Positions 1 to 64,000 of a stretch of 64,000 bases of DNA are shown here, piece after piece (position 1 is the stretch's first letter; each line of letters begins with the position of its first letter). The position numbers and the translations under genes are program-made. A model generated the notes under the pieces. It saw only the letters and a list, made by a program, of their open reading frames with translations, did not search any database and was not told the DNA's origin. This stretch comes from Methylovorus glucosotrophus (GTDB lineage Bacteria; Pseudomonadota; Gammaproteobacteria; Burkholderiales; Methylophilaceae): assembly GCF_009858335.1 (NCBI RefSeq), contig NZ_VMSE01000001.1, positions 806,001-870,000 of the forward strand. The letters are read 5' to 3'.

Positions 1-216
1 GCCTTCGGTACCACGCAGTGGCACGCCTTTTTCGCGCAGCTTTTCACGCACGTTATCTGCAACCGCTTTGGCCTGGCGCGTGGAATTGGCGCTGGCGACG
101 ATCATGTAATTGGTCATGGAGGTCAGCTTGCGCACGTCCATCACGGTGATATCAAAGGCTTTGATATCTTCCAGCGCGTCGATGACGGCCAGTTTCATTG
201 CTTCTAGTTCTAACAT
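1..216 (-). CDS. rsfS: Ribosomal silencing factor RsfS (Iojap family), partial
   Basis: The minus strand from 216 to the window edge translates without a stop for 72 codons. The translation reads MLELEAMKLAVIDALEDIKA at the start and contains MTNYMIVASANSTRQAK, the typical N-terminal half of RsfS. In the family this protein binds ribosomal protein uL14 and blocks subunit joining during slow growth. The ATG lies directly after the panD stop codon, so the two are probably co-transcribed. The C-terminal part is outside the window. Identification rests on recognisable family motifs in a partial protein. Confidence 0.85.
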   Translation of the reverse strand, partial: MLELEAMKLAVIDALEDIKAFDITVMDVRKLTSMTNYMIVASANSTRQAKAVADNVREKLREKGVPLRGTEG

Positions 217-609
217 TCAGGCGGCCTGTGAAGATACTTGTACGGGGATTGCCTGACGCTGGTCCTTGATGCGGTTTTGCGCATCAACATACACCAGCTG
301 GGGCTTGAATTTTTCCAGCTCAACTTCGCTGTACGTGGCATAGGTCGCAATGATCAGCAAATCGCCAGGGCTTGCCTTGCGTGCAGCTGCGCCATTGACC
401 GAGATCACGCCCGAGTTGCGCTCGGCACGAATGGCATAGGTGGTGAAGCGCTCGCCATTGTTGACGTTGTAAATGTCGATCTGCTGGTACTCGCGAATAT
501 CGGCGGCGTCGAGCAATGCCTCGTCAATCGCACAGGAGCCCTCATAGTCCAGCTCCGAGTGCGTCACGCGCACACGGTGCAATTTGGATTTGAGCATGGT
601 TCTTTGCAT
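217..609 (-). CDS. panD: Aspartate 1-decarboxylase PanD
   Basis: PanD is a pyruvoyl enzyme that decarboxylates L-aspartate to beta-alanine, the amine half of pantothenate. The self-cleavage site YEGSCAID is intact, with Gly24-Ser25 in the numbering used here; Ser25 becomes the pyruvoyl group. I place the start at the ATG at 609 ([13 protein letters not shown]), which matches the family N-terminus. A longer frame could begin at a TTG at 630, but a TATAAT-like box at 642-647 would put the transcription start almost on that codon. The product is 130 residues, close to the usual 126. It is followed immediately by rsfS. panB and panC lie upstream, separated by a hydrolase gene. Confidence 0.95.
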
Positions 610-641
610 GGTTGGTCTGGGTTTGTTCAATTCGGCCGATC

Positions 642-647
642 ATTATA
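642..647 (-). promoter_or_regulatory. Possible -10 box of panD
   Basis: The minus strand reads TATAAT here, about 33 bases before the chosen panD ATG. The -35 region at the right spacing (TTTATT, 665-670) is poor. This is an eyeball promoter call, useful mainly for choosing the PanD start. Confidence 0.3.
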
Positions 648-759
648 AGGTAAACAACACGCTGAATAAACGAAGTTTTTAGCGCGGCGCCGACAAACGC
701 GGCCTTGCCCCTGATGATCGCCGCATCATGAATGGCGCGGATGCCGCCTTGCAGGAGGG

Positions 760-1722
760 CTAGGGCTTGCTGCCCAGTTTTTCAGATAGGCCTGCGGATT
801 GCGCGGATATAAATTTTTCCACGCGCCTGGTATAGGGGTTTTCCAGGCCAAGTTGACCATTGATCTCGCCATGGTTGAGATTCTGCTCCAGCACCTCAAC
901 GCGCACCCCGAGTTCCTGCGCCCGGCGCTGATAGCCATAGGCCTGTTCGCAGGGGTTGTCCCGACGCTGGGTGGAGCATACGGCAAGCAGGGGAAGTGAC
1001 TGCTGGGTGAGCTGCTGCAGCGGGGAGGTGGCACGCCAGTAGTTGGCGTCTTTGCCAAAGGCCTGGTCATAAAAACGTGGGTGACGGCGCTGCATGATGG
1101 TGGGGACATCCAGTGCGGCACTATCCAGCGAGATGGTTGCCAGCCAGGGCTTGGCGCCGAAGGCGGTGGCGATGGACGGCTGTGATGAAAGCAGGCTCAC
1201 CAGGTGCGCGCCTGCGGAATGGCCCATCAGAATGAGCTGGCCGGAATCACCTTTCCAGCCGGGCGCTTTTTGCTGGATCACCGAGAGGGCGAGGGCGGCA
1301 TCCTCAGCTTGTGCCAGGGGCGCAGTGTCGGGCAGCATGCGGTAGTTGAGCGAGACGAGGATGATGCCTTTGGGAACCCAGCGGGCTATTTTGTTGGTGA
1401 CTACCTTGCTGTGGGTTTTGTCGCCTATGCGCCAGGCGCCGCCGTGCACCATGACAATGATCGGGGCTTGAGCAGTGGGCGCCTGCGCGGATGGCGGCGG
1501 CAGATACACATCCATTTTTTGCAGCTTGTCCGGGCCGTAGGCAATGTCGGCCAGTAGCTTTACGCCTGCGGGAAGTGCTGTGCTGCCGTCTGCGGCATCT
1601 TCCTCTTCCATCTCGCTGCTGCGGGCATCGGCGCGCTTGTTGATCAGGTCGCGCAGGGGGCCTGCCTCCGCCATATGGCTGAGCAAGAGCAGACTGCTTA
1701 AAACCAATGCCAGCAAACGCAT
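760..1722 (-). CDS. Secreted alpha/beta hydrolase (esterase, BD-FAE-like)
   Basis: The 320-residue product begins with a signal peptide (MRLLALVLSSLLLLSHMAEA) and then an alpha/beta hydrolase of the carboxylesterase type. Visible motifs are the oxyanion-hole HGG at 93-95, the nucleophile elbow GHSAG with Ser169, and a C-terminal His284 in NLNHGEI; the acid is probably Asp255. The ATG at 1722 has GGGAG seven bases upstream; the longer frame starting at 1791 would bury the signal peptide. The substrate cannot be read from the sequence. It lies between panC and panD on the same strand, 65 bases after panC, but nothing shows a role in pantothenate synthesis. A periplasmic or outer-membrane-facing esterase is the likeliest role. 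Confidence 0.8.
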   Translation of the reverse strand: MRLLALVLSSLLLLSHMAEAGPLRDLINKRADARSSEMEEEDAADGSTALPAGVKLLADIAYGPDKLQKMDVYLPPPSAQAPTAQAPIIVMVHGGAWRIGDKTHSKVVTNKIARWVPKGIILVSLNYRMLPDTAPLAQAEDAALALSVIQQKAPGWKGDSGQLILMGHSAGAHLVSLLSSQPSIATAFGAKPWLATISLDSAALDVPTIMQRRHPRFYDQAFGKDANYWRATSPLQQLTQQSLPLLAVCSTQRRDNPCEQAYGYQRRAQELGVRVEVLEQNLNHGEINGQLGLENPYTRRVEKFISAQSAGLSEKLGSKP

Positions 1723-1787
1723 GGTGAGCTCCCGGGTGAGAGGGTTAGCGCGACCAGCCCGCTTTGGCCGCGGCCGGCTGCGATACA

Positions 1788-2630
1788 TCAAGCCTGGTGG
1801 CTTGCGCCAAATTCCAGATTGTCGATCAGCCGCGTTTTGCCCAGGCGGGCCGCGGCCAGTGCGACCAGCTGGGTATCCTTGGCGGTAGCAGGCTGCAGGG
1901 TAGATGCAGCACGCACCTCAATATAATCAACGATCCAGCCGAGCTGCGTCAAATACTGGCGCGTCTGCTCGCAGATGGCGGGGTAATCATGATTGCCTTT
2001 CTGGATAGCCTGCTTTACCAGCTGCAATGCAGCATGCAGGCGCTTGGCCTCTTGCCGTTGCGCCGGGCTGAGGTAGCCATTGCGTGAGCTCATGGCCAGG
2101 CCATCGGCCTCGCGCACGGTATCGCCGCCGATGATGCTGATTGGTAGATTGAATTGCTGCACCAGCTCGCGAATGACGCTGAGCTGCTGGTAATCTTTTT
2201 TACCGAATATGGCGACTTGCGGCTGTACCAGATTAAAGAGCTTCATCACCACGGTGGCGACCCCGGAAAAATGGCCGGGGCGGCTGGCACCACAGAGGCT
2301 GTCGGCGATAGGCGGGGCGCTGATGGTCATGGTTTGCGCGGTGGGGTACATCTCGCTGACCGAGGGCGCGAACACGACATCGACACCGGCCGCTTGCAGC
2401 CGGGCGCAATCCTGCTCCAGCGTGCGTGGGTAGTTGTCCAGATCTTCGTTGGGGCCAAACTGCAGCGGATTGACGAAAATACTGACGACCACACAGTCGC
2501 CATGTTGGCGCGCCAGGTTGACCAGATGGATGTGCCCATCATGCAGATTGCCCATGGTGGGCACAAAGCTGATGCGGGTTTCGCCAGCGAGGCGGGCGCG
2601 GAGTTCGGTAACGCTGTGTAGGATGTCCAT
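1788..2630 (-). CDS. panC: Pantothenate synthetase PanC
   Basis: PanC joins pantoate and beta-alanine with ATP through a pantoyl-adenylate intermediate in the cytoplasm. The 280-residue protein has the nucleotidyl-transferase signature: PTMGNLHDGHIHLV at about 24-37 (HIGH-type motif), FVNPLQFGPNEDLDNYPRT, and the KDYQQL loop followed by DGLAMSSRNGYLS (KMSKS equivalent). The length is normal for the family. It starts at an ATG 26 bases after panB and is followed by the secreted hydrolase. Confidence 0.96.
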   Translation of the reverse strand: MDILHSVTELRARLAGETRISFVPTMGNLHDGHIHLVNLARQHGDCVVVSIFVNPLQFGPNEDLDNYPRTLEQDCARLQAAGVDVVFAPSVSEMYPTAQTMTISAPPIADSLCGASRPGHFSGVATVVMKLFNLVQPQVAIFGKKDYQQLSVIRELVQQFNLPISIIGGDTVREADGLAMSSRNGYLSPAQRQEAKRLHAALQLVKQAIQKGNHDYPAICEQTRQYLTQLGWIVDYIEVRAASTLQPATAKDTQLVALAAARLGKTRLIDNLEFGASHQA

Positions 2631-2656
2631 AAATGCTCGATGGAGAATGGCCAGGC

Positions 2657-3469
2657 TTAGTAAGCGTGGGCCACGGAGGGGAATTCGCCGGATTTGACCG
2701 CCTGCACGTAACGGCTAACGGCTTCCTGAATGCTGGTGCTTTCCTGCAGAAAATTGCGCACGAAACGCGGCGATTTGAAGCTGCCCGGATCTTTGTCAGC
2801 CGGTCCGGTGTAAATGCCCAGCAGATCCTGAATCACCAGCACCTGGCCGCTACAGTCCGCACCTGCGCCTATGCCTATGGTGGGCGCGGCAATGCGCCGG
2901 GTAATTTCGGCAGCCAGCGCGGCGGGCACCATTTCCATCAATACCAGGCATACACCTGCTGCGCTCATGGCCTCGGCATCCGCCATGATCTGGCTGGCGC
3001 TATCTTCGGTTTTGCCTTGAATCTTGTAGCCGCCCAGCTGCTTGACAGATTGCGGGGTGAAGCCCAGATGCGCACACACCGGTATGCCATGCGCGACCAG
3101 ATGGCGGGCTGTCGCCACCATGTGGCCGCCGCCTTCGATCTTGACGATATGGGCACCCGCGGCGATCAATTGTCTGGCGTTATCCAGCGCTTCTTCGGGG
3201 CTACTTTCATAGCTGCCATATGGCATGTCGGTCATGATCAGGGTGTGGCGGCTACCGGCGGCTACGCTGCGGGTGTGGTAGACCATATCCTGCATGCTCA
3301 CGCTCAGGGTATCGGTTGCGCCTTGCAATACCATGCCCAGTGAATCGCCGACCAGCAGCACATCCACGCCAGCGGCTTCCATCAGCTTGGCAAAGCTGGC
3401 GTCATAGCAGGTCAGCATGGCGATTTTTTCGCCGCGCGCTGCCATGGTCTGTAAATCGTGTACGGTCAC
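2657..3469 (-). CDS. panB: 3-methyl-2-oxobutanoate hydroxymethyltransferase PanB
   Basis: PanB transfers a hydroxymethyl group from methylene-tetrahydrofolate to alpha-ketoisovalerate, making ketopantoate. The 270-residue protein shows the family blocks MLTCYDASFAKLMEAAGVD, VGDSLGMVLQG, VKIEGGGHM, PVCAHLGFTPQS and PTIGIGAG. The start codon is GTG at 3469, two bases after the stop of the deoxynucleoside kinase gene, so translation is probably coupled. panB, panC and panD together give the full beta-alanine plus pantoate route except ketopantoate reductase, which is not in the window. Confidence 0.95.
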   Translation of the reverse strand: MTVHDLQTMAARGEKIAMLTCYDASFAKLMEAAGVDVLLVGDSLGMVLQGATDTLSVSMQDMVYHTRSVAAGSRHTLIMTDMPYGSYESSPEEALDNARQLIAAGAHIVKIEGGGHMVATARHLVAHGIPVCAHLGFTPQSVKQLGGYKIQGKTEDSASQIMADAEAMSAAGVCLVLMEMVPAALAAEITRRIAAPTIGIGAGADCSGQVLVIQDLLGIYTGPADKDPGSFKSPRFVRNFLQESTSIQEAVSRYVQAVKSGEFPSVAHAY

Positions 3470-3471
3470 GC

Positions 3472-4119
3472 CTATTCCAGGTTGGGGTTGAAAAATTCGC
3501 GACGGCCCCGCATCTGCAAGGTGCGCTCGATCAGCAGGTCCAGCGCACCTTCGCGCTTGGTGATGTCGAGATTTTCATTATTGACGATGAGCACGGGCGC
3601 GGCATCGTACTGGTGGAAAAATTCGCTGTAAGCATCGGCCAGCCGCTTCAGGTATTCGCGCGGAATCTCCTGCTCATAGCTGATATTGCGCTGATTGACG
3701 CGTTCAGCCAGCGCATCGACGGGGGTTTGCAGGTAGATCACCAGATCAGGCGTCGATACCTGCACTTGCAGGTGCTGGTAGATCTGGCGATAGAGGGCAA
3801 ACTCTTCGTCATCCAGATTCATGCGGGCAAACAGCGGGTCTTTTTCCAGAAAGAAATCGGCGATGGTGGCTTTGCCAAACAGGTCGCGCTGGCTCAGGTC
3901 GCGGATTTGTTCGCAACGCTGAAATAGAAAGAATAGCTGCGTAGGCAAAGCGTAACGTGGCGCATCCAGATAAAACCGCGGCAGGAAGGGATTGCTCTCG
4001 GCATTTTCCAGCAGCAAATTGACGGAGAATTTATCTGCCAGCTTGCGCGCAAGCGTGGTTTTGCCACTGCCTATCGGGCCTTCAATGACGATATAGGGAA
4101 ATTTGTCGATCAAACTCAT
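3472..4119 (-). CDS. Deoxynucleoside kinase (deoxyadenosine/deoxyguanosine kinase type)
   Basis: The 215-residue protein has a P-loop at residues 14-21 (GPIGSGKT) and the deoxynucleoside kinase pattern LLLENAESNPFLPRFY followed by FFLFQRCEQI and a VIYLQTPVDAL segment. The family phosphorylates deoxynucleosides for salvage. The base preference cannot be told from sequence alone. It sits between folK and panB with spacings of 2-4 bases, an arrangement I recognise as common in betaproteobacteria. Confidence 0.87.
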   Translation of the reverse strand: MSLIDKFPYIVIEGPIGSGKTTLARKLADKFSVNLLLENAESNPFLPRFYLDAPRYALPTQLFFLFQRCEQIRDLSQRDLFGKATIADFFLEKDPLFARMNLDDEEFALYRQIYQHLQVQVSTPDLVIYLQTPVDALAERVNQRNISYEQEIPREYLKRLADAYSEFFHQYDAAPVLIVNNENLDITKREGALDLLIERTLQMRGRREFFNPNLE

Positions 4120-4123
4120 GGTG

Positions 4124-4612
4124 CTAACCTTCAGCCTTTACTTTGATAACGCCTTGATCGCCGCAAGCTTTAGCCAGCTCGCTGGCCGTGCCGTATTGCC
4201 CGATCCTGAGCTCAGGCGTAATCTCGGCCAGCGGCAGCATGACAAATCCACGTTCATGCATGCGCGGATGCGGCAGCGTCAGCTCGGTGGTCTGCATCTG
4301 CACATCTTCATATAGCAGCAGATCGAGGTCCAGCACGCGCGGCGCATTGGGGAAAGGCCGCTCGCGGCCGTACTGGTTTTCCAGTGCCAGCAGGGCGCGC
4401 AGCAGGGCAATCGGCGTCAGCGTGGTGTTTACCTCGGCAACCGCGTTGATGAAATCAGGCTGGTTGTCGTAACCCACAGGCGCGGTGCGATAAAGCGATG
4501 AAGGGCGAACCACCTGCGTCTCTGGCAAGGTGTTCAGCGCGGTTAGCGCCGAACTCACCTGCGCTTGCGGATCCTTGAGGTTGCTGCCCAGTGCTACAAA
4601 GGCGCGACTCAT
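4124..4612 (-). CDS. folK: Hydroxymethyl-dihydropterin pyrophosphokinase FolK
   Basis: FolK transfers pyrophosphate from ATP to 6-hydroxymethyl-7,8-dihydropterin in folate synthesis. The 162-residue protein has the N-terminal FVALGSNLKDP, the pterin-binding SSLYRTAPVGYDNQPDFINAV region (split over about residues 39-59), ENQYGRERPFPNAPRVLDLD with the metal-binding DLDLL, and PHPRMHERGFVMLPL. All are typical. Its ATG overlaps the pcnB stop by four bases (ATGA-type overlap), which argues for translational coupling. Confidence 0.96.
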   Translation of the reverse strand: MSRAFVALGSNLKDPQAQVSSALTALNTLPETQVVRPSSLYRTAPVGYDNQPDFINAVAEVNTTLTPIALLRALLALENQYGRERPFPNAPRVLDLDLLLYEDVQMQTTELTLPHPRMHERGFVMLPLAEITPELRIGQYGTASELAKACGDQGVIKVKAEG

Positions 4613-5976
4613 GCCGCTTCAGGTTTGGCCGCCGGTTTTTTGCGTGAACGGCGGCGACGTTTCTTGGGTTCGGCGGTGGCAGGCTGCAGCATGGTGCTGC
4701 GCTGTTCGCCATCGGTATTGGCAAAGTCAGTCCACCATTGGCCCAGTTCCATGGGTAACTCGCCTGACTCGCAGCGCAACAGCAGGAAGTCATAAGCGGC
4801 ACGGTAACGTGGATGCTCCAGCAATGCGTAGGGACGCTTGCCCGAACGTTGCTCAAAGCGCGGCTGCATGCCCCAGATTTCCTTCATGGTGGTGCTGTAG
4901 CGCTTGTGTATGGCGAGTTTCTCCGCCTGAATGTCGCACACCTCATGCATGGCGAGATGCAGCGCAGGGATAGGGCGCTCGCCATTGTCCTGATATTGCT
5001 GCCAGGCGGTGAGAACCTCATGCCAGAGCAGTGTGGCAAACAGAAAGCTGGGCGACACTGGCTTGTCCTGCAGCACGCGCTCATCGGTATTTTTCAGCGC
5101 CAGCGTGACAAAACGCTCACCCATGGGCTGTTCCAGTACGACATCGAGCAGAGGCAGCAAGCCATGATGCAGCCCATGCTGACGCAAGGCCTTGACGCTT
5201 TCCATGGCATGGCCGGAAAGGAACAGCTTGAGCATTTCATCAAACAGGCGCGAAGCGGGGACTTCCTGCAGTTCGTCAGCCAGTTTGGGGATAGGCGCTT
5301 CGGTGGCTTTATCCAGCTTGAGGCCGAGCTTGGCCGACAGGCGGATGGCGCGCAGCATGCGCACCGGGTCTTCGCGGTAGCGCGTGACCGGGTCACCTAT
5401 CATGCGCAGGATGCCGGCCTGGATATCTTCGTAACCATGGTGAAAGTCCAGCACATCTTCGCTGGAGGGATCGTAATACAAGGCGTTGGCGGTAAAGTCG
5501 CGCCGCAGGGCATCGTCTTCCTGGCTGCCGAATACGTTATCGCGCAGAATGCGGCCGCTGTCGGCAATCTTGGCATCGCCATCGTCATTCAGGTGGCTGC
5601 CGCGGAAGGTGGATACCTCCACCGTTTCATCACCAAACAGGACATGCACGAGGCGAAAGCGCCGACCAATGATGCGCGAGCGACGGAACACGCGGTTTAC
5701 CTGCTCGGGCGTGGCATTGGTCGCGACATCAAAATCCTTGGGGCGCTTTTTCAGCAGCAGATCGCGCACGGCGCCGCCGACGATGAATGCCTCAAACCCG
5801 GCTTTTTGCAGGCCTTCGGTGGTTTTGATAGCCCCTGTACTCAGCAGTTTGCGGTTGATTTTATGCGTCTTGACCGGAATGCGATTGACGGAACCGCTGG
5901 TTTTAGCGGTACGCGTGCCAGCTTTGGGGGAAGAGGGTGAGCCTTTAAAAACGCGTTGCAGCAGTTTTCTGATCAT
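4609..5976 (-). CDS. pcnB: Poly(A) polymerase I PcnB
   Basis: PcnB adds poly(A) tails to RNA 3' ends and so promotes decay. The 455-residue protein has the class II nucleotidyltransferase core: VGGAVRDLLL at 66-75, then the DxD pair at Asp81 and Asp83 in KDFDVATNA, followed by RRSRIIGRRFRLVHV and TFRGSH. RREDPVRMLRAIR-type sequence (REDPVRMLRAIRLSAKL) marks the helical body. The C-terminus is strongly basic (KKRRRRSRKK) as in proteobacterial PcnB rather than CCA-adding enzymes. It is the first gene of the leftward group pcnB-folK-kinase-panB-panC. Confidence 0.93.
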   Translation of the reverse strand: MIRKLLQRVFKGSPSSPKAGTRTAKTSGSVNRIPVKTHKINRKLLSTGAIKTTEGLQKAGFEAFIVGGAVRDLLLKKRPKDFDVATNATPEQVNRVFRRSRIIGRRFRLVHVLFGDETVEVSTFRGSHLNDDGDAKIADSGRILRDNVFGSQEDDALRRDFTANALYYDPSSEDVLDFHHGYEDIQAGILRMIGDPVTRYREDPVRMLRAIRLSAKLGLKLDKATEAPIPKLADELQEVPASRLFDEMLKLFLSGHAMESVKALRQHGLHHGLLPLLDVVLEQPMGERFVTLALKNTDERVLQDKPVSPSFLFATLLWHEVLTAWQQYQDNGERPIPALHLAMHEVCDIQAEKLAIHKRYSTTMKEIWGMQPRFEQRSGKRPYALLEHPRYRAAYDFLLLRCESGELPMELGQWWTDFANTDGEQRSTMLQPATAEPKKRRRRSRKKPAAKPEAA

Positions 5977-6094
5977 TATGAAGTTTAGCCTGAGGTCCAG
6001 AAGCGCTAAATGATGCGATTATAGCCTAAGGTGTTGCGGATATGTTGGCAGCGCAGGCTAATTCCTGCGCGCCGGTTCGCGAGGGGGATGGCTC

Positions 6095-6499
6095 TCAGGA
6101 AAGTTTGCTGCTGACCCACATGCCGCCCAGCATGGCGGCGGTGAAAATCAGGGGCTGGGTGTAATCGCTCAACAGGCTGGCAATGGCCGGGCCTGGGCAG
6201 TAGCCAGCCAGCCCCCAGCCGATGCCAAACAGCAGGCTGCCGCCCAGCAGTTTTTTATCAATCTCCTGACTGGTGGGCAACTGCATGGTATTGCCTAATA
6301 AGCTGGTTTTGCGCGATTTGGCATAAGCAAATGCAAACACGCCGACCAGGATGGCACCGCCCATCACCAGGCCGAGCGAAGGGTCCCAATGGCCGAAAAT
6401 ATCCAGAAAGCCGATGACCTTGGCTGGGTTGGTCATGCCGGAAATGATGAGGCCCAGTCCGAAGATCAGGCCGGAAACAAACGCGGTCAATAAGCGCAT
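6095..6499 (-). CDS. YeeE/YedE-family sulfur transporter, C-terminal half (DUF6691-type)
   Basis: This 134-residue membrane protein has four hydrophobic segments and the family signature ISGMTNPAKVIGFLDIFG, then GWGLAGYCPGP with a conserved cysteine. Together with the next upstream gene it forms the two halves of a YeeE/YedE (sulphur transport) protein; single-chain members import thiosulfate through conserved cysteines. I use the ATG at 6499. A longer frame running to 6757 is out of phase with the upstream gene and overlaps it, so I reject it. The genes are 23 bases apart and surely one operon. The substrate here (thiosulfate or other reduced sulfur) is inferred. Confidence 0.82.
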   Translation of the reverse strand: MRLLTAFVSGLIFGLGLIISGMTNPAKVIGFLDIFGHWDPSLGLVMGGAILVGVFAFAYAKSRKTSLLGNTMQLPTSQEIDKKLLGGSLLFGIGWGLAGYCPGPAIASLLSDYTQPLIFTAAMLGGMWVSSKLS

Positions 6500-6522
6500 G
6501 GTGGTTGTCCAGTCAGGGAAGC

Positions 6523-6951
6523 TTATGCCAGCAGGTGGCGAATGACAGACACAGTGACGATGCCTGCCAGCATGAAGGTAATGGTCGCCGCCAGGGAGCG
6601 CAATGACAGCCGTGAAAGGCCGCATACGCCGTGCCCGCTGGTGCAGCCCGAAGCCAGGCGTGTGCCTATGCCGACCAGCAAACCGGCGATGATGAGGCGC
6701 GCATGACCTGCTTCTATCTGGGCTTCCGGCAGTGGGGCTGCCAGGCTGTAAAACCATGGCGCCAACACCAGGCCCAATACAAACAGCAGGGACCAGGCGC
6801 TTTCCTTGCCCCAGCCTTGCAGCAGGCGGCCCAATATGCCGCTTACCCCGGCAATGCGGCCGTTGAGGAGGATCAGCATGGCGGCGGCCACGCCAATCAG
6901 CAAGCCGCCAACAAAGGCGGGGACAGGGGTGAAGTTTGCCCAGGCTATCAT
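6523..6951 (-). CDS. YeeE/YedE-family sulfur transporter, N-terminal half
   Basis: The 142-residue membrane protein has about four transmembrane helices and the motif GTRLASGCTSGHGVCG, with two cysteines, which is diagnostic for YeeE/YedE proteins. The ATG at 6951 has AGGAA six bases upstream. It pairs with the downstream gene as the split form of this transporter. In many bacteria such pairs sit beside a persulfide dioxygenase and a BigR-type regulator; neither is here. The position two kilobases from a sulfate-transport operon fits a sulfur role. Confidence 0.82.
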   Translation of the reverse strand: MIAWANFTPVPAFVGGLLIGVAAAMLILLNGRIAGVSGILGRLLQGWGKESAWSLLFVLGLVLAPWFYSLAAPLPEAQIEAGHARLIIAGLLVGIGTRLASGCTSGHGVCGLSRLSLRSLAATITFMLAGIVTVSVIRHLLA

Positions 6952-7035
6952 GAGGGTTCCTAAATAAAGGGACGGCGGATGGCGGCTATTCTAGGCCAAA
7001 GCACGCCATCTGTCCGCACACCTTGTCCATGCTTT

Positions 7036-8322
7036 TTACAGTGCCCAGCTGTAAGCAACGCCCAGCGAATCCTGGTACATCTTGAGGTTGACGTCGCCAC
7101 CCCCAAACGCGGCAGGAATGGAGCCACTACCCTTGATTTCGTTTTCAAAGGCATGGGTATAGCTGAATGACAGCTCGCTGCTATTGGCAAATTTCCAGGT
7201 GGCGCCAAGGGAGACATGGTCTTCCACCACTGCCGGGGCCAGCGTATTGAACAAGGTCTGGCTGCTGGGGATGGGTTGGTTGACGTGGTTGTAACCTGCG
7301 CGCAGGGTCAGTTGTTCGCTGTAGGCATACAGCGCGCCCAGTTTGAAGACGGTGGCATCTTTCCAGCCAAAGCCTGCGCCGTTATCCGTACCTAGTTGCG
7401 CGGTAAAGAAGTTGGCGATGCTGGCGCCGACCGCATCGACCTCGCTATAGCGTATGCGCTGGATGTCGCCCGCCAGCGTGAGCGCAGGGGTGGCCTTGAC
7501 GGCAATGCCCACGCCAAAGTTGGCGGGAATGTCAAAATCGCCCTGTTCGGCAAACAGGCCTTTGTAGCGGTCAAACCTGGTCATGTAGGTGCGGGTCTGG
7601 TAATGCGCACCCAGGGTCACCTGGTCGTTGATCTTGCCTTGCCAGCCAAGATGCAGGCCTGCGCCGTAGGAGCTGTCTGCGCCTTTATTGGTGACATGGT
7701 CCGGCGATGATGAAAAGGAGCTATTGGCAAAGTTTTGCAGGCCCTTGGCTTCAAAACGCTGATAGGCCAGGTTGAGGCCGATACCTATGGATTGGGTCGG
7801 ACTCAGTTTCCAGGCAATGGTGGGCGTGACGAAGGCCTGAATGAAGTTGACCCCTACCCGGCTACCGGTGTTATTAAACAGGGGAAAGCCATTTTTGTAG
7901 TCGGTGTTCATGCCGCCATTGCCATACAGGGCGACACCGATGGTAGTGGTGTCACTCAGCTGCTTGCTGTAACCAAACTCCGGGATCAGAAAGTTCTTGG
8001 TGTCATTACCGTCGTACTTGCCATTGATGGGGAATGTACTGCCCTCGATTTCAGCATCGCGTACCGGTCTGAACCAGGTGGCGCCGATGTCCAGGCGATT
8101 GCCAATGGCGGCCAGGCCTGCCGGGTTGGCGGCGATGCTCAAGGTGTCTTGCGGCAATGCAATGCCGACGCCGCCCGCGCCTTGTGCCTTGACGCCATAG
8201 CCATGGGAAAAATAGCCATCGGTGGCGTGGGCCTGCAGGGGAATGGCTGTGCCCAGAGCCAGCCATAGTAAAGAAGACGAAGAGGCAGACAATGCCTGGA
8301 ATACCGGATGTGATTTGCTCAT
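7036..8322 (-). CDS. FadL/OmpP1-family outer-membrane transport protein
   Basis: The 428-residue protein starts with a signal sequence ending near LQAHA and then the FadL hatch-domain pattern ATDGYFSHGYGVKAQGAGG, with the asparagine-proline SIAANPAGLA that follows. The remainder is alternating beta-strand sequence with many Gly/Asn turns and a C-terminal aromatic-poor strand ending SWAL. FadL relatives carry long-chain fatty acids or aromatic hydrocarbons across the outer membrane; the ligand here is unknown. It is a separate unit after the terminator of the cysTWA operon. Confidence 0.87.
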   Translation of the reverse strand: MSKSHPVFQALSASSSSLLWLALGTAIPLQAHATDGYFSHGYGVKAQGAGGVGIALPQDTLSIAANPAGLAAIGNRLDIGATWFRPVRDAEIEGSTFPINGKYDGNDTKNFLIPEFGYSKQLSDTTTIGVALYGNGGMNTDYKNGFPLFNNTGSRVGVNFIQAFVTPTIAWKLSPTQSIGIGLNLAYQRFEAKGLQNFANSSFSSSPDHVTNKGADSSYGAGLHLGWQGKINDQVTLGAHYQTRTYMTRFDRYKGLFAEQGDFDIPANFGVGIAVKATPALTLAGDIQRIRYSEVDAVGASIANFFTAQLGTDNGAGFGWKDATVFKLGALYAYSEQLTLRAGYNHVNQPIPSSQTLFNTLAPAVVEDHVSLGATWKFANSSELSFSYTHAFENEIKGSGSIPAAFGGGDVNLKMYQDSLGVAYSWAL

Positions 8323-8376
8323 GATGATTCCCTGTTGATTGGTGTTATGTGCGGTCGGCTTTGATAGCGCGACTCG

Positions 8377-8410
8377 AAAAAAAAGAGGCTAGTACTTGCG
8401 TACTAGCCTC
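8377..8410 (-). terminator. Terminator of the cysTWA operon
   Basis: A perfect 11-base-pair stem (8385-8395 with 8400-8410, loop of four) is followed on the minus strand by eight consecutive T residues (8384 to 8377). It lies 50 bases after the cysA stop. This is a textbook rho-independent terminator. Confidence 0.95.
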
Positions 8411-8459
8411 CAGTGGTCTGGTTGGCCTGGGATTCAGGTCAGGTGTTTAGCTGGTGTGT

Positions 8460-9527
8460 TTAATTGGGCACATCCAGAAACACGCGGACATTGCGCGGCT
8501 GGATATACACCGCTTCACCTTGTTGCAGGGCCAGCTCGCGGAAACGTTCGCGAGTCAGCTCGGCTTCGACGATGCTCTGGTTGTCCTGGCGCTGCAGCTC
8601 GATGCGCACCAGTGGGCCGATGGCATTGATATAGTTGACCACGGCGCTGAATGCGGGCTGGGTGCCGCGCTCGCGCAGCACTTCAATATCATGTGGGCGA
8701 ACAAAGGCATGGGCAGGCGTGTTGTCGGTCTCGTGATGGTCGTCGATATCCAGTGCGAGCGTGTCGATATGCGCCTTGCCGGCGTGCACACGGCCATGGA
8801 ACTGGTTGACGTTGCCCAGGAACTTGTAGACGAAAGGCGAAGCCGGTTTGTCATACACCTCCTGCGGGCTGCCGATCTGCTCGATATTGCCCTGGTTCAT
8901 GACCACGATACGGTCGGCGACTTCCAGCGCCTCTTCCTGGTCGTGGGTCACAAATACGCTGGTGATGTGCAGTTCGTCATGCAGGCGACGCAACCAGCGA
9001 CGCAAGTCTTTACGCACTTTGGCATCCAGCGCGCCAAATGGCTCATCCAGCAGCAATACCTTGGGCTCCACTGCCAGGGCGCGGGCCAAGGCGATACGCT
9101 GACGCTGACCGCCAGAGAGCTGCGGTGGATAGCGGCCAGCCAGCCAGTCCAGCTGTACCAGCTCAAGCAGGGCATGCACGCGACGGTGGATTTCAGCCTC
9201 GGATGGGCGTGTTTTGCGTGGACGTACGCGCAGGCCGAAGGCTACATTTTCAAACACGGTCATGTGGCGGAACAGGGCGTAATGCTGGAACACAAAGCCG
9301 ACTTCGCGTTCGCGCACATCACGGCTGGTAGCGTCATTGCCATGAAACAGAATGCTGCCTTCATCGGCGGCTTCCAGACCGGCAATAATGCGCAGCAATG
9401 TGGTTTTGCCGCAACCGGACGGGCCGAGCAAGGCCACAAGTTCACCCGTAGGAACATCCAGGTTGATGTTGTTCAGGGCATTGAATTTGCCGAAGCGTTT
9501 ATGGATATTGCGAATTGCGATGCTCAT
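8460..9527 (-). CDS. cysA: Sulfate/thiosulfate ABC transporter ATP-binding protein CysA
   Basis: CysA hydrolyses ATP to drive sulfate or thiosulfate import through CysT and CysW. The 355-residue protein has Walker [13 protein letters not shown], the Q-loop [12 protein letters not shown], signature [15 protein letters not shown], Walker [13 protein letters not shown] and the switch His in [10 protein letters not shown]-terminal TOBE-like region starting near residue 240 includes FVRPHDIEV. It starts 11 bases after cysW and is the last gene before a strong terminator. Confidence 0.96.
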
Positions 9528-9538
9528 TGCGGCCTCTT

Positions 9539-10435
9539 TTATTCTTCAGAAGATTGTTCGGTAGTGCGTGCACTGCGGGCGGATTGCCATTCGATGAAGG
9601 TTTTCAGTGCGAGGGTGACCAGCGCCAGGAAAGCCAGCAGCGATGCCACGGCAAACGCGGCAGCGTAGTTGTATTCGTTATAGAGAATCTCGACATGCAG
9701 CGGCATGGTGTTGGTCAGGCCGCGGATATGGCCAGAGACCACCGACACCGCGCCAAACTCGCCCATGGCTCGGGCATTGGTCAGGATGACACCATACAGC
9801 AGGCCCCATTTGATATTGGGCAGGGTCACACGCCAGAGTATCTGCCAGCCGGAGGCACCCAGTACCAGGGCGGCTTCTTCTTCTTCCTTGCCTTGCGCCT
9901 GCATCAGCGGAATCAGCTCACGCGCCACAAACGGGAAGGTGACGAAAACGGTGGCCAGCACAATGCCGGGGATGGCAAAAATCACTTTGTAATCATGATC
10001 GATCAGCCATTCGCCAAACCAGCCTTGCAACCCAAAGATCAGTACATAGATCAGACCGGCAATCACCGGCGATACGGCAAATGGCAGATCAATCAGCGTG
10101 ATCAGCACGCTTTTGCCCTTGAAGTCGAATTTGGCAATGGCCCAGGCGGCTGCCACACCGAATACCAGATTCAGGGGGACGGAAATGACCGCAGCGATCA
10201 CGGTGAGCTTGATGGCGGACAACGCATCTGGCTCGACCAGGGCCGCGATATAGGTTTCAAAGCCCTTGCGCAGGGCTTCGGTAAATACCGCTGCCAGCGG
10301 AATGAACAGGAACAGGCTGAGGAACGCCAGTGCAATGGCGATCAATGACCAGCGTATCCACGCTGGTTCAGAGGTGGCGCGGCTGCGGGCAACCTTGGCC
10401 TGGTAATGACCGAGATGAGAAACAGTAGATGACAT
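9539..10435 (-). CDS. cysW: Sulfate ABC transporter permease CysW
   Basis: This 298-residue inner-membrane permease has about six transmembrane helices and the ABC-permease loop [20 protein letters not shown] (EAA motif) followed by [19 protein letters not shown]. The MGEFG and SGHIRG sequences are CysW hallmarks. It lies 27 bases after cysT and 11 before cysA, so the three are one transcription unit. Confidence 0.95.
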
Positions 10436-10462
10436 GCGTGCTTGCCTTTGACTTGGTATGTG

Positions 10463-11296
10463 TTATTCGGCGGATTTGGCGTTACGCTGGCTGCTCCACC
10501 ACTGCAGGCCATTGATCGCCAGCAACAGGATGAAGGAGATCACCAGCATGACCACGGCAATCGCGGTGGCACCGGTGTAGTCGTATTGCTCGAGCTTGGT
10601 GATGATGATCAGCGGTGTGATTTCAGACACCATGGGCATATTGCCGGCGATGAAAATCACCGAGCCGTATTCGCCAACGGCGCGGGCGAAGGCCAATGCA
10701 AAACCAGTGAGCAGGGCAGGCCAGATCGCAGGCAGAATCACCTTGCGGAAGGTTTGCCAACGGTTGGCGCCCAGACTGGCGGCGGCCTCTTCGGTTTCCG
10801 CTTCCAGATCTTCCAGCACGGGTTGCACCGTGCGCACCACAAACGGCAGGCCAATAAAGGTGAGGGCGACGACTACACCCAATGGGGTGAAGGCGACCTT
10901 GATGCCATGCGGTTCCAGCAATGAACCTATCCAGCCGTTGCCTGCATAGATCGCTGTCAGCGCAATACCAGCGACGGCTGTCGGCAGTGCGAAGGGCAGA
11001 TCTACCAAAGCATCCACCAGGCGTTTGCCGGGGAAAGTGTAGCGCACCAGCACCCAGGCAGTCAGCAGGCCGAATATCGCGTTGATGAAGGCGCCGATCA
11101 AGGAGGCGCCAAACGTCAGCTTGTAGGAGGCTAGCACGCGTGGCGCCGTGACGGTGGTCCAGAATTCGGCAAAGCTGAGTTCGGTGGTTTTCAGGAATGC
11201 TGCCCCCAGCGGGATCAGCACGATCAGGCTCAAATAGAGGATGGTGTACCCGAGGGAGAGGTTGAATCCAGGTAGAACGTGGTGTCTTTTCGCCAT
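10463..11296 (-). CDS. cysT: Sulfate ABC transporter permease CysT (CysU)
   Basis: The 277-residue permease has six predicted membrane helices, the EAA loop LGANRWQTFRKVILPAIWPA and the ARAVGEYGSVIFIAGN motif characteristic of CysT. It pairs with CysW. It is the first gene of cysTWA. A 185-base gap separates it from the EAL gene upstream. That gap holds a terminator for the preceding genes and an AT-rich element, so cysTWA probably has its own promoter. Confidence 0.95.
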   Translation of the reverse strand: MAKRHHVLPGFNLSLGYTILYLSLIVLIPLGAAFLKTTELSFAEFWTTVTAPRVLASYKLTFGASLIGAFINAIFGLLTAWVLVRYTFPGKRLVDALVDLPFALPTAVAGIALTAIYAGNGWIGSLLEPHGIKVAFTPLGVVVALTFIGLPFVVRTVQPVLEDLEAETEEAAASLGANRWQTFRKVILPAIWPALLTGFALAFARAVGEYGSVIFIAGNMPMVSEITPLIIITKLEQYDYTGATAIAVVMLVISFILLLAINGLQWWSSQRNAKSAE

Positions 11297-11364
11297 TTTT
11301 ATCGTCGTTGTCTTTGCAATAAGTTTTGCTTTGAATCGGCCGTCAATGTAACAAATCGGCTTAT

Positions 11365-11399
11365 ATAGTAAAAATACTATGTTTTTATATTGATATAAC
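11365..11399 (-). promoter_or_regulatory. AT-rich regulatory element upstream of cysT
   Basis: The stretch holds an inverted repeat ATAGTA-AAAA-TACTAT (11365-11380), followed by GTTTTTATATTGATATAAC (11381-11399). It lies about 70-100 bases before the cysT ATG. A very similar sequence sits at the same distance before the yezD-like gene (21091-21109). A CysB-type activator site is a reasonable guess, not a demonstrated one. Confidence 0.4.
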
Positions 11400-11411
11400 T
11401 AGAATGCGGTG

Positions 11412-11447
11412 AAAAAGGACCGGGGCATGCCTGGCATGCACACCGGT
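11412..11447 (-). terminator. Terminator after the EAL-domain gene
   Basis: On the minus strand, 35 bases after the EAL stop, ACCGG and GCATGC arms pair with their complements (11419-11423 with 11443-11447; 11425-11430 with 11434-11439). A CCTTTTTC tract (11418-11411) follows. It should separate the cysP/EAL transcript from cysTWA. Confidence 0.75.
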
Positions 11448-11481
11448 TCAGAGGAGGAGATGTTAATGGTAAAAACGGGCA

Positions 11482-12351
11482 TCAAGCGGCGACGCGAATG
11501 GTGGGCTTGAAAACCGACACAGGTTGCAGTTCCTTTGCCGTGACTGGCTTGCCCAAGAAGTAACCTTGCAACAGGCTGGCGCCCGATTCAATGGCAATAT
11601 CAAATTGCGTCTGCGTTTCGATACCCTGAATCACTGGTTGCGTGCCCAGGTCGCTGATGATGCCGAGCAGTTTGGGGATGATCTTGCGTACGCGTGGGTT
11701 GCGTTCCGCTTCCTGAATCAACTGGATATCCAGTTTCACGAAATCAGGGGAGAGCGTCCACAAGCGATCCAGATTGGAATGCTTGCTGCCAAATCCATCA
11801 ATCGCGATCTTGTAGCCGCGATCGCGGTAGTTTTCCACGGCTTCCACCAGAGGCTTTTCCTGGTCAACTGCACTTTCCTGAATCTCAATCACCACGCGGT
11901 TGGTCGGCACCGAATTGCTGTGCAGAATGCGCTCAAACACCTTGCCATGGGCATTTACACTCGCCAGCAGCTTGGTGTGCACATTGAGGAACAACAGACC
12001 GTTTTCGGCATGCAGCTGGCGGAAATTCAGCACGTGCAAGGTACGGCTGACGCGGTCAAACTTCACCAGCTTGCCTGATTGCTCGGCGTAGTAAAACGCA
12101 AAGTGCGGGCTGACTTCCTGTACGCCACCCAGAGACGGGCGCAGGAAAGCTTCGTGGCCAAACAGGTCGCCTGCTTCGCTGTCATAAATCGGCTGGAAAG
12201 CCGTATGCAACTGAATACCCAGGAAGGTATTGCTGAACTCACCGCGTGACAGCTCATCCAGGCCATAATCGTCTAGGTCCAGATGCAGCGATTCGCGCAG
12301 TTGGGATTTCAGGGTCTCAAGATAACTCAGATCTTGTGGGGGAATACTCAT
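11482..12351 (-). CDS. Degenerate EAL-domain protein in the sulfate-transport operon
   Basis: The 289-residue protein has an EAL phosphodiesterase fold (about residues 45-275) and no signal peptide, GGDEF, PAS or membrane segment. Family landmarks can be aligned: E67-A68-F69 for EAL, N123, E156, K206, D208 and Q262 are present. However, the DDFG loop reads D185-G186-F-G, losing the second metal-binding aspartate, and AEGVE reads IQGIE, with Gln242 for the metal-binding glutamate. The domain is therefore probably unable to hydrolyse cyclic di-GMP and may instead bind it or act as a protein partner. The ATG at 12351 has AAGGAG upstream. It lies 12 bases after the CysP-like gene, so they are co-transcribed. 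Confidence 0.88.
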   Translation of the reverse strand: MSIPPQDLSYLETLKSQLRESLHLDLDDYGLDELSRGEFSNTFLGIQLHTAFQPIYDSEAGDLFGHEAFLRPSLGGVQEVSPHFAFYYAEQSGKLVKFDRVSRTLHVLNFRQLHAENGLLFLNVHTKLLASVNAHGKVFERILHSNSVPTNRVVIEIQESAVDQEKPLVEAVENYRDRGYKIAIDGFGSKHSNLDRLWTLSPDFVKLDIQLIQEAERNPRVRKIIPKLLGIISDLGTQPVIQGIETQTQFDIAIESGASLLQGYFLGKPVTAKELQPVSVFKPTIRVAA

Positions 12352-12363
12352 AGTGATGCTCCT

Positions 12364-13347
12364 TCATTTTGCGTAAATTTGGTCAAAGATGCCGCCATCT
12401 GCAAAATGCGTTTTCTGTGCTTTGGCCCAGCCGCCAAATACGTCTTCTACCGTAAAGAGGTCTATCGCCTTGAAGTCGGCCTTATGCTTGGCAGCCACGC
12501 TCTCCAGCTTGGGGCGCAGATAGTGGCGCGCTGCGATTTCCTGACCTTCTTCTGAGTACAGGTAATTCAGGTATGCCTCAGAAACTGCACGGGTATTGCG
12601 CTTGTTGACGACTTTGTCGACGACGCTTACCGGATTTTCAGCGAGGATGCTGGATGACGGATACACCACATCAAATTGATCATTACCCAACTCCTTCTTG
12701 ATCAGGAACACTTCATTTTCAAAGGTCAGCAAGACATCACCAATGCCGCGTTGCACAAAGGTCGTGGTAGCGCCACGGCCGCCGGTATCTAGCACAGGTA
12801 CGTTGCGGAACAGCTTGCCGACAAAGTCCTTGGCCTTGGTTTCGTCTGCGCCATTACGCACGGCATATCCCCAGGCGGCAAGGTAGCTGTAACGACCATT
12901 GCCGGATGTCTTCGGGTTCGGTACCACGACAGCAATCCCAGGTTTCACCAGATCGTTCCAATCCTGAATTTTCTTGGGGTTACCCTTGCGCACCAGAAAT
13001 ACCGTGGTGGAGGCCGTCGGGGAGCTGTTATAAGGCAGGCGTTTTTGCCAGTCCTTGGGGATCAGCTTGCCGCGCTCGTACAAAATATCAATGTCATTGC
13101 TCTGGTTCATGGTGATGACATCCGCATCCAGGCCATCGGCCACGGCACGCGCCTGCTTGCTGGAGCCACCATGGGATTGGTTGATGGTCACCGTCTCGCC
13201 GGTTTTTTGCTTCCAGTAGCTGGCAAATGCCGGGTTGAAATCCTTATAGAATTCGCGCGTCACATCATAAGAGACATTTAGCAGGGTAGTGTCAGCCCAG
13301 GCAGATTGTGAAAACAGCAGGGCAATGAGGGCGATGCGCTTGAACAT
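12364..13347 (-). CDS. cysP: Periplasmic sulfate/thiosulfate-binding protein, CysP-like
   Basis: The 327-residue product has a signal peptide (MFKRIALIALLFSQSAWA) and the mature start ADTTLLNVSYDVTREF of the sulfate-binding family. Ligand-site strings are [49 protein letters not shown] and DTGGRGATTTF. The segment TMNQSNDIDIL and the DTGGRGATTTF block resemble CysP (thiosulfate-binding) more than Sbp, while the C-terminal FGGWAKAQKTHF is Sbp-like. I chose the ATG at 13347, which has GGAG five bases upstream; the frame extends to 13398. It is the first gene of a leftward unit with the EAL gene, diverging from epsC. Confidence 0.92.
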   Translation of the reverse strand: MFKRIALIALLFSQSAWADTTLLNVSYDVTREFYKDFNPAFASYWKQKTGETVTINQSHGGSSKQARAVADGLDADVITMNQSNDIDILYERGKLIPKDWQKRLPYNSSPTASTTVFLVRKGNPKKIQDWNDLVKPGIAVVVPNPKTSGNGRYSYLAAWGYAVRNGADETKAKDFVGKLFRNVPVLDTGGRGATTTFVQRGIGDVLLTFENEVFLIKKELGNDQFDVVYPSSSILAENPVSVVDKVVNKRNTRAVSEAYLNYLYSEEGQEIAARHYLRPKLESVAAKHKADFKAIDLFTVEDVFGGWAKAQKTHFADGGIFDQIYAK

Positions 13348-13413
13348 GCGGACTCCGTGAATGTTGTATTTGGAATGGACGCCATCATAATCAGCCATTG
13401 TAATAATGTAAAA

Positions 13414-13437
13414 GAATATAAAAATATATTTATATTC
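13414..13437. promoter_or_regulatory. Perfect inverted repeat upstream of the cysP-like gene
   Basis: GAATATAAA at 13414-13422 and TTTATATTC at 13429-13437 are perfect complements with a six-base spacer. It lies 67-90 bases before the cysP-like start and shares the run TTTTTATAT (minus strand) with elements ahead of cysT and the yezD-like gene. An activator or repressor site is likely; the protein is unknown. Confidence 0.45.
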
Positions 13438-13511
13438 ATAAAATTTATTATAAGTCGTTCAATTTGTCATGAAACAATGCATTTTTTAGCGTAGCTTTAC
13501 TTCTATAAACC

Positions 13512-13540
13512 TTGCGGTTTTTTAAATAACTAAATAGAAT
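13512..13540 (+). promoter_or_regulatory. Candidate promoter of epsC-encapsulin-desulfurase operon
   Basis: TTGCGG (13512-13517) and TAGAAT (13535-13540) are separated by 17 bases, giving a plausible sigma-70 promoter. Just downstream, TATAAC-TGATT-GTTATA (13546-13562) forms an inverted repeat at the expected transcription start. No experimental support is available from sequence. Confidence 0.4.
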
Positions 13541-13586
13541 TAGCTTATAACTGATTGTTATAGCCAGTTGCTGACCGGACAACCGG

Positions 13587-13624
13587 AAGCCAGTGCGCCT
13601 CATGCCGAGGCCGCTGGCTTTTTT
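13587..13624 (+). terminator. Terminator-like hairpin in the epsC leader (possible attenuator)
   Basis: AAGCCAG (13587-13593) pairs with CTGGCTT (13614-13620) and CCTC (13598-13601) with GAGG (13607-13610), with a small internal loop, followed by a T run (13619-13624). It sits 33 bases before the epsC ATG and after the candidate promoter, so it would stop transcripts before the operon unless bypassed. GCCAG also occurs upstream at 13563-13567 and could compete for CTGGC. The structure is seen; the regulatory role is inferred. Confidence 0.55.
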
Positions 13625-13657
13625 GCTTTTTAGGGCCGCCAATTTGGGAATAACGAG

Positions 13658-14662
13658 ATGACCGATGCAGTGGATTTGACAGTCGCCCCAGCGGGTGCTG
13701 ATTGGGATATTGCCAGTATTGTGGATGCACTTCGCACGGTGCGGCTGAATGCGCTGGAGCATCGCAAGCGCAGGCAAAACCCGCCAAAACTGCCTTCGCG
13801 CAAAGCGCTGGAGGCTATTGTGGATGGCCTGGCCGCCGCCTTGTTCCCCAACCGTCTCGGCTTGCCCGATTTGAAAGAAGACGGTCTCGATTATTTTGTC
13901 GGCCACACCCTGGATGTCGCATTAAAGGACCTGCATACGCAAATTCGGCTGGAGCTGGCATTTGCGTCTACTCTTGAGTCTGACAACACGGATGAGGAGG
14001 CGCCTTCAGCGCGTGCCATCGTCAGTCAGTTTGCTGCCGCGCTTCCCGGCATTCGCCAAACCCTGGATACCGATATTCTTGCAGCGTATGAGGGCGATCC
14101 CGCTGCGCGTAGCGTCGATGAGGTGCTCGTGTGCTATCCCGGTATCACCGCCATCATTCACCACCGTCTTGCCCATCAGCTCTACAAACTGGGTGTGCCA
14201 CTCGTCGCGCGCATGATTGCCGAGATTGCCCATTCACGTACTGGCATTGATATTCATCCCGGCGCCACGATTGGCGACAGTTTCTTTGTCGATCATGGCA
14301 CCGGAGTGGTAATCGGTGAGACCACCATCATTGGCAATCACGTACGGCTTTATCAGGCAGTGACCTTGGGCGCAAAGCGCTTTCCTGCGGATGAAAGTGG
14401 TGTGCTTATCAAAGGCAATGCACGCCATCCAATTGTGGAAGATGACGTCGTCGTTTATGCCGGCGCGACGATACTGGGCCGCATCACCATCGGACGCGGC
14501 TCCTCCATCGGTGGCAATGTCTGGCTGACCCACAGCGTGCCACCAGGCAGCAATATCACCCAGGCGCAAATGCGCAGCGGTGTGCTGCCTCTGCCAGAAG
14601 GCCAGATGGCCGCCAATGCCATTCCAGGCGCCAATCCCTCTGGGCCTGCCCAATACGGCTAG
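13658..14662 (+). CDS. epsC: Serine O-acetyltransferase, EpsC-type
   Basis: This enzyme makes O-acetylserine from serine and acetyl-CoA, the carbon skeleton for cysteine. The 334-residue protein has a long helical N-terminal domain and a C-terminal left-handed beta-helix with hexapeptide repeats: GIDIHPGATIGDSFFVDHG, GVVIGETTIIGNHVRLYQ and YAGATILGRITIGRGSSIGG. The DHGTGVVIGE catalytic block is intact. The length and N-terminal region fit the EpsC/SAT long form rather than E. coli CysE. It is the first gene of a rightward unit with the encapsulin and the cysteine desulfurase, 49 bases before the shell gene. Confidence 0.93.
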   Translation: MTDAVDLTVAPAGADWDIASIVDALRTVRLNALEHRKRRQNPPKLPSRKALEAIVDGLAAALFPNRLGLPDLKEDGLDYFVGHTLDVALKDLHTQIRLELAFASTLESDNTDEEAPSARAIVSQFAAALPGIRQTLDTDILAAYEGDPAARSVDEVLVCYPGITAIIHHRLAHQLYKLGVPLVARMIAEIAHSRTGIDIHPGATIGDSFFVDHGTGVVIGETTIIGNHVRLYQAVTLGAKRFPADESGVLIKGNARHPIVEDDVVVYAGATILGRITIGRGSSIGGNVWLTHSVPPGSNITQAQMRSGVLPLPEGQMAANAIPGANPSGPAQYG

Positions 14663-14711
14663 GCCTGTTATACCCCTTGAAACACTAAACCACACTAGAC
14701 AGGAGATTTAA

Positions 14712-15629
14712 ATGGCAGATATTCATGAAGGACAAACCGCACTTGGAGATGTAGCGGCCCGTACGCTAGCCAATGCCACCAAAACGGTGCCCATGCTCAG
14801 CACGATTACACCGCGCTGGCTGGTGCATTTGCTGCAATGGGTGCCTGTAGAAGCTGGTATCTATCGCGTTAACAAGGCCAAGAATCCGAATGCGATTGAA
14901 GTGGATTGTTCCAACAAGGATGAGCGCGAGTTGCCCGCCACCTTTGTTGACTACGAAGAATGGGGCCGTGAGTATGTGTTGAACGCCGTGAATACCGTGG
15001 TCGATGTACACACCCGCGTGTCCGATCTGTACAGCAGCCCGCACAACCAGATCCGCGAACAGTTGCGCCTGACCATTGAAACAGTCAAAGAGCGTCAGGA
15101 AAGCGAACTGATCAACAATGCCGAATATGGCTTGCTGAACAATGTAGCTGACTCGCAAAAGGTAAAGTCCCGTACTGGCGCTCCGACGCCAGATGATCTC
15201 GACGAGCTGATCAGCAAGGTATGGAAAGAGCCAGCCTTCTTCCTGGCCCATCCACAAGCAATTGCGGCTTTTGGTCGTGAGTGCACACGTCGTGGCGTGC
15301 CTCCACCTACCGTGGCGATGTTTGGCTCGCAGTTCCTGACATGGCGTGGTATTCCGCTGATTCCTTGCGACAAGCTGAAGATCACCAAGGGCAAAACCAA
15401 TATTCTGCTGTTGCGTACGGGTGAAAGCCGTCAAGGTGTGGTGGGCTTGTATCAGCCTAATCTGCCAGGTCAGCAAAGCATGGGCCTGTCGGTGCGCTTC
15501 ATGGGTATCAACCACAAGGCGATTGCTTCCTACCTCGTGTCCCTGTATTGCTCGGTCGCTGTGCTGACCGATGATGCGATTGCCGTGCTGGAGAATGTCA
15601 GCGTGGACAACTACTATGACTACAAGTAA
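14712..15629 (+). CDS. Family 2A encapsulin shell protein (SrpI-like)
   Basis: The 305-residue protein is recognisable as a family 2A encapsulin, the HK97-fold shell protein typified by SrpI of Synechococcus elongatus. Characteristic blocks are LSTITPRWLVHLLQWVPVEA at about 30-49, TTVVDVHTRVSDLYSS-type sequence (here NTVVDVHTRVSDLYSSPHN), ELINNAEYGLL, GRECTRRGVPPPTV, LTWRGIPLIPCDKL and GESRQGVVGLYQP. No cyclic-nucleotide-binding domain is inserted, which separates it from family 2B. Such shells form icosahedral nanocompartments; in known systems the cargo is a cysteine desulfurase and expression responds to sulfur supply. The ATG follows AGGAGA by six bases. The next gene overlaps its 3' end by 14 bases. 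Confidence 0.95.
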   Translation: MADIHEGQTALGDVAARTLANATKTVPMLSTITPRWLVHLLQWVPVEAGIYRVNKAKNPNAIEVDCSNKDERELPATFVDYEEWGREYVLNAVNTVVDVHTRVSDLYSSPHNQIREQLRLTIETVKERQESELINNAEYGLLNNVADSQKVKSRTGAPTPDDLDELISKVWKEPAFFLAHPQAIAAFGRECTRRGVPPPTVAMFGSQFLTWRGIPLIPCDKLKITKGKTNILLLRTGESRQGVVGLYQPNLPGQQSMGLSVRFMGINHKAIASYLVSLYCSVAVLTDDAIAVLENVSVDNYYDYK

Positions 15630-17487
15630 CTTCAACGATCTTTCGGCCTTTGAGCCGGAAGCCATTCTGGCTGCATTGCCGGGGGAGCATCCCCGCATGG
15701 CGGCGGGCCTGGCAGTTGGCCGGGCCGCATCAGAGTCCGGACACCTGGATGTGAGCGAGCTGGCACGTATTGCCAATGAGCTTTACGCCGAGGGTTTTCC
15801 CGCAGGAGCGCCCTTTGGCAGTACGCCAGATGTGTACACCACCACTGCTTTGCCCGATAGCTCAGGCCAGGCAGCCGGGATTCGTACCGGCTCACCAGGC
15901 CCTGCTGCTCCAGTGACTTCGCATCCACATGCCTCTCCGGTCGGACTCGAAAGCATTCAGTTAACGGATCCATCCTTGGTTCCGCCGCAACTGGATATCG
16001 CAAGTGCAGCGGCGACAGCGAGTGCTGGGCAATATCAACCTGCACTGAGCGTGCCATTTGGCGGCGATCTGGAGATCAGTCGTTTGCTGGGCAGCGTTGA
16101 GATTCCCTATGCGAGCGATCTGCAGGGCTTGCTGACACCGTCGAGTACGCCTGCATCAACGGCGAGCGCGCAGCCTGCGGTCAGTCCGTATTACTTTTTG
16201 CAGGGTGCATCGGTCAATTCACTGAATCCTGGCGTGCAGCAAGGCGGCGCTTTGGCACCTTCGGCGCATCCTCCCTTTGATGCGAATCTGGTCCGCAAGG
16301 ATTTTCCGATTCTGCGTGAGCAGGTGAATGGCCGTCCACTCATCTGGCTGGACAATGCGGCGACCACGCAAAAGCCACAAGTCGTTATCGACCGCCTGGC
16401 GTATTTCTATCAGCATGAAAACTCCAATATTCACCGGGCCGCGCATGCGTTGGCTGCGCGCGCTACCGATGCGTATGAGGAGGCGCGCGAAACAGTGCGT
16501 CGATTCATCAACGCACCTTCGGTCAATAATGTGGTGTTTGTGCGCGGGACGACCGAAGCGATTAATCTGGTGGCCAAAACCTGGGGCAAGAAGCATCTGC
16601 GCGAGGGAGATGAGATCCTGATTTCGCATCTGGAGCACCATGCCAATATCGTGCCCTGGCAGCAGTTATGTCAGGAAACCGGTGCCAGGCTGCGTGTGGC
16701 CCCCGTGGATGATAGTGGCCAGGTATTGCTTGATGAATACCAGAAGCTGCTGACTTCACGTACCAAGCTGGTGTCATTCACCCAGGTTTCCAATGCACTG
16801 GGTACCGTGACGCCCGCCCGCGAAATGATCCAGATGGCGCATGCCGCTGGCGCAAAAGTCCTGCTGGATGGTGCGCAGTCCGTATCGCACATGCGTAGCG
16901 ATGTGACGGCCCTCGATTGTGACTTTTTTGTGTTCTCTGGTCACAAGGTGTTTGGCCCGACGGGCATTGGTGCGCTCTATGGCAAAGCGGATGTGCTGGC
17001 CGAGATGCCCGCATGGCAAGGTGGCGGCAATATGATTCAGGATGTCACCTTTGAAAAAACCGTGTATCACGAAGCGCCCGCCAAGTTTGAAGCTGGCACG
17101 GGCAATATCGCCGATGCGGTGGGCATGGGGGCGGCGCTGCAATATGTAGAGCGTCTGGGTATCGACAACATTGCACGGTATGAGCATGACTTGCTGGTGT
17201 ATGCCACGGCTGCCATGTGCAAGGTGCCGGGCTTGCGCCTGATTGGTACCGCACGTGAAAAGGCCAGCGTGTTGTCCTTCAGTTTGCCTGGGTATAAGAG
17301 TGAGGAAGTCGGTGCCGCCTTGAACGAAGAGGGCATTGCCGTGCGCTCCGGGCATCATTGCGCTCAGCCTATTCTGCGTCGCTTTGGTGTGGAAACGACG
17401 GTGCGACCATCGCTGGCGTTTTACAACACCGCACAGGAAGTCGATGTGATGGTGGATGTATTACAAAAGCTGGCCCGTACCCGCTAA
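15616..17487 (+). CDS. Encapsulin-cargo cysteine desulfurase with disordered N-terminal extension
   Basis: Residues 226 to the end (from VRKDFPILREQ) are a SufS-type, type II cysteine desulfurase: NAATTQKP, PLP-binding Lys444 in FSGHKVFGPTG, and catalytic Cys582 in RSGHHCAQP. It frees sulfane sulfur from cysteine as an enzyme persulfide. Residues 1-225 are Ala/Ser/Pro/Gly-rich and mostly low complexity, with a short helical start (FEPEAILAALPGEHPRMAAG) and a hydrophobic SPYYFLQ at 190-196. This layout matches the cargo of family 2A encapsulins, where the extension directs encapsulation. I start at the ATG at 15616, inside the shell gene's last codons; the frame extends to 15571. A bidirectional terminator follows. 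Confidence 0.94.
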   Translation: MTTSNFNDLSAFEPEAILAALPGEHPRMAAGLAVGRAASESGHLDVSELARIANELYAEGFPAGAPFGSTPDVYTTTALPDSSGQAAGIRTGSPGPAAPVTSHPHASPVGLESIQLTDPSLVPPQLDIASAAATASAGQYQPALSVPFGGDLEISRLLGSVEIPYASDLQGLLTPSSTPASTASAQPAVSPYYFLQGASVNSLNPGVQQGGALAPSAHPPFDANLVRKDFPILREQVNGRPLIWLDNAATTQKPQVVIDRLAYFYQHENSNIHRAAHALAARATDAYEEARETVRRFINAPSVNNVVFVRGTTEAINLVAKTWGKKHLREGDEILISHLEHHANIVPWQQLCQETGARLRVAPVDDSGQVLLDEYQKLLTSRTKLVSFTQVSNALGTVTPAREMIQMAHAAGAKVLLDGAQSVSHMRSDVTALDCDFFVFSGHKVFGPTGIGALYGKADVLAEMPAWQGGGNMIQDVTFEKTVYHEAPAKFEAGTGNIADAVGMGAALQYVERLGIDNIARYEHDLLVYATAAMCKVPGLRLIGTAREKASVLSFSLPGYKSEEVGAALNEEGIAVRSGHHCAQPILRRFGVETTVRPSLAFYNTAQEVDVMVDVLQKLARTR

Positions 17488-17541
17488 GCAAGCTTCTCCA
17501 GCTGTGCTACTCAAGTAGCAAAACAAATCAAGCAGCAAAAC

Positions 17542-17580
17542 AAAAAGCCGGTGGCGTATTGCCATCGGCTTTTTGTTTTG
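17542..17580. terminator. Bidirectional terminator between desulfurase and molbindin genes
   Basis: AAAAGCCGGTGGC pairs with GCCATCGGCTTTT around a GTAT loop with one G-T pair, flanked by A runs on the left and T runs on the right. It serves the rightward encapsulin operon and the leftward yezD-to-mop group, which converge here. Confidence 0.88.
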
Positions 17581-17600
17581 CTTAATTTAAACGCTGAGAT

Positions 17601-17816
17601 TTATATCTTGGCGATGGAAACTTCGGTGGCCTTGATCAGCGCCAGCACTTCCGTTCCTACTTGCAGATTCAACTCGGTGACTGAACGGGTGGTAATCACC
17701 GACGTGACAATGCCGCCAGCCGTTTCTATATCCACTTCGGATAATACCGGTCCGGTGAGAATTTCAACAATGCGTCCCCGTAGCTGGTTGCGCACATTAA
17801 TGGCTTTGATGGTCAT
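17601..17816 (-). CDS. Molbindin-type single Mop-domain protein
   Basis: The 71-residue product is one Mop domain: SARNQLRG-like start (NVRNQLRGRIVEI), then GPVLSEVDIETAGGIVTSVIT and VGTEVLALIKATEVSIAK. Molbindins bind molybdate or related oxyanions in oligomers in the cytoplasm. It is the last gene of the leftward yezD-porin-sbp-DUF2325-mop group. The oxyanion theme fits, since molybdate and sulfate are chemically similar and share transporter types. Whether it buffers molybdate or senses another oxyanion is open. Confidence 0.88.
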   Translation of the reverse strand: MTIKAINVRNQLRGRIVEILTGPVLSEVDIETAGGIVTSVITTRSVTELNLQVGTEVLALIKATEVSIAKI

Positions 17817-17871
17817 GGGAGCCTCCTTTGCGGCAGTAAAAGACAGTTCGGGGGTGTTGCGCTGAGGGTGA

Positions 17872-18213
17872 TCAGGCTGCGATGGCCCAGTGATGTTTGC
17901 CGGATGGACATTCGCCCTCCGACAGGTTGTCCAGATTCAGCTTTTCCAATCTGGCCTGCAGAGCAGCCGGACCATTAGGCGTGTAGACAATCCGCACACC
18001 ACGTTTGGCTGCCGTCTGCTTGATTTTGTGGGTAAAGGTGTGGCTGATCCAGTTGGTGACTAGCACAATGAGTTCTGTGTTGTGTGGGATGGTTTTCTTG
18101 CCATCGCCGACTTTGCGCCCAGACCAATGGTCAATGCGGGTAATGCCGTGCTGGGCTAGCACTTGTTTAATGCCGTCTATCTGGTCGCCGCCTACTATCA
18201 ATGCTGTACTCAT
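17872..18213 (-). CDS. DUF2325-family protein
   Basis: The 113-residue cytoplasmic protein begins STALIVGGDQIDGIKQVLAQ and continues DHWSGRKVGDGKKTIP, then ELIVLVTNWISHTFTHKIKQ, the pattern of DUF2325, a Rossmann-like domain of unknown function. The C-terminus GECPSGKHHWAIAA has a single cysteine followed by two histidines. It is 55 bases before mop and 68 after the Sbp-like gene. No function can be assigned; its place in an oxyanion-uptake operon suggests a linked role. Confidence 0.8.
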   Translation of the reverse strand: MSTALIVGGDQIDGIKQVLAQHGITRIDHWSGRKVGDGKKTIPHNTELIVLVTNWISHTFTHKIKQTAAKRGVRIVYTPNGPAALQARLEKLNLDNLSEGECPSGKHHWAIAA

Positions 18214-18281
18214 GGTGAGAGTCTCCTGTTGAAAGGGGCCACCGAATTTTGTCCGGAAGGCCCCTGATGTTGGAAGTGTGT

Positions 18282-19292
18282 TTACTTCAGGTAAATCTGG
18301 TCAAACGTACCGCCGTCAGAAAAGTGCGTTTTCTGCGCTTTTTGCCAACCACCGAATTCACTATCCACCGTTACCAGATTCAGCTTGGGGAAGTTCTTTT
18401 CGTACTTCTTGGCTACGGATTCCAGGGTAGGGCGGTAGTAGTTCTTGGCCGCAATTTCCTGACCCTCTTCGGTATACAGGTATTGCAGGTAAGCTTCAGC
18501 TACGGCACGGGTACCACGCTTGTTGACCACTTTGTCGACCACGGTGACAGGCGGTTCAGCCAGGATGGACAGCGAAGGCACTACGATTTCGAACTTGTCC
18601 GGACCGAGTTCCTTTTGTGCCAGGAAGGCTTCGTTTTCCCAGGCCAGCAGAACATCGCCGATGCCACGTTCAACAAAGGTGGTGGTGGCACCACGTGCAC
18701 CGGAATCCAGTACCGGCACGTTCTTCAGGATTTTGCCGATGAACTCGCGGGTCTTGGTTTCGTCGTTGTTAAACTTGCGCTGACCATAGGCCCATGCTGC
18801 CAGGTAGTTCCAGCGTGCGCCGCCAGAAGTCTTGGGGTTGGGGGTCACGACCGAGATGCCAGGGCGTGCAATGTCATCCCAATCCTTGATGTTTTTCGGA
18901 TTACCCTTGCGCACCAGGAATACGATGGTGGAGGTGTAAGGCGAGCTGTTGTGTGGCAGGCGTTTTTGCCAATCCTTTGGGATCAGCTTGCCTTTCTCGT
19001 ACAGCGCATCAATGTCATACGCCAGTGCCAGGGTAGCAACGTCAGCTTCCAGGCCATCGATGATGGCACGACCTTGTTTGCCAGAGCCGCCATGTGAAGC
19101 CTTGATGGTGACATTGTCGCCGGTCTTGGCTTTCCAGTATTTGGCAAATGCCGCGTTGAAGTCCTGATACAGTTCGCGGGTTGGGTCGTAAGACACATTC
19201 AGCAGGCTGACGTCGGCCGCCGACGCCGCCAGAGGCGCCGCCAGGGCAAGCGCTACTGCAGCGCTACGCAAATGTTGAATAATCGTTTTCAT
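18282..19292 (-). CDS. sbp: Periplasmic sulfate-binding protein, Sbp-like
   Basis: The 336-residue product has a signal peptide ([19 protein letters not shown], then ASAAD) and the full Sbp pattern: [76 protein letters not shown] and [16 protein letters not shown]. These match sulfate-specific Sbp more closely than CysP. The ATG at 19292 has AGGAAA upstream; the frame extends to 19313. It is a clear paralogue of the CysP-like protein at 12364-13347 but has no permease genes beside it and may share CysTWA. Confidence 0.93.
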
Positions 19293-19322
19293 TGATATTT
19301 TCCTGTCTTTCAAGTTGTCTGG

Positions 19323-20756
19323 TTAAAACTGGAACTGCAAACGGCTGAACAGAATGCGCTCGTCGTCACGGTCGCGGATGTTGGCAAAGGTGCCAGCACC
19401 GCCGTCAAACTTGGTCTGCTCGTAGTTGGTTGCCAGGCGTACCCATTGGTTGAGGTACCAGTTCACACCAATACCCCAGGTTTTTGCTTCCTTGGCGCTG
19501 GTGGTCGGGTTGGCAAAACGTGCAGCCACGCCAGAAGCGGCTGTACCGAATGCGCTGCTGTCGATGCTGTTTTCCTGGTAGCGGGCCACCAGTTCCCATG
19601 CGCCCCAGCCATCCTTGCCGGTTTCAAATGGGTTCTTCGGCTTGACGCTCTTGAAGGAAGCATCTTCGCCGGTCAGTACCCACGAGGCTGCGATCTGCCA
19701 GGCATTATTCTTCAGGGTGTCATGCACAGTATTTGCGGCATTGCGAACTTCCTGGGAAGTGCGGGCGTATTCGGCAATCACACCGAATGGGCCGTAGTAG
19801 TAGTAAGCCTGTGGCGAAACGCGTACGCGACTACCATCACCCACGGTACCTGTGGTGTATGTGAAGAAGTTTAGCTGTTGCGAGGGGGTTCTGTAGTTTG
19901 GCAATGCACCTGTGGCAGAGTCGGTGTATGTCCCGGCAATACCGAAGCCCAGACCTTCCAGCACGCTATCGCTACCCTTGAATGGGGTAGTGAAAATGCG
20001 GGCGGTGTAATCTTTGTCATTGTCAGTGTCGATGCGTGTGTTTTCTTCGCCACCATCTACTGTGCCGTTGAAAACGCCTACTGCGTAGCTCACTTTGCTA
20101 TCCAGTACATCGCCATAAATCGAGGCGCCCAGGCCGCGGTTAGGCAGGAAGTTGTTGCTGACATAACTGCGCTCGATGAACTTGATGTCGCCGCCGCCTT
20201 GCAAGCGCTCCAAGCCTACGAACGGCTTGAATTTACCAGCGCGGATTTTGAATGCTGGATCAAAGCGAGCATCGAAATAGGCATCAATGACGCGCGAGTT
20301 ATTGCTGGATGGTGATGTTGCATTGTTATTCAATGTTTCACCAAACTCAGGGGTGAACCGGAAATCATATTTGCCAAACAAGGTGCCCTGGAATGTGGGG
20401 CGGATACGGCGAGCGGTAAAGCCGTCATCGGAATTTGCGGTATGATCAGGCTTGTCAAAGTGACGGTAATCCAGCTGAATCAAGCCCTTCAGGCTGTATT
20501 CAAACTGACCATCGGCAGACTTGATACCGAAACCCGTTGGGCCGGCTACGACGACGGGTGTTTCTTTCTTTTTAGCGGTTGCTTCTTCAGCAGCGATTTC
20601 ATTTTTACGCTCCAGGACTTTGATCTTTTGATCAAGGTCCAGAATGGTTTGACGCAATGCTTCGATTTCTGGATCGGCAGCGAATGCACTGTGCGTGGCC
20701 AGTAAAAGCCCGCTAGCGAGCAGTGCGGAAGTGATCTTGTTGATTTTGAATTGCAT
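19323..20756 (-). CDS. OprO/OprP-family phosphate-selective-type porin
   Basis: The 477-residue protein has a signal peptide ending HSAFA, a short coiled coil (about residues 27-60, EIEALRQTILDLDQKIKVLE), then a porin barrel starting YSLKGLIQLDYRHF. Typical strings are RRIRPTFQGTLFGKYDFRFT, AYFDARFDPAFKIRAGKFKP and the last strand ending SRLQFQF. OprP relatives are anion-selective trimers with an N-terminal coiled coil. Lying 30 bases before sbp in an oxyanion operon, this one is probably a sulfate channel of the outer membrane; that is inference from context. Confidence 0.88.
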   Translation of the reverse strand: MQFKINKITSALLASGLLLATHSAFAADPEIEALRQTILDLDQKIKVLERKNEIAAEEATAKKKETPVVVAGPTGFGIKSADGQFEYSLKGLIQLDYRHFDKPDHTANSDDGFTARRIRPTFQGTLFGKYDFRFTPEFGETLNNNATSPSSNNSRVIDAYFDARFDPAFKIRAGKFKPFVGLERLQGGGDIKFIERSYVSNNFLPNRGLGASIYGDVLDSKVSYAVGVFNGTVDGGEENTRIDTDNDKDYTARIFTTPFKGSDSVLEGLGFGIAGTYTDSATGALPNYRTPSQQLNFFTYTTGTVGDGSRVRVSPQAYYYYGPFGVIAEYARTSQEVRNAANTVHDTLKNNAWQIAASWVLTGEDASFKSVKPKNPFETGKDGWGAWELVARYQENSIDSSAFGTAASGVAARFANPTTSAKEAKTWGIGVNWYLNQWVRLATNYEQTKFDGGAGTFANIRDRDDERILFSRLQFQF

Positions 20757-20816
20757 GATGAGCCCCTGTAAATTTATTGCTTCCGGCGGTCCGGTCAGGT
20801 CATCGATATTTTTAAA

Positions 20817-21017
20817 CTAGATTGCGGCCGCTGCGGTTGCAGTAGGCTTGGACTTTTGCTGTTCATTGCCGAAGCGGACTTTTTCGCGACGCTCGATTTG
20901 AGTGACGCGACCATCGTGTACCGTGATCTCTACAGCGCCAAAGCGCAATTGCTCCACGGCACGCAGGATTTCCTGTACGACCTCGGAAGAGAGTGAGGTA
21001 TTGAACGGTTGGGACAT
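20817..21017 (-). CDS. YezD/DUF2292-family small protein
   Basis: The 66-residue protein contains EVVQEILRAVEQLRFGAVEI followed by TVHDGRVTQIERREKVRF, the single conserved domain of DUF2292 (YezD). The family often lies in sulfate-assimilation or sulfonate operons; its function is not known. I start at the ATG at 21017, nine bases after GGAG; the frame extends to 21056. It is the first gene of the leftward group that includes the porin and Sbp. The C-terminal tail is a short Ala/Thr-rich run. Confidence 0.85.
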   Translation of the reverse strand: MSQPFNTSLSSEVVQEILRAVEQLRFGAVEITVHDGRVTQIERREKVRFGNEQQKSKPTATAAAAI

Positions 21018-21090
21018 GGCACGTTGCTCCAGCAATATGAATCGAATGCTGCGCACTTTACCAAGCTAATTTAATAATAAAAAATAATTT

Positions 21091-21109
21091 GTTTTTATAA
21101 TTTTATAAT
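21091..21109 (-). promoter_or_regulatory. AT-rich regulatory element upstream of the yezD-like gene
   Basis: GTTTTTATAATTTTATAAT, which contains a perfect TTATAA-TT-TTATAA repeat (21095-21108), lies 74-93 bases before the start codon. It resembles the element at 11381-11399 ahead of cysT in sequence and distance. The surrounding region (21060-21125) is nearly pure A/T. Confidence 0.4.
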
Positions 21110-21126
21110 TTAAAAGAATATTAAAC

Positions 21127-21159
21127 TCAAAATAAAAGCCCAACAGATCTGTTGGGCTT
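21127..21159 (-). terminator. Terminator of the cobalamin adenosyltransferase gene
   Basis: AAGCCCAACAGATCTGTTGGGCTT (21136-21159; given as arms AAGCCCAACAGA and TCTGTTGGGCTT) is a perfect 24-base palindrome. On the minus strand it is followed by TTATTTTGAG. It lies 30 bases after the stop at 21190. Confidence 0.85.
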
Positions 21160-21189
21160 GGCTCTTAATTTTAGTGCTTGATAGGGTAT

Positions 21190-21741
21190 TTATTGGCGGC
21201 TGTCGTTCTGCCATAAAACATCAGCGACACCTTGCACCTTGTTGAGGTAGCGGCAGAGTACGAAAAGCAAGTCTGACAGCCGATTCAGATAGCTGCGCGC
21301 GATGGGGGTCACTTGTTCGGTACGGGAAAGTTCGACCACCTCGCGTTCAGCTCGGCGGCAGACCGTGCGCGCCAGGTGGCAATACGCGGCAGCGCGCGAT
21401 CCCCCGGGAAGAATGAATTCCTTGAGTGGACTCAGATGCTCATTAAGCGCGTCCAGTGTGTGTTCCAGGTCATCTACACGCTCAGCCTTGACCATGCTGT
21501 GGCCAGGAATGCAGAGTTCGCCGCCCAGATCGAACAGGTCATGCTGGATGCGCGTCAGGTGCGAGGCGATGTCCGCGGGTAGTGACTCTGTCAGCAAGAT
21601 GCCTATGATGGCATTCAGCTCATCTACTGTGCCCATGGCATTTACCCGAAGGCTGTCTTTGGCAATGCGTGAGCCATCGCCCAAGCCTGTATCGCCTTCA
21701 TCGCCGGTACGTGTGTAGATTTTACTAAGTCGATTGCCCAT
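21190..21741 (-). CDS. Cob(I)alamin adenosyltransferase, PduO-type
   Basis: The 183-residue protein has the PduO-type signature KIYTRTGDEGDTGLGDGSRI at the N-terminus, the ATP-binding GGELCIP segment, and FILPGGSRAAAYCHLARTVCRRAER with NRLSDLLFVLCRYLN at the end. It transfers adenosyl from ATP to cob(I)alamin. The ATG at 21741 has AGGAG seven bases upstream; the longer frame to 21795 would overlap the divergent murI region. It is a single-gene unit with its own terminator. Confidence 0.93.
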   Translation of the reverse strand: MGNRLSKIYTRTGDEGDTGLGDGSRIAKDSLRVNAMGTVDELNAIIGILLTESLPADIASHLTRIQHDLFDLGGELCIPGHSMVKAERVDDLEHTLDALNEHLSPLKEFILPGGSRAAAYCHLARTVCRRAEREVVELSRTEQVTPIARSYLNRLSDLLFVLCRYLNKVQGVADVLWQNDSRQ

Positions 21742-21854
21742 GATGATCTCCTGAAGAAGGCTGAATTGTAGTACGCGGCTGAATGACTGTGTCACGCCTT
21801 TGCAAGTTCAGCTACACTGGCGCGATTCATTATTTTTTCACGACATATTTTACT

Positions 21855-22676
21855 GTGGTCGCTACCTTATCTTCCGCCGGCCATGATTCCCCGGTTGGTG
21901 TCTTTGATTCCGGCGTTGGCGGTTTGTCGGTGCTTGCCCATATTCGCCAGGCACTACCGCAGGAGTCGCTGATCTATGCTGCCGACTCCATGCATGCGCC
22001 TTATGGCAGCAAATCGCAGGCATTTATTATTGATCGTGCCATCCAGTTGTCGGACTTTCTCATTTCGCGTGGCGCCAAGGCCTTGGTGGTGGCATGCAAT
22101 ACGGCCACGGCTGCGGCCATCAGCGAGCTAAGAAGCCGTTATGCGATCCCGATTATTGGCATGGAGCCCGCGGTTAAGCCAGCTGCTGCTGCCACACGCT
22201 CGGGCGTGATCGGCGTGCTTGCGACCAGTGGTACGCTGCAGAGTGCGCAGTTTGCCGCCTTGCTTGAGAGCTACGGCCGTCAGGTGCGGGTGGAAACGCA
22301 GGCTTGCGTTGGCCTGGTAGAGTGTATTGAGCGTGGGGAATTGCAAACGGCTGCTACACGGCAATTACTGGAAAAGTATATCCAACCTTTGCTCGAGGCT
22401 GGTGCAGATACCCTGGTGCTTGGGTGTACGCATTATCCTTTTGTGCGACCGCTGATTGAAGAGCTTGCCGGGCCGGAGGTAGCCATTATCGATACCGGAG
22501 CGGCAGTCGCGCGGCACTTGAAACACCGTCTGCAAGAAGCAGACTTGCTCAAAGATGACTCTTACAAGATGCCTGGCGTAACGGAGTTCTGGAGTAACGC
22601 CGATGGGTTATCAGCGCAGTCGGTGACCAGCCTGTTGTGGGGTACACCCGTTGAAGTGATGCGCTTGCCAGCTTAA
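21855..22676 (+). CDS. murI: Glutamate racemase MurI
   Basis: MurI makes D-glutamate for peptidoglycan. The protein has PVGVFDSGVGGLSVLAHI near its start, then the two catalytic cysteines in VACNTATAAAI and LGCTHYPFVRPL, and the usual length of about 273 residues. The start is uncertain. I use GTG at 21855 because the family N-terminus is short; the frame stays open to an ATG at 21783, which would add 24 unrelated-looking residues. No good Shine-Dalgarno sequence is visible for either. It is divergent from the adenosyltransferase gene and converges on the zinc-finger gene, 18 bases away. Confidence 0.92.
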   Translation: MVATLSSAGHDSPVGVFDSGVGGLSVLAHIRQALPQESLIYAADSMHAPYGSKSQAFIIDRAIQLSDFLISRGAKALVVACNTATAAAISELRSRYAIPIIGMEPAVKPAAAATRSGVIGVLATSGTLQSAQFAALLESYGRQVRVETQACVGLVECIERGELQTAATRQLLEKYIQPLLEAGADTLVLGCTHYPFVRPLIEELAGPEVAIIDTGAAVARHLKHRLQEADLLKDDSYKMPGVTEFWSNADGLSAQSVTSLLWGTPVEVMRLPA

Positions 22677-22694
22677 GCACTGGCCAATATTGTT

Positions 22695-22889
22695 TTAGTG
22701 ATGTTGGGCGACAGCTTCGCCTGCTTTCAGCCTGTACTTGGTGCCGCAATAGGGGCACATGGCTTGACCGCTAGCGGTGATGTCAAGAAATACGCGGGGA
22801 TGGGAACACCATAACGAGACTTCCTTGGTCGGGCAGTGCAGCGGCAGGTCGCTAGCTGTGACTTCAATCTCTTTTGCTTCGTATGCCAT
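22695..22889 (-). CDS. Zinc-finger (zf-CHCC) small protein
   Basis: The 64-residue protein reads EIEVTASDLPLHCPTKEVS, WCSHPRVFLDI and MCPYCGTKYRL. The Cys/His/Cys/Cys ligand pattern is the zf-CHCC domain, related to the small zinc subunit of mitochondrial complex I. In proteobacteria it is a stand-alone gene of unknown role. It starts 18 bases after ilvE and is probably co-transcribed with it. Confidence 0.87.
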   Translation of the reverse strand: MAYEAKEIEVTASDLPLHCPTKEVSLWCSHPRVFLDITASGQAMCPYCGTKYRLKAGEAVAQHH

Positions 22890-22907
22890 GATGTTCCCTT
22901 TGTTGCT

Positions 22908-23828
22908 TTAAACGATGGTGAGCCAGTCCATGTGCTTGGCGGATTTTCCGGTAACCACATCAAAATACATCTTCTGCAGCTGCTCGGTAACCGGGCCGCG
23001 TTTGCCCAAGCCGATGGCGCGATTATCCAGCTCGCGAATCGGCGTGACTTCAGCGGCGGTGCCAGTGAAGAACGCTTCGTCAGCGGAGTAGACTTCGTCG
23101 CGGGTAATGCGCTTCTCAATCACGGTGTAACCAAGCTCGGCAGCCAGTTGCACGATGGTGTCGCGGGTAATACCTTCCAGCGCACTGGTCAGATCTGGCG
23201 TGTAAATCTTGCCATTACGTACGATGAAAATATTCTCGCCGGAACCTTCGGCAACAAAACCATCCACGTCCAGTAGCAGGGCTTCATCATAGCCGTCAGC
23301 GGCGGCTTCCTGATGTGCCAGGATGGAGTTCATGTAGTTGCCATTTGCCTTGGCTTTGCACATGGTGATGTTCACGTGATGACGCGAGAAAGACGAGGTC
23401 TTGACGCGAATGCCACGCTCAAGAGCTTCTTCACCCATGTAGGCGCCCCATTTCCATGCGGCAACGATCAGGTGCGTAGACAGTGTCTTGGCCGAAATGC
23501 CCATGGCTTCAGCACCGTAAAATGCCATCGGGCGCATGTAGGCTGACTCAAGATTATTTTCGCGCACAGCGGCTTTTTGCGCTTCCACAACAGTCGCTTT
23601 GTCGAAAGGCATTTTCATGCCCAGAATATGCGCGGAACGAAACAGGCGATCCGTATGTTCTTTCAATCGGAAAATGGCCGTGCCTTTATCGGTTTTGTAT
23701 GCGCGCACGCCTTCAAAAACCCCCATCCCATAATGCAATGTGTGGGTTAAAACATGCGTGGTTGCCTCACGCCATGGCACCATTTTGCCGTCATACCAAA
23801 TTAGACCATCACGGTCAGCCATCGACAT
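22908..23828 (-). CDS. ilvE: Branched-chain amino acid aminotransferase IlvE
   Basis: IlvE is the PLP enzyme for the last step of valine, leucine and isoleucine synthesis. The 306-residue protein shows DGLIWYDGKMVPWREA, HYGMGVFEGVRAYKTD, the PLP lysine in MCKAKANGNYMNS, and GFVAEGSGENIFIVRNGKIY. I start at the ATG at 23828 (MSMADRDG), seven bases after GGAGAA; the longer frame to 23930 adds 34 residues unlike the family. A zinc-finger gene follows on the same strand. Confidence 0.95.
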   Translation of the reverse strand: MSMADRDGLIWYDGKMVPWREATTHVLTHTLHYGMGVFEGVRAYKTDKGTAIFRLKEHTDRLFRSAHILGMKMPFDKATVVEAQKAAVRENNLESAYMRPMAFYGAEAMGISAKTLSTHLIVAAWKWGAYMGEEALERGIRVKTSSFSRHHVNITMCKAKANGNYMNSILAHQEAAADGYDEALLLDVDGFVAEGSGENIFIVRNGKIYTPDLTSALEGITRDTIVQLAAELGYTVIEKRITRDEVYSADEAFFTGTAAEVTPIRELDNRAIGLGKRGPVTEQLQKMYFDVVTGKSAKHMDWLTIV

Positions 23829-24077
23829 CTTCAGTTCTCCATCAATACTAAAGCTATTAAAAGCATCATTGTAATCGCAAGCCCTTGTATTTGAATAGCG
23901 GAAATCGGCGCTATGTAGCGGTGTAGTCAAAGATTGACTGGTCGGGAATGTGGTGTCTGCCGCTCGAACGGCTAAAGCCGAGCATTATGGTCAAGTATAA
24001 ACCACTTTTAAAATATGGTTAATACGTGTAAAGTTTAATCCATGTTCTTTTTATGGTCATTTCAAGAGGGGATTATC

Positions 24078-24767
24078 ATGCATAAAAAAATTCTGGTTTC
24101 TTTGCTGGCTTTACTGACACCCGTGGCTGCGATGGCCGAGGCGGGTGACTGGGTGGTACGCGCCCGTGCGGTGAATGTCAGCCCAAACGAAGATAGCAAG
24201 CTGGGCCGTACTGTAAACGGTATCGGCTTGGGCAATATCATGAGCCCAGGCGCCAAGCTCGAGGTGGATAGCAATACTATTCCTGAACTGGACATCTCTT
24301 ACTACTTCACCAAGCATATCGCTGCCGAGCTGATTCTGGCACTGGGTACACGTCACGATGTGAGTGTTCATGGGGATTCTGCTGGCGTAATTGGCAACCA
24401 GAAGCTGGGCTCGGTTAACTTGTTGCCGCCAACTTTGACCGTGCAATGGCACTTCCGGCCTGATCAGACATTTGATCCTTATGTCGGTGCTGGCTTGAAT
24501 TACACCGCCATGCTGGATCGCAATCTGCAGTTTTCTTCGGGTGCTACCGACGGCACCAAGATCAAGATTGATCGCGATAGCGTAGGAGCAGCGTTGCAGG
24601 CGGGTTTTGATATCAACCTGGAAGGTGGCTGGCTGATCAATGCCGATGTCAAATACCTCTGGATTGATACGGATGTGAAAATGCGCAACGGCAATCAATG
24701 GACCAAAATTGACAGTCTCGACATCAACCCATGGGTGGTCGGCATTGGCTTCGGCAAGAAGTTCTAA
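24078..24767 (+). CDS. ompW: OmpW-family outer-membrane protein
   Basis: The 229-residue protein has a signal peptide (MHKKILVSLLALLTPVAAMA) and then GDWVVRARAVNVSPNED, the OmpW entry strand. LDISYYFTKHIAAELILA, PTLTVQWHFRPDQTFDPYVGAGLNYT (within about residues 120-146) and a final strand PWVVGIGFGKKF complete the eight-stranded barrel. OmpW proteins form narrow hydrophobic channels of uncertain substrate. The ATG at 24078 follows GAGGGG; the frame extends to 24042. Confidence 0.92.
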   Translation: MHKKILVSLLALLTPVAAMAEAGDWVVRARAVNVSPNEDSKLGRTVNGIGLGNIMSPGAKLEVDSNTIPELDISYYFTKHIAAELILALGTRHDVSVHGDSAGVIGNQKLGSVNLLPPTLTVQWHFRPDQTFDPYVGAGLNYTAMLDRNLQFSSGATDGTKIKIDRDSVGAALQAGFDINLEGGWLINADVKYLWIDTDVKMRNGNQWTKIDSLDINPWVVGIGFGKKF

Positions 24768-24928
24768 TATAAAAAAACTTCACGCATGACATCAGCGGGG
24801 CGGGTGTTGCCTTTAAGTGACGCCCGTCACGATTTGCAAAAGCCTGACGCAAGGGGCCCTTTGGGCAAATCTGCACAAGTCTGGAATATGAATGTGTGAA
24901 AACTCATGTAGTAAAAAGGGTTTTTATG

Positions 24929-24958
24929 TTGTTCTGTAAAGCTGTTACAGAATATAAT
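24929..24958 (+). promoter_or_regulatory. Candidate ccoNOQP promoter with an internal operator-like palindrome
   Basis: TATAAT at 24953-24958 is a good -10 box, with a weak TTGTTC -35 at 24929-24934. The spacer is filled by a perfect inverted repeat, TTCTGTAA (24932-24939) and TTACAGAA (24945-24952), separated by five bases. A protein bound there would block the polymerase. I see no FNR-type TTGAT-N4-ATCAA site in the 234 bases before ccoN. Confidence 0.5.
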
Positions 24959-25001
24959 CGCAACTCTTTACTTTAGCGGTTTTTGATCGGGAGACGTAGT
25001 A

Positions 25002-26465
25002 ATGGCAACGGCGAGCGTCGCAACTTCTGGCGTCAATGTGAGTGCAGTGAGCGAACAATATAACTACGATGTTATTCGCAAATTCACCATCATGACGTTG
25101 GTATGGGGTGCGATAGGTATGTTTGTCGGGGTGTATATCGCCTCGGAACTGGCTTATCCCTTCCTCAATTTTGATATTCCTTACATTACCTTTGGTCGCT
25201 TGCGTCCTGTACACACAGGTGCTGTGATTTTCGGCTTTGGCGGTAGCGCGCTGTTTGCTACGTCTTACTATGTGGTTCAGCGTACCTGTCAGGCGCGCCT
25301 GTTCAGCGATGGCATGGCAAGCTTTACCTTCTGGGGCTGGCAAGCGATTATCGTCTGTGCTGCACTGGGTAACGTTCTGGGCTACAGCCAGGGCCGTGAA
25401 TATGCGGAAATGGAATGGCCGATCGACTTGATGATTGAAGTTGTCTGGGTAACCTACCTGATCATCTTCGTTGGCACCCTGATGAAGCGCAAGCAACCTC
25501 ATATCTACGTTGCCAACTGGTTCTACCTCGCATTCATCCTGGCAACTGCCTTGCTGCATACCTTTAACAACTTGGCCGTGCCTATCAGCCTGTTCTCCAT
25601 GAAGTCCTACAGCCTGTTCTCTGGCGCGCAGGATGCCATGACACAGTGGTGGTATGGCCACAATGCCGTGGGCTTCTTCCTGACGGCTGCTTTCCTTGGC
25701 ATGATGTACTACTTCGTGCCCAAGCAGGCCGGTCGCCCTGTTTACTCATACCGTCTGTCAGTGCTGCACTTCTGGGCGATCATCTTCCTGTACATGTGGG
25801 CCGGTGCGCACCACTTGCACTGGACGGCGATTCCTGACTGGACATCCACGCTGGCTGCCACGTTCTCCATCATGCTGTTGCTGCCATCCTGGGGCGGTAT
25901 GATCAACGGTATCCTGACGCTGTCCGGTGCCTGGGACAAGCTGCGTACTGATCCTGTGATGCGATTCCTGATTGTGGCGCTGTCGTTCTACGGCATGTCC
26001 ACCTTCGAAGGTCCGATGATGTCCCTGAAGGATGTAAACGCCCTGTCGCACTACACTGACTGGACCATCGGTCACGTGCACTCCGGTGCTCTGGGCTGGG
26101 TAGCCATGATTTCCTTCGGTTCGCTGTACCACCTGGCACCACGCCTGTGGAACACGCCTATGTATAGCCAAAAGCTGATCAACGTTCACTTCTGGCTGGC
26201 GACCATCGGTATCCTTCTGTACATCGTTGCCATGTGGATTTCCGGCATCATGCAAGGTCTGATGTGGCGTGCGTTTGATGATTTCGGCAACCTCCAGTAT
26301 TCCTTCGTGGAATCTGTTGCGGCAGCCCATCCTTTCTATGTCATGCGTGCATTGGGTGGTGCGTTCTTCCTGAGCGGTATGTTGTTGATGTGCTACAACA
26401 TGTACAAAACCATCCGCAAAGGCAGTACCGAGCAGCAGGTTGAGATCAGCCCAGTGGCTGCTTAA
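25002..26465 (+). CDS. ccoN: cbb3-type cytochrome c oxidase subunit I CcoN
   Basis: CcoN is the catalytic haem-copper subunit of the high-affinity cbb3 terminal oxidase. The 487-residue protein has about 12-14 transmembrane helices with family strings [55 protein letters not shown] and [17 protein letters not shown], in which the haem and CuB histidines lie. It is the first gene of ccoNOQP, 28 bases ahead of ccoO. A good ribosome site (GGGAGA) lies 12 bases before the ATG. Confidence 0.97.
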
Positions 26466-26492
26466 TACGGAATAGAGGGTATTGGAGTCAAA

Positions 26493-27227
26493 ATGAAACA
26501 CGATAATATTGAGCGCAACCTAGGCATCCTGCTGGTACTGACTATGCTGGCTATCAGTGCTGGCGGCCTGGTTGAGATTGTTCCCCTGTTTTTTATCAAG
26601 GAAACGGTTGAGAAGGTAGAGGGTGTTCGTCCTTATAGTCCTCTTGAACTGCGTGGCCGCGATATCTATGTGCGTGAAGGTTGCTATTTGTGCCACTCGC
26701 AAATGATTCGCCCATTCCGCGATGAAGCGCTGCGTTATGGTCACTACTCGCTGGCTGCCGAGTCCAAGTACGATCACCCGTTCCAATGGGGTTCCAAGCG
26801 TACTGGTCCAGATCTGGCCCGCGTTGGTGGCAAATATTCGAATGACTGGCAAACCCAGCATTTGAATGCGCCTCGCTCGCTGGTGCCACAGTCGGTGATG
26901 CCTAACTATCCATGGCTGCTGAAGACCGATCTCGATTATTCCGATATCGAGTTGCGCATGAAAGCCTTGCGTACGACTGGCGTGCCTTACTCCCTCACTC
27001 AGGCCGAATACGACCGTAATGTGAAGGAGTTTGGTGAAGACGTTGCCAAGAGCCTGCATATTCCTGATGCTGAAAAGAATCTGGTAGCGCAGGCCCAGCT
27101 GGGTAACTACGACACGGATCCTGGCAAGTTGAGTGAAATGGATGCCCTGGTGTCTTACCTTCAGGTGCTGGGTACCATGGTCGACTTCAAGAAATACGAC
27201 GACGATTACTTCGTTAAATTCCGTTAA
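26493..27227 (+). CDS. ccoO: cbb3-type cytochrome c oxidase subunit II CcoO
   Basis: CcoO is the membrane-anchored monohaem cytochrome c of the oxidase. The 244-residue protein has one N-terminal helix ([20 protein letters not shown]) and a single haem c site, CYLCH at 64-68, with [18 protein letters not shown] after it. [18 protein letters not shown] sequence ([20 protein letters not shown]) and the methionine ligand region SVMPNYPWL follow. Gene order and spacing are standard. Confidence 0.97.
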
Positions 27228-27245
27228 TAGACTGCAAGAGGCTTC

Positions 27246-27410
27246 ATGATGGAATGGTTGATGTGGTTTACCAAGTTTGAGAATACCAAGCCGGTTTCAT
27301 TGGTTATTTTCTTTGTCCTGTTCTGCGGGGTCATGGTCTACCTTTACGGTAGCCGTTCCCGCGGCGAGAAGCTGGAAAACTTCAAGAACATTCCTCTGCA
27401 AGACGATTAG
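27246..27410 (+). CDS. ccoQ: cbb3-type oxidase small subunit CcoQ
   Basis: This 54-codon gene encodes MMEWLMWFTKFENTKPVSLV followed by a single membrane helix (VIFFVLFCGVMVYLYG) and a short polar tail SRSRGEKLENF. The length, single helix and position between ccoO and ccoP identify CcoQ, which stabilises the oxidase. The start is 18 bases after the ccoO stop; an adjacent second ATG could also be used. Confidence 0.92.
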   Translation: MMEWLMWFTKFENTKPVSLVIFFVLFCGVMVYLYGSRSRGEKLENFKNIPLQDD

Positions 27411-27428
27411 ATTTAATTAGGACGAATC

Positions 27429-28367
27429 ATGAGTCAGGACAAAATCAAGACACCGACCACCACAGGACACGTGTGGGACGACGATCTTCAGGAGCTTACC
27501 AATCCATTGCCTAACTGGTGGGTATGGGGTTTCTACATTACGTTTGTATTCACCATTGTGTACTGGCTGTTTTACCCAGCCTGGCCGATTGGTCATACCT
27601 ACACCAAGGGTATCCCTGGCTGGAACAGCATTACCTACACGGCTACAACAGTGGATGGCAAGGAAGTAGAGAAAACCACGCACTGGAACATGCGCTCCAA
27701 GTTCATGCATGAAATGAATGAACAGCAAGCCGAGCAAAAGAAATGGTTCGACAAGGTAGCGGGTGCTTCTTATGAAGATGTATCCAAGGATGCTGACCTG
27801 ATGCAGTTCGTTAACTCGGCCGGTAAGACCCTGTTTTCGGACAACTGCGCACCATGTCACCAATCTGGTGGTCAGGGTAAAGTCGGCTTCTCGCCCAACC
27901 TGACCGATGACCACTGGCAATATGGTGGTACCTATGACCAGATTCACACCACGATTGTGGGTGGTCGTCGCGGTTATATGCCTCCTTTCAAGGAAGTCTT
28001 GAATGATCAGCAGATTACCCAGTTGGCCAATTATGTATTGAGCCTGTCTGGCGAACCGCATGATGAAACGGCTGCCGCTGCTGGTGCCAATATTTTCAAG
28101 GGCGACTCTGCTGCTTGTTACTACTGCCATGGTGCTGATGCCAAAGGCCGCATCGAGCTGGGTTCAGCCAACCTGACAGACAAGATCTGGTTATGGGCCG
28201 ATGTGCCTGCAGCCAAGGATGCAGCAGCCAAGCTGGATGCCGTCAAGCATGTGATTTCGGGTGGTCTGGACCGTGGTGTGATGCCTAACTGGGATCACCG
28301 CCTGAAGCCTGAGCAGATCAAACTGTTGACCGTGTACGTGCACGATAGTCTGGGTGGCGGTAAGTAA
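27429..28367 (+). CDS. ccoP: cbb3-type cytochrome c oxidase subunit III CcoP
   Basis: CcoP is the dihaem cytochrome c that receives electrons. The 312-residue protein has VWDDDLQELTNPLPNWW at about 18-34, a membrane helix (WVWGFYITFVFTIVYWLFY), and two haem c sites, CAPCH at 140-144 and CYYCH at 230-234, each with a downstream methionine region (YMPPFKEVL and VMPNWDHRL). It begins 18 bases after ccoQ and is followed by a terminator-like hairpin before ccoG. Confidence 0.97.
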   Translation: MSQDKIKTPTTTGHVWDDDLQELTNPLPNWWVWGFYITFVFTIVYWLFYPAWPIGHTYTKGIPGWNSITYTATTVDGKEVEKTTHWNMRSKFMHEMNEQQAEQKKWFDKVAGASYEDVSKDADLMQFVNSAGKTLFSDNCAPCHQSGGQGKVGFSPNLTDDHWQYGGTYDQIHTTIVGGRRGYMPPFKEVLNDQQITQLANYVLSLSGEPHDETAAAAGANIFKGDSAACYYCHGADAKGRIELGSANLTDKIWLWADVPAAKDAAAKLDAVKHVISGGLDRGVMPNWDHRLKPEQIKLLTVYVHDSLGGGK

Positions 28368-28409
28368 TACGTTTTACTCCAAGTACCATCTGAACGATGC
28401 AACTTAATC

Positions 28410-28447
28410 AAAGGCTCACGCCCTAATGTGGGCCTTTGTCGTTTTTT
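28410..28447 (+). terminator. Terminator between ccoP and ccoG
   Basis: AAAGGC and CAC pair with GTG and GCCTTT with single-base bulges on each side (28410-28437), followed by GTCGTTTTTT. It could end or reduce transcripts after ccoNOQP. ccoG starts 34 bases downstream, so partial read-through is likely. Confidence 0.65.
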
Positions 28448-28480
28448 AGCGGTAATTTTCAAAGCGAGTCAGAAACAGCC

Positions 28481-29905
28481 ATGGAAGCAAGCAAAGCTAG
28501 TCAATCTGCCCTTTACGCCAAGCACATTCCCATTTTCACGCGCTCGGTAAAAGGCAAATACCGCAACTTCAAGACCGCGGTCATGATCGTGGCGTATAGC
28601 GTTTACTTCCTGCTGCCGTGGATGCCCTGGGAGCGCGCCAGCTCCCCTAGTCAGGCCTTGCTGTTTGACCTGAGCACCCGCCGGTTTTTTATTTTTGACC
28701 TGATTGTTTACCCGCAGGATATCTTCTGGCTGGCGATGTTATTGTTCATCGCGGCTGCCTTGCTGTTTTTTGCCACTGGCCTGATAGGCCGTGCCTGGTG
28801 CGGTTACTTCTGTTTTCAGACCTTGTGGACTGATCTTTTCATCATGGTGGAAAAGGCCATTCAGGGGGAGCGTCCTGCGCGCTTGCGTTTATACAAGCAA
28901 CCCTGGAATGCAGAAAAAATTCTCAAGATAGGCTCATCGCATTTCCTGATGCTGCTTATTTCCTTCTGGACGGCATTTACCTTTGCCGCTTACTTCAATT
29001 ACGCTCCGGATTTTCTGGTCAACCTGTTTACGGGGCATGCCGCAGATGCCGCCTATATCACGGTAGCCGCCTTAACAGTGACTACCTATGTGGCTGCTGG
29101 CCTGTTACGTGAAAATATCTGTACGCTGGCTTGTCCGTATGCGCGTTTCCAGGGCGTAATGTATGAGCCAGATACCTTGGCGGTGAGTTACGACGCCAAA
29201 CGTGGCGAAGGCTTGGCTGGGCGCACGCTGCCGATCGCGGGCTTGAAAACCCGCGAAGAGCGCCAGGCCAAAGGCCATGGCGATTGCATTGATTGTGGCT
29301 TCTGCGTGCAGGTTTGCCCCACAGGCATTGATATCCGTAATGGCTTGCAATACCAGTGTATTTCCTGCGGCCTGTGTATTGATGCCTGCAACAACATCAT
29401 GGACTCGGTTGGCTATCCGCGAGGTCTGATTCGTTATGACTCCGAGAAAAACCTGGCAGATGCAACGCCACATGCTCCGCGTCTGGAGTGGAAGCGCCTG
29501 AAAGTCCTGGGCTATGCCGTTGCGATTGTAGTGATGACCGGGACGCTTTTTTACAATATCGGCACCCGTACCAATGTCGAAGTGTCTGTACAACAGGTAC
29601 GGCAACCCATGTTCATCATGTTGTCGGATGGCAGTTTCCGTAACCGCTATCAGATTCATATCGTCAACAAGACCGAGCACGACGAGACATACAAGATCAG
29701 TGTCAGCGGAATACCGGCAGATGCGCTGGATATGGGGAATATTCCCCAAGTGCATGTGCGTGCGGGCAAGGATTTGACGGTGAACGCCAAGGTCAATCTT
29801 GAGCATGAGCTGGCCGAGCGGACTAAGACATTTAACTTTGTCGTTCAGCCGCAGACGGCCGGTGCTGAAACCATCACTCTTCCTACCAACTTCAACAGTA
29901 AGTGA
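28481..29905 (+). CDS. ccoG: cbb3 oxidase assembly ferredoxin-like protein CcoG (FixG/RdxA)
   Basis: CcoG is a membrane iron-sulfur protein that takes part in copper reduction during cbb3 oxidase assembly. The 474-residue protein has five membrane helices and the motifs CGYFCFQTLW, CTLACPYARFQG, CIDCGFCVQVCPTGIDI and CISCGLCIDACNN, the last two being 4Fe-4S sites. The C-terminal third is an Ig-like periplasmic domain. I use the ATG at 28481; the frame can start at a TTG at 28436, inside the terminator hairpin, which is unlikely. Confidence 0.94.
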   Translation: MEASKASQSALYAKHIPIFTRSVKGKYRNFKTAVMIVAYSVYFLLPWMPWERASSPSQALLFDLSTRRFFIFDLIVYPQDIFWLAMLLFIAAALLFFATGLIGRAWCGYFCFQTLWTDLFIMVEKAIQGERPARLRLYKQPWNAEKILKIGSSHFLMLLISFWTAFTFAAYFNYAPDFLVNLFTGHAADAAYITVAALTVTTYVAAGLLRENICTLACPYARFQGVMYEPDTLAVSYDAKRGEGLAGRTLPIAGLKTREERQAKGHGDCIDCGFCVQVCPTGIDIRNGLQYQCISCGLCIDACNNIMDSVGYPRGLIRYDSEKNLADATPHAPRLEWKRLKVLGYAVAIVVMTGTLFYNIGTRTNVEVSVQQVRQPMFIMLSDGSFRNRYQIHIVNKTEHDETYKISVSGIPADALDMGNIPQVHVRAGKDLTVNAKVNLEHELAERTKTFNFVVQPQTAGAETITLPTNFNSK

Positions 29906-29913
29906 GTTAATCC

Positions 29914-30714
29914 GTGAATTTGTTTGTCTTGCCGCAGGTGTCCATGACGGAAACCCTGTTTGGCGGGTTGCTACTGGCGGCCCTGTTGTTTTTTGTCAGT
30001 CGACGCCTGGGCTTGCCTAATTTCTGGGCGGGCATTCTGAGTGGTGCTTTGCCATTTTTGCTGTATCTGGCCTATAGCCAGCAGCACTGGACTGGCGGAG
30101 ATGTGCTGGCAATCCACTTTGCGGTTTATCTGGCGAATGCGGGGCTACTGATGGTGTTCGGTGGCATGCAGCAGAAAAAGCAGAAGCTGCACTGGGCGCC
30201 GCGACTCATCATCGGGTTTTTTATTGGCCTGGTCGTGCTGAATGCCGTGTTGTTATCCATTTCCAGCCGTGGCTTGCCGGATAGCATCAGCAACCTGTTC
30301 TTGCCGCACCCGGCCAATGAAACAGTGCATACCGCCTTTCCTGGCCTCATTCCTCATGATCGCAACAAACTTTACGAGCCGCATCTTGCCAGACTTGAGC
30401 AGCAGCGTCATCTCGGCTGGAAAATTGGCATTGAGGGCTGGGATACCATGAGAAGCAAGACTCCCTCGACTATTACTCTCAAGCTTGATGATGCCCAAGG
30501 CGCTGGCATTGCCGGTGCGGAAGTGACGATGGGTTTGTGGCGTATGGCCAATAGCCGTGATGATCAGAAGTTTACCTTGTCCGAAGTGAGCCCCGGCGTT
30601 TATCAGACCACGATGACATTGAATGACTCTGGCCGATGGATACTGGATCTCTATATCCAGCATGGTGAAGATACCTACATCAAGCAGCAAACCCTTTACA
30701 TCGATGGCGATTAA
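29914..30714 (+). CDS. FixH-family protein with extra N-terminal membrane helices
   Basis: The C-terminal half (from about residue 90) is FixH-like: a membrane helix (LIIGFFIGLVVLNAVLLSIS), then a periplasmic beta domain with VTMGLWRMANSRDD and VSPGVYQTTMTL. The N-terminal 90 residues add about three membrane helices (TLFGGLLLAALLFFV, FWAGILSGALPFLLYLAY, HFAVYLANAGLLMVFGG), which ordinary FixH lacks. At 266 residues it is well over the usual length. FixH acts in cbb3 oxidase maturation. It sits between ccoG and ccoI, ten bases from the latter. The GTG at 29914 or the ATG at 29944 (CAGGT upstream) may be the start. Confidence 0.82.
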   Translation: MNLFVLPQVSMTETLFGGLLLAALLFFVSRRLGLPNFWAGILSGALPFLLYLAYSQQHWTGGDVLAIHFAVYLANAGLLMVFGGMQQKKQKLHWAPRLIIGFFIGLVVLNAVLLSISSRGLPDSISNLFLPHPANETVHTAFPGLIPHDRNKLYEPHLARLEQQRHLGWKIGIEGWDTMRSKTPSTITLKLDDAQGAGIAGAEVTMGLWRMANSRDDQKFTLSEVSPGVYQTTMTLNDSGRWILDLYIQHGEDTYIKQQTLYIDGD

Positions 30715-30723
30715 GCTGCGCGT

Positions 30724-33132
30724 ATGACGGACGTGGTGGATTGCTATCATTGCGGCTTGCCCGTGATGACGGGCGAGCGTTATGCGCTTGATGTATTGGG
30801 CGCGCGCCGTCGCCTTTGTTGTCACGGTTGCCAGGCGGTGGCGAGTTCGATTGTCGAAAATGGACTGGAAGATTATTACCGTTATCGCACCGAACTTCCC
30901 AAAACTGCCGAAGAACTGGTTCCCGATGAGCTGCGCAAGCTCTCCCTGTATGATCATCCCGATGTGCAGAAAAGCTTTGTCCATGAGGCAGGTTCTTTAA
31001 AAGAAGCGGCTCTCATCATCGAGGGCATTACCTGCGCGGCCTGTATCTGGTTGAATGAGCGCCATCTGCAGCAATTGCCCGGTGTGCAAAGTGTCTCTTT
31101 CAACTACGCATCGCAGCGCGCCCGTATCAGCTGGGATGACAGCAAGATTCATCTGAGCGAAATCCTCGCCGAAATCCGCAAGCTGGGCTATCACGCCCAT
31201 CCCTTCAGTGCCCAGCAGCAGGATGAAGTCCGCCAGCAGCAGAAAAAACGCGATTTTCGTCGCTTGGCAGTGGCCGGGCTGTCTGCCGGGCAGGTCATGA
31301 TGATCGCCGTGGCCCTGTATGCCGGACCTGCACAGGGGCTGGAGCCTGCTACTGCCCAGATTCTGCGGTGGTTCAGCCTGCTGATGAGCGTGCCGGCCAT
31401 GACCTATGCTGCGTGGCCATTCTATCGCGCTGCCTGGCGCAGTATTGCCAATCGCAGCCCAGGCATGGATGTACCGATTGTGCTGGGGCTGTTGACCGGG
31501 TTTGCTGGCAGCATATGGGCCACTTTGCAGGGGCATGGCGTAGTGTATTACGACACCCTGACCATGCTGATTTTCTTTCTGTTATCCACGCGCTATCTGG
31601 AACGAAATGCCCGGCTGAAATCCATAGAGGCAGCAGAAAATCTGCTCAGACTGGCGCCTGCCATGGCGACGCGTTTGCGCGGGCAGGAGCAGGAAATCGT
31701 GCCGGTGGTGGAACTGAAAACCGGAGACCATATACTGGCGCGTCCGGGAGAATCCGTGGCAGCCGATGGCGTGGTGATCGAGGGTGAAAGCAGTGCAGAC
31801 GAATCTTTGCTGAGTGGCGAAAGCAAGCCGGTTCACAAAACGATGGGTCATACCGTTTACGCGGGCAGCATCAATTATGAGAGCCCGCTCGTCATTGAAG
31901 TGACCGGTGTGGGCGAGAACACCATGCTGGCAGGTATTTCCCGCTTGCTGGACCGCGCGCAAGCTGAAAAACCTAGGCTAGCGCATGTGGCCGATTGTGT
32001 TGCAGCCTACTTTACAACGGCGCTGCTGCTGGCGGTTATTCTGATTGCCTGGATCTGGTGGCGTATCGACCCAGAGCGCACGCTGGATATCGTGCTGGCG
32101 GTGTTGGTGGTGAGCTGCCCTTGCGCGCTTTCACTGGCGGCCCCCGCGGCATTTGCCGCTGCGGGTTCGCATCTGGTGAGTCGCGGGGTTTTGTTCACGC
32201 GTGGACATGCGCTGGAAACCCTGGCCCGGGCCACGCATTTTGTCTTCGATAAAACGGGCACGTTGACCATGGGCAAGCCCGTGCTGGTGCATACACAGTG
32301 TTATGCCGATATGGACGCGCAAACTTGCCTGCGCATCGCCGCCAGCCTGGAAAAAAGTTCTGAACACCCGCTGGCGCGCAGTTTTATTGAAGCGATTCAG
32401 GCGCAGCCCTTATTCACGGTGACTGACAATGCCAATATTCCCGGGCAGGGTGTGGTGGGTGAGATTGAGGGAGAGCGTTACAGCTTGGGTAATGTGCGCC
32501 TTAATCCTGCGGCGGCAGGCATACAACTGCCACTGGATGAATATCCAGCAGGGGCTTCGGTTGTCTGGCTGAGTGACAGTCGTCAATTGCTGGCCGCCTT
32601 TGTGCTGGCGGATCAGCCACGTCCTGAGGCGGATTTGCTGATACAGCGCCTGCTCAATCAACGCCTGCGGGTGTCGATATTCAGCGGGGATGCCAAGGCC
32701 TCGGTGGATTATTTTGCCGATGAAATGGGCGTGACAGACCGACGCGCTGAAATGTCGCCGCAAATGAAATTGCAGGCCCTGCAGGCATTGCAGGAGCAGG
32801 GCGAAGTGGTGGTCATGGTGGGCGATGGCATTAACGATGCGCCTGTGCTGGCCGGTGCGCAGGTTTCGATTGCCATGGGTAGCGGTACCCAAATGGCTAG
32901 AGCCAGCGGGGATATTGTGTTGCTGACAGAACACATGTCGGAAATTGAACATGCCTTACAAACCAGTCGGTTCGGCATACAGATCATTCGCCAGAATTTT
33001 GCCTGGGCCCTGGCCTACAACCTGGTCGCCTTGCCCTTTGCGGCCAGTGGGTTGCTGTCGCCATGGATGGCTGCGATTGGCATGTCCATCAGCTCGCTGA
33101 TCGTGGTGATCAATGCCTTACGCCTTCGGTAG
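30724..33132 (+). CDS. ccoI: Copper-transporting P-type ATPase CcoI for cbb3 oxidase
   Basis: CcoI delivers copper for the CuB centre of cbb3 oxidase. The 802-residue protein has a cysteine-rich N-terminus (CYHCG, CCHGC), a heavy-metal domain with GITCAACIW, the membrane CPC at 465-467, the phosphorylation site DKTGT at 509-513 and the hinge GDGINDAPVLAGA. The CcoI/FixI identity is supported by the ccoG-fixH neighbours. The usual tiny partner gene ccoS is not visible in the 226 bases downstream. Confidence 0.94.
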   Translation: MTDVVDCYHCGLPVMTGERYALDVLGARRRLCCHGCQAVASSIVENGLEDYYRYRTELPKTAEELVPDELRKLSLYDHPDVQKSFVHEAGSLKEAALIIEGITCAACIWLNERHLQQLPGVQSVSFNYASQRARISWDDSKIHLSEILAEIRKLGYHAHPFSAQQQDEVRQQQKKRDFRRLAVAGLSAGQVMMIAVALYAGPAQGLEPATAQILRWFSLLMSVPAMTYAAWPFYRAAWRSIANRSPGMDVPIVLGLLTGFAGSIWATLQGHGVVYYDTLTMLIFFLLSTRYLERNARLKSIEAAENLLRLAPAMATRLRGQEQEIVPVVELKTGDHILARPGESVAADGVVIEGESSADESLLSGESKPVHKTMGHTVYAGSINYESPLVIEVTGVGENTMLAGISRLLDRAQAEKPRLAHVADCVAAYFTTALLLAVILIAWIWWRIDPERTLDIVLAVLVVSCPCALSLAAPAAFAAAGSHLVSRGVLFTRGHALETLARATHFVFDKTGTLTMGKPVLVHTQCYADMDAQTCLRIAASLEKSSEHPLARSFIEAIQAQPLFTVTDNANIPGQGVVGEIEGERYSLGNVRLNPAAAGIQLPLDEYPAGASVVWLSDSRQLLAAFVLADQPRPEADLLIQRLLNQRLRVSIFSGDAKASVDYFADEMGVTDRRAEMSPQMKLQALQALQEQGEVVVMVGDGINDAPVLAGAQVSIAMGSGTQMARASGDIVLLTEHMSEIEHALQTSRFGIQIIRQNFAWALAYNLVALPFAASGLLSPWMAAIGMSISSLIVVINALRLR

Positions 33133-33358
33133 CTTTGTTCAGGATATGCTTGTTTTATCAGGCGCTTGTCCGGAATTCATCGCGACCCCATCCCTTGCCT
33201 GATCTTAGCAGGAATGATTGCTATTGGTGTTATTGTTACAAAATCCATTTATAAACAATAAGATAGTGAATTTTTCCGAGTGCTTTTTTAAGCTTTTTAC
33301 GTTATCATCCACCCCAATGTTATGCTTTGCATGATGCAAATTTGGAATGGAGGCTGGT

Positions 33359-33844
33359 ATGAAAGGTGATAAAAAAATAGTCGGGATACTGAATGACTTG
33401 CTCGCGGGCGAGTTGACTGCGGTCGATCAGTATCTGATTCATGGCGAGATGTATGCGGATTTTGGTTTGCAGCAACTGGCGGATAAAAGCTTGCATGAAT
33501 CCGAGCATGAGCGCTCCCATGCGCGCGCCATCATTCAGCGCATCCTCTTTCTCGAAGGCAAGCCCAATCTCGAGAAGCGCGACCCGCTGAACATCGGCAA
33601 GTCTATTCCCGACATGCTCAAATCCGACCTGGCTCTTGAATACCATGTGGTGGGCTCGCTGAAAAAGGCGATGGCAGAGTGCGAAAAAGCACAGGATTAT
33701 GTCACGCGCGACATGCTGCTGACCCAACTCGACGATACCGAAATGGACCATGCGTACTGGCTTGAACAGCAATTGCGCCTGATCAATCTGGTCGGTCTGG
33801 AAAACTACCTGCAAAGCCAGATGAAGACATCTGGTGCGGTTTGA
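33359..33844 (+). CDS. bfr: Bacterioferritin subunit with ferroxidase centre, lacking the haem methionine
   Basis: The 161-residue protein aligns to E. coli Bfr along its length. Ferroxidase ligands E18, E51, H54, E94 and, in DDTEMDHAYW, the equivalents of E127 and H130 are all present. The residue that should be haem-ligating Met52 is Arg. It therefore looks like the iron-oxidising subunit of a two-subunit bacterioferritin. The ATG at 33359 has TGGAGG six bases upstream; the frame extends to 33347. It lies 17 bases before the second bfr gene, so both subunits should be made together. Confidence 0.93.
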   Translation: MKGDKKIVGILNDLLAGELTAVDQYLIHGEMYADFGLQQLADKSLHESEHERSHARAIIQRILFLEGKPNLEKRDPLNIGKSIPDMLKSDLALEYHVVGSLKKAMAECEKAQDYVTRDMLLTQLDDTEMDHAYWLEQQLRLINLVGLENYLQSQMKTSGAV

Positions 33845-33861
33845 GCGTGAAGGAGTAAAAG

Positions 33862-34338
33862 ATGAAGGGTGACAAGAAAGTCGTTGAAATACTGAACAAG
33901 GTGCTCAAGAACGAGCTTACCTCCATCAATCAGTATTTCCTGCATGCTCGCATGTTTCGCAACTGGGGTCTGGAAAAGCTGAATGACTACCAGTACAAGC
34001 AGTCCATACGCGTAATGAAGGAAGCCGACAAGGTAATTGAGCGCGTGCTGTTTCTGGAAGGCCTGCCCAACTTGCAGAACCTCGGCAAATTGCTCATTGG
34101 CGAAGACGTGGTGGAATGCCTGAATGGTGACCTCAAGTACGAAAAGGACATTCAGCGCCCACTGCTGATTGAAGCGATCGCCCTGTGCGAAGAGGTGCAG
34201 GATTATGTCAGCCGCGATTTGCTGCAGGATCTGCTGGAGCACTGCGAGGAAGCGATTGACTGGCTGGAAACCCAGCAAACCCTGATTGCGGATGTGAGCT
34301 TGCCGAATTACCTGCAGGCGCATATCGAATCCGATTAA
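33862..34338 (+). CDS. bfr: Bacterioferritin subunit with haem methionine, lacking the ferroxidase centre
   Basis: The 158-residue protein starts [20 protein letters not shown] and is a clear Bfr. In E. coli numbering Met52 (haem ligand) is present in SIRVMKEAD, but E51 is Val, H54 is Glu, E127 is Cys and H130 is Ala, so the di-iron site is lost. It is the natural partner of the upstream subunit, giving a heteromer with haem from one chain and iron oxidation from the other. Such pairs are known in other proteobacteria. A terminator follows at once. Confidence 0.93.
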
Positions 34339-34357
34339 TCCGGTCGATGTCGCAGAA

Positions 34358-34389
34358 TAAAAAAACCGCAGCCCGTCTGCGGTTTTTTT
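34358..34389 (+). terminator. Terminator of the bfr pair
   Basis: CCGCAG (34366-34371) and CTGCGG (34377-34382) form the stem with loop CCCGT, preceded by an A run and followed by seven T residues. It lies 20 bases after the second bfr stop. Confidence 0.92.
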
Positions 34390-34442
34390 ATTGCTCAAAT
34401 ATGTCAGTTACTTGGAACTATATTGACACGCTTTGCTCTATG

Positions 34443-34461
34443 AATGATAATGGTTCTCAAT
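34443..34461 (+). promoter_or_regulatory. Fur-box-like site upstream of bfd
   Basis: AATGATAATGGTTCTCAAT resembles the Fur consensus in its left half (AATGATAAT) and is nearly the same as the site ahead of hmuS (52598-52616). It lies about 36 bases before the bfd ATG. Fur control of bfd is common in proteobacteria. Confidence 0.5.
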
Positions 34462-34496
34462 TTATTTTAACTGATATATAGTCGGCCTAAAATTAT

Positions 34497-34718
34497 ATGT
34501 ATGTATGTGTTTGTCGTGCGGTAACTGAGCGTCAAATTTTTCAAGCAGCCCGTGCCGGGGCAAAAAATCTCAAAGACTTGAAGCGCGAACTGGGCGTTGC
34601 TGCCGAGTGCGGCCGTTGTGCGAGCTGCGCCAAGGATTGCCTGCGCGAGGCACATCAAGAGGCCGCGACTGTCGCCAAGATCATTCCTTTGCATGCGCCG
34701 GGCTTGGGCTACGCTTAA
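34497..34718 (+). CDS. bfd: Bacterioferritin-associated ferredoxin Bfd
   Basis: The 73-residue protein has CVCRAVTERQI and CGRCASCAKDC; the cysteine pattern C-x-C ... C-x2-C matches the BFD-type 2Fe-2S domain. Bfd reduces the iron core of bacterioferritin so iron can be released. Its place just after the bfr pair supports this. A Fur-like site lies upstream, which would raise Bfd when iron is short. No strong Shine-Dalgarno sequence precedes the ATG. Confidence 0.92.
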   Translation: MYVCVCRAVTERQIFQAARAGAKNLKDLKRELGVAAECGRCASCAKDCLREAHQEAATVAKIIPLHAPGLGYA

Positions 34719-34769
34719 CCTAGCATATCGAGATCTCGTCTTTCGACTGATTACATTACCTTTTTCCAT

Positions 34770-34800
34770 GCAAAACGCCAGCTTCAAGCTGGCGTTTTGC
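34770..34800. terminator. Bidirectional terminator between bfd and hmp
   Basis: A perfect 15-base-pair inverted repeat, GCAAAACGCCAGCTT (34770-34784) against AAGCTGGCGTTTTGC (34786-34800), lies between the convergent bfd and hmp genes. A/T runs on both arms let it work in both directions. Confidence 0.88.
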
Positions 34801-34825
34801 ATTCGGCTTGTGAGCCTGTCAAAAA

Positions 34826-36013
34826 TTAAAGCAGGTGCTCCAGTAACTCAGGTCCAAACACTTCCCTGTGCAGGCGTTCAGCGCTCACACCTGCATGCAG
34901 CAGATACTGGCGTTGCTGCTGCATAAATCCGGCCGGCCCGCACAAGTAAAACTCGCCATCCGTCAGAAACGGCTGCCACGCTGCAGTGGGGCGCATTTCA
35001 TCGCCTGACGATATGGCATTCCCCGCCTGGTAAAAGCGCTCGACAATTAAACCGGGCAGTTTGCGTTTTGCAGCTTCCAGTTCGTCTTGCAGAATATGCT
35101 GTTCTGTACCGCGATTGCCATGACAGAACAATATCTGGCGCGTGCTGCCGAGGTCGCGCAAGGTATTCAGAATAGAGAGCATAGGGGTGATGCCTATACC
35201 TGCTGACAGCAATGCGATAGGCTTTGCGGAAGACAAATCCACCTGAAGGTCGCCAAAGGCTTTGCTGGCGTTAATGACATCACCTTCCTTGATATGCGTG
35301 TGCAGCCAGTTGGATACTGTACCCTCCGGTTTTCCAGTATGTTCGGTCTCGCGTTTTACGCTGATACGCCACCATGGCTGTTGCGGCGAATCCGACAGAC
35401 TGTATTGGCGCAACTGACGCTTATCTTCATCCAATTGAGCTTCTACCGTGATGTATTGGCCAGGCAAGAATGCTCCGGGGCTCCTGCCATCTTCGGTTTG
35501 CAAGTAGTAAGACACGATGTCCGCACTTTCCTGTACGCGTCTCACCACCTTGAGTCTGGTGAGTGCACCTGCCTCCGCGCCACTCTGGGCATAGAGTTTC
35601 TTTTCCTCATCAATCAGCAGATTGGCCAGCAGCCAATACGCCTCTCCCCAGGCATCGATCAGGGCGGGAGTGGCGGCATCCCCCAGCACGGTTTTGATAG
35701 CGCCCAGTAGGTGTTCGCCAACAATAGGGTAATGGTCAGGCGTTAATCCCACCGCGGCGTGCTTGTGCACAATACGGCTCACAACGGGGGCAAGGGCATC
35801 GGCATTATCGATATTGGCGGCGTAGGCAAAGACGGCTGCGGCGAGCGATTGCTGCTGCGAGCCATTCGCCTGATTTCCCATATTGAACAGATTGGTCAAC
35901 TCGGGATGCGCGGCAAACATGCTGCGATAAAACGTGGTGGTTATGGCAAGCCCATGCTCGCGAAGTATCGGTACGCTGGCGTCAATATAGGGTCTGGCGG
36001 TCGCTGAAAGCAT
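34826..36013 (-). CDS. hmp: Flavohaemoprotein nitric oxide dioxygenase Hmp
   Basis: Hmp oxidises nitric oxide to nitrate using oxygen and NADH. Residues 1-140 are a globin (SATARPYIDASVPILREHG, proximal His in VHKHAAVGL), followed by an FAD domain (YSLSDSP as RQYSLSDSPQ, with VSNWLHTH) and an NAD domain (LLSAGIGITPMLSILN, CGPAGFMQ). The preferred start is the ATG at 36013, five bases after AAGGAG; an ATG at 36016 and a GTG at 36019 are too close to it. nsrR lies upstream on the same strand with a terminator between. Confidence 0.95.
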   Translation of the reverse strand: MLSATARPYIDASVPILREHGLAITTTFYRSMFAAHPELTNLFNMGNQANGSQQQSLAAAVFAYAANIDNADALAPVVSRIVHKHAAVGLTPDHYPIVGEHLLGAIKTVLGDAATPALIDAWGEAYWLLANLLIDEEKKLYAQSGAEAGALTRLKVVRRVQESADIVSYYLQTEDGRSPGAFLPGQYITVEAQLDEDKRQLRQYSLSDSPQQPWWRISVKRETEHTGKPEGTVSNWLHTHIKEGDVINASKAFGDLQVDLSSAKPIALLSAGIGITPMLSILNTLRDLGSTRQILFCHGNRGTEQHILQDELEAAKRKLPGLIVERFYQAGNAISSGDEMRPTAAWQPFLTDGEFYLCGPAGFMQQQRQYLLHAGVSAERLHREVFGPELLEHLL

Positions 36014-36027
36014 CATCACTCCTTATG

Positions 36028-36047
36028 TTGTATTTAATATGAAACAA
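36028..36047 (-). promoter_or_regulatory. Possible NsrR site in the hmp promoter region
   Basis: TTGTATTTAATATGAAACAA is an imperfect inverted repeat 15 bases before the hmp start. It shares the TTGT...ACAA ends with the better palindrome before nsrR. NsrR control of hmp is well known in proteobacteria; this particular site is an eyeball call. Confidence 0.35.
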
Positions 36048-36056
36048 TATGGCTAT

Positions 36057-36077
36057 AAAAAAACCGGGATATCCCGG
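36057..36077 (-). terminator. Terminator after nsrR
   Basis: CCGGGATATCCCGG (36064-36077) is a perfect 14-base palindrome followed on the minus strand by seven T residues (36063-36057). It lies 18 bases after the nsrR stop and should uncouple nsrR from hmp. Confidence 0.75.
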
Positions 36078-36094
36078 GGTACTGGTCCATGTAC

Positions 36095-36547
36095 TTATGC
36101 CGTCATGGTTTGAAGGTGTTTCTGTTGCAGGCGTACGATAATTTCACTGGTATGTTTGGGGGTGACGTCCGCCAGTGTGTAGTTGTCCAGATGCCGGTAA
36201 AAGACATCCAGGCTTTCATCCAGCACCCCCTTCAGGCCGCAACTGCCGGCCAAAGGGCAGGCCGGTTGTGCACAATCCACCAGGGATTGTTTTCCTTCCA
36301 GGGTGCGCACTACCAATCCCAATGACAGGTTGGCGGGATCCATGCCCAGGCGCAAACCGCCCCCTGGGCCGCGCGTTGCCTGTATCCAGCCGGTCTTGTT
36401 GAGGAAAGTCACGACTTTGATAAGGTGGTTGCGCGGCACATTCAACTGCTGGGCCAGCTCGGTAATGGAAACCATGCGCGTATGCGTGCTCTGAGACACA
36501 TACATGAGTGCCCGCAAGCCAAGATCGGTGAATTTAGTCAGTTGCAT
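36095..36547 (-). CDS. nsrR: Rrf2-family nitric oxide-sensing repressor NsrR
   Basis: The 150-residue protein begins MQLTKFTDLGLRALMYV, has a winged-helix with SITELAQQLNVPRNHLIKVV, and a cluster-binding loop with Cys92, Cys97 and Cys103 spaced C-x4-C-x5-C exactly as in NsrR. Nitric oxide damages the iron-sulfur cluster and relieves repression. hmp, the classic target, is next downstream. I start at the ATG at 36547; the frame extends to 36586, through the operator-like palindrome. Confidence 0.93.
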   Translation of the reverse strand: MQLTKFTDLGLRALMYVSQSTHTRMVSITELAQQLNVPRNHLIKVVTFLNKTGWIQATRGPGGGLRLGMDPANLSLGLVVRTLEGKQSLVDCAQPACPLAGSCGLKGVLDESLDVFYRHLDNYTLADVTPKHTSEIIVRLQQKHLQTMTA

Positions 36548-36562
36548 GAGCGGCATCATAAT

Positions 36563-36587
36563 ATTGTTGCTTTTAAATTGCAACAAT
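36563..36587 (-). promoter_or_regulatory. NsrR-like operator ahead of nsrR
   Basis: ATTGTTGC (36563-36570) and GCAACAAT (36580-36587) are perfect complements around TTTTAAATT. The core TTGC-N9-GCAA with a TTTAAA centre resembles published NsrR operators. It begins 16 bases before the nsrR ATG, so autorepression is likely. Confidence 0.55.
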
Positions 36588-36601
36588 TGAATGCGGAGAT
36601 A

Positions 36602-37312
36602 TTAATCGATGCGGTGCAGTTGCCGCGAAAGTTGCCGTAACTCAGCTTCGGCATCGCGGTAGCTGGGGTACAGTCGCCCGACAATCGCCCAGAAACGGGC
36701 AGAGTGGTTCATTTCCTTGAGATGCGCCAATTCATGCGCAATCACATACTGGATGATATGCGGCGGTGCTTGAATTAGCCGCCAGTTCAGCCGGATTTCA
36801 CCTTTGGAATTGCAACTTCCCCAGCGACTGCGCGCGCTGGACAAGGCAATCGGCGGCATGGGCAGGCCCAGTTTCTGCACCAGCAATTCTGTACGGCGGG
36901 TGAAATCGACCAGTGCCTGCTGTTTATACCACTGAGTGACACGGCGCTTGATCATGCTGGTATCGCTGATGTCCGTGAGGCGGACGTCCATGCGGCTGCC
37001 ATCGCAACTGATCGCACGATTGCGGCTATCTACGGCAAGGTAAAGCGGCAGGCTGTTGCCCAGCAGCCATAGCGTTTCGCCGTTTTGCCAGCTCAGGGCG
37101 GGGACTTTGGCGGCGGCCTGCTGCTGAACTTTTTGCTGTATCCAGTCACGTTTGCTGTAAAGCAGGGCTTCAAGTTCGCGCAGGCTGAGTCGCTGCGGAA
37201 TAGAGACAACCAGGCCCTGCTCGCTGATACGGAGCCCGATGGAGCGCCGCTTGCTGCTGCGCTTCAGTTCATATGGCAAGCGAGTGCCATCCGCCAATGC
37301 AAGTTCAGGCAT
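36602..37312 (-). CDS. YgjP-type zinc metallopeptidase (SprT-like)
   Basis: The 236-residue protein carries ARSRWGSCNSKGEIRLNWRL and VIAHELAHLKEMNHSARFWA, with the zinc motif HELAH and a downstream third His, typical of the YgjP/DUF45 group. The N-terminal half includes RRSIGLRISEQGLVVSIP and YSKRDWIQQKV. Substrates are unknown for the family. It overlaps the end of plsC by eight bases and is the last gene of a leftward glyQ-glyS-gmhB-plsC-ygjP run. Confidence 0.86.
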   Translation of the reverse strand: MPELALADGTRLPYELKRSSKRRSIGLRISEQGLVVSIPQRLSLRELEALLYSKRDWIQQKVQQQAAAKVPALSWQNGETLWLLGNSLPLYLAVDSRNRAISCDGSRMDVRLTDISDTSMIKRRVTQWYKQQALVDFTRRTELLVQKLGLPMPPIALSSARSRWGSCNSKGEIRLNWRLIQAPPHIIQYVIAHELAHLKEMNHSARFWAIVGRLYPSYRDAEAELRQLSRQLHRID

Positions 37313-38021
37313 TGCTGGCAGGCAGCTCCGTCATGGCGGATTCTATCCAGGCTTCTACGCGCTGGTTCAACTCGTCAGGTTTCAAGCCTGCACTGGCAAT
37401 GGCCGGGCCAATGTGAACAGTAATGGTGCCAGGCTTTTTTAGAAAGGAGTTCTTGGGCCACAGCGTGCCCGCATTGTGCGAAACAGGCACCACATTGCTT
37501 TGCGTATGCGTCGCCAGCCAGGCCCCGCCTATATGGTATTTGCCCTTGGTGCCCGGGGCCATGCGCGTGCCCTCGGGGAAAATCACTACCCAGAAGCCTT
37601 TTTTCAGCCTGTCCTTGCCCTGCGCTACCATTTGTTTGAGCGCTTCGCGACCGGCCGAGCGGTTGATGGCAATCGGCGACGTCATGGCAAGGCCCCAGCC
37701 GAAGAACGGAATCCACAACAGCTCGCGTTTCAGCACCCAGACCTGCGGGGGGAATATCTGCTGAAAGGCCAGCGTTTCCCACGCTGACTGGTGTTTGGCA
37801 AGAATGATACTGGGGGTAGTGGGGATGTTTTCCTGACCGATGATGCGATAACGGATGCCGCAAGTAACGCGCAGCCACCAGAGCATGCTGCGAGCCCAGC
37901 CCGAGATGATCTGATAGCGCCAGATGGGCGGAAATGGGAAAGTCAGGATGGCGATGAAGGCATAGATGGGCGTCAGCAGCCACATGCCCAGGGTATAAAG
38001 TAAGGAGCGCAGAACGAGCAT
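37305..38021 (-). CDS. plsC: 1-acyl-sn-glycerol-3-phosphate acyltransferase PlsC
   Basis: The 238-residue membrane enzyme acylates lysophosphatidic acid. Its first catalytic block reads LAKHQSAWETLAFQ, so the H-x4-D motif is H-x4-E here; FFGWGLAMTSPIAINRS and FPEGTRMAPG match blocks 2 and 3. One or two N-terminal helices (LGMWLLTPIYAFIAILTFPF) anchor it. It begins directly after gmhB with no gap. Confidence 0.92.
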   Translation of the reverse strand: MLVLRSLLYTLGMWLLTPIYAFIAILTFPFPPIWRYQIISGWARSMLWWLRVTCGIRYRIIGQENIPTTPSIILAKHQSAWETLAFQQIFPPQVWVLKRELLWIPFFGWGLAMTSPIAINRSAGREALKQMVAQGKDRLKKGFWVVIFPEGTRMAPGTKGKYHIGGAWLATHTQSNVVPVSHNAGTLWPKNSFLKKPGTITVHIGPAIASAGLKPDELNQRVEAWIESAMTELPASNA

Positions 38022-38564
38022 TTATTTGTCTTCAGCGATGATGCGTTGAACCGCCTCGGCCAGGTCCGCGCAAATCCAGGTGTTTTCGGGCAGACCGCCA
38101 GCTTGCAATGTAGCTTCGCCCTTGCCAGTGCGGACCAGAATGGGCTGGCAGCCGCATGCCACACCAGCTTGCAGATCGCGCAGGGAGTCGCCTACGCATG
38201 CCACACCTTTTAGATCCATGCCAAAGCGACGGCCGATTTCCTCCAGCATGCCAGCTTTTGGCTTGCGGCAATCGCACTTGGCTTCCGCCGCATGCGGGCA
38301 ATAAAACAAGGCATCAATGCGGCCGCCCAGCTGGCTGAGGCTGCGGTGCATTTTGTCGTGAATGGCATTGAGGGTGGCCATATCAAACAAGCCACGCCCA
38401 ATGCCGGACTGGTTGGTGGCCAGTGCGACGCGGAATCCGCTCTGGTTCAGCAGCGCAATGGCTTCCAGGCTGCCCGCAATGGGTACCCACTCATTGGGGC
38501 TTTTGATGAAGTGCGGGGAGTCGTGATTGATGACACCATCGCGGTCCAGGATCACCAGCTTCAT
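38022..38564 (-). CDS. gmhB: D-glycero-D-manno-heptose 1,7-bisphosphate phosphatase GmhB
   Basis: GmhB removes the 7-phosphate in ADP-heptose synthesis for lipopolysaccharide. The 180-residue HAD protein has the nucleophile block LDRDGVINHDSP, the zinc-binding CPHAAEAKCDCRKPKAG and GDSLRDLQAGVACG. The length fits. It starts two bases after the glyS stop. Confidence 0.94.
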   Translation of the reverse strand: MKLVILDRDGVINHDSPHFIKSPNEWVPIAGSLEAIALLNQSGFRVALATNQSGIGRGLFDMATLNAIHDKMHRSLSQLGGRIDALFYCPHAAEAKCDCRKPKAGMLEEIGRRFGMDLKGVACVGDSLRDLQAGVACGCQPILVRTGKGEATLQAGGLPENTWICADLAEAVQRIIAEDK

Positions 38565-38566
38565 GA

Positions 38567-40726
38567 TCAGCCTGCCAGTCTGGACAGGTCGGCGACGCGG
38601 TTCATGGCCTGGTGCAAGCTGGCCAGCAAGCCAAGACGATTGGCCTTCAGCGCTGGGTCTTCTGCATTCACCATCACACCATCAAAAAACGCATCGACGG
38701 GCGTTCTCAAGGCGGCCAATGCCTGCAATGATGCACGGTAATCCCCGGCGGCAAAGGCGGCATCTGCCTGCGGCGTAACACTGGCCAGTGCTTGCGCCAA
38801 GGCCTGCTCGGCAGGCTCGACAAGCAGTGATTGATTAATGCTGGCTTGCACATCGCCTTCCGCTTTTTTCAGGATATTGCCAACGCGCTTGTTGGCAGCG
38901 GCCAGGCTTTCGGCTTCGGGCAGGGCCGCAAACGCTCTTACAGCTTCCAGGCGCTTGGCAATATCGGATAACTGCTGTGGCTCAAGCGCCAGCACGGCAT
39001 CGACCTCCTGCACGCTATAGCCTTGTTCACGCAGGCTGCCAGAGAGGCGGTCGTAAATAAAGCCAGCAAGGATCGAAGGAGTCTCTGGGGCGAAGAATGT
39101 TGTCGAGCTTGCCCCATTATTTTGAGTAATATTTTGTAGGGCATCAACGCCTACAAGTTGATCATAAGCAATAGTTAAAAGCTCATTCAGTTTGAGAGGC
39201 AGGTTTGTTTCAATCAGTAATCGTATTACACCTAACGCATGCCGACGTAATGCAAAAGGATCTTTATCACCTGTGGGTTTTTCACCAATACCAATCAACC
39301 CGACAAGCGTTTCCAGCTTGTCCGCCAGCGCCACCACCACGCCTACCTGATTGCGCGGCAATTCATCGCCAGCAAAACGGGGCTTGTAGTGGTCTTCAAT
39401 CGCGTAGGCAACATCATTGTCCAGCCCTTCATGCTGCGCATAGTAGCGTCCCATGATGCCTTGCAACTCGGGGAATTCACCCACCATGTCCGTTACCAGA
39501 TCGGCCTTGGCGAGGCGTGCTGCCTGCGCGGCCTTGCTTGCCAGTGCGTCACCGCCCAGTTGCTGGCCGATGGCGCTGGCAATGCTGGCAACGCGGGTAG
39601 TGCGCTGGCCTTGCGAGCCCAGCTTGTTGTGGTAAACCACTTTATCCAGCGAAGCCAGACGGCTTTCCAGGGTTTTCTTGCGATCCTGGTCAAAAAAGAA
39701 CTTGGCGTCGGCCAGACGTGGGCGTACTACGCGCTCATTGCCGCCGATGACGGCGCTGGCATCCTCCGGTGAAATATTGGAGACGATCAGGAATTTGTTG
39801 CTCAGCTGACCATCTGCACTCAGCAGCGGGAAGTACTTCTGGTTGGCTTTCATGGTCAGAATCAGGCATTCCTGCGGTACTTGCAGGAATTCGTCTTCAA
39901 ACTGGCCCAGCAAGACATTGGGGCGCTCTACCAGCGCGGTCACCTCATCCAGCAAGGCTTCATCCTGGATGGGAGTTAACTGGGGACCGGCCTTGGCGGC
40001 AGCGGCTGTTAGCTGGCGAACGATCTCGGCGCGACGCTCAGCAAAGCTGGCAATCACGGCGCCCTCAGTGTGCAGTTGCTCGGCGTAGTGGTCTGCATGA
40101 CGCAGCGTCACCGGGCTGACCTTGGCTTCAAAGCGGTGGCCTTGCGTGGTGTTGCCAGACTGCAAGCCGAGCACGCTGGCCGGGATGACTTCACTGCCAT
40201 GCAGCGCCACCAGGCCATGGGCGGGACGTACAAAATTGACGCTGGTCCAGCCATCTTGCAGCTGGTAGGTCATCACCTTGGGGATAGGCAGCTTGGCAAG
40301 CGCTTCGTCCAGCGCTTTCTGCAGACCTTCGCTCAGGGGCGCGCCCGCGGCAGTGCCTTCCAGAAACAGAATGTCTGCCTTGCCGTCGTGCTCACGCTTG
40401 AGCTGGCTGACAGCAGATTCATCCGCGCCCAGTGCGGTCAGTTTTTTTAGCAGCGCGGGCGTGGCCTTGCCGTTGGCGTCCAAGCCTACTGTGGCAGGCA
40501 TCAGTTTGTGGGACAAGGACTTGTCTGCTGCCTTGGCGACCACATCGCTGATATGCGCCGCCAGGCGCCGCGGCGAGGCATAGGCCGTGACCTGCGATGT
40601 CTCGCTGGTCAAGCCCTGCGATTTCAGTACCTCGAACAGGGTGGTGGAGAATGCGTCACCCAGCTTGTTAAGGGCCTTGGGTGGGAGTTCTTCTACAAAC
40701 AATTCAACTAACAGATTCTGCTTCAT
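38567..40726 (-). CDS. glyS: Glycine--tRNA ligase beta subunit GlyS
   Basis: The 719-residue protein begins [20 protein letters not shown] and contains [43 protein letters not shown] and [18 protein letters not shown], all hallmarks of GlyS. It binds tRNA-Gly in the tetrameric enzyme. A C-terminal anticodon-binding DALR-like region follows residue 580. Its ATG overlaps the glyQ stop by four bases. Confidence 0.97.
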
Positions 40727-41661
40727 GCGGCGGCCTTCTTATCCAACTGTGCCAATACTTCATCTGCCCATGCTTTTGGGGCCATGGGGAAGCCGAGGCG
40801 GGCGCGGCTATCCAGGTAACTTGCGGCGACAGCACGGGCGAGATTGCGGATGCGGCCGATGTACGCAGCGCGCTCCGTGACCGAAATGGCCCCACGCGCA
40901 TCCAGCAGGTTAAAGGTATGGGCGGCTTTTAGCACTTGCTCGTAGGCGGGCAGCGCCAATTGATGTTCCATCAGATGTTGCGCCTGCTTCTCGTGGGCGT
41001 TGAACGCGGTGAACAGGAAGTCGGCATCGCTGTGCTCAAAGTTGTAAGTCGATTGCTCGACTTCGTTTTGTTTGAACACGTCGCCATAAGACAGGTCGCG
41101 GGCACCATGCAGGCCTTTGGCATAGACCAGGTCATACACGTTTTCCACGCCTTGCAGATACATGGCGAGACGCTCCAGACCATAGGTGATTTCACCCGTG
41201 ATCGGTTTGCAGTTGATGCCTCCGACTTGCTGGAAGTAGGTGAATTGCGTCACCTCCATGCCATTCAGCCAGACTTCCCAGCCCAGGCCCCAGGCGCCCA
41301 GTGTCGGGTTTTCCCAGTCATCTTCCACAAAACGGATGTCGTTTTTCTTGAGATCGAAACCGAGGGCTTCCAGCGAGCCCAGGTAAAGCTCCAGAATATT
41401 GTCAGGTGCAGGTTTAAGCACGACCTGGAACTGATAGTAATGCTGCAGGCGGTTCGGGTTTTCACCATAGCGGCCATCCTTGGGGCGGCGGCTGGGCTGA
41501 ACATAGGCGGCTTTCCAGGGCTCAGGGCCCAGGGCGCGCAGGAAGGTGGCCGTATGCGAGGTGCCCGCGCCGACTTCCATGTCGTAAGGTTGCAGCAAGG
41601 CGCAGCCCTGGGCATCCCAGTATTGCTGCAGCTTGAGAATAATCTGTTGAAATGTCAGCAT
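40723..41661 (-). CDS. glyQ: Glycine--tRNA ligase alpha subunit GlyQ
   Basis: GlyQ is the catalytic class II aminoacyl-tRNA synthetase chain. The 312-residue protein has [58 protein letters not shown] and the [20 protein letters not shown] block, all strongly conserved in the family. It is the first gene of the glyQ-glyS-gmhB-plsC-ygjP run. lnt ends 119 bases upstream on the same strand. Confidence 0.97.
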
Positions 41662-41780
41662 ATTTCCATTTCTGAATCTTGGTGAATGATCCGGCAGCCA
41701 GCGGGCTGCCAGACAGTGTTGGCCGGGCCGATTTTCATGGTGTTTTAACGGCCTGCATGCAAGGCAAATAACCGCTAATT

Positions 41781-43262
41781 CTACTTGGTTTTACGGCCCC
41801 ACAAAAGAGCGAGACTGCCCGCCAGCAGGATGAGCAAGGGCCAGTTGCCAAAGCGCACATAAGGCGTGGTGCCCACGTAAGCTTGCGCCTCGCCCTCAAG
41901 TGTCGTGGCGATAAAGTGCGGCGCATGTGCCAGCACCTCGCCCTTGGGGTTGATAATGGCGGTGGCGCCGGTATTGGTACTGCGCAGCATCATGCGCGCC
42001 GTTTCTATTGCCCGCATCTGGGAGAACTGCAAATGCTGGTAGGCCGCAATGGATTCGCCATACCAGGCGTCATTGCTGGTATTCACCAGCACGCTGGCCT
42101 GTGGCAGCTGGCGGATGATTTCTTCACCAAACACATCTTCGTAGCAGATATTGACTGCCACGCGCTGCCCGGCGACCTGCATGGGTTGCTGATCCAGCCC
42201 GCCACGGGCCACATCCGCCAGTGGCATATTGAGCCAGTCGCGGTAGATCCAGCCGAATACCCGCTTCAGGGGAATGAACTCGCCAAATGGCACCAGGTGC
42301 GATTTGCGGTAAAACTGGGTATCGGCACTGCCTACGCTCATCATGCTGTTGTAGTACTGCTCGTGCTCGTATTCCACCACCCCGATGAGAATATCGCCGC
42401 CATTGGTCTGGGCATGCTTTTTCAGGCCATCAAGGTAGTTTTGCGGGACTTGCTGCAGCAAAACGGATAAGGCAGTTTCCGGCAGGATGATGAGTCTGGC
42501 CTGGCTCGCCAGCGCCATATCGTAATACTGGCGCATGCTGCGCAGCACTTCTTCTTCGTTCCATTTTTTATCTTGCGACACATTGCCTTGCAGCAAGGCG
42601 ATACTGACCGGCTCACCTTCAGGCTGACTCCATTCGATCTGTTTCAAGGCCCAGCCGCAGCCTATCAGTACGACCATTAAAACGACGCCTGGGCGCCTGC
42701 GGGGCGGATGCAAGTACACGCTAACCAGCAGGCTGGCCAGCAGCGCTACCACCAGCGATACGCCATACGCGCCGATAATCGGCGCATAACCTGCCAGCGG
42801 ACTGTCGGGTACTTGCGTATAGCCTATGCTCAGCCATGGGAAGCCGGTGAATATCCAGCTTCTTACCCATTCAGAAAGCGCCCATAGCAAGGGTAGCGCG
42901 ATCAGCACTTGGTGCGTAGGTCGACTGCGCGCGAGCGCGGCGACGATTGCCGGGAAAAGTGCCAGGAACGCACAAAGCAGGAACGTCGCCAGCCCGGCCA
43001 TCCAGAACGGCATGCCGCCAAAATCATGCAGGCTGATGTAGATCCAGTAAATGCCAGCGCCAAACAATCCCAGGCCGTAGGTGAATCCCAGCCATGCGGC
43101 CTGTCGACCATGTGCCGCGGTGGTTACCAGGTAGAAAAATCCGGCGAGTGACAATACACCAGCCGGGTAAATATAAAAGGGAGCAAAGCCGATGACGGTA
43201 GATGCGCCTAGCAGGATGGCCAGCACATGTCTGGCCCATAAGGGCTTGAATAGGGTAAGCAA
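41781..43262 (-). CDS. lnt: Apolipoprotein N-acyltransferase Lnt
   Basis: Lnt adds the third acyl chain to lipoproteins in the inner membrane. The 493-residue protein has six or seven N-terminal helices and a nitrilase-like periplasmic domain with the catalytic Glu in [11 protein letters not shown], Lys in [13 protein letters not shown] and Cys in [11 protein letters not shown]. The start codon appears to be TTG at 43262; no ATG occurs near the family N-terminus ([14 protein letters not shown]) and no good ribosome site is visible. It is divergent from mscL. Confidence 0.94.
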
Positions 43263-43446
43263 AGTCGTGAGTGCAGAGAGATGAAATTGGCTGCCAGTAT
43301 ACCTGATGGCGGACGGCTGAACCGGCAGCAGGAAGCTGAATTATCTGGTGCCGTCTGGTTGACAGCTCACCGTGGCAGCCCCTATATTCGAGTCAAAGAG
43401 CAGTCAAAAACATCCCTTTTCATATTCACAACAGGAGAAATCACGC

Positions 43447-43866
43447 ATGGCCCTTTTGACAGAATTCAAGAAATTTGCCCTGCGCGGCAATGTAATGGAT
43501 CTCGCGGTGGGTGTGATCATCGGCGCCGCCTTTGGCAAAATCGTCGACTCACTGGTGGGTGACCTGATCATGCCAGTGGTGGGCATGCTGGTTGGCAAGC
43601 TCGATTTTTCCAATATGTTTATCCAGTTATCCGATGCCCCGGCTGGCGTGCCGCCGACCTATGCCGCCCTTAAGGCCGCTGGTGTGCCTTTATTGGCCTA
43701 TGGTAATTTTCTCACTGTGGCACTTAACTTTGTGATTCTGGCGTTTGTGATTTTCCTGCTGGTCAAGCAAATGAATCGCTTCCGCGATCAATTGACGCCA
43801 GAGGCACCACCCACACCAGAAGACGTGCTGCTGCTGCGCGAGATTCGCGATTCGCTGAAAAAATAG
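43447..43866 (+). CDS. mscL: Large-conductance mechanosensitive channel MscL
   Basis: MscL opens under membrane tension to save cells from hypo-osmotic bursting. The 139-residue protein has the N-terminal [20 protein letters not shown], the first pore helix with [18 protein letters not shown], and a second helix ([19 protein letters not shown]). The cytoplasmic C-terminal helix ends [12 protein letters not shown]. The ATG at 43447 has AGGAG upstream; the frame extends to 43372. Confidence 0.97.
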
Positions 43867-43913
43867 GCGTCCTGGCGGCGGGTGATTGTTACGACACCCT
43901 TGCCATATCCTCA

Positions 43914-43950
43914 TAAACAACAAGCCCCGCAATGCGGGGCTTGTTGTTTG
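43914..43950. terminator. Bidirectional terminator after mscL
   Basis: AACAACAAGCCCCGC pairs with GCGGGGCTTGTTGTT around a short AAT loop. It lies between mscL and the convergent small secreted-protein gene and works in either direction. Confidence 0.9.
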
Positions 43951-44003
43951 TCATACAGTACGGCTTGGAATCAGCGATAAATGCGCCAAAGTTTTCCTGG
44001 CGT

Positions 44004-44429
44004 TCAGATATCCGAATCTGTCGATCTGCCTGGAGCCGGTGCAGGTGAAGCATCTGGGCTGCTCTCACCATCATGGTTCATGAACACCACCATGACGACC
44101 TTGTCATCCACGATATCCAGTTCAGTGGTCTTGTAATAAGCACCCTTTTCATCGGTATTCAGATAATGGTAGTGCCACACGGAGGCGATCACCTTGCCAT
44201 CGGGGTTGGTGATGTCGTCGCGTTTGCTGGGCTCGCCAAACTGTTCCACGATTTTCGATTTGTCGATACCGGAGATGCCGGCGACGAACTCTTTTTCCGA
44301 AACCGCAATATCGCCAGTGGCTGAATTCGGGGCTTTAGCGTTTGGTACTTGTATGTTGGGCGCCTGTGCAGCGCCTGCAATCGATTGCCCGGCAATTCCC
44401 AGCATCAGTGCCAGTAACAAGGTTTTCAT
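44004..44429 (-). CDS. Small secreted protein, BamE/SmpA-like fold
   Basis: The 141-residue product has a signal peptide (MKTLLLALMLGIAGQSIAGA), an Ala/Pro/Asn-rich linker to about residue 45, and then KEFVAGISGIDKSKIVEQFG followed by EPSKRDDITNPDGKVIASVW. That helix-strand pattern with a G-xP (FGEPS) turn recalls the SmpA/OmlA domain. There is no lipobox cysteine. The C-terminal tail is Pro/Ser/Ala-rich. The function is unknown. It lies 100 bases downstream of corC on the same strand. Confidence 0.65.
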   Translation of the reverse strand: MKTLLLALMLGIAGQSIAGAAQAPNIQVPNAKAPNSATGDIAVSEKEFVAGISGIDKSKIVEQFGEPSKRDDITNPDGKVIASVWHYHYLNTDEKGAYYKTTELDIVDDKVVMVVFMNHDGESSPDASPAPAPGRSTDSDI

Positions 44430-44529
44430 GATGTATCCCCTTAAAAATGTGGTACAGCTTCAAAGGGTATGAGATGTTTTTTTACGCTTGGTTCCATGCA
44501 TCAATTCCAAGCTTATTCAATAGCTTGGC

Positions 44530-45369
44530 CTACTCGATTGCACTCTCGGGTTTTGCCTGAATCTCCACCAGCATGGAATGCAGGCGGCGGCTGTCTGCGC
44601 GCAAGACGGTGATGTGCAAACCATCAAAGCTGATCTGTTCGCCACGCTTGGGCAGATGGGCAAACTTGCTGACGACCAGACCGCCGATGGTGGAGAATTC
44701 TTCGTCGCTGAACTGGGTGCCCAGTGCTTCATTAAAGTCGGCGATTTCGGTCAGCGCCTTGATGCGATAGCGGCCCTGCGCATCGCGAATGATATTGTCC
44801 TCGGTTTCATCAAAGTCGTATTCGTCCTCAATGTCGCCGACGATCTGTTCCAGCACGTCTTCAATGGTGACCATGCCTGCCACACCGCCGTACTCATCGA
44901 CGACGATGGCGATATGGTTGCGATTGCTGCGAAACTCTTTCAGCAGCACATTCAGGCGCTTGGATTCGGGAATGAAAACCGCGGGGCGCAGCATGTCGCG
45001 TACATCAAAATCTTCGCCAGCGTAATAACGCAGCAAATCCTTGGCGAGCAGAATGCCGATCACATGGTTCTTGTCGTCATCAATGACCGGAAAGCGCGAG
45101 TGCGCGGCTTCAATCACAAAGGGAATAAACTTCTCGGGCGCATCGGTGATGTCAATGACATCCATCTGCGAGCGGGGAATCATGATGTCACGCACCTGCA
45201 TTTCAGACACTTGCAGCACGCCCTCAATCATGGAGAGGGCGTCGGCGTCCAGCAGGTTTTTTTCGTAGGCAGAGTGTAGCTGCTCGATCAGTTGTTCACG
45301 GTCTTCCGGTTCGCGCAGCAAAAAGTTGCTGATCAGTTCCAGCCATCGTGGTTTGTCGGTTTCGGCCAT
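44530..45369 (-). CDS. corC: CBS-domain protein CorC (HlyC/CorC family)
   Basis: The 279-residue soluble protein has two CBS domains (about residues 60-185, with [13 protein letters not shown] and [16 protein letters not shown]) and a C-terminal CorC_HlyC domain ([17 protein letters not shown] to [17 protein letters not shown]). It resembles E. coli CorC/YbeX, linked to magnesium and cobalt efflux. ybeZ-type phoH, ybeY and corC form the classic ybeZ-ybeY-ybeX order here, with a one-base gap to ybeY. Confidence 0.92.
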
Positions 45370-45370
45370 C

Positions 45371-45838
45371 TTAGGCGATTGCTTTCTTGGTCAATTCTGT
45401 TTTTTCGGCGGCGTAAGGGTCACTGTAGCCGAGTTTTGTGACGATTTCTGTTTCCAGGCCTTCCATCAGCTCGGCCTGCGGCTCGGTTTCATGGTCGTAG
45501 CCATGCAGGTGTAGCACGCCATGTACGGTCAAATGGGCGTAGTGCGCTTCAATCGGTTTGCCTTGTTCTGCGGCTTCGCGGGCAACCACCGGTGCACACA
45601 AAATAATATCGCCCATCAGGTGCGGCTCTTCCGTCAACGGAAAGGTCAGCACATTGGTGGCGTAATCCTTGCCGCGATAATCGCGGTTGAGCGCGCGGCC
45701 TTCGTCTTCATCCACAATTCTTAAAGCAAGTTCCGTGTCAACGCGCAGGGTGGCACGCGCCCATTTGCGAAACAGCTTGTCCGCGGGAATATTGGCAGCC
45801 TCGCTCGCCACCTGCACATCCATTGCCAGTCTAGGCAT
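45371..45838 (-). CDS. ybeY: Endoribonuclease YbeY
   Basis: YbeY is a zinc RNase for 16S rRNA 3'-end maturation and ribosome quality control. The 155-residue protein has the zinc motif H-x3-H-x5-H within [18 protein letters not shown] and the family string [19 protein letters not shown] use the ATG at 45838 (MPRLAMDVQ), which gives the normal length and an eight-base overlap with phoH; an upstream ATG at 45865 is possible, and the frame extends to 45970. Confidence 0.93.
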
Positions 45839-46814
45839 CGGAACGGCCTCGGCGATCTGTGTCATGCGGTTGGGCATGGCGCTCGCTATCAAAGGTTTCG
45901 TAGGCATTGATGATCTTCTGCACCAGCGGATGGCGCACCACATCCTCAGACAGGAAGTGGGTAAAAGCAATGCCGCGCACGTCTTTCAGTACCTGCTTGG
46001 CTTCCACCAGGCCGCTCTTCTGGCCGCGCCCAAGGTCGATCTGGGTCACGTCGCCCGTGATCACGGCTTTGGTGCCAAAGCCGATGCGGGTGAGGAACAT
46101 CTTCATTTGTTCCGGCGTGGTGTTCTGCGCTTCATCCAGAATGATAAAGCTCTGGTTCAAGGTGCGACCACGCATATAGGCCAATGGCGCGACTTCAATG
46201 GCGCCGCGCTCGAACATCTTGTTTACGGTGTCGTAGCCTGCCAAGTCGTATAAGGCGTCATACAATGGGCGCAGATAGGGATCGACTTTCTGCGCCAGAT
46301 CGCCTGGCAAAAAGCCCAGTCGCTCGCCCGCTTCCACCGCCGGACGCACCAGTACGATGCGTTTTACCCTGTCGCGGGTCATGGCATCAATCGCGCTGGC
46401 CACCGCCAGATAGGTTTTGCCCGTACCCGCCGGGCCAATGCCAAAAGTAATGTCAAAGTCCTGAATCTGTTGCAGATAACTGACCTGGCGCGGCGTGCGG
46501 CCATGCAGATCCTGACGGCGTGTCATTAGCACCGGCATTTCCTTTTGTACATCTTCTGGCTTCATGCGGTCGATCTCGACCAGCCCCAGCTGTATCTCTT
46601 CCAGGCTCACGGGTTTGCTGGCGCGATCATAAAAGTTTTCGATCAGCTGCGCGGCAATGCGCACATTGCTTTGCTCGCCAGAAAAACGGAAGTGCGCACC
46701 GCGGCGTGCGATGCCAACATCCAGGGCATCTTCGATCTGCTTGAGGTTTTCATCCAGCGCGCCACACAGGTTGGCAAGACGCAGATTGTCTTCGGGACTA
46801 AGGGTAATTTCCAT
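45831..46814 (-). CDS. ybeZ: PhoH-family ATPase (YbeZ)
   Basis: The 327-residue protein has Walker [12 protein letters not shown] and Walker [12 protein letters not shown], with [20 protein letters not shown] and [20 protein letters not shown] between and after, the PhoH pattern. It carries an N-terminal KH-like region ([16 protein letters not shown]). YbeZ works with YbeY in RNA processing. It overlaps ybeY by eight bases. Confidence 0.93.
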
Positions 46815-46871
46815 TATGGGGTGACCGCCCGTGGGGCAATAAGTGCATCAGTTAAAAGGGCAGGGAGGCGC

Positions 46872-48203
46872 TTAGGCAAGGCATTCTCCACGCAAGGTGT
46901 GCGGCATGGCCTGGGTGATTTTCACATGGACAAACTGGTTGATCAGCTTGGCGTCACCGGGGAAATTGACGATACGGTTGTTATCGGTGCGGCCAGCCAG
47001 TTCGCCAGTGTCTTTTTTGGACAGGCTCTCAACCAGCACACGTTGCACGCTGCCGACCATGGATTCGCTCACGGCTTTGCCTTGGGCTTCATTGAGTTCC
47101 TGCAGGCGGCTTAGGCGCTCCAGCTTGATTTCTTCGCTGGTGTCATCCGGCAGATAGGATGCGGGCGTACCGGGACGTGCGCTGTAGGTAAAGCTGTAGC
47201 TGAAGTCGAATCCTACATCCTGCATGAGCTTGAGCGTGGCGGCGAAGTCCTGCTCGGATTCGCCCGGAAACCCCACGATGAAGTCGGAAGTGATGCAGAT
47301 ATCCGGACGCGCACGGCGCAACTTGCGGATGATGGATTTGTATTGCAACGCGGTGTAATTGCGCTTCATGCCCATCAGCACGCGGTCAGACCCGGCCTGC
47401 ACCGGCAGGTGAAGATGCGAGACCAGCTTGGGAATGCGCGCGAAGCAGTCGATCAGAGCTTCGCTCATTTCATTGGGGTGCGAGGTGGTAAAGCGTATGC
47501 GTTCAATTTGCGGGATTTCGGCAATGTAGTCAATCAGCATGGCGAGGTCCGCCGCCGTGCCATCGGCACTGGTGCTGCGGTAGGCATTGACGTTCTGGCC
47601 CAGCAGGGTGATTTCCTTGACGCCTTGTTCCGCCAGTTGGATGGCCTCGACCAGAATATCTTCAAATGGGCGCGAGAATTCCTCACCGCGGGTATATGGC
47701 ACCACGCAGAAGCTGCAATACTTGTTGCAGCCTTCCATTATGGAAAGAAACGCGGCGGCACCTTCCACACGTGGCGGTGGCAGATGGTCAAACTTTTCGA
47801 TTTCGGGGAAGCTGATATCCACTTGCGACAGCCCGCTGCTGCGCCGGTTGGCAATCAGTTCCGGCAGGCGATGCAGGGTTTGCGGGCCGAAGACCACATC
47901 GACATAAGGCGCGCGGTCGACAATATGCTGGCCTTCCTGGCTGGCAACGCAGCCGCCGACGCCGATAACCAGATTCGGGTTTTTTTCTTTGAGCGGAATG
48001 AAACGGCCCAGGTGGCTGAATACTTTTTCCTGGGCTTTTTCGCGCACGGAGCAGGTGTTCAGCAGGATGACGTCAGCGTCTTCCGGATTATCGGTGGGCT
48101 GCATGCCATCGGCCGCATTCAGCATGTCGGCCATGCGCGACGAGTCATACTCGTTCATCTGGCAGCCGAATGTCTTGATGAAAACTTTTTTTGGCGTGTT
48201 CAT
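46872..48203 (-). CDS. miaB: tRNA-2-methylthio-N6-dimethylallyladenosine synthase MiaB
   Basis: MiaB is a radical-SAM enzyme that methylthiolates A37 of tRNAs. The 443-residue protein has the N-terminal cluster cysteines in [31 protein letters not shown] and [11 protein letters not shown], then the radical-SAM C-x3-C-x2-C in [16 protein letters not shown], and a C-terminal TRAM domain from about residue 375. The gene is 57 bases before phoH; the miaB-ybeZ-ybeY-corC order is familiar in proteobacteria. Confidence 0.96.
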
Positions 48204-48368
48204 GATTGCGTGTACAACCGCAAGTCAGAGGATGTGCACATGGCCGGCACAAGGGGGGAGAGCTGGAGGTTTCGGTGCAAAATATCTTAAAAAAACAGTA
48301 CGCTAAGGCCTAATTGTAGCCCAGCCCAAGGCTAAATGCCAATCAAGGTCATGGCAGCAGGCATACAC

Positions 48369-49211
48369 TCAGCTGTTCAGGTGGCTGTGTGCCTGTGGGC
48401 GTGCTGTCGGGGCAGCGTTTTTCTTGCGGTAAACCACGGCCTGGCCGTCTGGCGTCATCAGGCTGCCCAGATGGATGCCGTACAGGGACTGCAAGGCGGG
48501 CAGTGCGTGCAGATCAGCTTTTACCTGGCTTTCCAGTTGACCATTATTCACCAGCAGCAGGCGATCAAACGCATGCAGTGCCTGGTTGATGTCATGCAGG
48601 ATGGCGAGCAGCGCATGACCGCGGGCTTCGGCATAGCTCTGCATGCTGTCCAGCAGCTCACCTTGCAAACCGGGGTCTAGCGCTGCCAGTGGTTCATCCA
48701 TCATCACCAGCCCTTGTTCTATATCCCATAGTTGCGCAAATATCCGGGCGAGGTGAATGCGGGCCTGCTCGCCGCCGGATAGTTGATCCATCTTGCGTCC
48801 CGCCAGATGGGCAGCATGCGCCAGTTGCATGGCGTTGTGCACGATGGTGGTCAGGTGCGGGTCAATCTCCAGTGCCGCACGGCCCAGAGACACCACCAGC
48901 TCGGTCTGCATGCCGAAGGCGACATGGGTGGTTTGCGCCAGCACAGCACGTCGACGGCTCATCTCGCGCAGGCTGTAATGGCGGATATCGCGCCCCAGCA
49001 GGCTGATGTGGCCGCCTGAATGATGAAGCTCGCGCGATGCCAGCTTGAGCAGGGTGGATTTGCCGGCGCCGCTGGGGCCCAGCACCGCTACACGCTCGCC
49101 CGCATGCAAGGTCAGGGTATAAGGGCCAAAGTGATGGCGCCCCAGACGCAGGCTGGCTGCCTCCATGACCAGGAGTGGCTGGTTGATCAGGTTGATGGTA
49201 GCTGGATTCAT
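48369..49211 (-). CDS. hmuV: Hemin ABC transporter ATP-binding protein HmuV
   Basis: The 280-residue ATPase has Walker A GPSGAGKSTLLK, signature LSGGEQARIHLARIF, Walker B VMMDEPLAALD and the switch His in AILHDINQAL. Sequence and neighbours place it with HmuU and HmuT in hemin import across the inner membrane. Its start overlaps the hmuU stop by four bases. Confidence 0.93.
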   Translation of the reverse strand: MNPATINLINQPLLVMEAASLRLGRHHFGPYTLTLHAGERVAVLGPSGAGKSTLLKLASRELHHSGGHISLLGRDIRHYSLREMSRRRAVLAQTTHVAFGMQTELVVSLGRAALEIDPHLTTIVHNAMQLAHAAHLAGRKMDQLSGGEQARIHLARIFAQLWDIEQGLVMMDEPLAALDPGLQGELLDSMQSYAEARGHALLAILHDINQALHAFDRLLLVNNGQLESQVKADLHALPALQSLYGIHLGSLMTPDGQAVVYRKKNAAPTARPQAHSHLNS

Positions 49212-50254
49212 CCTATCCGTTCACGTGTTTGATTAAGCAGCATCAGAAAAAATGGCCCGCCAAGCAGGGCGGTAAAGATGCCCACCGGAATTTCAGCAGG
49301 TGTTGCCAGTGTCCTTGCCAGCGTATCGGCGATCAGCAATAGCAATCCGCCAAATACGATGGACAAGGGTAAAACCCGTCGCTGGTCTGAACCATGCAAA
49401 GTGCGTACCAGATGCGGCGCGATCAGGCTGATAAAGCTGATCATGCCGCACCAGGCCACCGTGGCGCCGACCAGCAACGCGACCATCAAAATGGTACGGG
49501 CGCGCAATGTTTCCACTTCTATCCCCACATGCGCTGCCGCCGCTTCTCCCAGCGCCAGTGCGTTCATGGCGCGGGCCAGCCTGCGAATCTGCCATGTGGC
49601 CAGCAGCAACATGAGTAGCGCCACACCGACGATGACCCAGCCTGCGCCAGCCAGTGAACCCAGGGTCCAGAAGCTCAGGCTGCGCAGCTGTTCATCCGTG
49701 GATAAATAGGTGCATAGTCCCAGCACCGCTACCGCGATCGCATTGAGGGCAATCCCCGTCAGCAGTAGTCCGGCGATGGAGCCTGGCGTAATCCAGCGCG
49801 CCACGCGATCCAGCGTAAAACAGACCAGCAATGCGCCAGCAAACGCCGCTAGTGGCAACAACCACGGACGCAGGCCCGTTGGCCATGCCCAAGGCAAACT
49901 GTCCGCAAAAACAATCGTCAAGGCGGCAGCACATGCGGCGCCACTATTCACGCCCAGCAAACCGGGGTCTGCCAGAGGGTTGCGAAACAGGCCCTGTGCC
50001 AGCGCGCCCGCTATCCCCAGCATGCCGCCCGCCAACAGGGCGAGCAGGGTTCTTGGCAGGCGAAGTTCCCACAGGACATAGCTATTGCCCGTGTTTTCGC
50101 CATGCAAGGGAGTCAGCCAATCGCGCCAGCTTATGGGCACAGCGCCTATGGAACTTGCCATGGCAAGCGCCAAGAGGGTGATGGCGAGCAGTAATACAAC
50201 AGGCCATGGGTTACCCCATTTTGAGCGTGGGGCAAAGCGAAAGGGAATGCGCAT
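49208..50254 (-). CDS. hmuU: Hemin ABC transporter permease HmuU
   Basis: The 348-residue FecCD-family permease has about nine or ten helices with LRLPRTLLALLAGGMLGIAG at about 68-87, RNPLADPGLLGVNSGAA, LLTGIALNAIAVAVLGL and ISFISLIAPHLVRTLHGSDQ. These are typical of BtuC/HmuU permeases. The ribosome site is weak (TGAGAA). A 273-base gap to hmuT upstream is unusual for an otherwise tightly packed operon. Confidence 0.93.
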   Translation of the reverse strand: MRIPFRFAPRSKWGNPWPVVLLLAITLLALAMASSIGAVPISWRDWLTPLHGENTGNSYVLWELRLPRTLLALLAGGMLGIAGALAQGLFRNPLADPGLLGVNSGAACAAALTIVFADSLPWAWPTGLRPWLLPLAAFAGALLVCFTLDRVARWITPGSIAGLLLTGIALNAIAVAVLGLCTYLSTDEQLRSLSFWTLGSLAGAGWVIVGVALLMLLLATWQIRRLARAMNALALGEAAAAHVGIEVETLRARTILMVALLVGATVAWCGMISFISLIAPHLVRTLHGSDQRRVLPLSIVFGGLLLLIADTLARTLATPAEIPVGIFTALLGGPFFLMLLNQTRERIG

Positions 50255-50527
50255 TTCTCAGGCCCGGATCAATCGTTCAGCCCTGTGCCATGCCCGCGCC
50301 GGACTAACACTTGTGCAGCTTGCATCGATTTTCACTCTATGTTCGTCATGCATATGCATAGAAAAGTTCAGCATCTGCGGCGGGGTGTCGCCCATGGCGA
50401 GCAGGCATGATGAGTATCCGGATGGCATAAGTCGCTATTTCGCTGTGGTATTTCTGGCAAATCCCGGAGGGGTAATTTTTGGATACCGCAGATGCAAGAT
50501 GCATGATTGAAAGCGCCGGTTTCCACC
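50255..50527 (-). other. Gap inside the hmu operon
   Basis: These 273 bases between the hmuT stop and hmuU start hold no gene I can support. A 52-codon stretch from an internal ATG shows no family resemblance. I do not recognise a riboswitch or other RNA. A short palindrome ATGCATATGCAT lies near 50349-50360. Confidence 0.5.
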
Positions 50528-51430
50528 TTATCCTGCCTGCATGGCGGATTGCAGGGAGCGGTCCAGCTCTTTCAGCGCCAGCGGCAAGCGCGGGCCAAAG
50601 CCGAGCAGCAGCATGGTTTCCATGCTGACGATGCGCTGCTTGCGCCCGGCAGGTGTTTGCGCCAGGCCAGGCAGCTTGAGAATCGCTGCTTTGCTGCCTG
50701 CCGCTTTCAGCCCCAGGTCGGTCAGCAGGATGATGTCGGGTTGCGCCGCGATCACCGCTTCCGGCGTCAGAGGCTTGAATCCGGTGAAGCCCTGCATGGC
50801 ATTCCTGGCACCGGCATAGCGCAGCATGGCATCTGCGCTGGTTTCCTGCCCGGCCACCATGATTTGCGACATGGAGTGCGAAAGAATAAACAGCACGCGA
50901 GGCGACGCCGCTGAATGCGCCTCCACACTTGTGCGCACCCCCTGCCACTCATTGCGCAGGCGCGCTTGCAGCTCACTCGCTTCCGCTACGCGACCCGTGA
51001 GTTCGCCCACTTTTTGTATGCGCTGCAGCAAGCCCTCAAATTGATGGTTGGCGGCGAGGATATGCACCGCAATACCCGCATTTTCCAGCTGCCGCAATAC
51101 GCTGGATGGCCCGGCATCTTCGGTTGCCAATACCATGGACGGCGCCAGCGCCAGAATACCCTCGGCAGACAGAGTGCGCGCATAACCCACGCTGGGCAGC
51201 GCCTGTGCCGCTGGCGGATAAAGCGAGGTGGTGTCTACGCCCGCCAGTTCGGCCGAAGCGCCCAGGGCATAGACGATTTCCGTGAGAGCACCGCCTACGC
51301 ATACCAGGCGTCGGTTGGCGGCATGCGCCGGCTGTGGTAGCCAGCCTAATGCGGGGAGCGCCCCCAGGGCCAGCCACTGTTTCAAGTGTTCCCGCCGGGA
51401 GGGCATGGCTGGTTGGTGCGCGATGCTCAT
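50528..51430 (-). CDS. hmuT: Periplasmic hemin-binding protein HmuT
   Basis: The 300-residue protein has a twin-arginine-like or Sec signal (MPSRREHLKQWLALGALPAL, ending PAHAA), then RRLVCVGGALTEIVYALGA, DTTSLYPPAA and VGYARTLSAEGILALAPSMV, typical of class III binding proteins for hemin. The RRLVCVGG block and the adjacent hmuS favour hemin over cobalamin. Its ATG overlaps the hmuS stop by four bases. Confidence 0.92.
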   Translation of the reverse strand: MSIAHQPAMPSRREHLKQWLALGALPALGWLPQPAHAANRRLVCVGGALTEIVYALGASAELAGVDTTSLYPPAAQALPSVGYARTLSAEGILALAPSMVLATEDAGPSSVLRQLENAGIAVHILAANHQFEGLLQRIQKVGELTGRVAEASELQARLRNEWQGVRTSVEAHSAASPRVLFILSHSMSQIMVAGQETSADAMLRYAGARNAMQGFTGFKPLTPEAVIAAQPDIILLTDLGLKAAGSKAAILKLPGLAQTPAGRKQRIVSMETMLLLGFGPRLPLALKELDRSLQSAMQAG

Positions 51431-52500
51431 GCCGTGCAGGCCTCGGTAATATCGGCAATCAAGGCGCGCCAGGATTCCAGCTCGGGCTTGCCGGGTTTGC
51501 GCTCCCCAAACAGCATGGCGATATTTTCGCCTTGTGCATCAAACAATTCGAGCGAAGTGACGATGCCGTCTTCGGTAGGTTTTTTTACCACCCAGGCGTT
51601 GGCGATCAGATCCTGCCGCAAATGCAGATTAAAGCCTTCGTCGAGCACATTGATCCAGGGGCCCATCAGCTTGATATTGCTTACCGGGCCACTATGAATC
51701 TGAATGATGCCCGGGTTGCCAACAAACACCATGATGGACACATTTTCGGCGGCGGCATCCTGCAAAAGGCGGGTGATGACATCGGGTGCCACGGGGATTG
51801 AAAAGCGGGTATCCGCAAGTCGCAAGCCTTGCGTGCGCGTCACCTTGTATTGCTTGAGCAGCCCGAAAAATTCATGCGTGTCCCGCATGACGGCCCAGTC
51901 ACGGCGGAATCCGGCAATGTCGATTTCGCTGTCGTCAAGGGCTGCAGGCGGCAGGCGTGGTGTTTCCACCACCATGTCGCCGGATTGATCCTCAGCCCGG
52001 AATTGTGCAAGCAGGGATTGGTAGGCCGCCTGCTGACTGGTGGGTTTCAAAAAGATTTTATGCAGCGCTATGCCAGTGCTATCAAAAAACTGCAGGCTTT
52101 GTTGCAAGCCTTTGCTGGTGTGTTCTTCTACCGCAAAGCCGTGGCGCCACTGCTGATAAAACAAGCGCAGGTCTATGCTGCCTGCCAGAACCAGTCCTAC
52201 CGGCCCCTGATGACTTACCTTGCGATAAACACCGGATTTTTCATGTACGCAGCTTTCATTGCGGGTCAGTGCCATGACTTCACCCAAGGGTTCAATCGCG
52301 GCAATGATCGCGGGGAATTCCGGTCGCAGCCGAGTGGCGTGCATGTCGCTATCCGAGCCGATGGCATCCACTCCGCAATGCGCGGCAATCAATTCCCCTT
52401 CGCTGATTTCGAGAGTGGCGGCAATTTCTCTGTGGCGTAAGCTGCTTTCGCGCCGCATGCGGCTAAAAGCTTCAATGATGGCGTCCTGCCTGGCGTGCAT
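51427..52500 (-). CDS. hmuS: Hemin-degrading/trafficking factor HmuS
   Basis: The 357-residue protein consists of two repeats of the HemS/HmuS domain; ALTRNESCVHEKSGVYRKVS in the first and FVGNPGIIQIHSGPVSNIKL in the second are family signatures. It binds haem in the cytoplasm and passes it on or breaks it down. The ATG at 52500 has GGAGG upstream; the frame extends to 52530. It is the first gene of hmuSTUV, behind a Fur-like box. No TonB-dependent hemin receptor is in the window. Confidence 0.93.
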   Translation of the reverse strand: MHARQDAIIEAFSRMRRESSLRHREIAATLEISEGELIAAHCGVDAIGSDSDMHATRLRPEFPAIIAAIEPLGEVMALTRNESCVHEKSGVYRKVSHQGPVGLVLAGSIDLRLFYQQWRHGFAVEEHTSKGLQQSLQFFDSTGIALHKIFLKPTSQQAAYQSLLAQFRAEDQSGDMVVETPRLPPAALDDSEIDIAGFRRDWAVMRDTHEFFGLLKQYKVTRTQGLRLADTRFSIPVAPDVITRLLQDAAAENVSIMVFVGNPGIIQIHSGPVSNIKLMGPWINVLDEGFNLHLRQDLIANAWVVKKPTEDGIVTSLELFDAQGENIAMLFGERKPGKPELESWRALIADITEACTA

Positions 52501-52590
52501 GGTGTCCTCCGATGAGTCACGGGCTGGCAAGCGCTGGCTGGTGCGGGTATGGCTAGCGATAGTGGCTGCGCCATGGGTTGGTGATGCATG

Positions 52591-52616
52591 ATTATATAAT
52601 GAGAATGGTTCTTATT
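52591..52616 (-). promoter_or_regulatory. Fur-like box and -10 element of the hmu operon
   Basis: AATGAGAATGGTTCTTATT (52598-52616) is a near-palindrome like Fur boxes and matches the site ahead of bfd. A minus-strand TATAAT (52596-52591) abuts it, so bound Fur would block the promoter. The first hmuS codon lies about 90 bases downstream. Confidence 0.6.
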
Positions 52617-52778
52617 ACAACAATGCGGCATGGGTGGCTTGTTGCGCTATCAAGCCACCTCTACATGTCTATGCAATAGCTTTCAGGGTGCTTGTGCAAG
52701 CCATCTTCTGCTTCGGTAACGGCAAACGCGCCAGAAAAATTGGAACGAGGGAGAATAGCCGCAGTGTAAAATGGCGGG

Positions 52779-54167
52779 ATGGACGCACTCCCAATTTTCA
52801 TGAATATCCGGCAACAGCGCTGCGTAGTGATAGGCGGCGGAGAGGTTGCCGCACGTAAGGTGCTGATGCTTCGCAAGGCGGGCGCCGCCGTTGAGGTGTA
52901 CTCCCCTGAGCTTTATCCTGAATTGCAGACCCTCGCTGAACAGGGCGATATTCTGCACATAGCAGATACATTTCAACCGCCGCAGCTGGATGGTGCCCGC
53001 CTGGTGGTGGCTGCCACCGATGATGAAGACGTCAATCAGGCGGTCTCGCAGGAGGCGCAAGCGCGCAATATTCCGGTCAATGTAGTGGATGCGCCAGCCT
53101 TGTGTACCTTCACCATGCCATCGATTGTCGACCGCTCTCCTATTGTGATTGCGATCTCCAGCGGCGGTGCAGCGCCGGTATTGGCACGCAGCATACGCAG
53201 CAAGATCGAAACCATGGTGCCAGCGACATATGGCCGGCTGGCGACGCTCGCCGCGCGCTTTCGCGATCGGGTGAAGCAGCATTTTCCTACCACCCAGCAA
53301 CGAAGGATGTTCTGGGAGGAGGTTCTGCAAGGCCCCATCGGTGAACAAGTGCTGGCCGGACAGGAACTCGCAGCCGAGGCTGCGTTGGTGCAAAAGCTTG
53401 AACAACCTGCCCGTGCTCCGCGAGGCGAGGTTTATCTGGTCGGTGGGGGCCCTGGCGATCCCGATTTGCTGACGTTTCGGGCGTTGCGCCTGATGCAGCA
53501 GGCGGATGTATGCGTGTATGACAAACTGGTGAGCCCGGAAGTCATGGAACTGGTGCGGCGCGATGCCGAGCTGGTGTATGTGGGCAAAGCGCGTGATCAG
53601 CACACCCTCCCGCAGGAAGAGATCAACGAATTATTGGTACGACTGGCGCAAGAGGGTAAGCGCGTCTTGCGCCTCAAGGGCGGCGATCCCTTTATCTTTG
53701 GGCGCGGTGGGGAGGAGATTGAAACCCTGATGGCGCATGGCATCCCTTTTCAGGTAGTGCCTGGGGTAACGGCGGCTTCTGGCGTGGCGAGTTATGCCGG
53801 TATCCCGCTGACACACCGTGACTTTGCCCAGACCTGCATCTTTACCACCGGACACCTGAAGGATGGTACGGTGGACCTAGACTGGCCGGCACTGGTGCGG
53901 CCGCAGCAAACAGTCGTCATTTACATGGGCCTGGCTGCCCTGCCCGAGATATGCCAGCAGCTCATCGCCCATGGCCTTTCCGCAGATACTCCCGCCGCGG
54001 TTGTACAGCACGGTACCTTACCAAGTCAGCGGGTGGTGACAGAAAGCTTACAGAATCTGGCAGCAAAGGTGGCGGAGGCGCATTTGAAGTCGCCATCCTT
54101 GATCGTGATTGGTGGTGTGGTTGGTTTGCGCAGCAAGCTGGCGTGGTTTGAAGGCAGGGCTGACTGA
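52779..54167 (+). CDS. cysG: Sirohaem synthase CysG
   Basis: CysG is trifunctional: methylation of uroporphyrinogen III, then oxidation and iron insertion to give sirohaem for sulfite or nitrite reductase. The 462-residue protein has an N-terminal NAD domain (CVVIGGGEVAARKVLMLRKA) with TDDEDVNQAV, a dimer domain with PSIVDRSPIVIAISSGG, and from about residue 215 the methyltransferase (YLVGGGPGDPDLLTFRALRL, LKGGDPFIFGRGGEE, PGVTAASGVASYAGIPLTHR). It is divergent from hmuS and is a single gene. Confidence 0.96.
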   Translation: MDALPIFMNIRQQRCVVIGGGEVAARKVLMLRKAGAAVEVYSPELYPELQTLAEQGDILHIADTFQPPQLDGARLVVAATDDEDVNQAVSQEAQARNIPVNVVDAPALCTFTMPSIVDRSPIVIAISSGGAAPVLARSIRSKIETMVPATYGRLATLAARFRDRVKQHFPTTQQRRMFWEEVLQGPIGEQVLAGQELAAEAALVQKLEQPARAPRGEVYLVGGGPGDPDLLTFRALRLMQQADVCVYDKLVSPEVMELVRRDAELVYVGKARDQHTLPQEEINELLVRLAQEGKRVLRLKGGDPFIFGRGGEEIETLMAHGIPFQVVPGVTAASGVASYAGIPLTHRDFAQTCIFTTGHLKDGTVDLDWPALVRPQQTVVIYMGLAALPEICQQLIAHGLSADTPAAVVQHGTLPSQRVVTESLQNLAAKVAEAHLKSPSLIVIGGVVGLRSKLAWFEGRAD

Positions 54168-54228
54168 AGTCTGATAGCTGCAGGGAATTGCAGAGATGAG
54201 TTAATCGCCTTGCATGCGTTTTACGAAG

Positions 54229-55572
54229 TTAATTTGCCACGTTCTTGACGATAGGCAATATCAGGCGCGCTTCCAGACCGCCTTCCTGGCGGTTGATCAA
54301 TTCCAGGTGACCTTTGTGCAGGCGGGCGATGCGGTCTGCAATCGCCAGGCCCAGGCCGCTGCCACTCTCATTGCCACGTGCGGTATCCAGACGTTCAAAA
54401 GGTCGCAGCAGGCGGCTGATCTGCGATGGAGGAATGCCAGGGCCATTGTCCAGTACGCTCAGTATAATGGTGCCGGCGGTGATTCTGGTCTCAACGGAGA
54501 CTTCACTGCTGCCATACTTGAAGGCGTTATCAATCAGGTTGCCCAATAGCCGGTGCATGGCAAGGGGACGCAGCGGTATCAGATGCGTGGGTGCTAGTCG
54601 CAAGATCATGCGGCGGCCAGCGCGAGTGTGGCGATCGTAAATCGACTTCAGCAGGGCATTGATATCGATCATCTGCGTCGGTTCGCCCTCCACCCCACGT
54701 ACAAAATCCAGGAACTGGTGGATGATGTTATCCATGTCCGTGATGTCCTGGATCATGCCATTTTTCAGGCTGTCGCCCAGTTCATTCGGCAGCATTTCCA
54801 CTGACAGGCGCAAACGCGCCAGCGGCGTGCGCAAATCATGCGAAACCCCAGCCAGCAGCAGGGTACGTTCGGAATCCAGCCGGGCCAGGGCCTCCATCAT
54901 ATCGTTAAAGGCATGGTTCACATCGCTCAGTTCATCCAGGCCATCTTCTGGCAACTTCGGCGGTTGCTCGCCTTTACGCAGACGGTCTGCCGAACGAATA
55001 AGCAGGCTGAGCGGCCGGTTGATGCGGGCTGCCAGCAAATAGGCCCCCGCCAGTGACAGCAGGATGACCAGCGCGCCCCAGCCCAGCCATTGCCAGGGGA
55101 AGGGTCTATCCACCTGTATGCGCGGAATAACCACCCAGTAATCGTCCTGCCCAATGGTGAAGCTCACCCACAGACCAGGGATGCCGAAGTGATTCACCGC
55201 CACAATGGTTTCATTGCCCAGCTTTTCCTTGATCTTGGCGGCTATCAGCGCAATTACCGGATCATCTGGCAGCTTTTCGATCTCTTCCAGCAGGTCGGCG
55301 GCGTAAATGCGCACGCCTTCTTTGCCGGATAGCTCGGATAAAAGCGCCAGGCGGCGGTTTTCATGAGCAGCAAGCAGCGATGCACGCGTGAAATTCACGA
55401 CGGTTACCGCTTGCAGCGCAACCGCTGTGGCGCGTGGTTTGCGCTCGAAGTAATCGAAGATTTTGAGTGAAGCGTACTGGCCGATCACCAGCAGAATGGC
55501 AATCAGTAGCATGGCCCTGGCGAGCAGGGTGCGCGGGAATAATCTCAATTGAAATACAAACAGTCGTGACAA
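54229..55572 (-). CDS. EnvZ-type sensor histidine kinase
   Basis: The 447-residue protein has two membrane helices (about 17-35 and 160-180) bracketing a periplasmic domain, a HAMP segment, the phosphoacceptor H-box GVSHDLRTPLARLRLSVEML, N-box NLIDNAFKYG and G-boxes DNGPGIPPSQ and GSGLGLAIADRI. It resembles EnvZ of proteobacteria. The start codon appears to be TTG at 55572, 24 bases after the response regulator stop. The signal sensed is unknown. Confidence 0.92.
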   Translation of the reverse strand: MSRLFVFQLRLFPRTLLARAMLLIAILLVIGQYASLKIFDYFERKPRATAVALQAVTVVNFTRASLLAAHENRRLALLSELSGKEGVRIYAADLLEEIEKLPDDPVIALIAAKIKEKLGNETIVAVNHFGIPGLWVSFTIGQDDYWVVIPRIQVDRPFPWQWLGWGALVILLSLAGAYLLAARINRPLSLLIRSADRLRKGEQPPKLPEDGLDELSDVNHAFNDMMEALARLDSERTLLLAGVSHDLRTPLARLRLSVEMLPNELGDSLKNGMIQDITDMDNIIHQFLDFVRGVEGEPTQMIDINALLKSIYDRHTRAGRRMILRLAPTHLIPLRPLAMHRLLGNLIDNAFKYGSSEVSVETRITAGTIILSVLDNGPGIPPSQISRLLRPFERLDTARGNESGSGLGLAIADRIARLHKGHLELINRQEGGLEARLILPIVKNVAN

Positions 55573-55596
55573 GCAGTGATCAAGGCACGGCCCTGA

Positions 55597-56334
55597 TTAG
55601 TGCTTGATGGTTTCGCCGTCGGGGATGAATACATAGCCAAAGCCCCACATGGTTTGCAGATAGCGGGGGTGTGTAGGATCTGCTTCAATCAGGCGGCGCA
55701 GGCGCGAGACTTGCACGTCAATGCTGCGGTCAAATACATCCAGTTCGCGGCCACGCGCCAGCTGCATGAGACGATCGCGCGACAAGGGTTGGCGCGGGTG
55801 ATCAACAAACACTTTCAGCAATGCGTATTCGCCGCTGGTAATCGTGATCTGCTCGCCATTTTTGAGCAGGCTGCGGGTGGAAGGGTCAAAGACGAATTCG
55901 CCAAAGCTGATGGTTTCGGTGCTATTGGCTGGTGCGCCGGGCACAGGGCGCTCATTGCGCCGCATGACGGCATTGATACGCGCCAGCAGCTCGCGAGGGT
56001 TGAAAGGCTTGGGCAGGTAATCATCCGCACCCATTTCCAGCCCGATAATGCGATCTACCTCATCACCGCGGGCGGTCAGCATGATGATGGGCATGGTGCT
56101 GCCTGCGGCTCGCAAACGGCGGCAAATGGCCAGACCATCTTCGCTGGGCAGCATCAGGTCAAGCACCAGTAAATCAATATGTTCGCTACTTAATACGGTA
56201 TTCATCTCGGTTGAATCAGAAACGGTTTTTACGCTGAAGCCTTGTTCGCTGAGGTAGCGTTGCAGTAGCTCACGCATGCGCAAATCATCGTCAACCATCA
56301 GGATTTTTTTTGGATTGGTCTGCATGGCGTTCAT
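55597..56334 (-). CDS. ompR: OmpR-type response regulator
   Basis: The 245-residue protein has a receiver domain (KILMVDDDLRMRELLQRYL, phospho-Asp in LLVLDLMLPSEDG, Lys in YLPKPFNPREL) and a winged-helix output domain (ITSGEYALLKVFVDHPRQPL, DRSIDVQVSRLRRLIE, WGFGYVFIPDG). This matches OmpR. The kinase gene follows on the same strand. Targets may include porins, but none is shown by the sequence. Confidence 0.92.
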   Translation of the reverse strand: MNAMQTNPKKILMVDDDLRMRELLQRYLSEQGFSVKTVSDSTEMNTVLSSEHIDLLVLDLMLPSEDGLAICRRLRAAGSTMPIIMLTARGDEVDRIIGLEMGADDYLPKPFNPRELLARINAVMRRNERPVPGAPANSTETISFGEFVFDPSTRSLLKNGEQITITSGEYALLKVFVDHPRQPLSRDRLMQLARGRELDVFDRSIDVQVSRLRRLIEADPTHPRYLQTMWGFGYVFIPDGETIKH

Positions 56335-56684
56335 AGCAATATGTGGTCTAATGTGGCGAGATTTATTATGTTGAATATTATACGGTTAGGTAGTTGCTGT
56401 TGGGGAATATAAATGTGGCGATTGTCACAAATTGTTACATTCGGACGGCACAGTGAAACACTCGATTTACATTCCTGCTTCATTATAATCACGGCTGCAG
56501 TGCCAAATAATAATATGCGGAATTCTCAAGCGCACCAACACTCAAAGCAATATGGTTTGCGGAATCAGGCGAGGAGCTATCAAGGCTCCCCCAAGAAGTG
56601 GAGAAATGGAACAATGAACGTAGTTGATTTCAATCTTTGTCGGGCGTCTGACTGTCGCTCCTGTCTGGCCTGATTTTCCATCCT
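56335..56684. other. Intergenic region between ompR-like gene and EF-hand gene
   Basis: These 350 bases contain the divergent promoters and one tiny frame (56614-56673). A TATAAT occurs at 56484-56489 without a well-spaced -35. A longer frame (56413-56673, 86 codons) contains the tiny one and looks non-coding. Nothing else is recognised. Confidence 0.5.
56614..56673 (+). CDS. Possible 19-residue cysteine-rich leader peptide
   Basis: ATG at 56614 opens a 19-codon frame, MNVVDFNLCRASDCRSCLA, that ends 11 bases before the EF-hand gene. GGAG lies 13 bases upstream of the ATG. Three cysteines in eleven residues are notable. Translation is unproven; it could be a leader peptide, a free small protein, or chance. 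Confidence 0.25.
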   Translation: MNVVDFNLCRASDCRSCLA

Positions 56685-57269
56685 ATGATGTCTCTTTCAT
56701 CGGTTTCCCGGTTTGGATGCATGCACGTTGCGATTGCCGCCTGTCTGGTGATTGGCGCTATGGATGTGTTGTACGCCGCTCCCAAGGATGCAAACGATAA
56801 CGCTGACGATGATGGCCCCAAACCATCCCTGGTCGTGGCCCCCGATAGCAGTGCCCCTGCCAAATCCTTAAACGGCAACATCAGCATTGAAGAAAACATG
56901 CGTTTGCGCCGCGATCTCTATGAATATTCGCGCGCCGTAGATCCTGCTCATATTCAGATTGAAGAACGTCGTCGCGTGATGCACCAGCGTCTGCAGGCAA
57001 GGTTTGACCAGGCGGACAAGGATAACGATGGCGCCATTTCCCGTATCGAGGCATTTGAGTTGCTGCCACAGATCGCACGTCATTTCAGCCAGGTAGATGC
57101 CAATAATGATGGCGTGATTACCATGGAAGAACTGGAATCCGCGCAGGCAAAAGCCATTGAACGCCAGCAACGTCCTATACCGGTTGTCCGGGAAGAAGTA
57201 CAGGTATTGCCCTCCCCGAAGGTAAAGGAAAAAGGCGCCATGGTGAATAGCCGAAAGCGCGCCTTGTAA
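56685..57269 (+). CDS. Secreted EF-hand protein
   Basis: The 194-residue protein has an N-terminal hydrophobic signal (CMHVAIAACLVIGAMDVLYA) followed by an acidic, disordered linker, then two EF-hand loops, DKDNDGAISRIE and DANNDGVITMEE, separated by a helix with LLPQIARHFSQV. The C-terminus is Pro/Lys-rich. EF-hands bind calcium and, in methylotrophs, some bind lanthanides; the loops here look like ordinary calcium loops (no proline at position 2). The two adjacent ATGs at 56685 and 56688 are both possible. It is followed by a terminator. Confidence 0.8.
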   Translation: MMSLSSVSRFGCMHVAIAACLVIGAMDVLYAAPKDANDNADDDGPKPSLVVAPDSSAPAKSLNGNISIEENMRLRRDLYEYSRAVDPAHIQIEERRRVMHQRLQARFDQADKDNDGAISRIEAFELLPQIARHFSQVDANNDGVITMEELESAQAKAIERQQRPIPVVREEVQVLPSPKVKEKGAMVNSRKRAL

Positions 57270-57293
57270 TCCTCATTTCATCCCCCGAATTTT

Positions 57294-57332
57294 AAATGCC
57301 ATTTAAATATATGAATTTAAATGGCATTTTTT
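57294..57332 (+). terminator. Terminator after the EF-hand gene
   Basis: AAATGCCATTTAAAT (57294-57308) and ATTTAAATGGCATTT (57315-57329) form a perfect 15-base-pair stem with a six-base loop, then a T run. It lies 25 bases after the stop. Confidence 0.85.
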
Positions 57333-57424
57333 ATTGGCATCATCCTTGCATACAGTCAGTCAGCAGTGCCTGGATAAAGTGGTTTTGTTCAGGATTGATT
57401 GATAGTGTAATAAGGAGAATTAAT

Positions 57425-57649
57425 ATGGTCGCTACTAGACAATTGGTAATTAGTACATTGCTTATCGGTGTGCTCACCGCCTGCTCAGGCATGAGTACCA
57501 AGCAAAAGAACGCTGCTGTCGGGGCTGGTATTGGTGGCGTAGCAGGTGCTGTGCTCACGGGTGGAAGTGCCCTTGGGACAGTGGGCGGCGCCGCCATCGG
57601 CGGGGTCATTGGACATGGTGTGGATAGCGCAACAAGCAAGAAGAAATAG
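57425..57649 (+). CDS. OsmB-like glycine-zipper lipoprotein
   Basis: The 74-residue protein has a lipoprotein signal ending in the lipobox LTAC (Cys20) and then a glycine zipper, GAGIGGVAGAVLTGGSALG and GGAAIGGVIGHGVDS. It resembles OsmB and related small lipoproteins of osmotic or envelope stress. The ATG at 57425 follows AAGGAG by eight bases; the frame runs from 57296. It is a single gene with a terminator on each side. Confidence 0.83.
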   Translation: MVATRQLVISTLLIGVLTACSGMSTKQKNAAVGAGIGGVAGAVLTGGSALGTVGGAAIGGVIGHGVDSATSKKK

Positions 57650-57739
57650 GCTGTCGTTTTTTCACATACCCTATCTTATTGACGTGTATGTGTATTTTGA
57701 TGAGATATAAAACACTGTCGTGAATTGGCGACAAGCAGG

Positions 57740-57770
57740 GCGGCTGATGTGATGCATCAGCCGCTTTTTT
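57740..57770 (+). terminator. Terminator of the OsmB-like gene
   Basis: GCGGCTGATG (57740-57749) and CATCAGCCGC (57755-57764) pair around a five-base loop, followed by six T residues. It lies 90 bases after the stop. Confidence 0.9.
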
Positions 57771-57854
57771 ATGTCATCTTGCATGGCAAGGCAATGAACT
57801 CTTGCCTTCAACAACTCTCTTTCATCTGTAACCTCGCCATGTGATGGGAATGCT

Positions 57855-58979
57855 ATGACGATAGAAGTGAATATAGCGACCGGCTTTTCGCAGATCAAAG
57901 CGCAAGAATGGGATGGACTGACCGATGGTTCCCCCTTGCTTAGTCACCGTTTTTTCAGCGCCCTGGAAGATACGCTCTGTATAGGCGAGGGCACAGGCTG
58001 GCAATCTTATCCCGTGACGGTGCATGAGCAGGGCAAGCTGATAGGCGCTGCGCCGCTTTATCTCAAGCAGCATTCATACGGCGAGTATGTGTTTGACTGG
58101 GCCTGGGCCAATGCCTATGAGCAGAATGGCCTTGATTACTATCCTAAATTGCTGGTGGCGATTCCGTTTACGCCCATCAGCGGTCCGCGGCTGCTGAGTC
58201 AGCGGCAGGAGGTGCAGCGACTGCTTGCGCGCATAGTGCAGCAGCAGATGGAGCAGAATGCCTTGTCCTCCAGTCATATTCTGTTTCCCGATGCTGCCTC
58301 GGCAGAGGCTTTGCAAGCGGAAGGCTGGATGCAGCGCGATGGCGTGCAGTTCCGCTGGGAAAATGACGGATTTCGCGATTTCCCCGAGTTTATTGCTCAG
58401 CTTTCGCATGACAAACGCAAAAAAATCAAACAGGAGCGTAAAAAAATCCTCAGTGCCGGCGTGGTATGCCGACGCTTGCAAGGCCGGGATATCCAGCCTG
58501 CGGATTGGGATTTTTTCTATGAATGCTACGTCAATACCTACCATGAGCATCGCTCATCGCCTTATCTGACTCGCGCATTTTTTGAGCAGATCGGCCATAC
58601 CCTGCCTGAACACCTGCTGCTGATTATTGCGGAGCTGGATGGCAAGCCCATTGCCTCGGCGCTTAACCTGTACGACGAAGACACTCTGTACGGGCGCTAT
58701 TGGGGGGCGCTGAGCTATATACCCGGCTTGCACTTCGAGCTTTGCTACTATCAGGCGCAAGAGTTCTGCCTGGAGCACAACATCCGCTTTTTTGAGGGCG
58801 GCGCGCAGGGGGAACACAAGCTGGCGCGGGGTTTCATGCCACGGCCCACCTGTTCGTTCCACCGTATTGCCAATCCCGAGTTTGAATCCGCGATTCGTCG
58901 CTTTGTTGCCATGGAAGCCAGCAATATGCAGCAATATCAGGACGAACTGGAAGAGCGCGCGCCTTATCGCGCCAATTAG
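57855..58979 (+). CDS. DUF482/GNAT-type N-acyltransferase (FemAB-related)
   Basis: The 374-residue protein shows the DUF482 pattern: GSPLLSHRFFSALEDTLCIG at about 30-49, AAPLYLKQHSYGEYVFDWAW, PFTPISGPRLL, and near the end FFEGGAQGEHKLARGFMPRP, followed by TCSFHRIANPEF. These proteins have duplicated GNAT folds and are annotated as peptidoglycan-related acyltransferases, but substrates are not established. The ATG at 57855 has GGGAA six bases upstream. Confidence 0.85.
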   Translation: MTIEVNIATGFSQIKAQEWDGLTDGSPLLSHRFFSALEDTLCIGEGTGWQSYPVTVHEQGKLIGAAPLYLKQHSYGEYVFDWAWANAYEQNGLDYYPKLLVAIPFTPISGPRLLSQRQEVQRLLARIVQQQMEQNALSSSHILFPDAASAEALQAEGWMQRDGVQFRWENDGFRDFPEFIAQLSHDKRKKIKQERKKILSAGVVCRRLQGRDIQPADWDFFYECYVNTYHEHRSSPYLTRAFFEQIGHTLPEHLLLIIAELDGKPIASALNLYDEDTLYGRYWGALSYIPGLHFELCYYQAQEFCLEHNIRFFEGGAQGEHKLARGFMPRPTCSFHRIANPEFESAIRRFVAMEASNMQQYQDELEERAPYRAN

Positions 58980-59003
58980 CGCGATTGAGCAAGCACGCGA
59001 CGC

Positions 59004-59033
59004 TTGACTTTGTGTACGTTCGTACATTATGGT
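59004..59033 (+). promoter_or_regulatory. Promoter and LexA-type operator of the lexA-like gene
   Basis: TTGACT (59004-59009) is a good -35; TATGGT (59028-59033) with an 18-base spacer is a fair -10. Between them TGTACG (59013-59018) and CGTACA (59021-59026) form a perfect palindrome around TT. A self-repressing operator in this position would fit a LexA-family regulator. If the -10 is right, the mRNA starts very near the second possible start codon (59041). Confidence 0.55.
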
Positions 59034-59619
59034 AACGCGTATGGGAAACGACATTGACTACCTGGGGCGCATCCAGGACTACTACGCCGAGCATAAAACG
59101 CTGCCATCCTATTCGGTGATTGCGGATATGCTTGGTTTCAAATCCAAAAACGCGGTGACAGCGCTGGTTGCCCGCTTCAAGCTGCAAGGCTTTCTTGATG
59201 CGACGGCCGACCGGCGGCTCAAGCCCGGCAAGCGCTTTTTCGAGCGCATCTTGGCTGAGAGTACCGTGCAAGCCGGTTTCCCTTCCGCCGCCAGTGGCGA
59301 TCGCCACGACACCCTCAGCATCGATGACTATCTGATCGAGCGCCCCTCACAAACCGTGCTGATTACGGTCAAGGGCGACTCCATGATCGATGCAGGCATC
59401 GTGCCGGATGACGTGGTGATCGTGGAAAAGCGGCAGGTGGCTAATGTGGGTGATATCGTGGTGGCCATTGTGGACAACGAATTTACCCTCAAAACCCTGG
59501 GGCGCGAAAAAGGCCAGTTTGTATTGCTGCCCGCCAATAAAGCGTATCCGGTGATTCGCCCGCAAGGCAATCTGGAGATCTTTGGCGTTGTCGTAGGCCA
59601 GTTCCGTAAATACGATTAA
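59029..59619 (+). CDS. lexA: LexA-family transcriptional repressor (S24 autoprotease)
   Basis: The 196-residue protein has an N-terminal helix-turn-helix (LPSYSVIADMLGFKSKNAVT) and a C-terminal S24 peptidase domain with Ala82-Gly83 as the probable cleavage site (VQAGFPS), Ser118 in VKGDSMIDAG and the general base Lys155 in EFTLKTL. On DNA damage such proteins cleave themselves with RecA. The order of motifs and the length match LexA, though the DNA-binding part is divergent and it may be a second LexA-like repressor. Start may be 59029 or 59041 (MGNDIDYLG); the latter gives a nearly leaderless mRNA. Confidence 0.88.
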   Translation: MVTRMGNDIDYLGRIQDYYAEHKTLPSYSVIADMLGFKSKNAVTALVARFKLQGFLDATADRRLKPGKRFFERILAESTVQAGFPSAASGDRHDTLSIDDYLIERPSQTVLITVKGDSMIDAGIVPDDVVIVEKRQVANVGDIVVAIVDNEFTLKTLGREKGQFVLLPANKAYPVIRPQGNLEIFGVVVGQFRKYD

Positions 59620-59664
59620 AGCGGCGCTCCGAGTTGTATTCCGGCGCTATCAAAGCGCCGATTC

Positions 59665-59700
59665 AAAAAGCCTGGTCAGACCTGACCAGGCTTTTTTGTT
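59665..59700 (+). terminator. Terminator of the lexA-like gene
   Basis: AAAAAGCCTGGTCAG (59665-59679) pairs perfectly with CTGACCAGGCTTTTT (59682-59696), followed by further T residues. It lies 45 bases after the stop. Confidence 0.92.
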
Positions 59701-59915
59701 GCTTGGCGCCATGCATAACACCTGATGGGAAGCGGCATTGAGGCCATTGCCTGCCTGCTGGCTACTCCACAATTTCTGTGGATAACTACGCGGATGAATA
59801 CTGGATAGTGTGCTTAAGTGTCTGGGCGGGCATGGGTATCTCCAGAGTGCTCGAAACGCATGCGTTTGCACGATTCACCCCATCAGGCGCCTGGGGGCGG
59901 CTTCTCCATTTCACG
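59701..59915. other. Intergenic region without recognised gene
   Basis: No credible gene is present in these 215 bases between the lexA-like terminator and the LysR gene stop. A nine-base DnaA-box match (TGTGGATAA, 59777-59785) occurs alone. The short minus-strand frame at 59650-59871 crosses the terminator and is discarded. Confidence 0.5.
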
Positions 59916-60833
59916 TTACCGTTTGTGCTTTTCGCAGTCCGCCTCGGCAAAGCGTGCCATGAGCGCATCCAGAAAAACACGGGTGCGAGCTGGCATCAGT
60001 CGTCGGCCAGGAAAAACGGCCCATGCCGTGACACTGGGCAAATGCCAGTCCTCAAGGATACGTACCAGCTCACCTGCCTTGACGTAAGGCTCGGCAAACG
60101 GCTCACCCAGCATGGCAATGCCCAGGCCCGAAATCGCCATGCGTACCAGAATGGCTGGCGAATTGGCGGATACTTTGCCAATAGGCGTGCCTTGCCATTG
60201 GGCTTGGTCACGTTTGAGTTGCCATAGCATGGGTTCGCCGCGTCGGGTGAGTAGATGCAGCGCATCATGTTCCATCAGCGCTTCTGGTTCGTGCGGTGTG
60301 CCGCGTTTTTTGAGATAAGCCGGTGCGGCATAGAGCCCGGTTTCAAAGGTGGCGATGCGCCGTGCCGCAAGCGATGTGTCGTCTGGCAGATCGCCCATGC
60401 GAATCGCCAGGTCAAAGTTTTCGCCGATCAGATCCACCCGCCGTGGCGAGATATCCATCTCCAGAGAAATCGCCGGATAGCGCATGGCAAACTCGGCAAG
60501 CAAGGCTTGCAGGATATCGATCCCAAAATCGCCCGGCATCGACAGTCGCAGGCGACCGCTAGGCTCTACTTGCCGGTGTTGCGTCAATGCCAGCGTGGCT
60601 TCTACCTCCGCCGTTACCTGATGCGCATGCGCCAACACGGCATTGCCAAAGTCGGTCACCGTCAGCTTGCGCGTGGTTCTCAGCAGCAGGCGCTCGCCCA
60701 GTTGCGTCTCCAGGGCCGCCATGCGGCGCGAGAGGGTAGATTTCGGAATATGCAGCCGGTCCGCCGCGCGGCTGAAGCTTCCTTCATCCACTACACGGGC
60801 AAACAAGAGCAAGTCATTGGCTTCCAGCTTCAT
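59916..60833 (-). CDS. LysR-family transcriptional regulator
   Basis: The 305-residue protein has the LysR helix-turn-helix at residues 4-62 (LLLFARVVDEGSFSRAADRL, IPKSTLSRRMAALETQLG, RLLLRTTRKLTVT) and a substrate domain with GRLRLSMPGDFGIDILQALL and VDLIGENFDLAIRMGDL. The ATG at 60833 has GGAAA upstream; the frame extends to 60884. It is divergent from the azoreductase gene and probably controls it; LysR regulators often act this way. Confidence 0.93.
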   Translation of the reverse strand: MKLEANDLLLFARVVDEGSFSRAADRLHIPKSTLSRRMAALETQLGERLLLRTTRKLTVTDFGNAVLAHAHQVTAEVEATLALTQHRQVEPSGRLRLSMPGDFGIDILQALLAEFAMRYPAISLEMDISPRRVDLIGENFDLAIRMGDLPDDTSLAARRIATFETGLYAAPAYLKKRGTPHEPEALMEHDALHLLTRRGEPMLWQLKRDQAQWQGTPIGKVSANSPAILVRMAISGLGIAMLGEPFAEPYVKAGELVRILEDWHLPSVTAWAVFPGRRLMPARTRVFLDALMARFAEADCEKHKR

Positions 60834-60840
60834 TTTATAT

Positions 60841-60854
60841 TTCCATTGATGGAA
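60841..60854. promoter_or_regulatory. Palindrome in the LysR/azoR divergent region
   Basis: TTCCATTGATGGAA has six-base complementary arms (60841-60846 and 60849-60854). It lies just ahead of the regulator gene and may be its binding site. Confidence 0.35.
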
Positions 60855-60943
60855 CAATAATATCCATTTTAACGACTTAATCAATTATTTGGGAATATGT
60901 AAAGTGTCTCCATCGTCATTTCAACTTAAGCAAGGAGATCATC

Positions 60944-61546
60944 ATGAACATTCTGCAAGTGAATTCCAGCGCCCGTACGGTCGGCTCCCACTCCACGCAT
61001 CTGGCTAATGCCCTGGTGGAGCGCCTGCTTGCCCAGCATGCCGATGCCACATTGACGGTGCGCGACCTGGGCCGCAACCCACATCCAAACCTGGACGAAA
61101 AAGCCCTGCAGGCCTTATTTACGCCAGCTGACCAGCGCAATGCCGAGCAGGCTGCGCGTGTCGCGCTGGATGATGTGCTGATTAGCGAAATTCAGGCTGC
61201 CGATGTCGTAGTCTTGGGCGTACCCATGTATAACCTGGGGGTGTCTGTGCAACTCAAGAACTGGATTGATGCCATCTCGCGTGCACAGGTAACGTTTCAA
61301 TATACGGCCAACGGGCCCAAAGGCTTGCTGACCGGCAAGAAGGTATATGTGGTACTGGCACGCGGCGGCATTTATCGCAATACGCCTGCGGATACCCAAA
61401 CGCCATACCTGAAAATTGTGCTGGGGTTTCTGGGCATGCATGATGTCGAGTTCATTCATGCCGAAGGCCTGGCCATGGGCCCTGACGCGGAAAAAGCCGC
61501 GCTGGATACGGCCTATCGCCAACTGGAAGAACTGGTGCCTGCCTAA
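60944..61546 (+). CDS. azoR: FMN-dependent NADH:quinone/azo reductase AzoR
   Basis: The 200-residue flavodoxin-fold protein starts [20 protein letters not shown] and contains [40 protein letters not shown] and [20 protein letters not shown], all AzoR signatures. It reduces quinones and azo compounds with NADH and FMN. AAGGAG lies upstream of the ATG. It is the first gene of the rightward azoR-pirin-doxX group. Confidence 0.93.
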
Positions 61547-61579
61547 GGCCTATTTAATCGTATAAAAAGGAGAGCAACC

Positions 61580-62461
61580 ATGAGCACAAGACCTGACGTT
61601 GCATTGCAAAACGAAGTCGTGACACAGCCAAGAGCGATTGAGCAGATCGTCATCGGCCAAGCCACGTCGGATGGCGCCGGGGTCAAGCTGACACGCGTGC
61701 TGACGCAACACCTGCAACGCCGGCTTGACCCTTTCCTGATGCTGGATGCCTTTGGCACCGATCAGCCGGAAGATTACATCGGCGGCTTTCCAGATCACCC
61801 CCACCGCGGGTTCGAAACCGTGACTTACATGCTGCAAGGCCGTATGCGTCATCGCGACAGTGCTGGCAACGAAGGCCTGCTAGCCCCCGGCGGTGTGCAA
61901 TGGATGACCGCTGGCAAGGGCGTAATTCACTCCGAGTTGCCCGAGCAGGAAGAAGGCGCCATGGAAGGCTTCCAGCTTTGGCTCAATCTGCCCGCCAAGG
62001 ACAAAATGGTGGACCCCGCCTACCGGGATATTCAAACGGACGAGATTCCGGAGATCATCACGGCCGATGGCGTCACGGTGCGGGTGATCGCTGGCGAAAG
62101 TCACGGCGTTGCCGGTGCCATCCAGCGTGGTACCACCGAGCCGCTCTACCTGGATGTGCATTTGCCAGCAGGCACACGCTTTACCCAGCAGATACCTGCC
62201 GAGTTCAATGCCCTGGTGTATGTGTATCGCGGTGAGGCGGTCATTGGCGAACGGCAGGTGCCACAGCAGCGCATGGCGATACTCAAGACCACGAACGACA
62301 GCGATGGCGTTGTTATTGCAGCGCCAGAAGCGACGCGTCTGTTGTTGATTGCCGGTCGTCCGCTCAAGGAGCCCATCGCGCAATATGGCCCCTTCGTGAT
62401 GAACACTCAGGAGCAGATTTTTGAGGCGATTCACGATTACCGCGAAGGCCGCCTGGCATAA
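61580..62461 (+). CDS. Pirin-family protein (cupin)
   Basis: The 293-residue protein has the pirin N-terminal motif PFLMLDAFGTDQPEDYIGGF, then FPDHPHRGFETVTYMLQGRM, HRDSAGNEGLLAPGGVQWMT and VIHSELPEQEEGAMEGFQLW. The metal-binding His residues of the N-terminal cupin are present. Bacterial pirins often have quercetinase-like or redox roles. It lies 33 bases after azoR. Confidence 0.93.
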   Translation: MSTRPDVALQNEVVTQPRAIEQIVIGQATSDGAGVKLTRVLTQHLQRRLDPFLMLDAFGTDQPEDYIGGFPDHPHRGFETVTYMLQGRMRHRDSAGNEGLLAPGGVQWMTAGKGVIHSELPEQEEGAMEGFQLWLNLPAKDKMVDPAYRDIQTDEIPEIITADGVTVRVIAGESHGVAGAIQRGTTEPLYLDVHLPAGTRFTQQIPAEFNALVYVYRGEAVIGERQVPQQRMAILKTTNDSDGVVIAAPEATRLLLIAGRPLKEPIAQYGPFVMNTQEQIFEAIHDYREGRLA

Positions 62462-62579
62462 AAAATATGCTGGGTTTATCCATCGTGTTAGCACTGCCTG
62501 ACTCAGCCTCACCTGGGTGAGTCAGGCCATTTTCAGAAGCATTCGGTTTTTATTTTTTACTTTTAAAAGGAGTTTTATC

Positions 62580-62978
62580 ATGCAAGCACTACATCGTCAC
62601 GGTCCATTGATCGGCCGCATCCTCATCGCGCTGATCTTCATTCTCTCCGGCTTCTCCAAGATCGGCGGCTTTGCTGCCACCTCCGGCTACATCGCCAGCA
62701 AAGGCCTGCCGCTGCCAGATCTAGTCACCATCCTCACCATCATCATTGAACTGGGTGGCGGCTTGCTGATCGTCGTCGGCTACCGTGCACGTCTGGCCGC
62801 CGCCGCCCTGTTCCTGTTCACCCTGGCCGCCGCATTCCTGTTCCATGACTTCTGGGCAGCAAGCCCAGACATGGCGCAAAACCAGATGATCCATTTCATG
62901 AAAAACATCTCCATGGCCGGTGGCCTGCTGTTTGTGCTGGTGCATGGCAGCGGCCCGCACCGTGTAAAAGCTGACTAA
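62580..62978 (+). CDS. DoxX-family membrane protein
   Basis: The 132-residue protein has four membrane helices, with GRILIALIFILSGFSKIGGF at about 12-31, a polar turn with TSGYIASKGLPLP, and LTIIIELGGGLLIVVGYRAR. This is the DoxX/SURF4-like pattern; in other bacteria members are tied to oxidative-stress handling. The ATG at 62580 follows AAGGAG by eight bases; the frame extends to 62517. It ends the azoR-pirin-doxX group at a strong terminator. Confidence 0.9.
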   Translation: MQALHRHGPLIGRILIALIFILSGFSKIGGFAATSGYIASKGLPLPDLVTILTIIIELGGGLLIVVGYRARLAAAALFLFTLAAAFLFHDFWAASPDMAQNQMIHFMKNISMAGGLLFVLVHGSGPHRVKAD

Positions 62979-62999
62979 TCGTTTAGTCTTCAGCCAAAC

Positions 63000-63032
63000 A
63001 AAAAGCCCGCCCATCATTGGCGGGCTTTTTTA
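63000..63032 (+). terminator. Terminator of azoR-pirin-doxX
   Basis: AAAAGCCCGCC pairs with GGCGGGCTTTT around a seven-base loop, with T residues after it. It lies about 22 bases after the doxX stop. Confidence 0.94.
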
Positions 63033-63144
63033 TTATCGGTGTTGAAAGGACTACGCCCGGCGTCATTTCTACCCTTAAGGGCAATTTCCTGATTTCGCAA
63101 TCCTGTGCATGATCGAACCCGCCTTTAGCCACGGATTCCCTGTC

Positions 63145-64000
63145 ATGCTGCCCTCGCTGTTATCCTCCCGTCGCCTGCTTACCCTGCAATGTCCCGCGCT
63201 CCATCAGATCCTGCCCGATGGGCTGGAGCCCGTCCGTCTTGCCGGGGGAGAGGGCATCAACACCCTGTTTGACTACCAGCTCACGGTACGTAGCCGTCTG
63301 GGGGAGGAGGTCGGCAGTGATCTCGACTTCGGTCCGCTGATGGGTCAAGTATTGACCTGCGGCATCAGCCTCGAAGGCCACGGCCAGTTCCTGCCCGGTG
63401 CGCTGGGCGATCTCGGCATGGCGAATCAGGGGGCGGGCACACGGTATGTCAGTGGACTCATCACCGACATACGCCACGCTGGCGAAGACAGCCGCCATGC
63501 GCTCTATGTCATTACGCTACGCCCCTGGCTCCACCTTGCTACGCTGACCACCGACTGCAAGGTGTTTCAGGACAAGACCGTGGTGGAGATCACCGAAGCC
63601 GTACTGGTGGACTATCCCTATGCGCTGGAGAAGCGGCTGATCGAGACCTATCCCGCCCGGGACTACAGCGTGCAATACAACGAATCCGACTTTGCCTTCC
63701 TCACCCGGTTGTGGCGGGAGTGGGGCATCAGCTTTCATTTCCGCCATGACGACGAGCGCCATACCCTGGTACTGGCCGATCACAATGGCGCCTATACGCC
63801 ATTCCAGCCCGATGACCCGGCCAGTGGCTATCACACCATTGCCTATTACCCGCCAGACCATAAGACCGATGCAGAGTACCTGCACCACTTCAGCGATGCC
63901 GAGCAACTGACTTCAGGCAGCTATGCCAGCCGCGATTACGACTACACCCGTCCCAGGGCCGAACTTGCCGCCCGCAACGCCCAGCCCCGTAACACCGCCC
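63145..64000 (+). CDS. vgrG: Type VI secretion tip protein VgrG, partial
   Basis: The open frame from 63145 continues to the window edge (285 codons) and is not closed. It begins MLPSLLSSRRLLTLQCPALH and contains GGEGINTLFDYQLTVRS, VTLRPWLHLATLTTDCKVFQ-type sequence (ITLRPWLHLATLTTDCKVFQ), QYNESDFAFLTRLWREWGIS and FHFRHDDERHTLVLAD, the VgrG gp27-like region. VgrG trimers tip the type VI needle and carry effectors. An in-frame ATG at 63109 is an alternative start; neither has a clear ribosome site. No other type VI gene is in view. Confidence 0.93.
   Translation, partial: MLPSLLSSRRLLTLQCPALHQILPDGLEPVRLAGGEGINTLFDYQLTVRSRLGEEVGSDLDFGPLMGQVLTCGISLEGHGQFLPGALGDLGMANQGAGTRYVSGLITDIRHAGEDSRHALYVITLRPWLHLATLTTDCKVFQDKTVVEITEAVLVDYPYALEKRLIETYPARDYSVQYNESDFAFLTRLWREWGISFHFRHDDERHTLVLADHNGAYTPFQPDDPASGYHTIAYYPPDHKTDAEYLHHFSDAEQLTSGSYASRDYDYTRPRAELAARNAQPRNTA

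Follow-up and report, generated by a model that had tools for sequence, protein, structure and literature searches.

A two-hairpin RNA leader, likely an antitermination switch, precedes a family 2A encapsulin operon in Methylovorus glucosotrophus

A family 2A encapsulin operon of Methylovorus glucosotrophus, encoding a serine acetyltransferase (SAT), the shell and a cargo cysteine desulfurase, is preceded by a two-hairpin RNA that is likely an antitermination switch on a sulfur compartment. Sequence comparison establishes the genes, the covarying RNA element, its recurrence ahead of the operon across many species, and the links to cysK and to sulfate importers. The protein set is a known kind of operon, since SAT has already been published as an accessory of such operons (PMC8346489); the leader RNA is the surprise. 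All coordinates refer to the window, a stretch of 64,000 nucleotides (contig NZ_VMSE01000001.1, positions 806,001 to 870,000, forward strand).

Genes of the operon and their surroundings

The three genes occupy 13658-17487, all rightward and closely spaced, as an earlier note on this DNA had placed them. They and the neighbouring features are:

8460..11296, minus strand, cysA, cysW and cysT of a sulfate importer (cysA and cysW assigned by sequence and position)
10463-11296, minus strand, cysT (TIGR02139, 434.8 bits, cut-off 246.1)
12364..13398, minus strand, sulfate-binding protein 1, divergent from SAT (TIGR00971, 475 bits, cut-off 155.5)
13658..14662, plus strand, long-type serine O-acetyltransferase (EpsC-like SAT), 334 aa (NF041874, 164 bits, cut-off 150; PDB 3f1x, E 5e-82)
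14712..15629, plus strand, family 2A encapsulin shell, 305 aa (NF041162, 544.8 bits, cut-off 380; PF19307, 358 bits)
15616..17487, plus strand, cargo cysteine desulfurase, 623 aa (NF041166, 909.3 bits, cut-off 800, scored from 15571)
17535..17581, plus strand, terminator-like hairpin of 20 pairs, 3' of the cargo gene
18282..19313, minus strand, sulfate-binding protein 2 (TIGR00971, 510.6 bits, cut-off 155.5)

The model scores, which for shell and cargo exceed the curated NCBI cut-offs, bear out the earlier identification of the three proteins as an EpsC-type serine O-acetyltransferase, an SrpI-like family 2A encapsulin (by the HMM search of 14712-15629 that had been called for) and a SufS-type desulfurase of the family 2A cargo kind. 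SAT falls below the cut-off of the TIGR01172 cysE model (165.6 versus 210.65 bits) and therefore belongs to the long type rather than to the CysE equivalogs. It has IHP, DHG and RHP segments in common with this genome's housekeeping CysE, and we take these segments to be catalytic. One solved structure matched by SAT presumably comes from Planctomyces limnophilus; no paper on the SAT of this organism was found in the literature searched. The C-terminal tail was considered as proof against cysteine synthase binding, an argument that was dropped because the housekeeping CysE likewise has no terminal Ile.

The best solved match of the shell is SrpI (6x8m, E 3e-154), and identity to Synechococcus elongatus SrpI is 77%. 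The shell also exceeds the cut-off of the family 2B model (428.4 versus 400 bits), with the 2A score 116 bits higher, and it is without the cNMP-binding domain that separates 2A from 2B, the sole Pfam match being SrpI-like (55-299 of 305 aa). Two S. elongatus SrpI residues placed close to the cargo density (PMC8049743), F262 and Y273, correspond to F263 and Y274 here through the alignment offset, and the latter are invariant among the 9 shells of set A1. A phage capsid origin was rejected on the matches among phage records. Among 10 of 12 records listed, two 330-380 kb "Acinetobacter phage" records are 73% identical to the shell with sufS adjacent, and the remaining phage matches among the records listed are capsids of about 25% identity; the best matches are not phage capsids outside the encapsulins, the outcome that the earlier note had set against its own reading. 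The shell protein is predicted to form an icosahedral particle containing the desulfurase.

The last gene does start within the shell gene, as had been noted, with an overlap of 14 nt, but its start is probably 15616 rather than the first in-frame ATG at 15571, which would give 638 aa. An ATG whose first base precedes the final base of the shell gene by 13 nt, as 15616 does in this window, recurs in 21/22 shell loci of the relatives sample (the one without it being L044) and, together with a cargo gene, in 73/80 loci of a second sample that has 8 loci in common with the first. The long low-complexity N-terminus claimed for the desulfurase is present and carries two encapsulation motifs, identified by eye as LARIANELY and VSPYYFLQG; the SufS-like part begins at about residue 215 of 623. 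Strict patterns for the two published cargo motif types matched only 36/83 and 12/83 loci and missed clear cases. The patterns were relaxed after a first look at these counts and a shuffle control was then used: the relaxed forms match 63/83 and 70/83 loci, where shuffles expect 0.12 and 0.62 (83 of 93 loci counted, 10 dropped). On this analysis the desulfurase is predicted to be packed within the shell.

Sulfate-importer genes lie within 6 kb in 47 of the 63 relative loci with full flanks and in 0 of 21 housekeeping cysE neighbourhoods, taken as a control from this and 20 related shell-bearing genomes. The operon's tie to sulfate import, proposed earlier from the flanking importers of this window, is more than a local accident. 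In 7/12 Nitrosomonas-type loci the shell and cargo genes stand inside the importer gene run.

The leader RNA element

The RNA leader 5' of SAT was absent from the earlier note. The element, its further copies in the window and the genes beside those copies are:

13564..13624, plus strand, leader RNA element, core from 13570 (66.3 bits at 13564-13623 with model R1, built from an alignment including this copy)
13575-13586, plus strand, first hairpin CCGG-ACAA-CCGG, part of the element, just 5' of SAT
13587-13620, plus strand, terminator hairpin, directly abutting the first hairpin; T-run 13619-13624
8383..8432, minus strand, second, weaker copy of the element, between cysA and the FadL-like gene (R1 33.7 bits)
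7036-8322, FadL-like gene (PF03349)
20778..20799, minus strand, terminator-less first hairpin, 23 nt 5' of the porin gene ATG (R1 only 14.1 bits)
19323-20756, porin gene, preceded by the terminator-less hairpin

The window leader folds at -30.4 kcal/mol (z -3.2). Across 43 sequences, 99.6% of 559 cells are paired and 35 cells are changed on both sides, versus 6.5 in shuffles; structures slid along the same alignment reach at most 55% paired. The 5' hairpin with its flanks is the most conserved part, and the flanks are unsymmetrical, GA on one side and A on the other. An extended form of this hairpin, GCY-GA-CCRG-N4-CYGG-A-RGC, has bases in common with the terminator foot. Its pair 9:25 is T-A in 38/50 sequences and C-G in 6/50 and fails in 4/50, as does the outer pair 7:27 in 4/50. 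Covariation thus agrees with the competing extended hairpin, but minimum-energy folding does not, giving the short hairpin and the full terminator instead.

No Rfam 15 family matched the 64-kb window at gathering score, and none matched 13200-14000 up to E 10; in two relatives there were sub-threshold matches only, to unrelated families. Upstream of the element, 32 of the 35 occurrences of TTGAC[AT] boxes in 70 leaders cluster at 39-53 nt, so that the element should be near the transcript 5' end in those leaders. The leader of this window, however, showed no consensus -35 box. An additional hairpin farther upstream (GTTAGC with GCTGAC) is not claimed, because beyond 9/70 leaders with a 6-bp helix (0.85 expected) the rest equal the shuffles.

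Counting only the next matched gene on either side, the gene after a strong copy in the 93 relative loci is cysK, SAT or the shell of the operon in 64 of 65 cases, in sense (SAT 36, cysK 21, shell 7), so that the position is kept as the partner changes. Two loci (L092 and L115) have two copies each, one 5' of cysK and one 5' of the shell gene. For 25/65 copies the closest matched gene on the upstream side, within 700 nt, is transcribed divergently (20 times a sulfate-binding protein), and there the terminator cannot serve that gene; for 9/65 it is co-directional, 5 times SAT itself, and there the terminator could end the upstream transcript. In two samples totalling 102 genomes, strong copies occur in 26/34 genomes with a shell and 2/68 without, and both of the latter show apparent operon debris; in genome G446 a partial shell gene lies close to the element, though the element is not upstream of that gene. 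There is no strong copy in 31/93 relative loci, including all 12 of Nitrosomonas type and some that are cut short upstream, and the switch is therefore not required by every such operon. The terminator-less form lies 10-35 nt 5' of the first following ATG in 12/18 porin leaders (0.08 expected from shuffles).

The proposed switch and competing readings

From these observations we infer antitermination on a sulfur-storage operon. A sulfur-linked signal, either a small molecule or a protein, would hold the extended first hairpin, which would take bases also required by the terminator foot. The terminator would then be unable to close, RNA polymerase would read into the operon, and the compartment would be made only in a certain sulfur state. 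Published work on relatives suggests the rest of the pathway: SAT, with cysteine synthase, may lead to cysteine, which the shell may admit, and the cargo would strip off the sulfur, to be kept inside as a reserve.

The whole element might instead be a small stand-alone RNA of about 60 nt, a hairpin with an intrinsic terminator acting elsewhere, with the operon having its own promoter downstream. With a promoter-like box upstream (in relatives) and a terminator closing it, the element would be equipped as a small RNA gene, and conservation is highest in the 5' hairpin and its flanks. This is nevertheless unlikely given the operon gene that follows 64 of 65 strong copies, the double copies before cysK and before the shell gene, and the terminator-less form by the porin ATG, which is most simply cis-acting. 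Still less probable is that the first hairpin is a DNA operator, an inverted repeat for a repressor or activator, with the terminator merely shielding the operon from stray transcription. Changing inverted DNA sites keep symmetry too, the inner stem has only one wobble pair, and 19/20 family loci have another conserved block within their divergent promoter region. However, all 64 operon copies are in sense orientation, the conserved flanks are unsymmetrical, and the first hairpin directly adjoins that of the terminator; in 8 sequences pair 31:52 is a U-G wobble, which favours RNA for the terminator stem only. We prefer the antitermination switch.

The supply of O-acetylserine by SAT, a coupling already proposed in the earlier note, could be questioned if SAT were a mere passenger or a second cargo in the shell. 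Its N-terminus and C-terminal tail are variable, and in genome G022 the operon SAT is the sole SAT match, so that SAT can act as a plain housekeeping enzyme. Long-type SAT is, however, found in 22/22 shell genomes versus 2/39 shell-less genomes; cysK is added in 26/93 relative loci, always with a 4-nt overlap with the SAT gene of exact sequence ATGA; and the tail has no common motif by eye in 22 sequences. We regard the passenger or cargo role as improbable. The coupling gained support from the cysK-SAT overlap, while the SAT link itself had been published previously (PMC8346489). A compartment that does not store sulfur is rather doubtful, though it has more in its favour: the cargo is SufS-like, hand-over to an acceptor is discussed in PMC8346489 and PMC8049743, and in S. 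elongatus encapsulated CyD has about seven times the activity of the free enzyme (PMC8049743). Against it, the genome has IscS (734 versus 643 bits), another desulfurase-like gene and an Rrf2/IscR-like gene adjoining the housekeeping cysE, and the operon associates with cysteine synthesis and sulfate import. We keep storage as the preferred role.

Known systems and biological meaning

The idea of storage comes from an Acinetobacter baumannii encapsulin of the same family, which reportedly stores sulfur (Benisch et al. 2024). Work on the A. baumannii encapsulin is cited for sulfur storage in PMC12407261. The S. elongatus SrpI/CyD system (PMC8049743) resembles the present one in shell identity, SufS-type cargo and sulfur context, and packing of the desulfurase in the shell is reported there. 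Its cargo has a long N-terminus with LARLANEFFS-like and AASPYYFLDG-like motifs, comparable to the two motifs given above, and knock-outs of shell and cargo had no growth defect, sulfur starvation included. SAT in first place, the 14-nt cargo-shell overlap, the sulfate-import surroundings and the RNA element with terminator 5' of the operon are features described here for the present locus. A survey counted 1281 operons of the family 2A desulfurase type, in which SAT and rhodanese were the most enriched accessories (PMC8346489); its passages on these operons are silent about any leader RNA, about cysK overlapping SAT and about the importer-embedded order. In the literature searched, mainly open-access articles without their supplements, encapsulin together with cysteine synthase was found only in two 2021 papers, encapsulin with sulfate transporter only in one off-topic paper, and the letters of the element core, in RNA spelling, in no paper.

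Among known attenuators, the RAT-type antiterminators of the BglG/LicT family have a hairpin with bases common to the foot of the following intrinsic terminator, and small riboswitch attenuators such as preQ1-I have a short 5' leader hairpin overlapping the terminator. The leader presumably differs from RAT in sequence, loop and internal-loop pattern, and its proposed regulon concerns sulfur instead of the sugars of RAT/BglG-type antiterminators.

At stake are the trigger of desulfurase encapsulins and the source of their cysteine. The leader RNA is a direct handle, as its signal would tell when the compartment is used. The order cysK-SAT-shell-desulfurase suggests newly made cysteine as the feed, and the importer-embedded order of the Nitrosomonas type ties the compartment to sulfate uptake. 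We see even chances that the element represents a new class of regulatory RNA, very small in size, in which an aptamer-like hairpin of 20 nt is fused to a terminator. Such an RNA would report the sulfur status of methylotrophs and methanotrophs and control an entire sulfur regulon, made up of encapsulin storage, cysteine synthesis, an outer-membrane protein of the FadL type and a sigma-54 regulator, together with a porin beside a sulfate-binding protein, where the terminator-less form sits near the start codon. If the hairpin binds a ligand it would, to our knowledge, be among the smallest known ligand-binding RNAs, and as such it would mark the whole sulfur regulon in methane- and methanol-oxidising bacteria.

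Operon genes and their surroundings

Features of the locus (positions in the window; strand in brackets)
8383-8432 (minus): weaker copy of the leader element with terminator, before a FadL-like gene, 33.7 bits
11482-12351 (minus): EAL-domain protein between the sulfate-binding protein gene and cysT, conserved in the family
13658-14662 (plus): serine O-acetyltransferase (SAT), passing the EpsC model
14712-15629 (plus): shell, NCBI curated family 2A model
15616-17487 (plus): cargo desulfurase with re-placed start, NCBI curated family 2A model
17535-17581: terminator-like hairpin 3' of the cargo gene
17601-17816 (minus): ORF of 71 residues, located between the operon's terminator and the DUF2325 gene
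17872-18213 (minus): DUF2325 protein, by family match
20778-20799 (minus): terminator-less form of the element, by pattern, upstream of a porin gene

The three rightward genes claimed by the earlier note are present (SAT at 13658-14662, shell at 14712-15629 and a desulfurase ending at 17487), and its reading of the last two as a family 2A encapsulin and its cargo was borne out by the NCBI curated models, passed by the shell with 544.8 vs 380 bits and by the cargo with 909 vs 800 bits. The shell shares 77% identity with S. elongatus SrpI, whose solved structure matches it at 3e-154, and no other SrpI-like shell was found in this genome of 2.9 Mb. The cargo start appears better placed at 15616, because the ATG there is kept across loci, in 21 of 22 in one sample and 73 of 80 in another (from the best 80 of 535), the two having 8 loci in common.

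The named-genome scan used the best 80 of 535 confirmed loci, mainly Methylophilaceae, Nitrosomonas and Methylococcales, and therefore leans to close relatives. The relatives search added 21 loci, and after removal of 8 duplicates there were 93 distinct loci. SAT lies immediately 5' of the shell in 80 of these 93, and a cysK-like gene adjoins SAT on its 5' side in 26, where among the matches listed the cysK and SAT open frames overlap by exactly ATGA in 26/26. The cysK reference was taken from a shell-less genome, G013. It passed the cysK model with 460.8 bits against a cut-off of 350.95, and copies in the relatives share 79-85% identity with it.

Judged by protein models, the operon SAT is an extra enzyme of the long type. 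It passed the EpsC model and failed the cysE model, its closest solved relative is 3f1x, and a second SAT elsewhere in the genome passes the cysE model. Beside this housekeeping cysE lie an IscS (734 vs 643 bits), another desulfurase-like gene and a gene of the Rrf2 family that falls narrowly below the IscR cut-off (204.7 vs 207.55). In the relatives sample of 61 genomes, 22 have the shell. All 22 carry SAT of the long type (352 bits or more), as do 2 of the 39 others; in 22/22 it is immediately 5' of the shell, and in genome G022 it is the sole SAT match. Enrichment of SAT in family 2A desulfurase operons is already known, according to PMC8346489.

Among the matches listed, 47 of 63 full-flank loci have sulfate-importer genes no more than 6 kb away, using thresholds of at least 50% identity for importer subunits and at least 55% for binding proteins; the other 16 lack them. 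As a control, none were found around the housekeeping cysE in 21 neighbourhoods (this genome and 20 shell-bearing relatives). Twelve loci are of the Nitrosomonas type, eight of them carrying that name; among the matches listed, seven have shell and cargo within a co-directional run from the sulfate-binding protein gene to cysT-cysW-cysA, contig ends truncate three more, and two have another arrangement. The sulfate genes are kept together with cysK in the three shell-less family genomes examined, of four with an EAL-gene orthologue. At locus L137 of shell-less genome G045 a SAT gene of the long type overlaps cysA, with sbp-cysT-cysW alongside, and by this gene order the link of SAT to sulfate import exists without an encapsulin too.

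Compared with a canonical EAL paralogue, acidic residues have been lost from the window EAL protein (DDFG to DGFG, AEG to IQG). In its Nitrosomonas-type counterpart beside the shell even the EAL motif is gone, and the counterpart at locus L042 retains DDFG and AEG. In most of these loci the protein probably regulates the sulfur island without being catalytic. The DUF2325 protein accompanies sulfate-encapsulin genes in many Methylophilaceae and Nitrosomonas-type loci among the matches listed, and the 71-residue ORF (17601-17816) may encode a molybdate-binding (TOBE/Mop) protein. The most similar shells (L056-L135, the best 80 of 535) belong chiefly to bacteria that oxidise methanol, methane or ammonia and come from different orders. 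This may reflect transfer between them or a common lifestyle, in a list that is similarity-ranked and hence biased. Two records of 330-380 kb named 'Acinetobacter phage MD-2021a' (H16, H17) have a family 2A shell beside sufS and may be chromosome pieces mislabelled as phage.

Structure of the leader element

The element surfaced while signals common to SAT and the divergent binding-protein gene were sought, initially as a conserved hairpin 5' of a T-run and then as the full element GCTGACCGGACAACCGGAAGCCAG..CTGGC-T6 at 13570-13624. When 43 of the 62 distinct copies were aligned, two helices emerged, with 99.6% of 559 cells paired. Both-side changes occur in 35 cells vs 6.5 in shuffles, which overstate the significance of covariation because the sequences are related. 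Slid structures, a control that retains relatedness, pair to at most 55%, the structure itself being derived from the same sequences. The window element, with a fold energy of -30.4 kcal/mol (z -3.2), has no match in Rfam, and its ten core letters in RNA spelling do not occur in the literature searched. Each of the outer pairs 7:27 and 9:25 of the extended hairpin holds in 46 of 50 distinct hairpins, across which changes from T-A to C-G and from G-C to A-T are seen.

In 70 leaders, mostly of Methylococcales, 32 of 35 TTGAC[AT] boxes lie 39-53 nt upstream of the element, so that it should there sit at the transcript start; the window leader is without this box. The divergent promoter region (13399-13657) holds, on the minus strand, an operator-like block ATAT-N8-ATTCTTTTAC. 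It is conserved in 19 of 20 family loci and occurs no more than 8 times in any of ten shuffled sets, a comparison that ignores kinship.

Distribution and further copies of the element

Strong copies (at least 43 bits with the element model R1) occur in 62 of the 93 loci (including the best 80 of 535), many of them being material from which R1 was built. Of the 65 strong copies among the matches listed, 36 have SAT as the next matched gene, 21 have cysK, 7 have the shell and one has a FadL-like gene. Over the 700 nt upstream, 25 copies first meet a divergent matched gene and 9 a co-directional one, and 31 meet none. None of the 12 Nitrosomonas-type loci has the element among the matches listed.

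For whole-genome counts, hits of at least 54 bits were used. The element was found in 17/22 shell genomes vs 1/39 shell-less ones in the relatives sample, and in 9/12 vs 1/29 in the order of genome G196. A strong copy is missing from the shell genomes G019, G022, G032, G040, G043, G430, G454 and G458, and G446 is an exception in that its copy does not precede a shell gene. Shell-less G020 (locus L139) has a short SAT-like fragment just 3' of the element (54% over 39 residues, E 1.4e-4), and shell-less G442 (L184) has cysK-like and cargo-like fragments there; in both, the encapsulin operon has apparently been lost, leaving the element and short fragments. In an even draw of 369 genomes of the class, E of 1e-4 or below was reached only in this genome and G196.

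The copy before the FadL-like gene is in the same place in genomes G001, G002 and G012, and G196 has one before a weakly similar gene (30%); G003 and G026 scored weak copies. In G465 and G461 a copy lies 5' of a sigma-54 activator-like gene, the G461 protein being PF00158. The terminator-less form is present in 12 of 18 porin leaders vs 0.08 in shuffles. Among the matches listed, the same pattern occurs in 5/93 shell leaders (shuffles 0.6) and 7/91 cargo leaders (shuffles 0.4); for nine further genes from these loci the leaders show 0 to 2. R1 gives the porin hairpin 14.1 bits, lower than several unrelated places in the window, and the porin link therefore rests on the pattern and the paired changes.

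A possible switch for sulfur retention

The same RGC bases would be required by the extended hairpin and by the terminator. A signal holding the hairpin would make the terminator fail, and the operon would be read. SAT and cysteine synthase would then yield cysteine, the shell would admit it, and the cargo would strip its sulfur, which would be retained inside. These final steps draw on studies of other species: PMC8049743 and, reportedly for sulfur storage, Benisch et al. 2024, which PMC12407261 cites on that point.

The operon proteins are of a known kind; the leader element and its regulon were not found in the sources searched. The leader RNA is the surprising part of the whole and likely acts as a switch on the operon.
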